Assembly: GCA_024400395.1 (NCBI GenBank)
Contig: JAKSMW010000016.1
Span: 1-43,548 of the forward strand
Length of the DNA stretch: 43,548 bases
Source of the DNA: Bacteroidales bacterium
GTDB taxonomy: Bacteria > Bacteroidota > Bacteroidia > Bacteroidales > F082
Direction: 5' to 3'
A program made the translations under genes and the position numbers. Positions 1 through 43,548 of this stretch are shown here, one piece after another (the first letter of the stretch is position 1; the number at the start of each line of letters is the position of its first letter). A model generated the notes under the pieces. That model was given only the letters and a program-made list of their open reading frames with translations. It had not been told where the DNA came from and searched no databases.

Positions 1-188
1 CAAACAACGTGAAAATCGCCCTTAACTATCAGTATGTCAACAACGACCGCTATGCTAACGGCAAAGGCAAACTCTACTGCGGCCTTGATGCTAACGGCAA
101 CGCCACAAAAGACTACACCCAAGTTGTCGGAGATGACGCCGGCGTAAACTACCACATGCTTCTCGCACGTTTCCAGATCGCATTCTAA
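1..188 (+). CDS. C-terminal end of an outer-membrane beta-barrel porin (OprO/OprP-like), partial
   Basis: The reading frame is open from base 3 to a TAA at 186-188, giving about 61 residues; the start lies outside the window. The visible end alternates polar and hydrophobic residues as in barrel strands, with a Gly/Asn/Asp-rich turn between them, and finishes ...LLARFQIAF. A terminal Phe is the usual signal for BAM-dependent insertion into the outer membrane. The ending resembles phosphate-selective porins of the O/P type, which in Bacteroidota often precede a lipoprotein. The family call is tentative because only the last strands are present; any 16- or 18-strand porin is possible. The next gene starts 45 bp downstream on the same strand and probably shares its transcript. 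Confidence 0.65.
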   Translation, partial: NNVKIALNYQYVNNDRYANGKGKLYCGLDANGNATKDYTQVVGDDAGVNYHMLLARFQIAF

Positions 189-233
189 ATCGTAAAGTTA
201 ATAATCTAATAGTCAAAATTAAAATTTAAAAAT

Positions 234-1547
234 ATGAAGAAGATATTATTTATGGCATTGGCCATCGTTCTCGGATTGGTATCATGCGTCAAAGACGAAA
301 AATATCCAGGATTGACAATAACAGACGTGAAATACACCCCAACAGCTGTTTCATATTTCAATAATGTGACGGTTTATGCTACAATCAAGAGCTTCACAGG
401 AGTCACAGCGGAACTCGTTTACAATGCAGGCGCCGAGGATAAAACCGTTGCGATGACAAACGTTGACAACATTTTTTCAGCTGTGATTCCCGCACAGCCA
501 AACGACACAAAAGTCAGCTTCTATGTAAAAGCGAAAAATGAAAACATGACAAATATCTCTGCGACAATGGAATACACTGTCGGTGCCGTTCAGATTGACT
601 ATTCAAAACTGCGTCTCAACGAGCTTAACGGCAACGACAAGTTCATTGAAATCTACAACGCTGGTGCTGAAGCCATCAACATGGCTGGCTGCTATATTGA
701 GAAAGACGCCGAGCAGAACTGGTCTGGCACTGCTGACATCACAATCGAAGCCGGCGGTTATCTGCTGCTTTACAGCGAAGATGTCGCCGCCGACCATCCT
801 GAAGTTCCGGAAAATCACATCTTCCACAGCGGGCTGTCGGCAAAGAAGAATGTCAGAATACAGCTCTTCACCCCTGCCGGTGAATCGATCGACGACTTCA
901 ACTTGGTGAACATTGACTTGAACGACCCGTCAATGATTCCGGCTCCGGCTTCGTACAGCCGCAACGATGACGGCGAGTGGTATTATGCCGACGCGACTCC
1001 GGGTGCGGTCAATGTCAACGGCTCAACTCCGCTTTTAGGTCTTGAGAACGACGGCCCGACACCTCCGGCCGAGCCCGACTATACCAACTTGGTTTTAAAT
1101 GAGTTGAACGGCGACACAAAGTTCATTGAATTTTACAACAAAGGCGACCTCGACATTCCCGTCGAAGGGATGTATCTCGTGAAAGACGACGGCACAGAAC
1201 CAACATGGATCGGTGCGGCTGGAACAGTCGTCCCTGCATACGGCTATCTTCTCCTCTACAGTGAAGATGTTGTGGTTCCTGGAGAAGTACAGGAAGGTTA
1301 TCCAGAAGAACTCGTATTCCACAGCGGACTGTCGGCAAAGAAGACAATAAAATACGCTCTTTACATGTCTGACGGAACAGAAAGAGACGTCTTCACAAGA
1401 GGCGAGACAGGCGAATGGGGACAAACCATCAGCAATGTCGCGCCACAGTCATACGCACGCACTCCTGACGGCGGCGACTGGAAACTCGCCGAGCCGACTC
1501 CAGGTGAAGCAAACCCAGACAACGGCGAAGAAATCCCACAGGTATAA
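234..1547 (+). CDS. Lipoprotein with two lamin-tail-like domains
   Basis: A 437-residue secreted lipoprotein. The N-terminus has a hydrophobic signal ending in a lipobox (LVSC, Cys18) followed by charged residues (VKDEK), which fits an outer-membrane or surface lipoprotein. Residues about 25-115 look like an Ig-like beta-sandwich. Two related domains follow at about 122-260 and 282-425. Both carry LNELNG, then KFIEIYN or KFIEFYN, then GYLLLYSEDV, then FHSGLSAKK, as in the lamin-tail domain (LTD) fold. No enzyme domain is attached, although bacterial LTDs often accompany secreted nucleases or phosphatases, so an adhesive or scaffold role is inferred. It follows the porin fragment and ends at a strong hairpin terminator, so the porin and this lipoprotein probably form one unit. 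Confidence 0.85.
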   Translation: MKKILFMALAIVLGLVSCVKDEKYPGLTITDVKYTPTAVSYFNNVTVYATIKSFTGVTAELVYNAGAEDKTVAMTNVDNIFSAVIPAQPNDTKVSFYVKAKNENMTNISATMEYTVGAVQIDYSKLRLNELNGNDKFIEIYNAGAEAINMAGCYIEKDAEQNWSGTADITIEAGGYLLLYSEDVAADHPEVPENHIFHSGLSAKKNVRIQLFTPAGESIDDFNLVNIDLNDPSMIPAPASYSRNDDGEWYYADATPGAVNVNGSTPLLGLENDGPTPPAEPDYTNLVLNELNGDTKFIEFYNKGDLDIPVEGMYLVKDDGTEPTWIGAAGTVVPAYGYLLLYSEDVVVPGEVQEGYPEELVFHSGLSAKKTIKYALYMSDGTERDVFTRGETGEWGQTISNVAPQSYARTPDGGDWKLAEPTPGEANPDNGEEIPQV

Positions 1548-1559
1548 CAAACATTTTAC

Positions 1560-1614
1560 GTCTAACCATTGTCAACCCAAATGGCAAGACAATGGTTAGA
1601 CATTCTTGGTTTTT
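1560..1614 (+). terminator. Hairpin terminator after the lamin-tail lipoprotein
   Basis: A perfect 14-bp inverted repeat (GTCTAACCATTGTC at 1560-1573, its complement at 1588-1601) with a 14-nt loop starts 12 bp after the stop codon. It is followed by a short T-rich run near 1610-1614. It separates the porin/lipoprotein unit from the CYTH genes and lies just before the TTG at 1606, which makes that TTG an unlikely start for the next gene. Confidence 0.8.
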
Positions 1615-1626
1615 AAAATAAAAGAA

Positions 1627-2271
1627 ATGGCAAAAGAAGAAATGAAAATCGGCGAAGAGTCAAAGCCGAGATTTGAGTTCCGTTCATTCGGACAATGTTT
1701 CTGCGACGCGCACAGACGCATGGCACGTCTTTCAGCTCCGGTACCGGAAAAGGTATGGGAACGCCTAAGCGATGAGATATACATCATCTCACGCAAAAAC
1801 GACATCAACAACACCAAAATCAGAAACGGCAAGATGGACATCAAGACATTCGTCCAGACTGTTGACGGCCTTGAGCAGTGGAATCCATTGATGAAAGGCG
1901 AGTTTCCGATGGCGAAGGAAATGCTTGAGAACGAAGTGTTCCCGGCATTCATGGTCAACATGCCGAAGCTCACGAAAGACACCTACACATACGAAGAGTT
2001 CATGGAGATGGTGAAAGCCAACCCTGACCTCGCCGCCGTGCGTGTGCACAAGAGACGCTGGGGCTACATGGTCAACGACACCATCTGCGAAGTTGGCGAA
2101 GTGCTCATCAACGGCGCGAAGGTGATGACGATAAACTCGGAGTCAACGGAGATCGAAGACATCAAGAAGACCATCAAGGAGACAGGGCTTGAAGGTGTCG
2201 AGAACATAAATTATTTACAGGCTATCAAGCGCGTCATCGGCATGTCCGACAAACCGCTCGCAAACGAATAA
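1627..2271 (+). CDS. Divergent CYTH/triphosphate-tunnel-like protein
   Basis: A 214-residue soluble protein. I chose ATG 1627 over the in-frame TTG at 1606 because the latter sits beside the terminator hairpin. I do not recognise a named family with certainty. Residues about 48-95 read SDEIYIISRKND, KIRNGKMDIK and LEQWNPLMKGEFP, with the alternating basic-residue pattern (K64, R66, K73) of triphosphate-tunnel enzymes. The FEFR near residue 16 may stand in for the usual ExExK start. The next gene, 6 bp downstream, is a clear CYTH protein, which supports a related role. If it is a tunnel enzyme, its substrate could be inorganic triphosphate, a nucleotide or polyphosphate; nothing in the sequence decides. 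The C-terminal third (YTYEEFMEMVKANPDLAAV) is helical and charged. Confidence 0.6.
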   Translation: MAKEEMKIGEESKPRFEFRSFGQCFCDAHRRMARLSAPVPEKVWERLSDEIYIISRKNDINNTKIRNGKMDIKTFVQTVDGLEQWNPLMKGEFPMAKEMLENEVFPAFMVNMPKLTKDTYTYEEFMEMVKANPDLAAVRVHKRRWGYMVNDTICEVGEVLINGAKVMTINSESTEIEDIKKTIKETGLEGVENINYLQAIKRVIGMSDKPLANE

Positions 2272-2277
2272 CACATT

Positions 2278-2757
2278 ATGGCACAGGAAATTGAAAAGAA
2301 ATTCTTAGTCAAGTGCGACTGCTTCAAGAAGGAAGCCTTCAAAGCCACACGCATCACGCAGGGCTATCTTTGCAGCGTCCCGGAACGCACCGTGAGAGTG
2401 AGGGTCAAGGGCGAAAAAGGATACATCACAATCAAAGGCATCGGCAACGCATCGGGTGCGGCACGCTTCGAATGGGAGAAGGAAATCCCCGTCGAGGAAG
2501 TGAGGTCGTTGCTCGAACTCGCCGAGCCGGGCGTCATCGACAAGACACGTTACCTCGTGAAGAACACCGACGGCAAGCACACCTGGGAGGTTGACGAATT
2601 CTACGGCGACAACGACGGCCTCACCGTCGCCGAAGTGGAGCTTGAAGACGAGAACGAACCGTTCGACAAACCATCATGGCTCGGCGAAGAAGTCACCGGC
2701 GACCCCAAATATTTCAACTCAATGTTGATGAAAAATCCATATAAAAACTGGAAATAA
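2278..2757 (+). CDS. CYTH domain protein (triphosphate tunnel metalloenzyme)
   Basis: A 159-residue single-domain protein. It begins MAQEIEKKFLV, which contains the signature ExExK (E4, E6, K8). It then has the inward-facing basic residues expected for the tunnel: R40 and R42 in RVRVKG, K53 in TIKG, and R91. The acidic metal ligands are E104/D106 in WEVDEF and E119/E121 in AEVELEDE. These features and the length match short bacterial CYTH proteins, several of which hydrolyse inorganic tripolyphosphate; class IV adenylate cyclases share the fold. Activity cannot be assigned further from sequence. It follows the CYTH-like gene by 6 bp and ends just before a hairpin at 2770-2803. Confidence 0.88.
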   Translation: MAQEIEKKFLVKCDCFKKEAFKATRITQGYLCSVPERTVRVRVKGEKGYITIKGIGNASGAARFEWEKEIPVEEVRSLLELAEPGVIDKTRYLVKNTDGKHTWEVDEFYGDNDGLTVAEVELEDENEPFDKPSWLGEEVTGDPKYFNSMLMKNPYKNWK

Positions 2758-2769
2758 TTCTTCTCCGAC

Positions 2770-2803
2770 AAGGCGGAGATGTCATAACCGGCGTCTCCGC
2801 CTT
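2770..2803 (+). terminator. Hairpin after the CYTH gene
   Basis: A 10-bp perfect stem (AAGGCGGAGA at 2770-2779, complement at 2794-2803) with a 14-nt loop lies 12 bp after the CYTH stop. The following bases are CAAACAAAAAAG, so there is no U-tract on the plus strand; it may be a weak terminator or an mRNA 3' end stabiliser. It falls in the 99-bp gap before the permease gene. Confidence 0.55.
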
Positions 2804-2856
2804 TCAAACAAAAAAGATTCTGAAAAATCGTTCAATCAAAAATTAACCTCTATACC

Positions 2857-4443
2857 ATGAACACTTTTGACCCATTGGACATGAACAATTACAGGGTGGA
2901 AAAGCTGCCCAAGATGCAAAAATCCAACTTCGAGAAATGGATGGCGCGGCTTGGCGGCCCGCTCGCAATTATCGCCTTCGTCATCATCTATTGGTTCTGT
3001 CATATTGACTTCATCGACAACATCGACACGAACGCATTGACAGCCAAGGCGTTGAAACGTTGTAATGACATAGGTTACGACATGTTCCTGCGGACAAACT
3101 ATGCGATGCTTGCGATTTTCGTGGCGAGTCTCATCCTTTGGATTACAGAAGCAATCCCCAATTATCTCACCTCACTCCTACTCATTCTCGGCATCGTGCT
3201 TTGCAACGTCACCACACAGAAAGACGCTTTGGCACAACTCGGACATCCTGTGATGTGGCTTAACATCCTCTCATTTGTCCTTGCCGGAATGTTAGTGAAA
3301 ACACAGTTTGCCAAACGAATGGCGCTCGCCTTCGTGATAAAATTCGGCAAAAGTGCAAAAGGAGTGTTATGGAGTTTCCTGATTATCAACATAATATTGT
3401 CGGCATTCATATCGGCGACTACTGTCAAGGCGACAATCATGCTCCCTATTTTCATGACGGTCTGCGCCATTTACGGTGCTTCAGGCGACACCCGGAACAA
3501 TTTCGGACGTAACCTCGTGATACAGAATCTGTTCCAGGTCAATATCGGCGCAAACGCCTTCTATACCGGCAGCGGCGCACACCTACTCGCAATATCACTC
3601 ATCGCCGGATTCGTTGGGACATGCGACTTCGGCTATGCCGACTGGCTCTTCACCTGCGGCCCGATGAGCCTCCTGATTCTCATAATAGGTTTATTATTAG
3701 GTATTTACGTCTTCTTCCCCATGAAAAAAGAAGAGCAGAAACCTCAGATTGAAGGCGGCATCGACCGTTTGAAAAACGAACTCAAAGCCATGGGAAAAAT
3801 GAAAGCCGAAGAATACAAAGCCGTTGGTATTTTTGTCTTAGTTCTTTTCCTGTGGGTGACGAAAGGCACTTTCCACGACATCGATGAAACGATTGTAGCG
3901 TTGCTCGGAGCAATCCTTGCACTTCTTCCGGGCATCGGAGTGGTGAAATGGAACGATGTTGACATCCCGTGGCACCTGATGCTTTTCTCGGCCGGTGCTT
4001 ACACCCTCGGCTCCGGCCTCAACGCCACCGACCTCCCGAACACCATGGTAAACGCAGCGTTCGACGGACTCGGGATAACATCCGACACTCCTTTCTGGGT
4101 GCTCTACGTAATCCTCACCTTCGTGATGATGTATTCAGGCCTGGTCTTCCAATCAAAGACAATAAGAACCATGGTATTCGTGCCGATTGCTCTGGGTGTC
4201 GAAGCACGTTTCGGATTCCCAGCCATGAGCATCGCCCTGCCGGTCGCAATGCTGATTGAACACTGCTACGTGCTGCCATTCAACAGCAAACCCGCCCTTC
4301 TGCTTTACAATACAAACACATACAGCATGACCGACGCTTTCAAATTCGGAATCACAATGATGACAATATCATGGATCTTGATTCTCGTCTGGGGCGCAAC
4401 GGTCTTGAAATGGGTCGGCATCACACCAGGTTTGTTCTTCTAA
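2857..4443 (+). CDS. SLC13/DASS-family anion permease with altered SNT motifs
   Basis: A 528-residue inner-membrane protein with about 11-12 hydrophobic helices. After a charged N-terminus it carries the family landmarks ITEAIPNYLTSLLLI (about 97-111) and LSAFISATTVKATIMLP. A related inverted-repeat element is VFQSKTIRTMVFVPI, and near the end comes LPFNSKPALLLYNTNTYS. The family (Na+/dicarboxylate, sulfate or phosphate transporters) uses two Ser-Asn-Thr motifs to hold substrate and Na+. Here they read S186-A187-T188 and S433-K434-T435, so both Asn residues are lost and the second is a Lys. This suggests different ion coupling or an exchanger. The substrate is unknown; the CYTH genes and porin upstream make phosphate or another oxyanion a guess. 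The next gene starts 12 bp downstream. Confidence 0.85.
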   Translation: MNTFDPLDMNNYRVEKLPKMQKSNFEKWMARLGGPLAIIAFVIIYWFCHIDFIDNIDTNALTAKALKRCNDIGYDMFLRTNYAMLAIFVASLILWITEAIPNYLTSLLLILGIVLCNVTTQKDALAQLGHPVMWLNILSFVLAGMLVKTQFAKRMALAFVIKFGKSAKGVLWSFLIINIILSAFISATTVKATIMLPIFMTVCAIYGASGDTRNNFGRNLVIQNLFQVNIGANAFYTGSGAHLLAISLIAGFVGTCDFGYADWLFTCGPMSLLILIIGLLLGIYVFFPMKKEEQKPQIEGGIDRLKNELKAMGKMKAEEYKAVGIFVLVLFLWVTKGTFHDIDETIVALLGAILALLPGIGVVKWNDVDIPWHLMLFSAGAYTLGSGLNATDLPNTMVNAAFDGLGITSDTPFWVLYVILTFVMMYSGLVFQSKTIRTMVFVPIALGVEARFGFPAMSIALPVAMLIEHCYVLPFNSKPALLLYNTNTYSMTDAFKFGITMMTISWILILVWGATVLKWVGITPGLFF

Positions 4444-4455
4444 CTGATTTGAATA

Positions 4456-5904
4456 ATGATTGACGTTGAAACAAAAATACACGACAAGTTCTCCATCGAA
4501 TTCAAAATCGGGTTTTCAGGACAGGAAAGTTCAAAGAAAAACGACTTCAGCCTGAATTCCTGGATCTTCGTGCCTAACAGCCTTGACGTGAATAAAAACA
4601 CCTACGACAAGGAACGTTTTTACAAAGACATGAGGTCCAACATCAGACTGATCACGCCGGTTTTCAAATTAAATGATATTGTTGAAAACCAAGCAATTCC
4701 ATTGAACAATGTCAAGACGTCTTTTCAAAACATCCTCAATGAAAATTCCGACAAGAACCGGATTGACTTGGAGTTTCAACTTAAACTGTTCGGCGCAATC
4801 TTCAAAAGTGCCGTGAGAGACAACGTCAATTCAATCAACTCAAATATTAAAAATCCCAATGCTGCCGAACATTGTTTCAACTACATTGACGGAGTAAAAA
4901 CGATTTTCAAGAAATATCGCGAATTATATTCTTTAGCTAAAAAAACACATGACGAGAGCATAATTTCATTATACGCCTTCACCGATGAATTCATGAGCCA
5001 TCAGGTTGAAATGCGAACCATCAGAATCATCAAAGCCATTGACAGACAAAAAGATACATCATTAAACAAAGCAAGGAAACGCATTGCTGACTTTATCATC
5101 AAAGAACAGGAATACAAGAGGAAACAAGGTTATAAAGTGACTGTGAAAGACAAAAATGATTCTAACAAAGAACTGCTTTATCGCAGAAGCCTCCTGAAAA
5201 AATACATTGAGAGTTCGCTGTATCTAAAAATCGACAAAACCGAAGACGGGAAGGCAATACAACAGGTCTCGTTCAGTCTGGCGGCAGGATTAGCAATGCT
5301 GGTTTACAGTTTGGTGGCTTTGATTTTCCAGAAACATTTCGGCTCCTACCCGGCGTTGATTTTCATATTGTTAGTGGCGGCTTACGTATTAAAAGACAGG
5401 ATCAAGGACCTGACCCGTTGGATTTTCGCAAAAAAACTAAAGGACAAGTATTTTGACATCCGCAACGACATCAGTATCAAGAAAAAGAAAATCGGCTGGA
5501 TAAAAGAAGGCGTGGATTTCATCACCGACGAGAAAGTCCCCGCTGAAATCATGAGATTGAGGAATCGTTCACAACTTGAGACAAACAACGATTTCTTTGA
5601 CGAAAAAATCATCCTTTACAGGAAAAAAGTCTCGATTGACAATGAAATGCTGAAGAATTACTACGATTACGACTTCAAGGGAATCAACGACATATCGCGT
5701 TTTAATATTAATTATCTGAAATACAGGATGGACAACCCGATTGTTTCCGTCGATTACCTTGACAACGACATGAACGTGAATACCGTTTCAGCCGAGCGCG
5801 TTTACACATTGATTTTCATCCTGCAATGCAGCACCGAGGATTCTGTACAATACAAAGCCTTCAGGCTGACGGCCAACAGAGACGGTATAATTTCGATAGA
5901 ATAA
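4456..5904 (+). CDS. Unrecognised protein with a central two-helix membrane hairpin
   Basis: A 482-residue protein I cannot place in a family. There is no signal peptide. Residues 1-265 are hydrophilic and rich in Asn, Lys and Asp, with long helical charged stretches (about 185-265) likely to form coiled coil. Two hydrophobic segments follow at about 271-293 and 299-318, with KDRIKDLTR directly after the second. The last 165 residues are again soluble, with a basic KKKK patch near 345 and a beta-rich end. The shape is a cytoplasmic protein anchored by one membrane hairpin. It sits 12 bp after the SLC13-like permease on the same strand, so the two are probably cotranscribed and may work together. 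It converges on aroC with a 14-bp gap. Confidence 0.75.
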   Translation: MIDVETKIHDKFSIEFKIGFSGQESSKKNDFSLNSWIFVPNSLDVNKNTYDKERFYKDMRSNIRLITPVFKLNDIVENQAIPLNNVKTSFQNILNENSDKNRIDLEFQLKLFGAIFKSAVRDNVNSINSNIKNPNAAEHCFNYIDGVKTIFKKYRELYSLAKKTHDESIISLYAFTDEFMSHQVEMRTIRIIKAIDRQKDTSLNKARKRIADFIIKEQEYKRKQGYKVTVKDKNDSNKELLYRRSLLKKYIESSLYLKIDKTEDGKAIQQVSFSLAAGLAMLVYSLVALIFQKHFGSYPALIFILLVAAYVLKDRIKDLTRWIFAKKLKDKYFDIRNDISIKKKKIGWIKEGVDFITDEKVPAEIMRLRNRSQLETNNDFFDEKIILYRKKVSIDNEMLKNYYDYDFKGINDISRFNINYLKYRMDNPIVSVDYLDNDMNVNTVSAERVYTLIFILQCSTEDSVQYKAFRLTANRDGIISIE

Positions 5905-5918
5905 ATTTTTAAATTATT

Positions 5919-6926
5919 TTACTTCATCATCAAGAAATCGAGCGTCACCATCGCCGCCATCGCTTCGACAACAGGCAAGACGCGCGGGACTACGCAGACA
6001 TCATGGCGGCCTTCGATGCAATATTCAACTTCATTTCCTTGAATATCAACGGTTTTTTGAGGACACATTATTGTCGGAATCGGCTTGAACGCAACGTTGA
6101 AACTCACGTTTTCGCCATTCGTGATGCCACCCAAAACGCCACCGGAATGATTTGCGGAAGCCTTGACTCTTCCGTTTTCGTTGACAAACAAGTCATTGCA
6201 TTCCGAGCCGCACATTTCGGCAGAATGAAACCCCTCGCCTATCTCGAATCCTTTCGCCGCGTTGATGTTCATCATCGCTTGAGCCAAGACAGCATGGAAT
6301 TTGCAGAAAGCCGGTTCGCCGAGACCGATTGGAACATTTTGAATCTCACAATGAACTACAGCACCGACAGTGTCATTATTGTTTTTATATTCGGAAAGAA
6401 TTTCTTCTATTTCTTTCATCGAGAAACCGTCTTGGCACGTTTTTTGTCCTATTTTTACAACAGATGAAATAATTTTAACATTCTGTTTTTCAAGTATTTG
6501 TTTTGCTATGGCACCAGCCACGACACAAGGCATCAGCGTTCTCGCCGACGCACGTCCGCCGCCACGATAATCACGGATTCCGTATTTCATCTGATATGTG
6601 AAATCGGCGTGGGAAGGACGGAAGACATCCTTGACATTATCATAATCAGACGATTTCGCATCTTTGTTTCTTATAACAAACGCAATCGGAGCGCCAGTCG
6701 TCTTGCCTTCAAAAAGTCCCGACAAAAACTCCACTTCATCAGGTTCTTTTCTCATCGACATTATAGCGTTTTGACCAGGCTTTCGTCTTTTCAATTCATT
6801 CATTATCAATGAATAATCTATGGTAATTCCAGCCGGGCAGCCGTCAATTATACCGCCGACAGCCGGTCCGTGCGACTCGCCGAAGGTCGTCAGGCAGAAC
6901 GCGTTTCCAAAAGTGTTTGAGTTCAT
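5919..6926 (-). CDS. aroC: Chorismate synthase
   Basis: Converts 5-enolpyruvylshikimate-3-phosphate to chorismate, the last shared step of aromatic amino-acid synthesis, using reduced FMN. The 335-residue product begins MNSNTFGNAFCLTTFGESHG. It carries the family signatures FGESHGPAVGGIIDGCPAG near the start, then GGGRASARTL, then GGVLGGITNG. GRHDVCVVPRVLPVVEAM follows near the end and includes the flavin- and substrate-binding Arg-His-Asp. Length is slightly below the usual 350-360 residues because of a compact C-terminus; no domain is missing. It lies 70 bp downstream of the DUF349 gene on the minus strand, with a hairpin terminator between, so it may have its own promoter or depend on readthrough. 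Confidence 0.97.
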   Translation of the reverse strand: MNSNTFGNAFCLTTFGESHGPAVGGIIDGCPAGITIDYSLIMNELKRRKPGQNAIMSMRKEPDEVEFLSGLFEGKTTGAPIAFVIRNKDAKSSDYDNVKDVFRPSHADFTYQMKYGIRDYRGGGRASARTLMPCVVAGAIAKQILEKQNVKIISSVVKIGQKTCQDGFSMKEIEEILSEYKNNNDTVGAVVHCEIQNVPIGLGEPAFCKFHAVLAQAMMNINAAKGFEIGEGFHSAEMCGSECNDLFVNENGRVKASANHSGGVLGGITNGENVSFNVAFKPIPTIMCPQKTVDIQGNEVEYCIEGRHDVCVVPRVLPVVEAMAAMVTLDFLMMK

Positions 6927-6945
6927 AACAATACGATTTATATTA

Positions 6946-6977
6946 AAACGGGGAGAGAACGCCTTCCCTCCCCGTTT
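6946..6977 (-). terminator. Hairpin terminator after the DUF349 gene
   Basis: A perfect 10-bp stem (6946-6955 with 6968-6977; CTCCCCGTTT against AAACGGGGAG) with a 12-nt loop. Read on the minus strand it is followed by TTTTAATATAAAT, a partial U-tract. It begins 20 bp after the DUF349 stop and 20 bp before the aroC start. Confidence 0.75.
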
Positions 6978-6996
6978 GTTTCAACTAAATTTTCTT

Positions 6997-8892
6997 TTAC
7001 TGCTCGTTGAGGATCTTAATCTTGGCTTCGAGGACCTTAACGTCGTTCTTGATTTTCAGAATCTTCTTCTCGTATTCGGCCTTGAGGATTTCCGACTGTT
7101 TGCTGTTTGCAAAGAATCCGATGTTGTTCTCAAGTGTAGCGATTTCATCGCGGAGTTTCTGAATCCTGTTCTGAAGGTTTGTACGTTCTCTTCTGACTTT
7201 GTCGCGTGAGTCCGGATCTTCCTTCATGCCGGAGACGATGTTACGATATTCAGCTGTAGTCGCTTCATTATCATTGCTTCTCATCTTGTCGAACAAGCCG
7301 TCGATAAGGCTGCGGTATTCATTCTGAATAGCGTCTTTAACCTTCATTGGCACATGACCGATGGTCATCCATTCTCTCTGGAAGCCACGGATCGCCTCCA
7401 TATTCTGATTGCGGTCTTTCTGAAGCTCGTATGCCTTGATGCGTTCAATGATTTCCTGTTTCGCCTTGAGGTTGCTTTCCTCTTCGCCTTTTATTCCTGA
7501 AAAATGTTCAGCCTTGTTCTTGAAGAACTCGTCACAAGCGCTGCGGAAACGTTTCCAGACCTTATCGGAATGACGTTTCGGCACCGGACCGATGGTCTTC
7601 CATTCTTCCTGAAGTTTCTTGATATAGTCTGTCGTCTTCTTCCATTCTGTCGAATCCTTGAGGTTTTCAACTTCAACGCAGATCTGGAGTTTTCTGTTGT
7701 AATTTTCCATCTGCTGAACCTTCAGCTTGCTGAAAAACTCCTTCTTGCTCTCAAAGAAACTATTCATTGAGGTCTTGAAACGATTCCAGATTTCATCGCT
7801 CTGTTTCTTGTGGATAGGGCCGACCTGTTTCCAAAGTTTGAACAAGTCATTGACCTCATTTGACTTCTTTTGATACGCATTGATGGTCGTGGCGGCTTCA
7901 TTAACAATCTCTTCAATCTTTTCGCAGATTGCCACTTTCGCATCGTAATTAGCCTTCTGCTCCTCTTCTATCTTTGCGTAATGCTCGCGACGGATCTGAT
8001 TGATTTTGTCAGTCGTGTTTTTAAAACGTTCCCAGACTTCATCTTTCTTGTCTTGCGTGACAGGACCGATTTCCTTCCACTCGTCATGATATTTCTGAAG
8101 AAGCTTGAACGACTTTGTCAACGACTTCTCAAGGAGGAGTTCTTCGGCTTTTTCGCAAAGAGCAATCTTGGCTTCAAGGTTTTTCTTAAGGTCAAGGTCA
8201 CGTAACTCTCTGTTAATCTTTACCTTATTGAAGAATTTCTCGACGAGGAAATGATATGAGTTCCAAATGTTTGAGATTTCGGCAGCCGGCACTTGGCCGA
8301 TGGATTTCCATCTTTCCTGCAATGCGCTGAAATCATCGTATGTCTTCTTCAAAGTCTCTTCAGAATCAATGAGTTGTTTGAGTTCTTCAAGAATCTGAAG
8401 TTTCTGTTTATGATTGTCAACTTTCTGTTGTTCAAGAATTTCATTATATTTGGCCTTGTTTGCCTTGTAAATGTTGAAAGCAGCTTTGAAACGCACTTCG
8501 AGAGGATCGTCTTTATGCTCGTAACTTTCCTTGTCACCGCCATCAAGGATAAACTGCTCCATTTCCTTGTCACGGTCTTCCTTGTTGAGCTTCAGGAAAC
8601 AGACCTTGATGGCAGTTACCTTGTCCTTGATTTTGACGACATCAGAGTCATTGACTGTTTCTTCAAGTAATTCAACAAGTTGCAGTTTGTTGAAACCTGA
8701 ATAATCCACTTCAAGTTCTTCTTCTTCCTCCTCATTGTCATTTGCCAAATCAATTTCTTCATCATTCTGAATTGGTTCGTCTTTTGACAACATTTCTTCA
8801 TTTTCACCAAGAACGATATTGACGTTCACGGCGTTAGGTAAAATTGTAGAAGCATTCAGCTCTTCAATTTCTTTGCGTTCAGCAGCATTCAT
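6997..8892 (-). CDS. DUF349 multi-repeat coiled-coil protein
   Basis: A 631-residue cytoplasmic protein with no signal peptide or membrane segment. After an acidic N-terminus (about residues 25-65, with runs of Glu and Asp) it contains five DUF349-type units. Each has the core WKxIGPV followed by a D-x-x-W-x-R-F-like helix: WKSIGQVPAAEI, WKEIGPVTQDKK, WKQVGPIHKKQS, WKTIGPVPKRHS and the divergent WMTIGHVPMKVK. The last 90 residues are a predicted coiled coil ending in NEQ. The molecular function of DUF349 is not established. The protein is monocistronic or heads an aroC transcript. A canonical Bacteroidota promoter lies about 120 bp upstream (9011-9040), leaving a leader of about 110 nt. Confidence 0.92.
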   Translation of the reverse strand: MNAAERKEIEELNASTILPNAVNVNIVLGENEEMLSKDEPIQNDEEIDLANDNEEEEEELEVDYSGFNKLQLVELLEETVNDSDVVKIKDKVTAIKVCFLKLNKEDRDKEMEQFILDGGDKESYEHKDDPLEVRFKAAFNIYKANKAKYNEILEQQKVDNHKQKLQILEELKQLIDSEETLKKTYDDFSALQERWKSIGQVPAAEISNIWNSYHFLVEKFFNKVKINRELRDLDLKKNLEAKIALCEKAEELLLEKSLTKSFKLLQKYHDEWKEIGPVTQDKKDEVWERFKNTTDKINQIRREHYAKIEEEQKANYDAKVAICEKIEEIVNEAATTINAYQKKSNEVNDLFKLWKQVGPIHKKQSDEIWNRFKTSMNSFFESKKEFFSKLKVQQMENYNRKLQICVEVENLKDSTEWKKTTDYIKKLQEEWKTIGPVPKRHSDKVWKRFRSACDEFFKNKAEHFSGIKGEEESNLKAKQEIIERIKAYELQKDRNQNMEAIRGFQREWMTIGHVPMKVKDAIQNEYRSLIDGLFDKMRSNDNEATTAEYRNIVSGMKEDPDSRDKVRRERTNLQNRIQKLRDEIATLENNIGFFANSKQSEILKAEYEKKILKIKNDVKVLEAKIKILNEQ

Positions 8893-9010
8893 TTTTTTCT
8901 TTTTTAGTTCTCCATCCTTTGGGGACTTCGATAGATGTTTATAATAAAAGTTAATTCAAATCGTTATCCTGCATCATTTTACCGACGCTGATATTAGAAA
9001 TAAAACGGTG

Positions 9011-9040
9011 CAAAGATAACAATTTATTTACCTTGAACAA
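9011..9040 (-). promoter_or_regulatory. Bacteroidota-type promoter for the DUF349 gene
   Basis: On the minus strand TTG (9040-9038), a 19-nt spacer and TATCTTTG (9018-9011) match the primary Bacteroidota sigma-factor pattern TTG-N19-TAnnTTTG exactly. Transcription would start near 9004, leaving about 110 nt of leader before ATG 8892. Confidence 0.75.
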
Positions 9041-9086
9041 TCATTTTTAAAAATATTTTTCATCTTTTCCTTTCAAATAAAATTTG

Positions 9087-9094
9087 TACTTTTG
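9087..9094 (+). promoter_or_regulatory. Candidate -7 box for the kinase/RapZ operon
   Basis: TACTTTTG fits the TAnnTTTG -7 consensus and lies 30 bp before ATG 9125. The expected -33 position carries TTT rather than TTG, so the element is only partly canonical. It would drive the three overlapping genes 9125-14101, divergent from the DUF349 promoter. Confidence 0.55.
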
Positions 9095-9124
9095 TGAAAT
9101 TAATTTCAGACCGAAATAATTGTT

Positions 9125-10591
9125 ATGCTAACATCAGAGAAAATAAATGAGATATTCAAAAAATTGATTTTCAAAACATTGCATGAAAATGTAAAAAAAA
9201 TCAGCGTCATGCCCGCGTCAGGTTCTTCGAGAAAATATTTCAGAATCACAACAGAAACGAGAAATTTGATCGGGACTTACAACAGCAACATCGAGGAAAA
9301 CGAGGCGTTTTTTGAATTTTCAAAGCATTTTTTAAGATGCGGCCTGCCGGTTCCGGAGATTATTGCAATCAACGATGAAAAAGATTTGTATGTCCAGTCG
9401 GATTTCGGCGACGACACCTTATTTGATTACGTGGAACGCTGCCATAAAAACGGCAATTTCGATGACGAAACCATTGAACTTTACAAAAAATCATTAGATT
9501 TTCTTGTTGATTTTCAAATAAATGGCCATAAAGGTCTTGATTATTCCAAGGCATTCCCCACCCCGAAATTTGACAGGACATCGATCATGGACGACCTGAA
9601 TTATTTCAAATATTGCTTTCTGAAACTCAATGAAGAAATTTCATACAACGAGACACGTCTGAACAATGATTTTCAGCTGCTTACGGATAATATTTCAGAA
9701 GCTCCGTCAGATTTCTTCATGTATCGAGATTTTCAGTCAAGGAATATAATGATTAAAAACGGAGAAACGTATTTCATTGATTACCAAGGCGGAAGAAAGG
9801 GACCTTTGCAATATGACGTCGTTTCTTTGCTTTATCAGGTCAAGGCGCGCATTCCGGCTGAAATTCGGGAAGAACTGCTGAGTCATTACCTGAAAACTTT
9901 GGAATCGAAGTCGGAAGGAAACCTCAGCCCAACCGAATTCATGAGGTTTTATCCGAGTTTCAAGATTTTACGTCTGTTGCAAGTTTTAGGTGCATACGGA
10001 TTCAGGGGATTGATACAGAAGAAGTTACATTTCATGCAAAGTATTCCTTTTGCGATTCGGGAGCTTCAAAATCTTATCGACGGAGGCACTTTGACGCTGG
10101 AGCTTCCGGAATTGAAATCTGTAATAAAACAGTTGAGTAAATTACTGCCAAAATACGAACAAGTTGATTCAGAAACACTTACGATAAGAATCAACAGTTT
10201 TTCGTACAAGAACGGAGGCGTTCCTGCGGACTTCAGTGGCAACGGAGGCGGTTTTGTTTTCGATTGCCGTGCCCTGCCGAATCCTGGCAGATACCCGGAA
10301 TTTAAAAACAGCACGGGCGAAGATGATGATGTAAAAGAATTCATGGAATCATACCAAGACACACATTTCTATATGCAAAACGCACAAATGCTTGTCTTTC
10401 AATCCATTGACAACTATCTTGAACGTGGATTCAAAAACCTGCAAATCAACTTCGGCTGCACCGGCGGCCAGCACCGCTCGGTGTTTTTCGCCCAAAAAAC
10501 CGCGGAGATGATTCACGACAATTATCCAATGGTAAAAGTTATTGTCAATCATATTGTTCAACATAAAAATCATATTTATGAACCCAAATAG
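9125..10591 (+). CDS. Sugar kinase (APH/AmgK-like) fused to a RapZ C-terminal domain
   Basis: A 488-residue two-domain protein. Residues 1-340 are an aminoglycoside-phosphotransferase-type kinase: GSSRKYFRI (nucleotide loop), YRDFQSRNIM (catalytic Asp and Asn) and FIDYQGGRKGPLQYDVVSLL (metal-binding Asp). The closest functional analogue is AmgK, the anomeric kinase for N-acetylmuramate and N-acetylglucosamine in cell-wall recycling. Residues about 352-488 match the C-terminal half of RapZ, with DCRALPNPGRYPEF and GCTGGQHRS (444-452). In enterobacteria that part binds glucosamine-6-phosphate and RNA. The RapZ ATPase half is absent. The fusion suggests a kinase regulated by an amino-sugar metabolite. 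It overlaps the MurU-like gene by 14 nt, as expected for an AmgK/MurU pair. Substrate specificity is inferred. Confidence 0.88.
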   Translation: MLTSEKINEIFKKLIFKTLHENVKKISVMPASGSSRKYFRITTETRNLIGTYNSNIEENEAFFEFSKHFLRCGLPVPEIIAINDEKDLYVQSDFGDDTLFDYVERCHKNGNFDDETIELYKKSLDFLVDFQINGHKGLDYSKAFPTPKFDRTSIMDDLNYFKYCFLKLNEEISYNETRLNNDFQLLTDNISEAPSDFFMYRDFQSRNIMIKNGETYFIDYQGGRKGPLQYDVVSLLYQVKARIPAEIREELLSHYLKTLESKSEGNLSPTEFMRFYPSFKILRLLQVLGAYGFRGLIQKKLHFMQSIPFAIRELQNLIDGGTLTLELPELKSVIKQLSKLLPKYEQVDSETLTIRINSFSYKNGGVPADFSGNGGGFVFDCRALPNPGRYPEFKNSTGEDDDVKEFMESYQDTHFYMQNAQMLVFQSIDNYLERGFKNLQINFGCTGGQHRSVFFAQKTAEMIHDNYPMVKVIVNHIVQHKNHIYEPK

Positions 10592-11336
10592 AAGAACAGC
10601 ATTCATTCTCGCCGCCGGACTCGGCACACGACTTAAAGAATTAACGTCAAACAAACCTAAAGCATTGATAAACATCAATGACAAGCCTTTACTTAAAGTT
10701 ACACTTGAATCATTGATAAGTCAAGGTTTTAATCATTTTGTAATCAATATCCATCATTTCGGCGAACAGATTATTGATTTTTTAAACAAAGAAAATTTCA
10801 ATAATATTGAAATAGAAATATCAGACGAGCGGGCGCAACTCATGGACACTGGCGGCGCCGTCATACAGGCTCTGCCCTATTTCTCAAAAAGTGAAGCCGT
10901 TCTGGTTCATAATGTTGACGTCCTGACCGACATAAATCTCAAGACACTTTATGATGATTTCTGCAAAAGCGAAGAGGCGGCCTGGCTTCTGACGCAAGAA
11001 CGCGACAACAAACGGAAATTGGTCTTCGACAAAGACGACAACTTCATCGGGAAATACAATATTGAAACAAACGAATTTGACGGCGGTGCCACACTCCCAT
11101 CTGAAAGTAAATTATTGTCTTTCAGCGGAATACATATTTTCAAACCTAAATATTTCAAAACTTTCAAACTTAAGCCGAGATACATTTTCGACCTGTATCA
11201 AAAAATTGAGATGGCATCAAAATTCACAGGCACGGCACATGTAAAGTCAAAATTGGTGACTTCAAACTACTGGTTCGACCTTGGCACTCAAGAGCAACTT
11301 AAAAACGCAGAATCATGGCTTTCATCGAACAGATAA
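10578..11336 (+). CDS. MurU-like sugar-1-phosphate nucleotidyltransferase
   Basis: A 252-residue cytoplasmic enzyme of the NTP_transferase fold. It begins MNPNRRTAFILAAGLGTRLK, with the nucleotide-binding GxGTRL loop, then KPKALININDKPLL, and has HNVDVLTDI as the metal-binding Asp region. I chose ATG 10578, which overlaps the kinase gene by 14 nt; the in-frame ATG at 10542 would add 12 residues not expected before the fold. Adjacent to an AmgK-like kinase, the best-supported role is MurU: joining UMP to N-acetylmuramate-1-phosphate to return wall sugar to UDP-MurNAc. Glucose-1-phosphate or mannose-1-phosphate transferases share these motifs. It overlaps the nuclease gene downstream by 22 nt. 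Confidence 0.85.
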   Translation: MNPNRRTAFILAAGLGTRLKELTSNKPKALININDKPLLKVTLESLISQGFNHFVINIHHFGEQIIDFLNKENFNNIEIEISDERAQLMDTGGAVIQALPYFSKSEAVLVHNVDVLTDINLKTLYDDFCKSEEAAWLLTQERDNKRKLVFDKDDNFIGKYNIETNEFDGGATLPSESKLLSFSGIHIFKPKYFKTFKLKPRYIFDLYQKIEMASKFTGTAHVKSKLVTSNYWFDLGTQEQLKNAESWLSSNR

Positions 11337-14101
11337 CCAATTATATCACAGAACATTACGATTTGGCGAAGGAAAACCTGACCATTGTTTTCCCAAACAA
11401 ACGTGCGGCTCTGCAACTCAGAAACGAACTTGAACGACAAATAAAATATAACTTCTGGATTCCGAACATCGTCTCCATTCAACAGGCCATGGAGGAATGG
11501 AGCGGGCTTCAACTCATTGACAATGTTGATGTTATCTTTGAATTGATAAAAATAAATGACACATTTCACAACAATTCAGAAATCAACCATAATTTCTTCG
11601 GACTTGCCGCACAAATGGCAAAAGATTTCGATGAAATAGACCAATACGACATCGACGCCGAAAGTCTTTTCAAGCATTTGACAAACGCCAAGGAGATTGA
11701 AGACTGGAATTTAGATTTGAACAATCATATAGAATCAAATTATGTAAAGTTCTTCGCTTCATTAATTCAATATTACAACGCTTTGCGTGATCAGCTTCAA
11801 AGGAACGGTCAAGGTTATTACGGATTGATTACCAGAAAGATAGCCTCATATGATGACACCGTTTTATTACATCAAACCAAAGACAGGAAAATCATTTTCG
11901 CAGGTTTCAACGCCTTGACAAAAACTGAAGAAAACATAATAGTACGTCTCGTTGAAGCCGGGAATGCAATAATACTCTGGGATTTAGACAACTATTATTT
12001 CCAAGATGAGAAACAGGAAGCCGGCGTTTTCGCGAGAAAATTTTTCAAGGCGCACCCAAATATTGAAAAAACATTCATCGGCGACAATTTCAATCAGCAG
12101 GAAAAAGAAATAAATATCATTAACGTTTCAGGAAATTCAATCCAGACAAATGCACTTCAAATTCAACTAAATCAAGAAGTTAAACAGAATACTACAAACA
12201 AAAGTGTCATCGTTCTGGCTGACGAATCGTTATTGATTCCAACATTAAACTCCATTCCCGATTCCGTTGACAGTATTCAGGTAACAATGGGCTACCCTTT
12301 CCAAAAAACGACAACTTACCATTTTATTGATAAATTGTTCAGATATCAAAAGGGGCTTTCATCAGATGAAAACAAGATTTATCTCTGGACTTTCATCAGA
12401 TTCTGCAACTCTGAATTTATCAAACTGATTTTCAACGGGAAAGATTATAACACTCTGTACAATTGGTATTTCAAGCGAGCGAAAAACGCACAATATTATT
12501 TTGAGAAAAAAGAATTGGATGAATTAAAGAGTCAAGGTGAACTATTTGATTTCCTGAATGTTACGCTTTCAAAATGGAACGACACGACATCGTGTATCAG
12601 CTCAATAAAGAAACTGCTTGCAATTGCGATGCAAAAAATATCCGATTCATCAAACAATTTTGTAAAAAATCAAATCAGTGTGGCAAGCAGAATCACTAAC
12701 AGAATTGAATTATTGTTAGATAAATACAACAAATACATTCAACTCGATGATTTACAAGCACTTTACACGCAGGTTGCCGCTCAATCAACAATCAATCTGA
12801 AAGGTGAATCCGATGGTTTGCAGATCATGGGACTTCTCGAGACAAGAAACCTTGACTTTGACGTGATTCATTTTTTAAGCGTAAACGAAGGGAAAATTCC
12901 TATTTCAAAAACCAATAACAGTCTGATTCCGTTTGACTTACGCAAAACATTTGACCTGCCCACCCACACCCAGCAGCAAGCCGTTTACGCATACCATTTT
13001 TACAGATTGTTGCAAAACGCAAAACGTATCAACTTGTATTACAATTCGTTGGCTGACATTTCAAGTCTTGGCGAACCAAGCCGTTTCATACGCCAACTCG
13101 AATACGAATATGCAAGAAAAAACGATAAAGTAAAACTTCATCACATTCAATATAAAAGTCCGAAAATCAATGAGAAACGTTGTGAAATAAGCATAACCAA
13201 AACCCATGAAATGCTCGAAAAAATCACGGCGTTTTCTCCGACTTCAATAGGAACTTACGTGAGATGCCCGCTTCAATATTATTTCAAATATATCGAAGGC
13301 ATTAACGACAAAACGCCGGAGGAAGAAATTCAGGTGAACATAATCGGAAGCATCGTTCACAAAACACTTGAACTGCTTTACAACGAGTTCAAAAACGACA
13401 TTATCACGAGCGAACTTTTCGAACTTGTATATAAAAAACATTTTAACCGATGTTACAAGGAAGCCTTGGAAGACAACGGATTCAGTTCAGGATTGCCCGA
13501 AACCAGTTTTAATTTTCTATCCAAGACAGTGATTGACAGCATGTTAGCAAACTTCATAAAAGAAGAGAAAAACTTCATAAAAAACGGAGAGGACGGCGGT
13601 GAAAAATATACATTATCAATGATTTCAACAGAAAAAAATTTCTGCCACACTTTTGATATTAATGGGAAGTCCATAAAACTCGAAGGTTTCGCCGACAGAA
13701 TCGACAAGGTCAACGACACAATTAGGATCATTGATTACAAAACCGGGAAAGTACACAAACCCGACGTGAAAGTCGCTGCTAATCAGACAGATATTGTTTT
13801 GATGGCCGAAAAGTCAATTCAACTTTTGGTTTATAAATATCTTTTTTTGAAAGAAAATCCAGATGTCAAAGCCGAAAATGTCGAGCCAGGGATTATTGGT
13901 TTCCAAAAACTTACAAATGGGATATTCAGTCTTGAAACCTTTGAAAATCAAGATTTTACCAATGATTTCTCAACAAATTGCGAGAATTATTTCATCAGAT
14001 TCTTCAATGAGGTCATGAATCCTGAAATTCCATTTTCACAAACTGACAAGGAAATCAATTGCCGTTCATGTAATTTCAAATCGATTTGCAAAAGACTTTG
14101 A
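11315..14101 (+). CDS. AddB-like PD-(D/E)XK nuclease with Fe-S cluster
   Basis: A 928-residue protein resembling the AddB/RecB-family subunit of Bacteroidota recombination nucleases. The N-terminal two thirds look like a degenerate helicase: VFPNKRAALQLRNEL at the start and later LETRNLDFDVIHFLSVNEGKIP. The C-terminal nuclease begins at about 640 with SPTSIGTYVRCPLQYYFKY (Cys651). It continues with GSIVHKTLELL, EGFADRIDKV, D807-Y-K809 as the catalytic motif, and IQLLVYKYLF. Cys916, Cys919 and Cys925 near the C-terminus (CRSCNFKSIC) pair with Cys651 as the four ligands of an AddB/Cas4-type 4Fe-4S cluster. The usual helicase partner AddA is not in this window. Translation is coupled to the MurU-like gene by a 22-nt overlap. 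It converges with the esterase with no gap. Confidence 0.9.
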   Translation: MAFIEQITNYITEHYDLAKENLTIVFPNKRAALQLRNELERQIKYNFWIPNIVSIQQAMEEWSGLQLIDNVDVIFELIKINDTFHNNSEINHNFFGLAAQMAKDFDEIDQYDIDAESLFKHLTNAKEIEDWNLDLNNHIESNYVKFFASLIQYYNALRDQLQRNGQGYYGLITRKIASYDDTVLLHQTKDRKIIFAGFNALTKTEENIIVRLVEAGNAIILWDLDNYYFQDEKQEAGVFARKFFKAHPNIEKTFIGDNFNQQEKEINIINVSGNSIQTNALQIQLNQEVKQNTTNKSVIVLADESLLIPTLNSIPDSVDSIQVTMGYPFQKTTTYHFIDKLFRYQKGLSSDENKIYLWTFIRFCNSEFIKLIFNGKDYNTLYNWYFKRAKNAQYYFEKKELDELKSQGELFDFLNVTLSKWNDTTSCISSIKKLLAIAMQKISDSSNNFVKNQISVASRITNRIELLLDKYNKYIQLDDLQALYTQVAAQSTINLKGESDGLQIMGLLETRNLDFDVIHFLSVNEGKIPISKTNNSLIPFDLRKTFDLPTHTQQQAVYAYHFYRLLQNAKRINLYYNSLADISSLGEPSRFIRQLEYEYARKNDKVKLHHIQYKSPKINEKRCEISITKTHEMLEKITAFSPTSIGTYVRCPLQYYFKYIEGINDKTPEEEIQVNIIGSIVHKTLELLYNEFKNDIITSELFELVYKKHFNRCYKEALEDNGFSSGLPETSFNFLSKTVIDSMLANFIKEEKNFIKNGEDGGEKYTLSMISTEKNFCHTFDINGKSIKLEGFADRIDKVNDTIRIIDYKTGKVHKPDVKVAANQTDIVLMAEKSIQLLVYKYLFLKENPDVKAENVEPGIIGFQKLTNGIFSLETFENQDFTNDFSTNCENYFIRFFNEVMNPEIPFSQTDKEINCRSCNFKSICKRL

Positions 14102-15130
14102 TTATTTTTCAGACAGCAGATTAAAGAAAAAATCTCTGATCTTAAATTGTATGTCGTAGAAATTTTCGTTTAATTTTTTGTCTTTGTCGAGATGCAAAGC
14201 GTGTCCCTGACCCGGATACGTGTTTATAACTGCCTTAATACCAAGCTCTTGCGCTTTCTTTGTAATTTTATTTGAGCCGTACATTCTTTTGTGGACGAGA
14301 TTCAGTCCCCACACTGTTTTCATCATCAGACCTTTTTCGTAAGGCACAAGTTTATCGGCATCGCCATGAAATGAAATAATCGGCACATTGTTATTTTCCA
14401 AGATTGACAAATCATAAACTGCGCCCCACATATTGGCTAACCCTTTAATTTCAAATGTGTTAGCATAATCATTACCGGAAGTTTCAATGTCGCCGCAATC
14501 GCCGCCACGGTAGGTTGACTTCAGTCTGTTTTCATTTTTCATGTATGCCACCGCCAACATGATGATGCTTCCGGCACTCGTTCCGGCAGCGAAAATATTG
14601 TTTGTATCAATTCCGTATTTTTCAGAATTTGCGATCAAAAACCTGAATGCAGCGTGCGCGTCCTGCATTGCTCGGTATTCACATTTCTCAATGTTTCTTG
14701 TTGTCAAAAAAGGAAAACCTAATCTGTAATCAATTGATACACAAACATATCCAAGAGAAGCAAAATAGCTGCACCATTCTCTGTAAGCACTTACAGCCTT
14801 ATATCCGATGTAAAACGCGCCGCCGTGCGCAAAGACTATCAACGGACGTTTTTTCAAAGTGTCATCCTTGGGAAGATAGATGTCCATTTTCAAATCCAGC
14901 TCAGTTTTTTTATGTTCAGAGAAGACGAAATCCATCAATTCTTTTGCATTGACGCTGTCATCCGGATACGAATCCCAATAACCGATAACGTGAGCGTATT
15001 CGACGTCTTTTATCACCTCAACATCGAAAATTTCATCCTTATATCGAACCGAATCATTTTGCATATTACAATACAAATTTTGCAACAAATTGAACATCAA
15101 TATTATACAAATAATAAATTTGATTTTCAT
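14102..15130 (-). CDS. Secreted alpha/beta-hydrolase esterase
   Basis: A 342-residue hydrolase. I chose ATG 15130 because it gives a clean signal sequence (MKIKFIICIILMFNLLQN...); the longer frame from 15214 adds a lysine-rich stretch that overlaps the opposite gene. Fold landmarks are HGGAFYIGY (oxyanion hole), GTSAGS (nucleophilic Ser), DADKLVP (Asp) and GHALH (His), a complete catalytic triad of the carboxylesterase/hormone-sensitive-lipase type. Such exported enzymes often remove acetyl or feruloyl groups from polysaccharides; the substrate here is unknown. It is divergent from the GH20 hexosaminidase with an 82-bp gap, so the two could be co-regulated. Confidence 0.88.
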   Translation of the reverse strand: MKIKFIICIILMFNLLQNLYCNMQNDSVRYKDEIFDVEVIKDVEYAHVIGYWDSYPDDSVNAKELMDFVFSEHKKTELDLKMDIYLPKDDTLKKRPLIVFAHGGAFYIGYKAVSAYREWCSYFASLGYVCVSIDYRLGFPFLTTRNIEKCEYRAMQDAHAAFRFLIANSEKYGIDTNNIFAAGTSAGSIIMLAVAYMKNENRLKSTYRGGDCGDIETSGNDYANTFEIKGLANMWGAVYDLSILENNNVPIISFHGDADKLVPYEKGLMMKTVWGLNLVHKRMYGSNKITKKAQELGIKAVINTYPGQGHALHLDKDKKLNENFYDIQFKIRDFFFNLLSEK

Positions 15131-15212
15131 TTCAAAATATTTAGGTTGTAAAAATAAAAAAATTTTCGATTCAATCCAATTAATCACTATCTTCGCAAAA
15201 ATTTTGGAAAAC

Positions 15213-17540
15213 ATGAGAATATACAGAGCATTATTAATCTTAACTTTGGCAATTACATTTGCTTCATGCCAAAAGAGAGTTCAACAAATTGATTATCAAG
15301 TCGTCCCATTACCAAAAGAAATTAGTCTGACTGACGAAGCACCGTTTGTTTTAGATTCAAAGACGATAATCACATATCCGAAATCGCAAGGTGAAATTTT
15401 GAAAGAGGCGACATTTCTTGCCGACTACATTGAAGAAGCATTGGGGTTCAGACCTCAAATCAAGATTATCGACAATGAGATGAAAAACGCTATAAACCTG
15501 AAAATCAACGTCTCACAACTTGAAAAAGATAATCTTTACAAAATCAATGTCACGAAAAGCAACATCAATGTTTTTGCGACCAATGCGGCCAGTTTGTTTT
15601 ACGGCATCCAGACTTTGAGAAAGAGCATAAATGTTGTCGGCAAAACTTCAAAAATCGAGTTTCCGTCAGCAAAAATCGTTGATTATCCGCGTTTCGACTA
15701 CCGCGGGATGCATCTTGATGTGAGCCGCCACTTCTTCCCTATCGAAAATGTGAAGACATATATCGACATCATGGCGATGCACAACCTCAACAAATTGCAT
15801 TTCCACATCACCGATGACCAGGGATGGCGCATGGAAGTCAAAAAATATCCGGAGCTGACAGAAGTCGGTGCCTGGCGTTCCGGCACAATCATCGGAAAGA
15901 CAATGGCTTACGACAGCATCCGTCACGGCGGGTTCTACACGCAGGACGAGCTTCGCGACCTCGTGAGATACGCCGCCGACCGCCACATCACCATCATTCC
16001 GGAAATCGACCTTCCGGGACACATGCTCGGAGCACTCGCCACATATCCGGAACTCGGATGCACCGGCGGCCCGTATGAAGTTTGGCAGCATTGGGGCGTC
16101 TCCGAAGACGTGATTTGCGCCGGAAACGAAGACGCGATGAGGTTTCTGGAAGATGTCCTTGAAGAGGTAATGGACGTGTTCCCGAGCGAATACATACACA
16201 TCGGCGGCGACGAATGTCCGCGCGTCAGATGGGAGAACTGCCCGAAATGCCAACAGAAAATCAAAGAGTTAGGCATTAAGGGAGACAAAAAACACACCGC
16301 CGAGGACTATCTTCAGAGCTATGTGATGTCGAGAATGGAGAAGTTCATCGAGGGTCACGGACGCCATATCATCGGCTGGGACGAGATGCTTGAAGGCGAG
16401 CTGGCGCCGAATGCCACGGTGATGAGCTGGCGCGGCAGCGAAGGCGGTTACAAAGCGGCCAAACTGCATCATAACGTAATCATGACACCTAACGACTACA
16501 TGTATTTCGACTATTACCAGTCGTTGGATTCCGACAACGAGCCGCTGACGATAGGCGGATACGTCCCCGTCGAGAAAGTTTACGGCTTCGAGCCAATACC
16601 GGAAGGCCTTGAAAATGACGAAGAGAAATACATCCTCGGAGCACAGGCCAACCTCTGGACCGAATACATCGGCGACTTTAACACATTGACTTACATGATG
16701 TTACCACGAATCGGAGCACTTGCAGAAGTCCAGTGGTGCAACCCCGAACAAAAAGATTACAACGACTTTGTGAAACGCGAATACCGCCTCTCAAAACTTT
16801 ACGATTTTTATAAATGGAACTACGCCACACATATTTTTGACATCAATGTCGAAATCACTCCGAATGTCGAAAATGGTTGTCTCAAAATAAATATGTCGAA
16901 AATGGTTGACGGCGAAATCAGATATTCAACAAACGGAGAAAACCCAGCGGTAAAAGGCGTTTTATATAATGAACCATTGAAAATCAATACAAATTGCGAT
17001 TTCAAGGCGGTTGTGATTCGTCCCGACGGCACGACAGGCAAGATGTTTGAAACGAGCTTCGACTTCAGCAAGGCTTCGATGAAACCGATAACGTTGAAAA
17101 ACCAGCCGAACAAGAACTACACTTTCGATGGCGCCAACGTGCTGATTGACGGCTTGAAAGGCACTTCCAACTACAGAAGCGGCAGATGGCTCGGATTTTT
17201 CGGTGAGAACATCGATGCCACGATTGACATGAAGGAAGAGACGGAAATAAGCAAGGTCAAGTTCAACAACAACATCAACATGAACGACTGGATTTTCAAC
17301 GCGAAGTCGGTCAAGGTGTTGGTTTCCAACGACGGGGAGAATTTCACTGAAGTTCACAACAAAAATTTCGACCTTTTGCCAGCTGATTTTGCGCAAGCGA
17401 TATTGCCTGTTGAAGTTGAATTTGAAAGTGTAAAAACGCGTTTCGTTGAAGTGGTTATCGAGCCGTTTGACTGTCCGGAAGGCCATTCGGGTTACGGTTA
17501 TCCCGCCTGGGTTTTCGTTGACGAGATTGGGGTTTATTGA
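15213..17540 (+). CDS. Beta-N-acetylhexosaminidase lipoprotein (GH20)
   Basis: A 775-residue enzyme releasing terminal GlcNAc or GalNAc. I chose ATG 15213: it gives MRIYRALLILTLAITFASC, a lipoprotein signal with Cys19, whereas the upstream in-frame ATG does not. Domains: GH20 N-terminal beta domain (about 25-155); the catalytic barrel (about 158-515) with YRGMHLDVSRHFF, LHFHITDDQGWR and HIGGDEC (catalytic Asp333-Glu334); a chitobiase-like C-terminal domain (about 555-620, IRYSTNGENP); and a discoidin/F5-8-type domain (about 640-775) for sugar binding. The lipid anchor and accessory domains imply action on host or dietary glycans outside the cytoplasm, although peptidoglycan-derived sugars feeding the nearby kinase/MurU genes are possible. 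A TATCTTCG element at 15188-15195 may be the promoter -7 box. Confidence 0.95.
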   Translation: MRIYRALLILTLAITFASCQKRVQQIDYQVVPLPKEISLTDEAPFVLDSKTIITYPKSQGEILKEATFLADYIEEALGFRPQIKIIDNEMKNAINLKINVSQLEKDNLYKINVTKSNINVFATNAASLFYGIQTLRKSINVVGKTSKIEFPSAKIVDYPRFDYRGMHLDVSRHFFPIENVKTYIDIMAMHNLNKLHFHITDDQGWRMEVKKYPELTEVGAWRSGTIIGKTMAYDSIRHGGFYTQDELRDLVRYAADRHITIIPEIDLPGHMLGALATYPELGCTGGPYEVWQHWGVSEDVICAGNEDAMRFLEDVLEEVMDVFPSEYIHIGGDECPRVRWENCPKCQQKIKELGIKGDKKHTAEDYLQSYVMSRMEKFIEGHGRHIIGWDEMLEGELAPNATVMSWRGSEGGYKAAKLHHNVIMTPNDYMYFDYYQSLDSDNEPLTIGGYVPVEKVYGFEPIPEGLENDEEKYILGAQANLWTEYIGDFNTLTYMMLPRIGALAEVQWCNPEQKDYNDFVKREYRLSKLYDFYKWNYATHIFDINVEITPNVENGCLKINMSKMVDGEIRYSTNGENPAVKGVLYNEPLKINTNCDFKAVVIRPDGTTGKMFETSFDFSKASMKPITLKNQPNKNYTFDGANVLIDGLKGTSNYRSGRWLGFFGENIDATIDMKEETEISKVKFNNNINMNDWIFNAKSVKVLVSNDGENFTEVHNKNFDLLPADFAQAILPVEVEFESVKTRFVEVVIEPFDCPEGHSGYGYPAWVFVDEIGVY

Positions 17541-17581
17541 CTTGTCATCGGTCACAAGTGCATTTTGAACGCACATTCAGT

Positions 17582-17599
17582 ACAATCTACTTAGATTGT
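17582..17599 (+). terminator. Small hairpin downstream of the GH20 gene
   Basis: ACAATCT, a four-base loop ACTT and AGATTGT form a perfect 7-bp hairpin 41 bp after the GH20 stop. No U-tract follows on the plus strand, so it is a possible 3' end signal rather than a clear terminator. Confidence 0.35.
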
Positions 17600-17731
17600 C
17601 AAGATGGATTTATTATTTCTTAACATGCAAACGGCCGGTTAAAATCATCATTAACAATGACATTCAAGAAATATTGTTTGTAAATTCGGTGTAATGGATA
17701 AATATTAGTTTTTGACAAATAGGTCAAAATA

Positions 17732-17763
17732 CTTCCCCGAAAGCCGTAATGGATTCGGGGAAG
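17732..17763 (-). terminator. Hairpin terminator for the small secreted orphan
   Basis: A perfect 10-bp stem (CTTCCCCGAA at 17732-17741, complement at 17754-17763) with a 12-nt loop. On the minus strand it starts 61 bp after the stop of the gene at 17825-18370 and is followed by TATTTTGACC. The rest of the 284-bp gap 17541-17824 shows no gene. Confidence 0.6.
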
Positions 17764-17824
17764 TTGAGATTTGATTCAATTATCGGAGTACCAACGGCAG
17801 AACTCTCTGTTCTATACCAATATA

Positions 17825-18370
17825 TCATTCCGAAGAGCACTCATTTGGTGGACAAATGCTTGGTCTTTCCAAATATTGAATCGTCACCGGATTTGAATAA
17901 ATGGTGTCGTTTGGTTCATCCACAAATGCCGCCAGTATCGTATATGACCCGTAATCATCATTAGGATAGTCTTGCTCATCTTTTATAAAATGATTCATGT
18001 AGAAGGTATGACAACTTTTAATTGTACCAAACCATAACAAATGTTTCCGTGGCAATTCATGCTTGTACAGAATCACAGATTCATTATATCTGTACTCAAC
18101 GCCTTCATGCGTGACGAGCAAAAACAACTCACCATTTTTAACTCCTTCTTTAACAGTGTTTTCAGAGATGCATTTGTTGGTAAATACCATTTTCGGCAAT
18201 AAACATTTATTGACAATTGTAACGCCTATTTCAAAAGCACAACTATCATTGTAGCAGGTATCAACAGAAAGCCTGGCTTTAATTTCAATACCCCTATGGC
18301 TATGTTGACCAAAACAACTGATTTGCAATAAGACCAAAAGTCCTAAAAATAAATAATACTTCTTAACCAT
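17825..18370 (-). CDS. Small secreted protein of unknown function
   Basis: A 181-residue protein from ATG 18370; the longer frame from 18427 would place a charged leader before the signal. The start MVKKYYLFLGLLVLLQISCFGQ is a signal peptide, with cleavage near FGQ or lipidation at Cys19. The mature part is beta-rich with several Cys (CYNDSC, NKC, KC, SC and a CPPNEC end), which could form disulfides. Segments such as GELFLLVTHEGVEYRYNES and YTILAAFVDEPNDTIYSNPVTIQYL resemble an Ig-like sandwich that ends in a strand. I do not recognise the family. It stands alone between the GH20 gene and the rarA operon, transcribed on the minus strand, with a hairpin downstream. Confidence 0.75.
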   Translation of the reverse strand: MVKKYYLFLGLLVLLQISCFGQHSHRGIEIKARLSVDTCYNDSCAFEIGVTIVNKCLLPKMVFTNKCISENTVKEGVKNGELFLLVTHEGVEYRYNESVILYKHELPRKHLLWFGTIKSCHTFYMNHFIKDEQDYPNDDYGSYTILAAFVDEPNDTIYSNPVTIQYLERPSICPPNECSSE

Positions 18371-18643
18371 TTGACAAAAGTGTATTTGGGTAATTCTCCA
18401 ACCGATATTTTTAAAGCATCTGCGCAATCTAAAGTCATTTTTATCAATTCTTTATGTTGTAAAAATGTCAGTCCGTTTTGTTTTGCATTGCGCAACCCTT
18501 ATCAAAATGCATAAAGATCAAGTAATGAATTCTCTGCATTTTCATACCAACCCCTTAACAATCAATCATCCCGCAGCTTTTTTGTGTTGGAACGATGGTC
18601 TTTCAGAATATAGCTCATTACTCCGTCATTTTTCTGCACCCAG

Positions 18644-19927
18644 TCAATACCCGTATTTGTCTTTCCATTTCGCCTTCAGCGAACGGCGCAGCTCAAGCTC
18701 CTTCGGGTTTTCCTGCGGCGAGTAAAGACGCGTGCCGGAAATCTCCTCAGGCAGAAACTCCTGCTCAACAAAGTTTCCCGGAAAACTATGGGCATATTTG
18801 TAGCCGTCGCTGTAGCCGATGTCTTTCATCAGTTTTGTCGGGGCGTTGCGCAGATGCATCGGCACGCTGAGGTTTCCGGTTTTCTTCACCAAAGCCTGCG
18901 CCGAGTCAATCGCCACGACGGTAGCGTTGCTCTTGGCCGAAGACGCAAGGTAAGTCGCTGTCTGAGAGAGTATTATCCTGCTTTCCGGGAAGCCGATCTT
19001 GCTCACGGCGTCGAAGCATGCGTTGGCGAGCAGAAGCGCGTTCGGGTTGGCGTTCCCGATGTCTTCGGATGAAAGTATCAGCATACGCCGCGCAATGAAA
19101 AGCGGGTCTTCGCCGGCCTCAATCATCCTTGCGAGATAGTAAACCGCCGCATTCGGGTCGCTGCCGCGGATCGACTTGATGAAGGCCGAGATGATGTCAT
19201 AGTGCATCTCCCCCATCCTGTCGTATTTCAACAAGTTACTTTGTATGTACTTCGTCGTCATTTCGTTGGTGACAACAAGTTTATCAGAATCTTGGTTCTC
19301 GTCATCCAACATACTGACAACCAAATCGATGGCATTCAGAAGTTTACGTGCGTCGCCGCCGCTTATCTGCATCAACGCTTCATCTTCCTCAATGACGATT
19401 TCTTTTTTATACTCATCTTTCAATGTCTCGACTGCATTGACAATCAGTTGCTTGAGGTCATCTTTTTCAAGGCTTTTCAGGATATAGACCTGGCAGCGGG
19501 AGAGCAAAGGCGAAATCACCTCGAAACTCGGATTCTCCGTCGTCGCGCCTATGAGTGTGACGAGGCCTTTCTCTACAGCGCCAAGCAGCGAGTCCTGCTG
19601 CGCCTTCGAGAAACGATGTATTTCATCAATGAAAAGAATCGGTGCTTCTGGAGCCATCCGCGCACGGTCATATATCTCGCGGACGTCTTTCACGCCGCTG
19701 CTCACTGCACTCAGAACGAAAAACTGCCGTTTCACCTGCTTCGAGATGATGTACGCCAACGTTGTTTTCCCGACACCCGGAGGTCCCCAGAAGATCATCG
19801 ACGGGATGTGCCCGCTCTCGATGGCGCGGCGCAACACCGCATTTTCACCAATCAAATGTTTCTGGCCGATATATTGGTCAAGCGATGTCGGACGGAGTCG
19901 CTCCGCCAAAGGCTTTGAGTTTTTCAT
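18644..19927 (-). CDS. rarA: Replication-associated recombination ATPase RarA (MgsA)
   Basis: A 427-residue AAA+ ATPase related to clamp-loader subunits and to eukaryotic WRNIP1; it acts at stalled replication forks. The start MKNSKPLAERLRPTSLDQYIGQKHL is typical. GPPGVGKT (48-55) is Walker A, LFIDEIHRF is Walker B, and GATTENPSFEVISPLLSRCQVY holds the sensor and arginine-finger region. The C-terminal half carries the tetramerisation block (SAFIKSIRGSDPNAAVYYLARM, then EDIGNANPNALLLA). Length and all motifs are normal. It is the last gene of a five-gene minus-strand operon, starting 3 bp after the C69 peptidase stop. The 273 bp beyond its stop (18371-18643) hold no gene I can support. Confidence 0.96.
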   Translation of the reverse strand: MKNSKPLAERLRPTSLDQYIGQKHLIGENAVLRRAIESGHIPSMIFWGPPGVGKTTLAYIISKQVKRQFFVLSAVSSGVKDVREIYDRARMAPEAPILFIDEIHRFSKAQQDSLLGAVEKGLVTLIGATTENPSFEVISPLLSRCQVYILKSLEKDDLKQLIVNAVETLKDEYKKEIVIEEDEALMQISGGDARKLLNAIDLVVSMLDDENQDSDKLVVTNEMTTKYIQSNLLKYDRMGEMHYDIISAFIKSIRGSDPNAAVYYLARMIEAGEDPLFIARRMLILSSEDIGNANPNALLLANACFDAVSKIGFPESRIILSQTATYLASSAKSNATVVAIDSAQALVKKTGNLSVPMHLRNAPTKLMKDIGYSDGYKYAHSFPGNFVEQEFLPEEISGTRLYSPQENPKELELRRSLKAKWKDKYGY

Positions 19928-19930
19928 GGC

Positions 19931-21616
19931 TTACCTCTTAAATCTTTCCCCGCTTTCTTCAATCACGGCTTTTTTCCAGAAATCGGGATAGCCGGGCTGC
20001 TGCGGACGCACAGGATAACCCCACGGATTACGTTTGAACTCACCGTTCTCTTCTTGTTTCACATTGCTGTCCAAATATTTGACTAACAGATAGTTGTCAA
20101 GTTCCTTCCATCGTGCCACGGTGTTTGCGCCAGCTTTCGATGAAAAATCCGTCAACATTGCCACCGCTTCATCAATCTTATTGTTTTTCAGAAGTTCTAA
20201 TGCCTGATTATCAACAGTTTTAACTTGATTCTGATATGAATTTTCAAGTTCGTTCTGAACCTTTTGAATATCACCAATCACACGGTTGTAGAACAGATAT
20301 TTGAAATGAGCGAGACGGTTGAAGACCCAGAAAGCGGCATTGTCGGAATATGTCAGCATGTCGCCGTTCCCTTGGCGGAACTCAACCGGCACTTCGGAAA
20401 TCGAGCAGTAGAACGGCGTGTAAACCGTTGAGTTTGTGTCATCTACGCCGAACCAGATGATTCCGCCAATCTGATTCGGAAGCCAGTTTCTTGTCTGCGC
20501 GATGAACGAGAAACCTGTTTGCAGGGCGACAGTGCTTCTCTCGTTGAAATATTTTTCGCCGTCGTATTCCCAATAAAGCGGGTTCATCCGATAAGGCGAG
20601 CCGCACGGTCCAGCGCCGACACCCTGCGATTTGTCAAGTTCAGTCCCCTGATAATAATTACGCATAAAACCCATCATGTCGCTCAAGGAAATCTTTCGGT
20701 TCGGCTTGACATACAACGGCATACGTCCGTGTCCGAGGTCTTTTCCTGTCACGTAATCCCAATATTGATCCATGTCGTCGCACACCTCGTTGAACATCGC
20801 CCAGACGCGGAGGTCGCAGATGCGGGCGGCGGAGAAATCAACCGGCGCGTATGCAGCACTGAAATCAAAGTCGGAATCCTTGCCGCTGAAATAGCCTTTC
20901 TTACGCGCGAAAGTGATGACATCATGTTTATAAATCCCTTCAACGTCTTGATTATAAAGTCGTTTCCAGTCTTTATCAGTAATGGATTTCTTGCCGTCTC
21001 TCAACGGGAAATTCTGAATTCTCGCGGCGTTTGCGTGTCCCGAGACACAGCCGTCGGGAATGCGGATTGCGACCCACACGCAGCCTCTCTCCTCGCCTTT
21101 CCCGATGATTTCCATATACCAGACCTCGTCTTTGTCGGAGATCGAGAACGACTCGCCGTCGCTTGCGTAGCCGTATATTTCAACTAGGTCGGCGATGATT
21201 TTTATCGCCTCACGCGCCGAGGTGCTGCGTTCGAGTGCCATGAACATCAGGCTGCCGTAGTCGATGAGTCCGTTTTTGTCAATGAGTTCCTCACGGCCGC
21301 CGAAAGTCGTCTCCCCCATTGCCACTTGATTTTCATTGATATAGCCAACAACTTGATAGGTATGCGGCGGCTGCGGCACCTGTCCGCGCGGCTCTGCCGT
21401 CCCACGGTCATAAATCGTCCTCATGCTTCCCTCCGGCCAGTCGGCGGCGGGAGTGAAATACAACTCACCATATCTGATGTGCGAGTCGGCGGCGTAGGTT
21501 ATGAAATTGGAGCCGTCAACGGATGCTCCTTTTGTGACAAGGAAATTCGTGCAGGCAAAAGAATTCAAACCTGCAAAAAGTAATAAAGCCGTGATAAACT
21601 TTGTTATTTTATTCAT
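19931..21616 (-). CDS. Exported C69-family dipeptidase
   Basis: A 561-residue N-terminal-nucleophile peptidase. I chose ATG 21616; the in-frame TTG at 21622 is less likely. The N-terminus is a signal peptide (MNKITKFITALLLFAGLNSFA) followed at once by CTNFLVTKGASVDGS, where Cys22 is the predicted catalytic nucleophile exposed after cleavage. This is the layout of exported C69 dipeptidases (PepD-like), in contrast to cytoplasmic lactobacillal members. Other family blocks are VAMGETTFGGREEL, GYASDGESFSISD and MEIIGKG. It probably degrades small peptides in the periplasm. It lies 25 bp after tktC and 3 bp before rarA in the same operon; no functional link to those genes is apparent. Confidence 0.9.
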   Translation of the reverse strand: MNKITKFITALLLFAGLNSFACTNFLVTKGASVDGSNFITYAADSHIRYGELYFTPAADWPEGSMRTIYDRGTAEPRGQVPQPPHTYQVVGYINENQVAMGETTFGGREELIDKNGLIDYGSLMFMALERSTSAREAIKIIADLVEIYGYASDGESFSISDKDEVWYMEIIGKGEERGCVWVAIRIPDGCVSGHANAARIQNFPLRDGKKSITDKDWKRLYNQDVEGIYKHDVITFARKKGYFSGKDSDFDFSAAYAPVDFSAARICDLRVWAMFNEVCDDMDQYWDYVTGKDLGHGRMPLYVKPNRKISLSDMMGFMRNYYQGTELDKSQGVGAGPCGSPYRMNPLYWEYDGEKYFNERSTVALQTGFSFIAQTRNWLPNQIGGIIWFGVDDTNSTVYTPFYCSISEVPVEFRQGNGDMLTYSDNAAFWVFNRLAHFKYLFYNRVIGDIQKVQNELENSYQNQVKTVDNQALELLKNNKIDEAVAMLTDFSSKAGANTVARWKELDNYLLVKYLDSNVKQEENGEFKRNPWGYPVRPQQPGYPDFWKKAVIEESGERFKR

Positions 21617-21641
21617 ATTCAATTATTTATGCATTAAAAGA

Positions 21642-22595
21642 TTATTTTTCAATAATATCAGAATACACCTTATTATATATAGATTCAGCGTCGAGACCGA
21701 AATGATGCATCAGTTCGCCAGCCTTCCCCGACTCGCCGAAACGGTCATTAACGCCGATTCTGACAATTCTCGTGGGCATTTTTTCAGAGAGAAACTCCGC
21801 CACCGCACTGCCAAGCCCGCCTGTAACCTGATGTTCTTCAACGGTGTAAATCGTTTTGAACCGCCGCGCCACATCAAGCAGAAGCTCCTCGTCGAGCGGC
21901 TTTATCGTATGAATGTTGATGACCGTGGCACGAAGTCCGTTCTCCTCAAGTCTCTCGGCGGCCTTCAACGACTCCCACACTTCATGACCCGTCGCGATGA
22001 TACAAGCGTCATCGCCATCTCTCATCACCTGACCTTTCCCGATTGTAAAGTCCTGATTTTCAGATGTAAAATCAGCCACAGGTTCACGACCGAAGCGAAT
22101 ATAGACGGGACCATTAAGTTCGAGAATCGCCTTTTCTGTTGCGATGCGTGCCTGTGTCGCGTCGCATGGCGAGATGACTGTCATTCTCGGAAGCACGCGC
22201 ATCGTGGCGATGTCTTCAAGTGCCTGATGCGTTGCGCCGTCGGGACCGACAGAGACACCGGCGTGTGCGCCACCAATCACCGCATGTAAGTTATTATAAC
22301 ACAGCGAAATGCGAATTTGGTCGTTGGCGCGGTGCGCAGCGAAGACTCCGTAAGTGCTGAAGACAGGAATCTTGCCAGAGAGCGCGAGACCTGCCGCCGT
22401 CGCGACGCAGTTCTGTTCGGCTATCCCCAACGAAATGAAACGTTCAGGAAACGCTTCAGAGAAAATATTCATCCCGACCGACGCGGTGATATCGGCACCG
22501 ATGCCGATGACGTTTTTGTTTTTCATCGCCGCATCGCGGACACCCTCGCCGAAACCCGTTTTGGTCGGTTTATCACCTTTATTAATATACGTCAT
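21642..22595 (-). CDS. Transketolase, C-terminal subunit (split enzyme)
   Basis: A 317-residue protein covering the pyrimidine-binding and C-terminal domains of transketolase. FISLGIAEQNCVATAAGLAL supplies the conserved Glu that activates thiamine diphosphate. The DQIRISLCYNNLHAVIGGAHAG block and the C-terminal ISPCDATQ...VYIRFGREPV complete the domain. Together with the adjacent N-terminal subunit, whose stop lies 6 bp before this start, it forms a heterotetrameric transketolase of the split archaeal/Bacteroidota type, acting in the pentose-phosphate pathway. The related 1-deoxyxylulose-5-phosphate synthase is a single chain, so this is not dxs. Third gene of the five-gene operon. Confidence 0.94.
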   Translation of the reverse strand: MTYINKGDKPTKTGFGEGVRDAAMKNKNVIGIGADITASVGMNIFSEAFPERFISLGIAEQNCVATAAGLALSGKIPVFSTYGVFAAHRANDQIRISLCYNNLHAVIGGAHAGVSVGPDGATHQALEDIATMRVLPRMTVISPCDATQARIATEKAILELNGPVYIRFGREPVADFTSENQDFTIGKGQVMRDGDDACIIATGHEVWESLKAAERLEENGLRATVINIHTIKPLDEELLLDVARRFKTIYTVEEHQVTGGLGSAVAEFLSEKMPTRIVRIGVNDRFGESGKAGELMHHFGLDAESIYNKVYSDIIEK

Positions 22596-22601
22596 AATTT
22601 T

Positions 22602-23396
22602 TTATTTAGTCCATTCAACAGCCTGTTCTTTCGTCGGCACTTTTCCGTGCCATTTGTTGTTATTCTCGATTTCGGGAACGCCTTTCCCCATAATCGTATG
22701 TGCGATGATTATAGAGGGTTTTCCTTTGCAATTCTCAGCTTTAACCAAGGCATCTTTTATCTCAAAATGATTATGTCCGTCAATCTCGATGACGTTCCAT
22801 CCAAAAGCGTGCCATTTGTCGGCAAGCGGCTCAAGTGCCATCACGTTTTCGGTGTTTCCGTCAATTTGAAGGCGGTTTCTGTCGAGGATTGCACATACGT
22901 TGTCAAGCTTATAATATGCCGCAGCCATTGCAGCTTCATAGACACTGCCCTCCTGAATCTCACCGTCACCCATCACGCAATAGACACGATATTCTTTCTT
23001 GTCAAATTTCGCCGCAAAAGCCATGCCATTTGAAATTGACAAGCCTTGTCCGAGTGAACCAGCCGATGTTTCAACACCAGGCAGTTGTGAGTCAAGACTC
23101 GGATGTCCTTGAAGACGACTTCCGAATTTACGGAGCGTCATCAACTCTTCTTCAGGGAGAAATCCTGCCGCCGCCAATGTCGCATAAAGCACAGGCGCAG
23201 TATGCCCGATAGAGAGCACCACTCTGTCGCGGTCTTCCCATTTTGGATTTTTATTATCATAGCGTAAATGGTTGAAATACAACACCGTGAAAATATCAAC
23301 CAAATCCAAGGAGCCGCCGGTATGTCCGGAGCCAGCTTCCGCCAAGGCTTTGATTATCAAAGTCCTGATATGTTTTGCTTTATCTTCTAAATTCAT
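22602..23396 (-). CDS. Transketolase, N-terminal subunit (split enzyme)
   Basis: A 264-residue protein holding the pyrophosphate-binding domain. AEAGSGHTGGSLDLVDI carries the substrate-binding His. GDGEIQEGSVYEAA and the downstream DRNRLQIDG form the GDG...N thiamine-diphosphate/metal motif, and GHNHFEI and GKGVPEIENN follow. Length is usual for the split form. It is cotranscribed with the C-terminal subunit (6-bp gap) and follows the DUF456 gene by 10 bp. No single-chain transketolase is present in the window. Confidence 0.95.
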   Translation of the reverse strand: MNLEDKAKHIRTLIIKALAEAGSGHTGGSLDLVDIFTVLYFNHLRYDNKNPKWEDRDRVVLSIGHTAPVLYATLAAAGFLPEEELMTLRKFGSRLQGHPSLDSQLPGVETSAGSLGQGLSISNGMAFAAKFDKKEYRVYCVMGDGEIQEGSVYEAAMAAAYYKLDNVCAILDRNRLQIDGNTENVMALEPLADKWHAFGWNVIEIDGHNHFEIKDALVKAENCKGKPSIIIAHTIMGKGVPEIENNNKWHGKVPTKEQAVEWTK

Positions 23397-23406
23397 ATAA
23401 TTATTT

Positions 23407-23928
23407 TTAATTGAATGCCAACATCACAATATCTTTCACCATGAAAAATCCAATGACGAGTGTGTAAGCAATTTTCATCAATGTCCCGGTCAGGAAACCG
23501 AGGAACGAGCCGAATGCCGAACGCCATGCCAAAGTGTCATCGTGACCGGCATTTTTCTCGGCGATGTACGCCCCGACAAATGGTCCGCCAAGAAGTCCGA
23601 TTATACCGAACGGTCCGATGACAATTCCGAGTAACGGAAGAACTATCACACTGACAATCAATCCGATAGTGCTTCCACGTGCACCGGCTTTTGTTCCGCC
23701 GAATTTTTTTGTACCCCAAACCGGCACGACATAATCGAGAACTGTTATCGCTGCGGCAATAAGTCCGGTAACGACAAGAAATTGTGCTGAATAACTGATT
23801 TTGTCGGTCCAATGAAGAATCAACAAAGCCAAATAAGTTACCGGAGTGCCTGGTATTCCGGGCAAAATATCACCTATCAGACCGATAATCAACACGATAA
23901 ATGCGACGATTATTAGTAAAATATCCAT
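23407..23928 (-). CDS. DUF456 small membrane protein
   Basis: A 173-residue protein, almost entirely hydrophobic, with about four to five membrane helices. I chose ATG 23928 (MDILLIIVAFIVLIIGLIGDILPGIPGTP) over the upstream ATG at 23946, because a candidate -7 box at 23951-23944 would overlap the longer start. Glycine-rich motifs (GDILPGIPGTP, GTKAGARGSTIGL, GPFGIIGLLGGPFVGAYIAE) match the DUF456 pattern. The function is unknown. It is the first gene of the minus-strand operon DUF456-tktN-tktC-C69-rarA, divergent from the outer-membrane gene pair at 24049. Confidence 0.9.
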   Translation of the reverse strand: MDILLIIVAFIVLIIGLIGDILPGIPGTPVTYLALLILHWTDKISYSAQFLVVTGLIAAAITVLDYVVPVWGTKKFGGTKAGARGSTIGLIVSVIVLPLLGIVIGPFGIIGLLGGPFVGAYIAEKNAGHDDTLAWRSAFGSFLGFLTGTLMKIAYTLVIGFFMVKDIVMLAFN

Positions 23929-23943
23929 AGTAAAATTTTTGCA

Positions 23944-23951
23944 CAAATTTA
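23944..23951 (-). promoter_or_regulatory. Candidate -7 box for the DUF456-rarA operon
   Basis: CAAATTTA on the plus strand reads TAAATTTG on the minus strand, a TAnnTTTG match 16 bp before ATG 23928. At the 19-nt distance the minus strand has CTG, one base off TTG. It interleaves with the divergent promoter at 23962-23991. Confidence 0.5.
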
Positions 23952-23961
23952 TACAAAATTA

Positions 23962-23991
23962 TTGACATGTCAGAAAAATTATGTATTTTTG
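23962..23991 (+). promoter_or_regulatory. Canonical Bacteroidota promoter for the PorQ-like gene
   Basis: TTG (23962-23964), a 19-nt spacer and TATTTTTG (23984-23991) match TTG-N19-TAnnTTTG exactly. Transcription would start near 23998, giving a leader of about 50 nt before ATG 24049. Confidence 0.8.
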
Positions 23992-24048
23992 CCGCGATTT
24001 AGCATGTGAGGACAGCCTCGCGTTTTTTAGTTTTTTAATCGAAGAGCC

Positions 24049-24864
24049 ATGAGAAGGAATCTTTTGATGATAGGCTTGTGCCTATTTTACACTTTTTGCC
24101 ATGCATGGGAGCTTGGCAGCCCGGTCGGCAGCCGCAGCTCGGCCATGGGCAATTGTTCTGTAGCACTCCAGGACTTCTGGAGCATCCATAACAATCCAGC
24201 TGGTTTCGCCGGGTTATACAACATTTCAATTGGAGTTTCTTACGAAAACCGTTTCATGATGAAAGAGCTTTCGTATCTGAATGCTGGATTTGCCACACCT
24301 ATTAATAATATAGGAGGTTTAAGCCTGGCATTCAGCAGGTTCGGCTTCACAGATTTCAATGAAAACAAGATTGGAATCGGTTATGCACGCAGTTTCGGAC
24401 CGCATCTGAAGATCGGCTTACAGATTGATTATCTGTTATTTAAGTTTTCAAATGATTACAAAAACAGACAAACTGCGACATTTGAGCTTGGTATTCAATC
24501 TAACATTACAGAAAAATTATGCGTGGGTGCATACATTTTCAATCCGATAAACGTGAAACTTAAAACATTAAATAAAGAAAAAATTCCAATAGTTTTCAGA
24601 ATCGGACTTTCATATAAAATCACAAAGGATTTTTTAGCGACAACGGAAATAGAATACAATTCCGACAAAGCAGTCGATTATCGTATCGGATTGGAATACA
24701 ATATGTTAAAAGGATTTTTCATACGAGCAGGTGTTTATACAAATCCGGCTACGGCATGTTTTGGCGCAGGTTACTCATTGAAATTTTTCACCATTGATGT
24801 TTCCGCAAAAATGAACCAGATTACAGGCGTTTCACTACAAGGAAGTTTGATTTTCAAGTTATGA
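24049..24864 (+). CDS. PorV/PorQ-like outer-membrane barrel protein
   Basis: A 271-residue protein with signal peptide MRRNLLMIGLCLFYTFCHA followed by WELGSPVGSRSSAMGNCSVALQDFWSIHNNPAGFAG. The last part is the hatch-like N-terminus (glycines, RSSAMG, NPAGFAG) of FadL-type proteins such as PorV and PorQ of the type IX secretion system. The remainder is a series of amphipathic beta strands (GLSLAFSRFGF, IGIGYARSFG, FFIRAGVY, GAGYSLKF) ending in IFKL. An exact PorQ assignment is not justified; homologues include other small barrel proteins of Bacteroidota. It overlaps the next gene by 4 nt (ATGA), so translation is probably coupled, and it has its own strong promoter. Confidence 0.75.
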   Translation: MRRNLLMIGLCLFYTFCHAWELGSPVGSRSSAMGNCSVALQDFWSIHNNPAGFAGLYNISIGVSYENRFMMKELSYLNAGFATPINNIGGLSLAFSRFGFTDFNENKIGIGYARSFGPHLKIGLQIDYLLFKFSNDYKNRQTATFELGIQSNITEKLCVGAYIFNPINVKLKTLNKEKIPIVFRIGLSYKITKDFLATTEIEYNSDKAVDYRIGLEYNMLKGFFIRAGVYTNPATACFGAGYSLKFFTIDVSAKMNQITGVSLQGSLIFKL

Positions 24865-26972
24865 AAAAGTTTTTAACAACCATATTATTTTTTATTCCAG
24901 TGATTGTTTTTTGCCAAAACGAAATCACCGACGAATTGATTATCAATCAAATAGAAAAAATGATTGACAACAATGAAGAAGAAACCGACTACACCGAACT
25001 AATCGAATCATATTGGGATTTATACGAACAAAAAATAAATGTAAACAATCCCGAAGAACTATCACAACTAATTGAATTTCATCTAATTAGCACTTACATT
25101 ATTGAAAGCATAAATGAATACAGAAAAAATTTCGGCAATATATTATTTTTCGATGAACTAAAAACCATTGACGGAATCGATGAAATGACAATTTCCATTC
25201 TCGAACCGTTGCTTTGCTTTGAGAAAAAAGAGAAATCAGAAAAAAATTCATTCAAAAACATCTTCAAATACGGCAAACATCAATTGCTTTTTGAGATTGA
25301 TCGTAATTTCAACAAAAAAACTGGTTATCAAGATGTTAGCGATTCCATTCTTTATGAAAATCCGAACAAGAAATATCTCGGCGGCCCGCAACGTTTATTT
25401 TCGAGATATAATTTTTTGTATCGTGACAAAATCGAAGCCGGTTTTGCCTTGGAAAAAGATGCCGGCGAATATTTGTTTCATCCCAAAATAAACGATTCAA
25501 TTAAGAAACTTCTTGAAGGACATCTTTATAAAACTGTAGATTTCGGGTCAATACATTTCCTTTTCAAGGATATTAACATTTCAAAATTATTAAAAATCAG
25601 CACATTAGCAATTGGAGATTATCAAGTCGGCTTTGGTCAAGGTGTCACAATGGGATCCGGTGTCGCATTTACCGGCGGTGGCGGCTCGCTTCTGCGAAAA
25701 GCTAAAAACATAAGAGCCTCAAAATCAGCGAATGAGGTGAATTATCTGCGCGGCGCAGCAGCAACAATCAAGTTCTGGAAATTTGACATCACCGCTTTTT
25801 ATTCAAACACGAGAAACGATGCCAACGTAAGTGCCGTTGACAGCTTGGGCGAACCTGAACAAATCTCATCGTTGCAACAGACAGGACTTCACAGGACGTA
25901 TGGCGAACTCATTGACAGACAAGCAATTATAAAACAACTTTTCGGCGGGAACATGAGTTTTAAAACGAGTAATTTCCAAATCGGATACACTATTCACAGA
26001 ACAAATTTGAGTTGCGGATTATTTCCCGACCCGAGAGTTTACAATACATTTTACTTCAAAGGTAAAAGTCTTGTAAATCAAGGAGTTGACTTTTATTATG
26101 TATTGAAAAAATTATCAATTTACGGAGAATTTGCGATAAGCGACAACGTGGCTCCAGCCGGACTTTTCGGAACCACTTTCCAACCATCGGGATTTATTGA
26201 TTTCACGATACTTTACAGATATTATGACAAAAAATATCAGAATTTTTACAGCAACGCTTTCGCCGCCGGAAGCGGTACACGCAACGAAAAAGGTTTTTAT
26301 CTCTCAACATCAATGACGTTTGCACCACGATGGAGACTTCTCGCCACCGCAGATTTTCCGCAATCCGATTGGCTAAAATCAACTGCATACGCTCCGAGCA
26401 AAACGCAAAATTACAACCTTCAAATCAGTCATCAAATTAATAGCAAATCATTGTTTTCCATACAGTTAAAATACAGAGACAAAGAGAAAAACGGAAGCGG
26501 CGAAAATACATACATGCGAAAACTAATTCACGAACGAAAACTGATGATGAGGTTTCATGTCACATACACAGCCGGAGAATCAGTCACATTGAAAAACAGA
26601 GTTGAATACCACCTAAACCGCACTGATTATCAAACAAATACAAATTCTTACTTGATATATCAGGATGTGATTTTCCAACCTAAAGCAAAACCTTTCAGTT
26701 TCTCTTTCAGATACACTCTGTTCGACAGTCCTGACGGTGCGGTATATGCATACGAAAACGACGTTTTATATTCATTTTCAATCGGTTCACTAAATCATAA
26801 AGGTATGAGAATGTATTTGGTCTGGAAGATGAAAATCGCAAAAAAGCTTTCAATTAATGCAAAAATCGGCTGCACGATTTACAGCGACATCAATGAGATA
26901 AGTTCAGGACTCGAACTGATTGAAGGGAACGTGAAGACAGACGGAAAACTGCAAATGATTCTGAAACTTTAA
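24861..26972 (+). CDS. Exported helix-hairpin-helix protein with an outer-membrane barrel
   Basis: A 703-residue protein beginning with signal peptide MKKFLTTILFFIPVIVFCQ. Residues about 20-120 are helical; VNNPEELSQL and FFDELKTIDGIDEMTISIL resemble helix-hairpin-helix units of the ComEA type, here outside the cytoplasm. From about 140 onward the chain alternates aromatic and polar residues with Gly-rich turns (FGQGVTMGSGVAFTGGGGSLLRKAKNIR), as in a large barrel, and ends in LQMILKL. Such HHH/barrel proteins are widespread but uncharacterised in Bacteroidota. The 4-nt overlap with the PorQ-like gene suggests a shared complex. It converges on the DUF58 gene with no intergenic base. Confidence 0.75.
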   Translation: MKKFLTTILFFIPVIVFCQNEITDELIINQIEKMIDNNEEETDYTELIESYWDLYEQKINVNNPEELSQLIEFHLISTYIIESINEYRKNFGNILFFDELKTIDGIDEMTISILEPLLCFEKKEKSEKNSFKNIFKYGKHQLLFEIDRNFNKKTGYQDVSDSILYENPNKKYLGGPQRLFSRYNFLYRDKIEAGFALEKDAGEYLFHPKINDSIKKLLEGHLYKTVDFGSIHFLFKDINISKLLKISTLAIGDYQVGFGQGVTMGSGVAFTGGGGSLLRKAKNIRASKSANEVNYLRGAAATIKFWKFDITAFYSNTRNDANVSAVDSLGEPEQISSLQQTGLHRTYGELIDRQAIIKQLFGGNMSFKTSNFQIGYTIHRTNLSCGLFPDPRVYNTFYFKGKSLVNQGVDFYYVLKKLSIYGEFAISDNVAPAGLFGTTFQPSGFIDFTILYRYYDKKYQNFYSNAFAAGSGTRNEKGFYLSTSMTFAPRWRLLATADFPQSDWLKSTAYAPSKTQNYNLQISHQINSKSLFSIQLKYRDKEKNGSGENTYMRKLIHERKLMMRFHVTYTAGESVTLKNRVEYHLNRTDYQTNTNSYLIYQDVIFQPKAKPFSFSFRYTLFDSPDGAVYAYENDVLYSFSIGSLNHKGMRMYLVWKMKIAKKLSINAKIGCTIYSDINEISSGLELIEGNVKTDGKLQMILKL

Positions 26973-27902
26973 CTAACCAAGTTTTTCCCTTTTGATAAGA
27001 TATGCTGTCAGCACCTGGTCATATAGTTTATATATGTCGGCTTCCACGTAATCAACTTGATACTGGTAACAATGACGAAGGAGTTCATCCTTTCGTTGTT
27101 TCATGATTTCCTCGTATTTCTCCTTGATTTCCACTGGGTTAAGTTTCACCACATCGCCTGATTCAAGGTCAATGAAACGATACGGACGGTTTTCAAATTC
27201 AAGTTTCTGTTCGAGAAGTCCATCGTGGACATGGAATAACACGACTTCATGTTTGTTGTAACGCAGGTGTTCCAACGCCGCAAACAACTCATTGTACGAA
27301 TCAAGATTCTGAATCATATCGCTGAAAATAATTACGAGCGAACGTCGGTGTGTCATTTCAGCGATTTTATGCAAACATGCGATTGCATTTGTCGATTTCC
27401 TTTCAGACTTGTCGTAAGCAAGCAGTAGCTCATCCAACTTGCTGTAAATCAAATTTATATGAACGGGTGACAACTTAGCGTCAGCATGAAAATCAATATT
27501 TTCATCGAAAAGATCAAGTCCGACCGCATCACGTTGGCGGCGCATCAGTTCTACCAAAGCCGCGGCACTGTATGCCGAAAACCACAATTTGTTAGGATGT
27601 TGATAATCAAGTTTTTGGCCTACTGGAAAAAACATACTGGAACTTGTGTCAATTACAATCTGGCAACGAAGATTGGTTTCCTCTTCGTAACGTTTTACAA
27701 AAAGTTTTTCCGTGCGCCCGAAAAGTTTCCAGTCGATATTACGAATCGGCTCGCCGGTATTGTAAAGGCGATGTTCAGCAAACTCAACGGAAAAGCCATG
27801 GAACGGGCTTTTATGAAGACCTGTGATAAAGCCTTCAACAATCTGTCTCGCATGAAATTCGAGACTGCCGAGATTCGCAATATCGTTCCTTTGTATTGGC
27901 AA
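26973..27902 (-). CDS. DUF58 / von Willebrand-like domain protein
   Basis: A 309-residue cytoplasmic protein of the short DUF58 class. Conserved blocks are LEFHARQIVEGFITGLHKSP, FAEHRLYNTGEPIRNIDWK and RYEEETNL, then a VWA-like strand VIDTSSSM (metal-site DxSxS) and LVIIFSDMI. In this class neighbours are often MoxR ATPases and membrane VWA proteins; none is here. The first possible start is TTG 27902, with no ATG or GTG upstream before homology would begin; the alignment-worthy part starts at about residue 8, so TTG initiation is likely. The sequence directly upstream is a short repeat array, not a typical leader. Confidence 0.85.
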   Translation of the reverse strand: MPIQRNDIANLGSLEFHARQIVEGFITGLHKSPFHGFSVEFAEHRLYNTGEPIRNIDWKLFGRTEKLFVKRYEEETNLRCQIVIDTSSSMFFPVGQKLDYQHPNKLWFSAYSAAALVELMRRQRDAVGLDLFDENIDFHADAKLSPVHINLIYSKLDELLLAYDKSERKSTNAIACLHKIAEMTHRRSLVIIFSDMIQNLDSYNELFAALEHLRYNKHEVVLFHVHDGLLEQKLEFENRPYRFIDLESGDVVKLNPVEIKEKYEEIMKQRKDELLRHCYQYQVDYVEADIYKLYDQVLTAYLIKREKLG

Positions 27903-27992
27903 TTTTAGGAGTTTGAGGTGTTTAGAAGTTTTAGGAGTTTGAGGTATTTGAGGTTCCTAATTACCTTAAACACCTATTTACCTCAAACTCCT
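27903..27992. repeat. Short AGGT-type intergenic repeats, direct and inverted
   Basis: The 12-mer GGAGTTTGAGGT occurs at 27908-27919 and 27934-27945 and inverted at 27980-27991. The inverted arm is followed by more AGGT-like units (ACCTTAAACACCTATTTACC). The stretch fills the gap between the DUF58 and thioredoxin genes. A related array is at 38728-38778. Confidence 0.7.
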
Positions 27993-28001
27993 GATTACAT
28001 G

Positions 28002-28319
28002 TTAGATGAGTTTCTTCAATTTGTCTTCGAACACTGATTTTGCAGCGCCGCCGACGTTTTTGTCAACGACTTGTCCGCCCTTGAAATAAAGGACTGTCGG
28101 AACGTTTCTGATGCCGAATTTTGCGGCAAGACCTGCGCAATCGTCAACGTCTGCTTTGAAAACCAATGCTTTACCAGCATATTCCTCGCTAAGTTGTTCC
28201 ATATAAGGAGCAATCATCTTGCATGGGCCGCACCATGTCGCACCGAAATCAACCATAACCGGAAGTTCAGCCTTGAGGACTTCCTGTTCAAAAGTTTCTT
28301 CTGAAATTTGTTTTGCCAT
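28002..28319 (-). CDS. trxA: Thioredoxin
   Basis: A 105-residue cytoplasmic thioredoxin with no signal peptide. It reads MAKQISEETFEQEV, then VMVDFGATWCGPCKM with the redox pair Cys30 and Cys33. The conserved cis-Pro follows in RNVPTVLYF, and GGQVVDKNVGG completes the fold. It is a full-length general disulfide reductant that reduces ribonucleotide reductase, peroxiredoxins and similar targets. It lies 50 bp downstream of dnaE on the same strand; a TATCTTTG element at the junction (28367-28360) may give it its own promoter. Confidence 0.96.
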   Translation of the reverse strand: MAKQISEETFEQEVLKAELPVMVDFGATWCGPCKMIAPYMEQLSEEYAGKALVFKADVDDCAGLAAKFGIRNVPTVLYFKGGQVVDKNVGGAAKSVFEDKLKKLI

Positions 28320-28359
28320 AATTTAATTATTTAAAGTTTATAATTCATTTTTAGATTTG

Positions 28360-28367
28360 CAAAGATA
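28360..28367 (-). promoter_or_regulatory. Candidate -7 box for trxA
   Basis: On the minus strand the bases read TATCTTTG, a TAnnTTTG match about 41 bp before the trxA ATG and just past the dnaE stop. No good TTG lies 19 nt upstream, so the match is partial. Confidence 0.5.
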
Positions 28368-28369
28368 TA

Positions 28370-31300
28370 TCATTTCGCCAAATCGTAGGACACCAAATCT
28401 GCAAAGTCGGCATTTTTTTTGCAAACATCGTCAATCTTTTTGAATACCGACTCTATGTTTATCTTCGTTTTCTCCGGATGAAGCGAGCATGTCATATTCT
28501 GCTGTCTGTCAACAAGCATCACAGAAAACTTCTGATCGCCTTTGTTTTCCGAAAACAAACCAAGTATTTCCTTAACGTTCACGCTGTCAAGATTGTTCAC
28601 ATTGAAAGTGAATTTTGCCTCTCGCTTTGTCTTCGCAAACACATTTTCGAGAAGGTCAACATCAGTGATTTTCAACTCATTAGGACGTTTCTTCTCTTCA
28701 GGCATATCTCTGTTATAGAAAGGTTCTTGAATGACTCCCGTAATAAACAAAGGTGTTCCGACCACAAACATGTAACCGAATTTCATGAAATCTTTTGAAT
28801 ACAACGGAAATTCAAAACTGCCGGACATATCTTCCACCGTGTATTTTCCGAATTTGTTTCCAGATGATTTGGCGACCATTTCCGTACACGCCGTTACAAT
28901 TCCCGCAAAATGAACCGTTGCGCCTTTCTTTGTCGATATTACCTCGTTGATGTTTTCAAGTTCGACATTGGTGAAAAATTTTATCGTATGTGCATAAGTT
29001 TCAAGTGGATGTGAGCTCAGATAGAAACCGATCACCTCTTTTTCCTCGTCTAGCATTTTGATATTTGACCAATGTTCGCACTGCGGCACGGCAAGTTGGA
29101 ACAAGTCCTCGCCTTGGGCTTCAAGTTCGCCGAACAGGTCAATCTGTGCATTGTTTTTACGCTCATTACTTGCATTGACCTGACGGATTGATTTTTCGAT
29201 GAATGTCGCTTTCTCCCCCGGTGCAATGTAAAAATACGCAGCTCTGTGTAGTTCGGTAAAATCTCCGAAAGCACCAGCTTTTGCTAATGATTCCAACACT
29301 TTACGATTGAGGTTCTTCGCCCCCACCCTCGCCATGAAATCAGCGAAACTTGTGTAACGGCCATTTGCCTCACGTTCTTCTCTAATCACCTCAACAGCTT
29401 CTCCAACACCCTTGATGCCTCCAAAACCATAGTATATATTGCCATTCGCATCAACAGTGAATTTATATCCAGACTTGTTGACATTTGGAGGTAAAACACT
29501 GATTTTCATTCTCTTACATTCATCCATCATAAAGACAACCTCTTTTGAATCAGTGATGCAGCTGTTGAGGACAGCCGCCATAAACTCAGCCGGATAATGC
29601 GCTTTCAGATATGCCGTCTGATAAGAGACCCACGAATAACATGTTGCGTGAGATTTGTTGAATGCATACGAAGCGAATTTCTCCCAGTCAGACCAAATTT
29701 TCTCAAGAATCTTGGCATCATGTCCAAGTTCCTGACCTTGTTTCATGAACTTGTCCTTCAGCTCCATCATCTTGGCAATCTGTTTCTTACCCATTGCCTT
29801 TCGCAATGTATCAGACTCACCGCGGGTGAAATTGGCCAATTGTCTCGAAAGAAGCATCACCTGTTCCTGATAGACAGTCACGCCATACGTATCTTTGAGA
29901 TATTTTTCCATCTCAGGGAAATCGTACTCAATAGGCTCTTTTCCCTGTTTACGTGCGATAAATGTCGGGATGTAATCCATCGGGCCAGGACGATACAAGG
30001 CATTCATTGCGATAAGATCCTCAAACACAGTGGGTTGCAGTTCACGAAGATACTTTTGCATACCAGCAGATTCAAACTGGAACGTGCCTATCGTATTGCC
30101 TGAACTGTAAAGTTTGTATGTTTCCGCATCGTCAATCGGGATTTTATCTATATCCAAATCGATGCCGTGTGTTTTCTTGATATTGGCAAGAGCGTCTTTG
30201 ATTTGAGTTAAAGTCTTAAGCCCCAAGAAGTCCATCTTGATGAGGCCGACGCTTTCAACGACATGTCCATCATATTGAGTAACAAGGACATCCTCATTTG
30301 TTTCTTTATCTTTGATGGTGCAGACCGGTGCGAACTTCGTCAAGTCATCGGCACCGATGATGACACCGCAGGCGTGGATTCCGACCTGACGGTTCGTGTC
30401 TTCAAGTTCCTGTGCGTAAGTGAGCATCGATGAGATGTTCTCATCGTCACCCTCTACAAGAGCCTTCAGTTCAGGAACATATTTAAAGCAGTTTTTCAGA
30501 TTCACCTTCGGAGCCTTACCTTTTTCATCTTTGATATTGTCGGGAAAACTCTTATCGGGGATATAACTCTTGATTTCCGCGACCGTCGTCAGCGGTATTT
30601 TCTGGACACGGCTCACGTCTTGAATGGCCGATTTCGTCGCCATCGTGCCGTAAGTGATGATATGCGCAACTTTTTCCTTGCCGTATTTCTTCGTGATCCA
30701 CTCAAGCACCTTGCCACGACCGTCATCATCAAAGTCAACGTCGATATCAGGCAAAGATATACGGTCCGGATTCAGGAAACGCTCAAAAAGCAAATCGTAT
30801 TTCAGCGGGTCAACGTCGGTGATTTTCAGGCAGTAAGCCACGACAGAACCGGCGGCCGAGCCACGGCCCGGGCCGACGCTCACACCCAATTCCTCACGGG
30901 CTCCTCTGATATAGTCCTGAACGATAAGGAAGTAGCCGGGGAAACCCATCGTCTTCATTATATGTAATTCAAAGACAATGCGTTCATGTTGTTCTTCGGT
31001 GAGATTCTCGCCGTAACGCATCTTCGCCCCCTCCCACGCAAGTTTCGCCAAATAATCGGCTTCGAGCTTGATTCTGTACAACTTATCGTAACCGCCGAGT
31101 TTCTTGATTTTCTTCTCCGCCTCCGCCTGACTCATCACGACCTCACCATGTTCATTGCGGGTAAACTCATTGAAAAGATCCTCTTCAGTAAACTTTTCAC
31201 GATATTCCTCAACGGTTCCAAAGTCCTTCGGAATGTCAAACATCGGCATAATCGGGTCAGAATCAATCATATAAGACTCAACCTTGTCGGCAATTTCCAT

Positions 31301-32992
31301 TGTGTTGGAAAGTGACTCAGGCACATCGCTGAAGATGTCCCACATCTCCTCCGGCGACTTCAGCCATTCCTGTTTTGTATAATGCATACGGGATGGGTCA
31401 TCGAGATCTTTTCCTGTGCTAAGGCAGATAAGCCTGTCGTGCGCCTCACCGTGTTCTTCTTCCACAAAATGAGCGTCGTTTGTGGCGATAATCTTTGTAT
31501 TTGTCTTTTTCGCAAGTTCAAAAATGACTTTGTTCACCTCAACCTGACGTTCATACACTTCTTTGTCGCCGCCGGGCTTGTCGGTCTTATGTCTTTGAAT
31601 TTCAAGATAATAATCATCACCGAAAAGACTTTTGAACCAAAGTATCGTCTCCTCCGCGCCTTTAATGTCGCCGTTCATTATTTTCTGCGGGACTTCGCCG
31701 CCAAGGCAAGCCGAACTGCAAATCAAACCTTCGTGATATTTTTCAATCAGCGAATGATCGATCCGAGGATTATAATAAAAACCGTCGGTATATGCTATTG
31801 ACGCAAGTTTGCAGAGGTTTTTGTAACCGGTTTTATTCTTCGCCAATAAAATAAGATGCCAGCCGCGGTCCTGACGTCCGTCGCGTTTTGCAATACTGAC
31901 GGGGGCGCAGTATGCCTCGGTTCCGAAAATCGGTTTAAAAAACTGGCCTTTCAGTTTTTCTATTTCGGCGGCTGCGGCAGATTTTTCATCGTCGGTTGCA
32001 TCCTCCTTATTTAATATAGCCTCCTGCTCCTTGATGCTGTCCTTGACTTTCCCGTTCACCTTGTTGGAATAATCAGCGAACTCTTTGATTCCGAACATGT
32101 TACCATGATCGGTAAGAGCCATCGCATACATGCCGCAACGTTTGCACTTGTCAACCAAATCAGGAACTTTCGACATTCCATCAAGAATTGAAAAATGCGA
32201 GTGGACATGAAGATGTGTGAACTGTATCTTTTCGGGTTCTGACGACAACGGTTTTGGCTCAACGACTGCCGATGGTTCGGATATATTTTCCTTATTTTCT
32301 TTCACCGGCTCCGCTGAATTTGAAACTATTTCAATATTCGCCGGCTGTATTGTCTCAGGATTGGCTTTTTTGAAATTCTCAAAAAAAGGTTCTCCTTCTG
32401 GAATATCGCTGTTGTCCAGCACACCGATTCTGATTAATTCCAAAAATATCCGGGCTGTAGCCTCGACATCCGCGGAGGCGTTATGTGCAGAATCAAATTC
32501 ATTTCCAAAGAGAAGTTTATAGAAATTGATGAGTTTCGGGAATCTGAAACCGCCGTGCGTTCCGCCTGGAATCTTGCAAAAAGCGGCTGTTTTTTCAGTG
32601 CAAGTGTCAACGATTTTCCAATTCGGCAACGGATTTTCGCCTCTGTCCCTCAAGAACTCGCAGCCAAGGACGCTCAAGTCGAAATTGATGTTATGTCCGA
32701 CGAGATATTTTGCATTTTTCGCTGATTCAAGGAACATGTCGAGAACTTCTCCGAGAGGTTTCCCGACTTCCAAGGCGTGTTCGGTGGAAATTCCGTGAAC
32801 CATTTTCGCATTAATGGGGATGGTGAAGCCGTCAGGACGGACAATATGATTTTGTGCTTCAACAAAATTGCCGAATTCATCATGCACTTGCCATGCAAGC
32901 TGAACCATTCTCGGCCAGTTGCCAAAATCCGTCAGCGGAGCATCTTTCCGTAACGGAAGGCCTGTTGTCTCTGTGTCAAAAACTAAAAACAT
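28370..32992 (-). CDS. dnaE: DNA polymerase III alpha subunit with fused N-terminal 3'-5' exonuclease
   Basis: A 1540-residue replicative polymerase. Residues 1-190 are a DnaQ-type DEDDh exonuclease with all catalytic residues: D6 and E8 (FDTETTG), D105 (HNINFD), H170 and D175 (HNASADVEA). A Pro/Glu/Ser-rich linker (about 197-256) leads to the PHP domain (THLHVHSHFSILDG from 259, LTDHGNM, ATNDAHF), whose His/Asp ligands look intact. The palm catalytic pair is D751 and D753 (PDIDVDF), with MDFLGLKTL as the third-Asp block. A clamp-binding QIDLF lies at 1283-1287 and an OB-fold follows near 1340-1420. Ordinary DnaE is about 1150-1270 residues and recruits epsilon as a separate protein, so proofreading is built in here. 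It ends 50 bp before trxA and starts 5 bp after the PEGA gene. Confidence 0.95.
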   Translation of the reverse strand: MFLVFDTETTGLPLRKDAPLTDFGNWPRMVQLAWQVHDEFGNFVEAQNHIVRPDGFTIPINAKMVHGISTEHALEVGKPLGEVLDMFLESAKNAKYLVGHNINFDLSVLGCEFLRDRGENPLPNWKIVDTCTEKTAAFCKIPGGTHGGFRFPKLINFYKLLFGNEFDSAHNASADVEATARIFLELIRIGVLDNSDIPEGEPFFENFKKANPETIQPANIEIVSNSAEPVKENKENISEPSAVVEPKPLSSEPEKIQFTHLHVHSHFSILDGMSKVPDLVDKCKRCGMYAMALTDHGNMFGIKEFADYSNKVNGKVKDSIKEQEAILNKEDATDDEKSAAAAEIEKLKGQFFKPIFGTEAYCAPVSIAKRDGRQDRGWHLILLAKNKTGYKNLCKLASIAYTDGFYYNPRIDHSLIEKYHEGLICSSACLGGEVPQKIMNGDIKGAEETILWFKSLFGDDYYLEIQRHKTDKPGGDKEVYERQVEVNKVIFELAKKTNTKIIATNDAHFVEEEHGEAHDRLICLSTGKDLDDPSRMHYTKQEWLKSPEEMWDIFSDVPESLSNTMEIADKVESYMIDSDPIMPMFDIPKDFGTVEEYREKFTEEDLFNEFTRNEHGEVVMSQAEAEKKIKKLGGYDKLYRIKLEADYLAKLAWEGAKMRYGENLTEEQHERIVFELHIMKTMGFPGYFLIVQDYIRGAREELGVSVGPGRGSAAGSVVAYCLKITDVDPLKYDLLFERFLNPDRISLPDIDVDFDDDGRGKVLEWITKKYGKEKVAHIITYGTMATKSAIQDVSRVQKIPLTTVAEIKSYIPDKSFPDNIKDEKGKAPKVNLKNCFKYVPELKALVEGDDENISSMLTYAQELEDTNRQVGIHACGVIIGADDLTKFAPVCTIKDKETNEDVLVTQYDGHVVESVGLIKMDFLGLKTLTQIKDALANIKKTHGIDLDIDKIPIDDAETYKLYSSGNTIGTFQFESAGMQKYLRELQPTVFEDLIAMNALYRPGPMDYIPTFIARKQGKEPIEYDFPEMEKYLKDTYGVTVYQEQVMLLSRQLANFTRGESDTLRKAMGKKQIAKMMELKDKFMKQGQELGHDAKILEKIWSDWEKFASYAFNKSHATCYSWVSYQTAYLKAHYPAEFMAAVLNSCITDSKEVVFMMDECKRMKISVLPPNVNKSGYKFTVDANGNIYYGFGGIKGVGEAVEVIREEREANGRYTSFADFMARVGAKNLNRKVLESLAKAGAFGDFTELHRAAYFYIAPGEKATFIEKSIRQVNASNERKNNAQIDLFGELEAQGEDLFQLAVPQCEHWSNIKMLDEEKEVIGFYLSSHPLETYAHTIKFFTNVELENINEVISTKKGATVHFAGIVTACTEMVAKSSGNKFGKYTVEDMSGSFEFPLYSKDFMKFGYMFVVGTPLFITGVIQEPFYNRDMPEEKKRPNELKITDVDLLENVFAKTKREAKFTFNVNNLDSVNVKEILGLFSENKGDQKFSVMLVDRQQNMTCSLHPEKTKINIESVFKKIDDVCKKNADFADLVSYDLAK

Positions 32993-32997
32993 GGCCT

Positions 32998-34278
32998 TTA
33001 AAATATCTTAACACCAATACCGAATTGAAAATAAATCAACTTATAATCCACATCGTCAAACACCTTCGACATCTCCAACACAACGCGGGCGTTTATAGAA
33101 CATGCGACATCAACGATCTTGAAGTCACATCCGAGACCGGCAACGAGACCCCAGTTCAACGAGCCGTATTTTTCTTTCAAATAATCCTTTTCACCAGTTG
33201 ACACTGAATAATCAACCTTACAATATTTCCTATAATTTAATATTCCGCCAAGTTCAATCATCGGGCCATATCCGTTTTTCAAGAAATATGTACGAAACGC
33301 AAACGGCAGTTCAATCCCGTCAAAGGTGAACTTATTTATGACACCATAATCCAAAACTTCGTCATTATGACTATACTGGTATCCGGTCCTCGAATAATTC
33401 AAATCAACCGCAAGACCCACGTATCTGTTGAATCTTAATGTGTATTGTCCACCGATGTAGAATGTTGGATAAACCGAATAGTAATCACCAGTTGACCAGT
33501 TGATTGTTTCACCATAAGCATCTTTTCCATAAACATTTGAAATTCCCAAACCGCCCTTTAACCAAAAACCATGTTTAATTTTAGACTTGTTTTTTAATGT
33601 ATTTCCATCATGATGAATTGATGAAGTAACATCAGAAACCTTCCTAAAGCCTGTAGTATCTAATTCGACGAAATTATTATCATCATTAGTAATATAAACT
33701 CTACTTAACTGATAATCATAATCTTCCCTTGCCATAGACTCGAATACTGGCTGTTTTTCCAGCTGGACATACAGATTCGTAACCTTTCCTTCATCAACTA
33801 TGACAACAGTATCGACAGTGTGATAATCCTCAAGTTCAATCTTAACGGCGACGCTGCCTGCCATTATTTTCCCGGAAATACATGGAGTTCTTGTAGGGTA
33901 TTTTATTCCATTGAAATAAACCATTGCTCCAAAAGGTTTGGTGTTAATTCTTAGCATTCCGTACTTCGGTTCCAGCTTAATTTTCACATCAAGTCTTGCA
34001 TCTCCAACCACAATTTCCTCTTGATAGTCATAATACATTTCCTTTTTCACTGTGAGTTGATGTTTTCCGACCTCCACTTTCTTCAAGAATGGTGTATGTC
34101 CCACATGGATTCCATCGATAAAAACTTCCGCATCATTGTCTGGCGCTGTAAAGACACCCAACTCACCAACAATTACAACCTCTTGATTCTGAGCATTTAA
34201 AGAATTTGGTTCAAACGCAAGAGTTCCAAAAACAAAGCAAAAAACAACAATTTTAGTTAAAAAAAACTTAAGCCTCAT
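32998..34278 (-). CDS. PEGA-repeat protein with C-terminal outer-membrane barrel
   Basis: A 426-residue exported protein (signal MRLKFFLTKIVVFCFVFGTLAF...NAQ). Residues about 40-175 hold two PEGA-type beta units: AEVFIDGIHVGHTPFLKKVEVGKHQLTV and GAMVYFNGIKYPTRTPCISGKIMAGS. A charged spacer follows (about 180-240, DNNFVELDTTGFRKVS). The last 185 residues are a small beta barrel (GLGISNVYG, YIGGQYTLRFNRYVGLAVDLNYS) ending in FGIGVKIF. PEGA domains occur in surface and S-layer-type proteins, so a cell-envelope role is likely. It lies immediately upstream of dnaE on the minus strand (5-bp gap), although no shared function is evident. Confidence 0.82.
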   Translation of the reverse strand: MRLKFFLTKIVVFCFVFGTLAFEPNSLNAQNQEVVIVGELGVFTAPDNDAEVFIDGIHVGHTPFLKKVEVGKHQLTVKKEMYYDYQEEIVVGDARLDVKIKLEPKYGMLRINTKPFGAMVYFNGIKYPTRTPCISGKIMAGSVAVKIELEDYHTVDTVVIVDEGKVTNLYVQLEKQPVFESMAREDYDYQLSRVYITNDDNNFVELDTTGFRKVSDVTSSIHHDGNTLKNKSKIKHGFWLKGGLGISNVYGKDAYGETINWSTGDYYSVYPTFYIGGQYTLRFNRYVGLAVDLNYSRTGYQYSHNDEVLDYGVINKFTFDGIELPFAFRTYFLKNGYGPMIELGGILNYRKYCKVDYSVSTGEKDYLKEKYGSLNWGLVAGLGCDFKIVDVACSINARVVLEMSKVFDDVDYKLIYFQFGIGVKIF

Positions 34279-34297
34279 CGTTTCAAATTTTGAACGA

Positions 34298-34305
34298 CAA
34301 AATTA
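34298..34305 (-). promoter_or_regulatory. Candidate -7 box for the PEGA-dnaE unit
   Basis: The minus strand reads TAATTTTG, a TAnnTTTG match 20 bp before ATG 34278. The nearest TTG upstream is 24 nt away rather than 19, so confidence is limited. It is divergent from the rpsP promoter. Confidence 0.4.
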
Positions 34306-34384
34306 GTATTTTTTTTTGATAATAGTTAACAAATGTTTTAAAAAATATTTTTCATCGATATTCATTTCATTTCAAAAAAAGTTG

Positions 34385-34392
34385 TACTTTTG
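34385..34392 (+). promoter_or_regulatory. Candidate -7 box for rpsP
   Basis: TACTTTTG matches TAnnTTTG, with TTC 21 nt upstream in place of TTG. Transcription would start near 34399, exactly where the small leader hairpin at 34400-34416 begins, leaving a leader of about 60 nt. Confidence 0.55.
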
Positions 34393-34399
34393 CAGCCGC

Positions 34400-34416
34400 A
34401 AACCTCGGGTAGGTTT
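34400..34416 (+). promoter_or_regulatory. Leader hairpin upstream of rpsP
   Basis: AAACCT, loop CGGGT and AGGTTT form a 6-bp hairpin at the predicted 5' end of the rpsP transcript. It could protect the mRNA 5' end or bind a ribosomal protein; neither is shown. Confidence 0.35.
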
Positions 34417-34461
34417 GAAGCAACTAATTATAAATCAATTAAACACTAAAAACATTTAATT

Positions 34462-35010
34462 ATGCCAGCAAAAATCAGATTACAGAGACATGGTAAAAAG
34501 GGTCAGCCTTTCTATCACATTGTAATTGCAGACGGTCGCGCACCTCGTGATGGTAGATTTATTGAAAAAATCGGAACTTACAATCCGATAACAAATCCAG
34601 CGGAAATCAGCCTTGATTTCGACAAGGCACTTGATTGGTTGAACAAAGGCGCACAGCCGACAGACACAGTACGTTCAATCCTTTCACGCAAAGGCGTCAT
34701 GCTCAAGAAACACCTTCTCGTCGGTGTTAAGAAAGGCGCATTGACAGCAGAACAGGCAGAAGTCAAATTCCAGGCTTGGATGAAGGAAAAAGAAGCCAAG
34801 GCAGCTAATGACAACAAGATTTCAGCAGAAAAGAAGAGAGCTGACATGAAGGTCAGACTCGAAGCTGAAAGCAAAGTCAACGCAGCACGCGCTGAAGTGA
34901 TCGCCCAGAAGAAGGCCGAACTCGCAGCAAAGGCAGCGGAAGAAGCAGCAGCAAAGGCGGCAGAAGAGGCAGCTACGGAAGCTCCGGCAGAACCAGCTAC
35001 AGAAGCTTAA
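34462..35010 (+). CDS. rpsP: 30S ribosomal protein S16, long Bacteroidota form
   Basis: A 182-residue protein. The first 80 residues are ordinary S16 ([57 protein letters not shown]). The remaining 100 residues are an added tail, first helical and charged ([14 protein letters not shown]), then a low-complexity Ala/Lys/Glu run that ends in PAEPATEA. Such tails are common for S16 in Bacteroidota; bacterial S16 is otherwise 80-90 residues. The gene is monocistronic, with a candidate -7 box 70 bp upstream and a classic terminator 23 bp after the stop. Confidence 0.96.
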
Positions 35011-35032
35011 GACATTTCTTGGGAAAAAACGG

Positions 35033-35066
35033 ACAGGGAGAAAACACGTTTTCTCCCTGTTTTTTT
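35033..35066 (+). terminator. Intrinsic terminator after rpsP
   Basis: A perfect 13-bp inverted repeat (35033-35045 with 35048-35060; ACAGGGAGAAAAC and its complement) around a 2-nt centre is followed by seven consecutive T, the standard rho-independent form. Confidence 0.9.
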
Positions 35067-35138
35067 GCCGACTGAAAACGAAATCAGTTTATCTGAATTG
35101 AAACAACATCTTTGCAGACTAAAAGATTCAACTTATCA

Positions 35139-35167
35139 AAAAAGCATCGATTATTTCGATGCTTTTT
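35139..35167 (-). terminator. Intrinsic terminator after clpB (bidirectional)
   Basis: AAAAAGCATCGA (35139-35150) pairs with TCGATGCTTTTT (35156-35167) across a 5-nt loop. It starts 17 bp past the clpB stop, and the A-run gives U-tracts on both strands, so it can stop transcription from either side. Confidence 0.85.
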
Positions 35168-35183
35168 CAAATTCAGATTTCGT

Positions 35184-37265
35184 TTAATTCCTGAAAACCA
35201 ATACATTATCATCAATATCAACGATTATCGGCCTTTCTTTGTTCACTTTGTCGGCGATGACCATCTTCGACAGTTCGTTGAGAAGTTCGCGTTGCATCAT
35301 TCGTTTCACCGGACGAGCTCCGTATTGCGGGTCGTAGCTGACGTGCGCCACGTGTTTCATCGCATTGGGTGTCATGTTGATGTCAATTCCGTTGTTTTTG
35401 AGCATTTCCTTCACTTTCTCGAACTGCATCGAAACGACTTCAACAATCTGGTTTTCAGTAAGTTGCTTAAACACGATAATATCATCGATACGGTTCAGAA
35501 ATTCAGGTCTGAAATGAGCTTTGAGGTCGTTTTCCGGCACGTTTGATGTCATTATGATGATGGTGTTCTTGAAATCAACGAGGCGGCCTTTGTTGTCGGT
35601 GAGGCGTCCGTCGTCGAGCACCTGCAACAGGATGTTGAACACATCAGGATGTGCCTTTTCGATTTCGTCGAGGAGGACGACGGAGTAAGGCTTGCGCCGC
35701 ACGGCTTCGGTGAGCTGGCCGCTTTCTTCGTAGCCTACATATCCTGGAGGCGCGCCGATAAGTCTCGAAACGGTGTGACGTTCCTGATATTCAGACATAT
35801 CGATACGAACCATATTGTTCTCGTTGTCGAAAAGGAACTCGGCGAGAGCCTTTGCGAGTTCGGTTTTCCCGACGCCAGTGGTACCGAGGAAGATGAACGA
35901 GCCGACAGGACGTTTTGAATCTTGCAGTCCCGCCCTGCTTCTGCGTATTGCATCGGAAACGGCGGTGATAGCCTCCTCCTGCCCCACCACGCGTTTATGC
36001 AGTTCCGATTCAAGATTCAGCAGTTTCTCACGTTCACTCTGCATCATTTTATGCACCGGTATGCCTGTCCAACGGGAAACGATTTCGGCGATGTCGTCGG
36101 AAGAGACTTCCTCATCGACGAGCGGTTTGTCGCCCTGCACGACTTGAAGTTGTTCTTTCGCTTTGCTGATGATGTCTTCCGACTCGCGAATTTTTCCGTA
36201 ACGCAGTTCAGCCACCTTGCCGTAGTTGCCTTCGCGTTCAGCGACGTCGGCCTGATGCTTGAACATCTCGATGTTTTTCTTCTCGCGTTGAATCTTCTCG
36301 ACGAAGCCGCGCTCGGTCTCCCACCGCATCCGCAGATTTTCGCGTTCCACGTTCAACTCATTGATTTCCTTGGTCAGTTCGGCTACTTTCTTCTCGTCTT
36401 TCTCGCGTTTGATAGCCTCGCGTTCGATCTCGAGCTGGCGTATTTTCCGTTGAACATCTTCAAGTTCTTCCGGAACTGAATTTATTTGAAGTCGAAGTCG
36501 GGAAGCCGCCTCGTCAATCAGATCGATGGCTTTGTCAGGCAGGAATCTGTCGGAAATATAACGTATTGAGAGGTCAACGGCGGAGACGATAGCCTCGTCG
36601 AGGATGCGCACCTGATGATGCGTCTCGTATTTCTCTTTCAAACCACGAAGTATTGAGACCGCCGACTGTTCGTCAGGTTCGTCAACCATCACGATTTGGA
36701 AACGACGTTCGAGAGCCTTGTCTTTCTCGAAATATTTCTGATATTCGTTGAGTGTCGTGGCTCCGATGGCACGCAGTTCGCCGCGGGCGAGCGCAGGCTT
36801 GAGGATGTTCGCCGCATCCATCGCACCTTCACCGCCGCCGGCACCGACAAGCGTGTGTATCTCATCAATGAAAAGTATCACCTCGCCATCGCTTTCGACG
36901 ACTTCCCTGATGACTGATTTCAGTCGTTCCTCGAACTCGCCCTTATACATCGCACCGGCTATAAGTGCACCCATATCAAGCGAATACACCTTCCGTGACT
37001 TCAGATTTTCAGGAACGTCACCGCTCACGATACGCTCGGCGAGACCCTCGGCGATGGCTGTTTTCCCAACACCAGGCTCACCTATTAATATAGGGTTGTT
37101 CTTCGTGCGCCGCGACAGAATCTGAAGCACACGACGAATCTCTTCATCGCGGCCAATCACCGGATCGAGTCTGCCTTTTTCAGCAAGTTCATTGAGGTTT
37201 CGAGCAAACTTGTTCAATGACTCAAAACCCTGCTTCTGCCGATTGTTTTTTGTGTTATTCTCCAT
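35184..37265 (-). CDS. clpB: ClpB disaggregase lacking the N-terminal domain
   Basis: A 693-residue Hsp100 ATPase that rescues aggregated proteins together with DnaK. It begins only 25 residues before the first AAA+ module: GEPGVGKT at 62-69, [17 protein letters not shown] long coiled-coil middle domain (about 260-385) separates ClpB from ClpA/ClpC. The second module has GTTGVGKT at 461-468, [14 protein letters not shown] and [10 protein letters not shown]. Full ClpB is about 860 residues; the Clp_N domain (about 150) is absent, and the 252-bp gap upstream cannot hold it. Between TSN and FRPEF there are 9 residues against 29 in E. coli ClpB, an in-frame deletion after sensor 1. The gene is monocistronic with a clear terminator. 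No promoter was recognised. Confidence 0.93.
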
Positions 37266-37491
37266 TGTTTTTTACTCCTTTTAAAATTTTGCCGCAACGT
37301 CATCAAACAAATAACCATCTCATGTTTTACGCCAAATTGACATATTTTTTTTGTAATTACTAAACAAAAGATGACATTTTGACAGCCAAGCAAAAAAAAT
37401 CACAAAACATTCTTACTTCAATGCAATCAAAACAATTTCATTTTCAAAACAATAAATTATTTGTTTTAGCATTATTATTCAAGATTTTTAT

Positions 37492-37499
37492 TATTTTTG
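37492..37499 (+). promoter_or_regulatory. Candidate -7 box for the type IX cargo gene
   Basis: TATTTTTG matches TAnnTTTG and ends 18 bp before ATG 37518. No TTG is found 19 nt upstream, so the -33 element is weak. The rest of the AT-rich gap 37266-37491 shows no gene. Confidence 0.45.
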
Positions 37500-37517
37500 C
37501 AAATCAATATTTTTAAA

Positions 37518-38726
37518 ATGAAAAGTTATAGAAAAACATTAAATAAAATCACATATCTAATTGTTTTACTGACAATTACTGCATTTTCCGCAAAGGCGCA
37601 GTCTAATTGTGAAATATTATTTGACGGCGAGATAGTCGAAGACCCGATTACGGTTTGCTACGGCGAGACAGTTAAACTATCGGTGGCAGGTTACAATCCA
37701 GATTACAAATACACATGGATGCACAATGGCGTTGTCTGTGATACAATCAACAATTACATTGAATATATCATAACCGAAAACAACAACATTTTTTCAGTAA
37801 ATGTAAGAAACAAAGTTACATTTGACGAATGCGATGACGTGATTACCATCATGATGCATCCGAAATTGAACATCATTTTCAACCAGACAAAACTCACATG
37901 CAGCGTGAGTGACCCGGAAGTTGGCGGGACAGGCCAAGTGAGGGCTTACGTTGAAGGCGACACCGTAAAGCCATACAGATACATTTACGAATGGAACACT
38001 CCGAATCAGGATTTCAACGACCCGCAGGTGGCGAAATGGCTTCTGGCAAAAGAATATGAAATAACCGTAACCGACACAGTTACAGGATGTTCCCAGACGG
38101 AAAAGTATCGCGTCAGGTCATATCCGAACCCCGAAATTGAGATCTATTCTGACCCGCAGGACACGGTTTATCTTCAGCGGCCTTTTGTGACATGGAGCTT
38201 TGAGAACGAATCGGACACAATCGGCGTTTCCAATTTCTTCTGGAAGTTCAGGGAAGACGAAACGAGCTACAGCGAAGAAATGCCGACCATCACCTACCTT
38301 GAAGAAGACGAGGGCAAGCCTGTAAAGACATATCTGACGGTGACAAGCGACTGCGGCTGCGACACGACTTACGAAAGTGAAATTCTGGTTTTACCTGTGA
38401 AACTTAAGATTCCGAACATCTTCACACCAAACGGCGACGGCAAAAACGACTATTTCATCATCGGATACGATGAGTCGGGCGGAGAACCTGAAGGACGCGG
38501 ATTCGAATACGAGAAATATGTCACATTGAGCGAATATTATGTAAGCCATGAACTTATCATATTCAACAGATGGGGACGAATCGTCTACGAATCAAAAGAT
38601 TACAAGAACGACTGGGATGGCGGAAAACTTCCGGACGGAACATATTTCTACGTCTTGGAATGCGTCGGGAAATACAGAAACGACAGATACCAAGGTGCAG
38701 TAATGATTTGGGACAGCGGACGATAG
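37518..38726 (+). CDS. Secreted protein with type IX (CHU_C, type B) sorting domain
   Basis: A 402-residue exported protein. I chose ATG 37518, giving signal peptide [28 protein letters not shown]; the in-frame TTG at 37497 lies inside the candidate -7 box. The middle consists of Ig/PKD-like beta modules ([38 protein letters not shown]). The last 85 residues are the gliding-motility-associated C-terminal domain: [53 protein letters not shown]. That domain directs export by the type IX system and attachment at the surface. The passenger has no enzyme motif, so an adhesin-like or structural role is inferred. Its presence implies a working type IX system elsewhere in the genome. Confidence 0.93.
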
Positions 38727-38727
38727 T

Positions 38728-38778
38728 ATTCAGGTATTTAGGTAATTAGGTGTTTTAGGTATTTAGGTATAAAGGTTA
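38728..38778. repeat. Short AGGTATTT-type intergenic repeat array
   Basis: Four to five imperfect units of TTTAGGT/ATTAGGT/TTTTAGGT run from just after the type IX cargo gene stop to the region before the DUF1573 gene. They share AGGTATTT and AGGTAATTAGG words with the array at 27903-27992 (there partly inverted). This suggests a dispersed family rather than a gene feature. Confidence 0.65.
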
Positions 38779-38795
38779 AAAGTAAATTAGTTGTT

Positions 38796-39260
38796 ATGAT
38801 GAAAAAGATATTTTTACAGGTTTCGATTACGGTTTTGGTTATGGTTTTGGTTTGTTCTTGCGAATCAAATGACGGCAAGATTTCGACAAATTTGGTGAAC
38901 AATCCTGCATCGGCGACTGTGGGCACAAACACAAAAGAACCGAAAATCGTATTTGACGTCATGGAACACGACTTCGGCAAGATGCTTCAGGGCGAGCAGG
39001 TTTCATTCACATATAAATTCAAGAACACAGGAAACGCACCTTTGCTCATATCATCTGTTGACAAAACATGTGGATGCACCGACATCAAATTCCCGCAGAC
39101 ACCAATCAAAGCGGGCGACCAAGGTTCTATCACTATTTCCTATAACAGCGAAGGGCACAAGGGTTTCCAGAACAAACGTGTTGTCGTAAGGTCAAACACA
39201 AACCCTGCGGAGACGGTCCTGAGATTCAAGGCACTCGTTGAAACAGCCGACGGATACTAA
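38796..39260 (+). CDS. DUF1573 lipoprotein
   Basis: A 154-residue exported protein with a signal sequence ending near VLVCSC, so lipidation at Cys23 is likely. The start may be either of two adjacent ATGs (38796 or 38799). From about 50 onward it is a single Ig-like/ASPM-SPD-2-Hydin-type beta sandwich typical of DUF1573: MEHDFGKMLQGEQVSFTYKFKNTGNAPLLI, then TCGCTDI, then GDQGSITISYNSEGHKGFQNKRVVVRSN. The CGCT motif is nearly invariant in the family; its role is unknown. It stands at the head of the DUF1573-yajC-ybbR-coaE block, an order I know from other Bacteroidales. Confidence 0.92.
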   Translation: MMKKIFLQVSITVLVMVLVCSCESNDGKISTNLVNNPASATVGTNTKEPKIVFDVMEHDFGKMLQGEQVSFTYKFKNTGNAPLLISSVDKTCGCTDIKFPQTPIKAGDQGSITISYNSEGHKGFQNKRVVVRSNTNPAETVLRFKALVETADGY

Positions 39261-39261
39261 T

Positions 39262-39302
39262 TAGATTCAAAGATTCAAAAATTCAAAAATTTAATAATTC
39301 AA
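39262..39302. repeat. ATTCAAA-type low-complexity tandem tract
   Basis: Imperfect 8-9 nt units GATTCAAA, GATTCAAAAA, TTCAAAAATTT and AATTC fill the gap between the DUF1573 and yajC genes. No hairpin or promoter is evident; it looks like simple-sequence expansion. Confidence 0.5.
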
Positions 39303-39312
39303 TATTTAATAT

Positions 39313-39630
39313 ATGAACACATTATTTATTTTACTTCAGCAGCCTGCGGCGCAGCAAGGCGGCGGCTGGTCAGGAATCATCATGATTGTTGCATTATTCA
39401 TCGTCTTATGGCTGTTCTTTATCAGACCGCAAAACAAGAAACAGAAAGAAGCGCAGAAATTCCGCGAAGCCTTGCAGAAAGGTGACAATGTCGTCACAAT
39501 CGGCGGCATCCACGGCAAAGTCGCAGAAGTGAAAGAGACAACAGTCTTTGTCACAGTTGACAACAACGTAAAAATCGAGGTTGAGAAATCAGCACTCGTC
39601 GCATCTCCGGCACAGGTCGGACAAGCTTAA
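39313..39630 (+). CDS. yajC: Sec translocon accessory subunit YajC
   Basis: A 105-residue single-span inner-membrane protein. The N-terminus is short and Gln/Gly-rich (LLQQPAAQQGGGW). A membrane helix follows at about 19-37 (IIMIVALFIVLWLFFI), then the family motif RPQNKKQKEAQKFREAL and the beta-rich cytoplasmic tail GDNVVTIGGIHGKV...VFVTVDNNVKIEVEKSALV. It associates with SecDF in protein export. It follows the DUF1573 gene by 52 bp and precedes ybbR by 74 bp, with a hairpin in that second gap. Confidence 0.96.
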   Translation: MNTLFILLQQPAAQQGGGWSGIIMIVALFIVLWLFFIRPQNKKQKEAQKFREALQKGDNVVTIGGIHGKVAEVKETTVFVTVDNNVKIEVEKSALVASPAQVGQA

Positions 39631-39642
39631 CAAACACCAAAA

Positions 39643-39691
39643 AGAGTTTAAGGTTTGTGACGGACACATCTTCGCCAGAACCTTAAACTCT
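39643..39691 (+). terminator. Long hairpin between yajC and the YbbR gene
   Basis: A perfect 13-bp inverted repeat (AGAGTTTAAGGTT at 39643-39655, complement at 39679-39691) with a 23-nt loop starts 12 bp after the yajC stop. No U-tract follows. It may end some transcripts or act as an RNA-processing or stability element inside the operon. Confidence 0.55.
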
Positions 39692-39704
39692 GCCCTCATG
39701 TGAT

Positions 39705-40646
39705 ATGAAATCAACAGACAAAAACTCAAATATCAACCGGTTCGGAGGATTCCTGATATTTTTCAGCGTCGCCGCATTGTCATGGTTAGTGATGAAATTG
39801 TCAAATGATTACACTATCACTTTGAAATTCAACGCCAAGTTTTCCGACGCACCGGCAAGCAGAATCATCCCACAAAAAGATTATCCCATCGATGCGACAG
39901 TCACCGCATCCGGATTCAAACTCCTGAAATATTATTTCAAACCAACAAATTCAAGAAACATAAATGTCACACTTAAAGATGCCAAATACAAGATTTTAAG
40001 CGACAACAGATATTCTGTAGGGAACACTTTGATAAAAGAATCAATTGCCGACTTCCTCGAAATCAACATTTACAACATCGAACTTCCACAGGCTGACTAT
40101 ATCTTTACGATGAACAAACTCGCATCCAAACGAGTCAAAGTCAACCTCCAGACCGACATCAGTTTCAAAAGCCAGTACAACATCTATGGTGAGCCGTCAG
40201 TATCACCGGATTCAATTACAATTTTCGGTTCTTATCACGACATAAAAGACTTACAATTTGTAAACACCCAAACAATTGCAATGAAAAATGTCGTAGATGA
40301 CATCAATGAATCTGTTGATTTGAAATTTGAAGACGAAACATACGCAGAAATCAAAAAAGTAGATGTAAACATCAGAGTTGAGAAATTTACCGAAGCGGAA
40401 ATGACGCTTCCTATCAACACGTTGGGTGTCAACAACTTGGTTATTTTCCCCGACAAGGCAAAAATAAAATACATTGTCGCCCTGGACGATTATCCGAACA
40501 TCAGCACTATGTCTTTCAACATTGAAATTGACACGACAAATTTCAAAACATCGGAGTTTTTGCCACTAAAACCCGCCGTTTATCCGAACAACACTTCTAT
40601 TATCGGGATCTATCCAGATAAAGTCGAATATCTCATGACAAAATAA
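39705..40646 (+). CDS. YbbR-domain membrane protein
   Basis: A 313-residue protein with a cytoplasmic N-terminus, one membrane helix (about 14-31, GGFLIFFSVAALSWLVMK) and an extracytoplasmic beta-rich remainder. It holds about two YbbR-type repeats (DYPIDATVTASGFKLLKYYF, VKVNLQTDISFKSQYNIYGEPSVSPDSITIFG). In Firmicutes YbbR proteins (CdaR) regulate the c-di-AMP cyclase CdaA. In Bacteroidota the partner is not next door, and the conserved neighbours are yajC and coaE, as here. It starts 74 bp after yajC and ends 3 bp before coaE. Confidence 0.9.
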   Translation: MKSTDKNSNINRFGGFLIFFSVAALSWLVMKLSNDYTITLKFNAKFSDAPASRIIPQKDYPIDATVTASGFKLLKYYFKPTNSRNINVTLKDAKYKILSDNRYSVGNTLIKESIADFLEINIYNIELPQADYIFTMNKLASKRVKVNLQTDISFKSQYNIYGEPSVSPDSITIFGSYHDIKDLQFVNTQTIAMKNVVDDINESVDLKFEDETYAEIKKVDVNIRVEKFTEAEMTLPINTLGVNNLVIFPDKAKIKYIVALDDYPNISTMSFNIEIDTTNFKTSEFLPLKPAVYPNNTSIIGIYPDKVEYLMTK

Positions 40647-40649
40647 GGC

Positions 40650-41243
40650 ATGATAAAGATCGGCATCACAGGCAACATCGGCAGCGGAAAAAGTTTCATC
40701 TGCAACATATTTGAAAGAAAAGGAATTCCGGTTTTTTATTCCGATGACGAGACGAAACAATTGTATTACGATTCACAAATCAAACAACTGATTATCAATC
40801 GCTTCGGTGGAGATATCTATTTAAAAGACGGAACACTTAACAAGAAGTTGTTGAGCAGTTTGATTTTCGGGAATGATGACAATTTAAAATTCATCGAAGA
40901 CACGCTCTACCCTACTCTGTTTCAACGTTTTAACGAATGGTGTGAAAACCAGACTGCTTCGTTTGTATTGTTTGAGTCGGCGATATTGTTTGAAAAAAAA
41001 CTCACAAACCATTTCGACAAAATCATCTTCGTTTCAGCACCAGAAAGCATTCGTATTCAACGTGTTATTGAACGCGACAAATGCACAGAAGACGTTGTAA
41101 GAGCGAGAATGTCACTGCAATGGAGCGACGAGACAAAAATCCCGAAAGCTGATTACGTGATTGTTCACGACGGGAACGATGATGTCGAAAAAGAAGTCGG
41201 AAATCTGATTAACGTTTTATCTCACACAAATACCACATGCTAA
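40650..41243 (+). CDS. coaE: Dephospho-CoA kinase
   Basis: A 197-residue P-loop kinase catalysing the last step of coenzyme A synthesis. GITGNIGSGKS at the N-terminus is Walker A. FYSDDETKQLYYDSQIK holds the substrate-binding Asp region, LFESAILFEKKL the second substrate block, and QRVIERDKCTEDVVRARMSLQ the lid helix with catalytic Arg residues. Length is normal. It starts 3 bp after the YbbR gene stop and is the last gene of the DUF1573-yajC-ybbR-coaE block. Beyond it the sequence changes to an accessory region with no further core genes. Confidence 0.95.
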   Translation: MIKIGITGNIGSGKSFICNIFERKGIPVFYSDDETKQLYYDSQIKQLIINRFGGDIYLKDGTLNKKLLSSLIFGNDDNLKFIEDTLYPTLFQRFNEWCENQTASFVLFESAILFEKKLTNHFDKIIFVSAPESIRIQRVIERDKCTEDVVRARMSLQWSDETKIPKADYVIVHDGNDDVEKEVGNLINVLSHTNTTC

Positions 41244-41329
41244 TGCTGCAGGCTTACCTGCCCACTGAGTCAGAACAATAACGTGTAATTTTTTATTAAC
41301 AATTTTTAATGTCTGATTTTACAATTTTG

Positions 41330-41337
41330 TATTTTTG
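41330..41337 (+). promoter_or_regulatory. Candidate -7 box upstream of the structured leader
   Basis: TATTTTTG matches TAnnTTTG, placing a transcript start near 41344, about 55 nt before the first paired segment of the structured element. There is no TTG 19 nt upstream. The rest of 41244-41397 shows no gene; it is AT-rich. Confidence 0.5.
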
Positions 41338-41397
41338 CAAACTGAATGAAGAAATGTAAAATAGAAAATAATTGAATAAAAATTAGACATAACTAAA

Positions 41398-41558
41398 GCA
41401 TAAGCTTTATTCTTTCGAGTCCGAAAGTTGGCGCTTAAAGGGATTACTAACTGAAAGAATAGGTTTGATGCTCACGTCAAAAGCGTGGGCTTGACTTATT
41501 TGAAGTTAGTATGGTACGCCAACACCACGGACTTAAAACAGTCAAGTTTCACGCTTTT
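41398..41558 (+). ncRNA. Candidate structured leader RNA with two alternative folds
   Basis: The 338-bp gap before the XRE gene contains dense nested complementarity. Stem P1 pairs 41398-41416 with 41453-41471 (14 Watson-Crick and 3 G-U of 19). Stem P2 pairs 41479-41496 with 41540-41558 (16 Watson-Crick, 2 G-U, one bulge). The P1 loop pairs with the P2 loop through three helices in antiparallel order: 41417-41423 with 41528-41534, 41427-41433 with 41517-41523, and 41445-41452 with 41504-41511. Local hairpins 41412-41417/41422-41427 and 41470-41476/41484-41490 compete with P1 and P2. All non-Watson-Crick pairs in these helices except two P1 mismatches are G-U on the plus strand, which points to plus-strand RNA. 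It ends 23 nt before the XRE ATG. I cannot name an RNA family; it may be a known Bacteroidales element or new. Confidence 0.6.
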
Positions 41559-41581
41559 ATATGTCTGCAAACCCTTGAAAT

Positions 41582-41833
41582 ATGGAATACAACATCGGAC
41601 AGGCAATAACGGACTACATGAGGGAAAACAAAATAAGGCAGGCAATGTTGGCCAAGATGTTAAATTATGATCCTGGAAATTTGAACCGTCTCCTGAAAAA
41701 AAACAACATGAGCCTTGACATGATATTGAGAATATCGGTCGCGCTGAAGTTCAATTTCCTGCGCGAAGCCTCGTGCCGGCTCACAGAAGAAATCATGAAG
41801 GATGAAGTGTATGTAGTGCATCCATTTCTTTAG
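41582..41833 (+). CDS. Small XRE-type helix-turn-helix regulator
   Basis: An 83-residue DNA-binding protein made almost wholly of one helix-turn-helix domain. IGQAITDYMRENKIRQAMLAKMLNYDPGNLNRLLKKNNMSLDMILRISVALKFNFL follows the lambda-repressor pattern (recognition helix around DPGNLNRLLKK, then SLDMILRISVALKFNF). A short tail ends in HPFL. Such proteins usually act as dimeric repressors of nearby genes or of themselves. It is preceded by the structured leader, so it may be controlled at the RNA level, and it converges on the broken gene at 41851-42325 with a 17-bp gap. Its target is unknown. Confidence 0.8.
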   Translation: MEYNIGQAITDYMRENKIRQAMLAKMLNYDPGNLNRLLKKNNMSLDMILRISVALKFNFLREASCRLTEEIMKDEVYVVHPFL

Positions 41834-41850
41834 ACCATTTTGTTGCCAGG

Positions 41851-42325
41851 TTAAGGTGATAAATCCACGCTGGTTTTACGTTGTAAAATTTTTTTGCATT
41901 TTATCAACCTGCCGAGATACGCAGCCTTCGACGCATTCGTGATTGCTGATTCGATATTACACTTCTCACTGTGGATGAAACTGCGGACACGCATGATGCC
42001 ATCTTGAACCAACTCAAATTCATCAGGGTCTTCCCGACCTCGCAACACAATGCACAAAGACGTATTGTAAATGTCATCGAGGACAGAATCGGCATGCTTC
42101 CGCCTGACGGCGTTTTTTAAGACCTTGGGAGATTTGCTTCCTGCCGTTGACGGTGATGTGAACCCAGCGGAGGAACTCCTGCCTGATGTCGGGGGCGTTG
42201 GGGTTTATATTGCCGATGAAGTAATATAAATTTTCAAATCTTTCTATAGATTGATAGAGTTGGTATAGCGTTGGTATAGCGAAGCCGACTTTTTTCAACC
42301 ATCACATGATTCTTTTCTTTGCCAT
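41851..42325 (-). pseudogene. Broken gene downstream of the SLOG gene (stop plus frameshift)
   Basis: On the minus strand an ATG at 42325, 4 nt after the SLOG stop, reads MAKKRIM and then a TGA at 42304-42302. In the same frame LKKVGFAIPTLYQLYQSIERF continues to the A6 tract near 42123-42118. There the frame must move by +1 (or -2) to continue as NAVRRKHADSVLDDIYNTSL to TAA at 41853-41851. Read through both lesions, it gives about 155 residues of even, natural composition, helical and basic, of no family I recognise. A TTG at 42298 could restart translation after the TGA. Two independent lesions suggest decay; a single-base assembly error in the A tract, or recoding at A-AAA-AAC, is possible for the second. 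Confidence 0.6.
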
Positions 42326-42329
42326 AATC

Positions 42330-42689
42330 CTAAATTGTTACAATTTTTACACGCAAACCGAGTCTTTTAGCGGTGTCAATCATATTTTTGGTGCCACGAG
42401 ATTTTCCATCCCAGAAGGCAATCAAGGTGCCAGCCATGCGAGCCATCTGCTCATTTCGACGAGGTCCGGCAGAACGACCGTATGTTTTCCAATCTGCATG
42501 AACTACTTTCAATCCAAGATTGTGTTCTTTTGCAAATCGTTCGCCTAATGCATCAACACCAGAAGCTCCACCAGAGATAATCTCAATCTCAACTTTGTCA
42601 ATGAGCTTCCCAATGTAGTTCATCACTTCTTTTTCCACAACTGCGTAGTCGTTGAAATCACGACATCCAGCAATAATAATGTGCATCAT
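42330..42689 (-). CDS. DUF2493 / SLOG-superfamily protein
   Basis: A 119-residue Rossmann-like protein. The first strand is HIIIAGCRDFNDY. A nucleotide-binding Gly-rich loop follows (ISGGASGVDALGERFAKE), then VHADWKTYGRSAGPRRNEQMARMAG, then LIAFWDGKSRGTKNMIDTA. This is the full DUF2493 (YAcAr-type SLOG) signature, related to DprA and LOG proteins. SLOG domains bind nucleotides or nucleotide-derived signals, and DUF2493 members are common in phages and defence-linked loci; the reaction is unknown. The start may be either of two adjacent ATGs (42689 or 42686). It is followed at 4 nt by the broken gene and is divergent from the WYL regulator with a 147-bp gap. Confidence 0.88.
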   Translation of the reverse strand: MMHIIIAGCRDFNDYAVVEKEVMNYIGKLIDKVEIEIISGGASGVDALGERFAKEHNLGLKVVHADWKTYGRSAGPRRNEQMARMAGTLIAFWDGKSRGTKNMIDTAKRLGLRVKIVTI

Positions 42690-42812
42690 ATCTGAAATAT
42701 ATTAACGTTATATTCCTTATACGATAAGAAATCTTTTAAATCGGCTATTTTGAGTTTTTCTCTGCAAAATATCCGCAGAACCCGTGCAATTTTTAATGAT
42801 TATGCCGTTGTT

Positions 42813-42820
42813 TAAATTTG
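42813..42820 (+). promoter_or_regulatory. Candidate -7 box for the WYL gene
   Basis: TAAATTTG matches TAnnTTTG and ends 16 bp before ATG 42837, leaving a leader of about 10 nt. The expected -33 position carries TTT. No promoter was recognised for the divergent SLOG gene. Confidence 0.45.
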
Positions 42821-42836
42821 CAGAAAATTCTTAATC

Positions 42837-43538
42837 ATGATAAGTAAAACATATCTTAGATACATTTGGCTACTTGATACAATCAACCAGTCAAGATTTC
42901 CGCTTACTTACGACCATATTGTCAGGATATGGGAAAGTTCTCCTTATGCCTACATGGGCGGTTTACCTATTCGCACCTTCCACGAGCACCGTAAAGGTAT
43001 TGAAGAAATGTTTGGAGTTATCATAGAATGTGATAAATCCAAGGGGTACACATATTATATCAAAAATCCCGAAGTACTGGAGAAGAATACTTATGCACAA
43101 CTATTATTACGTAAGTATAGCGTTCCGCAGGATTTCTCAACTTTCAGCATGATGCGCGACCGTATCTTGCTTGAAGAAATACCACACGGTACAGCATACT
43201 TTGATTCTATTGTTGAATCTATGAGGCGTAACACAGAACTCATCATTGACTATCAACGTTATGAGGGACAGCTGGAAACACTTACTATGCAGCCCTATTC
43301 CATGAGGGTTTATAACAGAAGGTGGTATGTACTTGGCTACATAAAAGAAAAGGAAGTAATCAGACACCTGGCATTAGAAAGATTTCTCTACCTGCATACG
43401 ACAAGCAATAAATTTGAATTTCCCAAAGACTTCAATCCACGAAAGTACTATGACAACGTCGTAGGAATATACGTTGACGAAAACTGTCTTACCCTGAAAA
43501 AAGGGGGTCGGGGGCGGCGCAGGAGAAGCCGCGGGTGA
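42837..43538 (+). CDS. WYL-domain transcriptional regulator, damaged at the contig end
   Basis: As read, 233 residues. The N-terminal 85 residues are an atypical winged helix (LRYIWLLDTINQSRFPLTYDHIVRIWESS...FHEHRKGIEEMFGVIIEC). The WYL domain follows at about 135-205: LIIDYQRYEGQLETLTMQPYSMRVYNRRWYVLGYI (motif variant RWYVLG), then IRHLALERFLYLHTT. Homologues I know run to about 300 residues or more. Here the frame turns at about residue 220 into GGRGRRRRSRG and stops, in a GC-rich stretch unlike the rest. The true gene almost certainly continues and the last 14 or so residues are not genuine. WYL proteins sense small ligands or nucleic acids and often regulate defence loci. Confidence 0.8.
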   Translation: MISKTYLRYIWLLDTINQSRFPLTYDHIVRIWESSPYAYMGGLPIRTFHEHRKGIEEMFGVIIECDKSKGYTYYIKNPEVLEKNTYAQLLLRKYSVPQDFSTFSMMRDRILLEEIPHGTAYFDSIVESMRRNTELIIDYQRYEGQLETLTMQPYSMRVYNRRWYVLGYIKEKEVIRHLALERFLYLHTTSNKFEFPKDFNPRKYYDNVVGIYVDENCLTLKKGGRGRRRRSRG

Positions 43539-43548
43539 CGACCGATTG
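43498..43548. other. Anomalous GC-rich contig end
   Basis: The last 51 bases are strongly enriched in G and C, with G runs (GGGGG twice), while the preceding 2 kb is about 40% GC. The change breaks the WYL reading frame. It is most simply a mis-assembled or low-quality read end. Confidence 0.65.

Follow-up and report, generated by a model that had tools for sequence, protein, structure and literature searches.

A candidate attenuator leader RNA with two alternative folds, widespread in Bacteroidota

What is the role of two long stem-loops with mutually complementary loops that stand just ahead of a gene for a small XRE-type regulator? The question is raised by the end of a 43,548-nt contig of a Bacteroidales bacterium (JAKSMW010000016.1), referred to below in its full length as the window. 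An initial annotation had described two stems, P1 and P2, together with three loop-loop helices, and had proposed a plus-strand RNA that switches between two states. On the basis of comparison with related sequences, we identify the segment as one copy of a leader RNA family of ~165 nt that is spread throughout the phylum Bacteroidota.

All five helices are present at the window, and shuffle tests place them far from chance (Table 1). The loop-loop helices of 7, 7, and 8 pairs are exact, with one G-U pair among them, and the duplex of loop 1 with loop 2 is calculated at −27.2 kcal/mol compared to a shuffled mean of −11.7 (0 of 3000 shuffles equally stable). When 196 nt of the plus strand were folded, the minimum-energy structure (−57.6; z = −4.0; 1 of 200 shuffles equally stable) was the “long arm” that the annotation had offered as the second state, hereafter the rod. 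Within the rod, the loops pair in place of P1 and P2, and the knot that closure of all helices would require is therefore unnecessary. The minus strand of the element is a good folder too (z = −3.4; 0 of 200 shuffles equally stable), so folding alone cannot decide the strand.

Table 1. Features of the leader copy and the gene behind it (positions in the window).
Feature	Position	Strand	Basis and remarks
Putative −7 promoter box TATTTTTG (TAnnTTTG)	41330..41337	+	sequence; 57 nt before the first base of the element, 41395
Segment 1	41395..41416	+	pairs with segment 2 in the terminator state (= P1)
Loop 1/left arm	41417..41452	+	var1 41417-41423, var2 41427-41433, var3 41445-41452
Conserved unpaired AAA, internal loop between var1 and var2	41424..41426	+	A in 85, 98, and 98% (105 copies)
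Segment 2	41453..41477	+	partner: segment 1 (terminator state) or segment 3 (rod)
Segment 3	41483..41502	+	partner: segment 2 (rod) or segment 4 (terminator)
Loop 2/right arm	41503..41538	+	var3' 41504-41511, var2' 41517-41523, var1' 41528-41534; conserved ACC 41524-41526
Segment 4	41540..41554	+	3' strand of the putative terminator stem (= P2)
Short U-tract TTTT	41555..41558	+	sequence; closes the putative terminator stem; only four long
Stem P1	41398-41416/41453-41471		17 pairs ungapped, 18 with one bulge; −14.9 kcal/mol; 15 of 3000 shuffles equally stable
Stem P2	41479-41496/41540-41558		18 pairs, one bulge; −22.3 kcal/mol; 2 of 3000 shuffles equally stable
83-aa XRE-type regulator (HTH_26)	41582..41833	+	Pfam PF13443, 25.5 bits vs cut-off 22; gene behind the leader

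Extent of the family

When the window element was compared by BLAST with 60 relatives, 9 genomes had matches at E ≤ 0.1, including elsewhere in the genus and in other families of its order. With a model restricted to the apical hairpin, 32 of the 60 were matched at E ≤ 1, and one genome, G051, alone contained 18 distinct places. In G051, the full-length model located 31 distinct places once seven opposite-strand rows had been set aside, and it gave 12 matches at E ≤ 1 in the window’s own genome. At E ≤ 0.001, it matched 37 of the 38 genomes of the window’s genus; each positive genome had between 1 and 21 matches, counts that may include opposite-strand repeats of one place. Model R1 was built from five rows (alignment A3). 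A shallow scan of the phylum, in which at most seven candidates were scored per genome, was positive for 52 of 395 genomes, and a pattern scan of named genomes yielded at least 119 stretches. Eighty pattern loci from this set were examined: for 77 of them, the source is named as a member of the Bacteroidota, and the remaining three come from metagenome bins labelled Paenibacillus, Limnohabitans, and Chlorobiota. Among the matches listed, the family reaches Flavobacterium, Chryseobacterium, Prevotella, Bacteroides, and Porphyromonas. When 41 copies were compared side by side, the layout was constant, and the arms were variable yet complementary.

The annotation had suggested a comparison with Rfam. 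No family of Rfam 15 reached its gathering score at any copy scanned, that of the window included; 18 loci returned one tRNA, located elsewhere. In e-value scans, the only match at a copy was EGFOA-assoc-1, on the opposite strand of L086, at 17.4 bits compared to a gathering score of 224.5.

Covariation, strand, and sequence constraint

Covariation was evaluated in alignment A9, which contains 84 copies (81 submitted loci), none of them pattern-selected, and which was aligned with the rod model, a bias towards the rod and not towards helices 3:4 or 1:2. Left aside were the pattern loci L126-L205; L296, identical to L252; L258, L259, and L319; L055, present as L253; weaker copies upstream of XRE genes; and 18 further copies (L086-L088, L090-L092, L094-L098, L100, L101, L104, L110, L115, L117, and L118). 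In the rod, 91.9% of cells were paired, 40 of 41 pairs had two-sided changes, and the covariation score was 0.790 compared to 0.233 in shuffled alignments and at most 0.097 when partners were slid by 1 to 3 columns. Helix 3:4 was paired in 85.7% of cells compared to 79.8%, with a score of 0.333 compared to 0.228 (reached in 0 of 500 shuffles) and two-sided changes in 13 of 14 pairs. For helix 1:2, the corresponding values were 76.0% compared to 68.5% and 0.308 compared to 0.202 (0 of 500 shuffles); the number of its pairs with two-sided changes was not above that in shuffles (185 of 500). Alignment A7 (105 copies) pointed in the same direction (rod, 0.707 compared to 0.195; 3:4, 0.250 compared to 0.186; 1:2, 0.245 compared to 0.184); since some of its rows are pattern loci, in which letters of segments 2, 3, and 4 are fixed, A9 is preferred. 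The rod score in A5 (26 copies) was 0.547 compared to 0.207 in shuffles. Thus, the homologues do not keep their primary sequence without covariation, an outcome named at the outset as contrary to a structured RNA, but vary with compensation.

Segments 2, 3, and 4 change jointly. Core triplets include CTCACGC/GCGTGGG/CCACGC, CCCGTGC/GTGCGGG/CCGCAC, CCCGTGT/GCACGGG/CCGTGC, and CTCACGG/CCGTGGG/TTCACGG among the triplets listed (40 of 74 distinct), a few of which pair poorly or are misaligned. Partner permutation was carried out on 125 copies, pattern loci included (128 minus one with too little flank and minus L115 and L117, which have no T-run). Own partners paired better than permuted ones for 1:2, 2:3, 3:4, and loop 1:loop 2 (0 of 2000 permutations each), with kinship among copies kept in the comparison. 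In the same-sense control, 2:4, own partners were no better (1648 of 2000 permutations reached their value). Own partners also beat permuted ones for 1:4 (0 of 2000), and the closed rod might for this reason itself terminate. What the comparison of copies documents is a set of RNA-level folds, their mutual exclusion, and their place before genes. With P1 (= 1:2), P2 (= 3:4), and the rod all covarying over the 84 copies, the proposal of a structured plus-strand RNA with alternative folds is supported, and we regard it as very probable that the family is a genuine leader RNA under selection, in which two covarying folds exclude each other.

The annotation had argued that the G-T pairs are favourable only in plus-strand RNA. 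In the three switch helices, G-U pairs far exceed A-C mismatches (212 compared to 50 in 1:2, 141 to 15 in 2:3, and 231 to 17 in 3:4), in counts that include pattern loci, whose pattern permits G-U and not A-C at one or two positions; 118, 121, 120, and 120 copies were left for the G-U and A-C counts after repeat removal. This excess indicates selection on plus-strand RNA. The plus-strand fold was also the stabler one in 117 of 125 copies. The arms, being almost wholly Watson-Crick, tell little about the strand: by duplex energy, the plus strand was stabler in only 53 of 125 copies, that is, without a plus-strand advantage, and among all arm mismatches A-C (123) slightly outnumbered G-U (105). 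Arm mismatches with pairs on both sides were 36 G-U compared to 6 A-C.

The lack of an energy advantage and of an overall G-U excess in the arms would suit an element acting as DNA, such as a mobile-element end, a cruciform recombination site, or an invertible repeat, as would the many dispersed copies and near-perfect inverted repeats. However, a DNA-level palindrome is disfavoured by the strong plus-strand G-U bias of the switch helices and of the pair-flanked arm mismatches. A mobile element, whose insertion would be independent of gene orientation, is disfavoured by the orientation of the copies towards genes (67 of 70, see below); in addition, the exact pattern occurred in 3 stretches in 2.9 million viral contigs, and plasmids and phages searched with the window copy gave no match. 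No link to a mobile-element terminus, the other outcome that the annotation had named as contrary, was thus found in these collections, and we consider a DNA element highly improbable.

Constraint on the RNA is uneven. In copy pairs with switch segments 90 to 95% alike (n = 29), agreement was 0.38 in var1, 0.45 in var3, and 0.71 in var2; in pairs with switch segments below 0.7, it was 0.28 to 0.33 in var1 and 0.25 to 0.26 in var3. These figures indicate that segments able to pair in two ways are kept in sequence, whereas most of the arm sequence, which has a single partner, is not. Loop 1 is complementary to loop 2 although the arm sequence is nearly free. The internal loop of the rod, with unpaired AAA opposite ACCU, is kept at 71 to 99% per base and at 97 to 99% for the central AA and CC; it is likely a contact site. 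A look for a riboswitch core revealed only this small conserved loop, and the downstream families (best 25 of 56) had no obvious common pathway.

Hypermutation of the arms was suspected since they are unlike even where switch segments are at least 90% identical. In paralogue pairs, however, the flanks have diverged too (upstream identity of 0.74 for the L099 pair and 0.76 for L249/L250), and an identical leader-gene pair has identical arms. Compensated drift therefore suffices, and hypermutation was rejected. Avoidance of cross-pairing between the arms of one genome found no support: with coarse loop boundaries, strong arm cross-pairing was no rarer within genomes (0.0031, 652 pairs) than between them (0.0037, 1904 pairs).

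Several sets of related copies can be described individually. At L099 (G051:C295:3275 and 5176), two adjacent paralogous genes have a leader each; the switch segments are 97% identical, and var1 differs at most positions, with the partner side following. Three paralogous genes in the window’s genome, L249, L250, and L251 (G000:C45:1327, C59:56616, and C22:3039), are ones that we take to be MBOAT-like. Between the C22 and C45 paralogues, upstream identity is 0.88 and protein identity 0.89, yet that of the element is 0.66, and the C22 leader belongs to another sub-class, as if it had been exchanged. In two different species, L252 and L296 (G000:C60:170 and G025:C12:126039) have an identical leader, downstream flank, and 124-aa gene, with upstream identity of 0.99, which suggests recent transfer of leader and gene as a unit. 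Segment 1 around GCTATTGTTCG and the arm helix CCTNNN are common across genera in L136, L181, L182, L186, L188, L199, L200, and L203, several of which precede DNA methylases. Most Flavobacterium SusC leaders have CTGGTAA in common instead.

Position of the leader and the genes behind it

The −7 promoter consensus is TAnnTTTG, and the box that the annotation had placed ~60 nt upstream of the window element is there (Table 1). Seven near-duplicate loci were taken out before boxes and orientations were counted. Within 160 nt upstream of the element, the box was found on the plus strand in 81 of 111 copies and on the minus strand in 19; on the plus strand in the 50 nt after the element, it was found in none of the 111. 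Minus-strand boxes after the element occurred in 2 to 4 of 111 copies per 50-nt bin, and plus-strand boxes there in 0 to 6. At the other end, a run of at least four T’s was located at the expected place in 38 of 41 copies, according to a model without the T run, compared to 7 of 41 in a control window; a clear T-run is missing in L115, L117, and L125.

The next gene was co-directional in 67 of 70 pattern copies (74 after removal of near-duplicates, 4 of them without a called downstream gene), compared to 275 of 381 neighbouring genes at the same loci (p = 4e-7). The distance from the T-run to the ATG had a median of 63 nt and was at most 100 nt in 46 of 67 cases; in ten Flavobacterium-type SusC leaders, the ATG lies 272 to 604 nt from the T-run. 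In five multi-copy genomes, the direction was the same in 60 of 63 copies with a called downstream open reading frame (9 of 72 had none). With a box upstream, none just after the element, and a gene close behind, the putative terminator seems to lie inside a leader, and expression would need read-through past it. The promoter-like box and the terminator-like end could also delimit a separate small RNA gene, with its own promoter and an end at the U-run, whose sequence-free arms could serve as seeds and for which the downstream gene would be a mere neighbour. That neighbour is, however, co-directional and close, it has no obvious promoter of its own just after the element, and one leader is identical along with its gene in two genomes; a separate small RNA is accordingly an improbable reading compared to that of a leader.

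The leaders precede diverse genes. Among 67 downstream proteins (7 of 74 were left out as duplicates or fragments), at least 10 have TonB plug and at least 10 CarboxypepD_reg-like domains (SusC type); other matches listed, among the best 25 of 56 families, are DNA methylases of several restriction-modification types and DUF4595, LRR, Peptidase C10, and GmrSD families. Lipoprotein genes are also among the classes behind leader copies. The XRE context noted in the annotation is a real association. When 30 loci were chosen by XRE protein similarity alone (from 48 protein matches; 29 from the genus and 1 from another family, the window included), a same-strand copy was found close upstream in 17 at E ≤ 0.1 and in 12 at E ≤ 0.001, with copy-to-XRE gaps of 4 to 130 nt; the L028 copy precedes a tandem XRE neighbour. 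An XRE homologue 81% identical to the window protein is also behind a copy (L014). Small XRE regulators thus appear as a favourite partner near the window, yet they are only one of many gene classes, and an XRE-specific riboregulator as the whole story was rejected, since most copies seen precede other genes. In the window’s genome, copies precede the XRE gene and others, presumably the three MBOAT-like paralogues, a type III methylase-like gene, and secreted proteins.

The neighbourhood of the leader-XRE unit differs between genomes: it stands beside coaE in the window and beside what we take to be an rpsP-like gene in G025 (L010). Behind the XRE gene of the window are a YspA/SLOG protein (42330-42689, minus strand) and a WYL-domain protein (42837-43538, plus strand). 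The final ~45 bases of the contig seem to stand out by a high GC content, perhaps as an artefact of assembly.

A putative attenuator and its relation to known systems

As judged by sequence, the leader lies between promoter box and gene in the same direction, a stem is followed by a U-run, and the putative antiterminator shares a strand with the putative terminator and excludes it. We consider it probable, though by no means assured, that the window segment controls the XRE gene in cis, as a transcription attenuator within that gene’s 5' leader. Its transcription, termination, read-through, and trigger we infer as follows. Transcription would start ~50 nt upstream of the element, as judged from the −7 box. 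In the rod state, segments 2 and 3 and the arms of loops 1 and 2 would zip together, segment 3 would be kept from segment 4, and the polymerase would read into the gene. In the terminator state, segment 1 would hold segment 2, and the free segment 3 would pair with segment 4 before the U-run as an intrinsic terminator. The rod, which is able to form before segment 4 is made, is the predicted default. The choice between the two states would be swayed by some factor, perhaps one that recognises the AAA/ACCU loop or the 5' hairpin.

Energies were evaluated for 117 of the 125 copies (eight had no core match). For 116 of 117, the structure of lowest energy contained no 3:4 core; when the transcript was truncated ahead of segment 4, segment 3 had found an upstream partner in 116 of 117 as well. 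The energy penalty for imposing the terminator core averages 13.0 kcal/mol over the copies and is 5.1 kcal/mol at the window; at such a cost, the core would rarely form without a factor. With the rod as the lowest-energy fold, read-through is the predicted default, and termination would call for a factor or else take place at the base of the rod. This is the weakest step of the attenuator model. The same energies are consistent with a post-transcriptional leader, in which the rod would be a double-stranded platform for RNase III or for an RNA-binding protein, serving to process or stabilise the mRNA, with only a secondary role for the U-run and 3:4. The near-wholly Watson-Crick, little conserved arms look as if only double-strandedness counts, and the conserved unpaired AAA/ACCU within the rod would fit as well. 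Yet this platform leaves helix 3:4, its covariation and joint changes, and the T-run unexplained, and we consider it unlikely, if less so than the small RNA or the DNA element.

Within the attenuator reading, the fixed switch and internal loop could be read by a common factor while the free arms provide a private address, the terminated leader acting in trans on sister transcripts of its own gene and on no others. We view this extension as improbable; if it were true, the family would exert self-antisense attenuation over surface receptors, restriction-modification, and XRE regulators.

Like trp-leader and T-box attenuators, the family has a 5' leader with alternating helices 1:2, 2:3, and 3:4 and a U-run at the end. 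Unlike them, it has no conserved leader peptide by eye, its antiterminator is lengthened by two long, near sequence-free arms, and it spans a phylum on unrelated gene classes. A leader peptide was rejected because the short ATG frame after the promoter box of the window is not kept, by eye, in L010 and L002. The attenuator and long loops with copy-specific pairing recall pT181-type antisense attenuation, but here the complement is in cis, and the opposite-strand −7 box downstream is not above background.

FopS and GibS of Bacteroides are multicopy small RNAs linked to SusC genes, FopS having a single-stranded 5' stretch and one terminator hairpin, in the passages of PMC11697453 considered. The likeness lies in multiple copies in Bacteroidota and the SusC link; as far as those passages describe FopS, its layout of a 5' single-stranded seed and then one hairpin differs from that of our family, a rod of 165 nt in leaders ahead of genes. 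Flavo-1, Bacteroidales-1, Bacteroides-1, and Bacteroid-trp, candidate RNAs of the same phylum according to Rfam and the part of PMC2864571 considered, had no match at the window or the copies scanned. HMP2_4205 and HMP2_1032 (132 and 106 bp), described in the excerpt of PMC8040213 as palindromic terminator candidates of Bacteroidetes, one of them mostly near TonB, resemble the family in phylum, palindromic form, and predicted termination and differ in length; on this comparison by description, they might overlap with it (PMC8040213). For Flavobacterium psychrophilum, the passage considered reports 64 structured 5' regions without itemising them (PMC9723704). A literature search of titles and abstract openings returned no description of the element, and an earlier unnamed listing, for example in supplements, is possible. 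The leader family appears to be a new class inside a known type of regulation.

To our knowledge, few 5' cis-regulatory RNAs are known in Bacteroidota. The family displays a form of RNA evolution in which segments with two or more partners are held and one-partner arms drift with compensation. If the leader attenuates, Bacteroidota of the gut, the mouth, and the environment would share one layer of control over surface and defence genes, and the trans factor behind it would become a concrete target.
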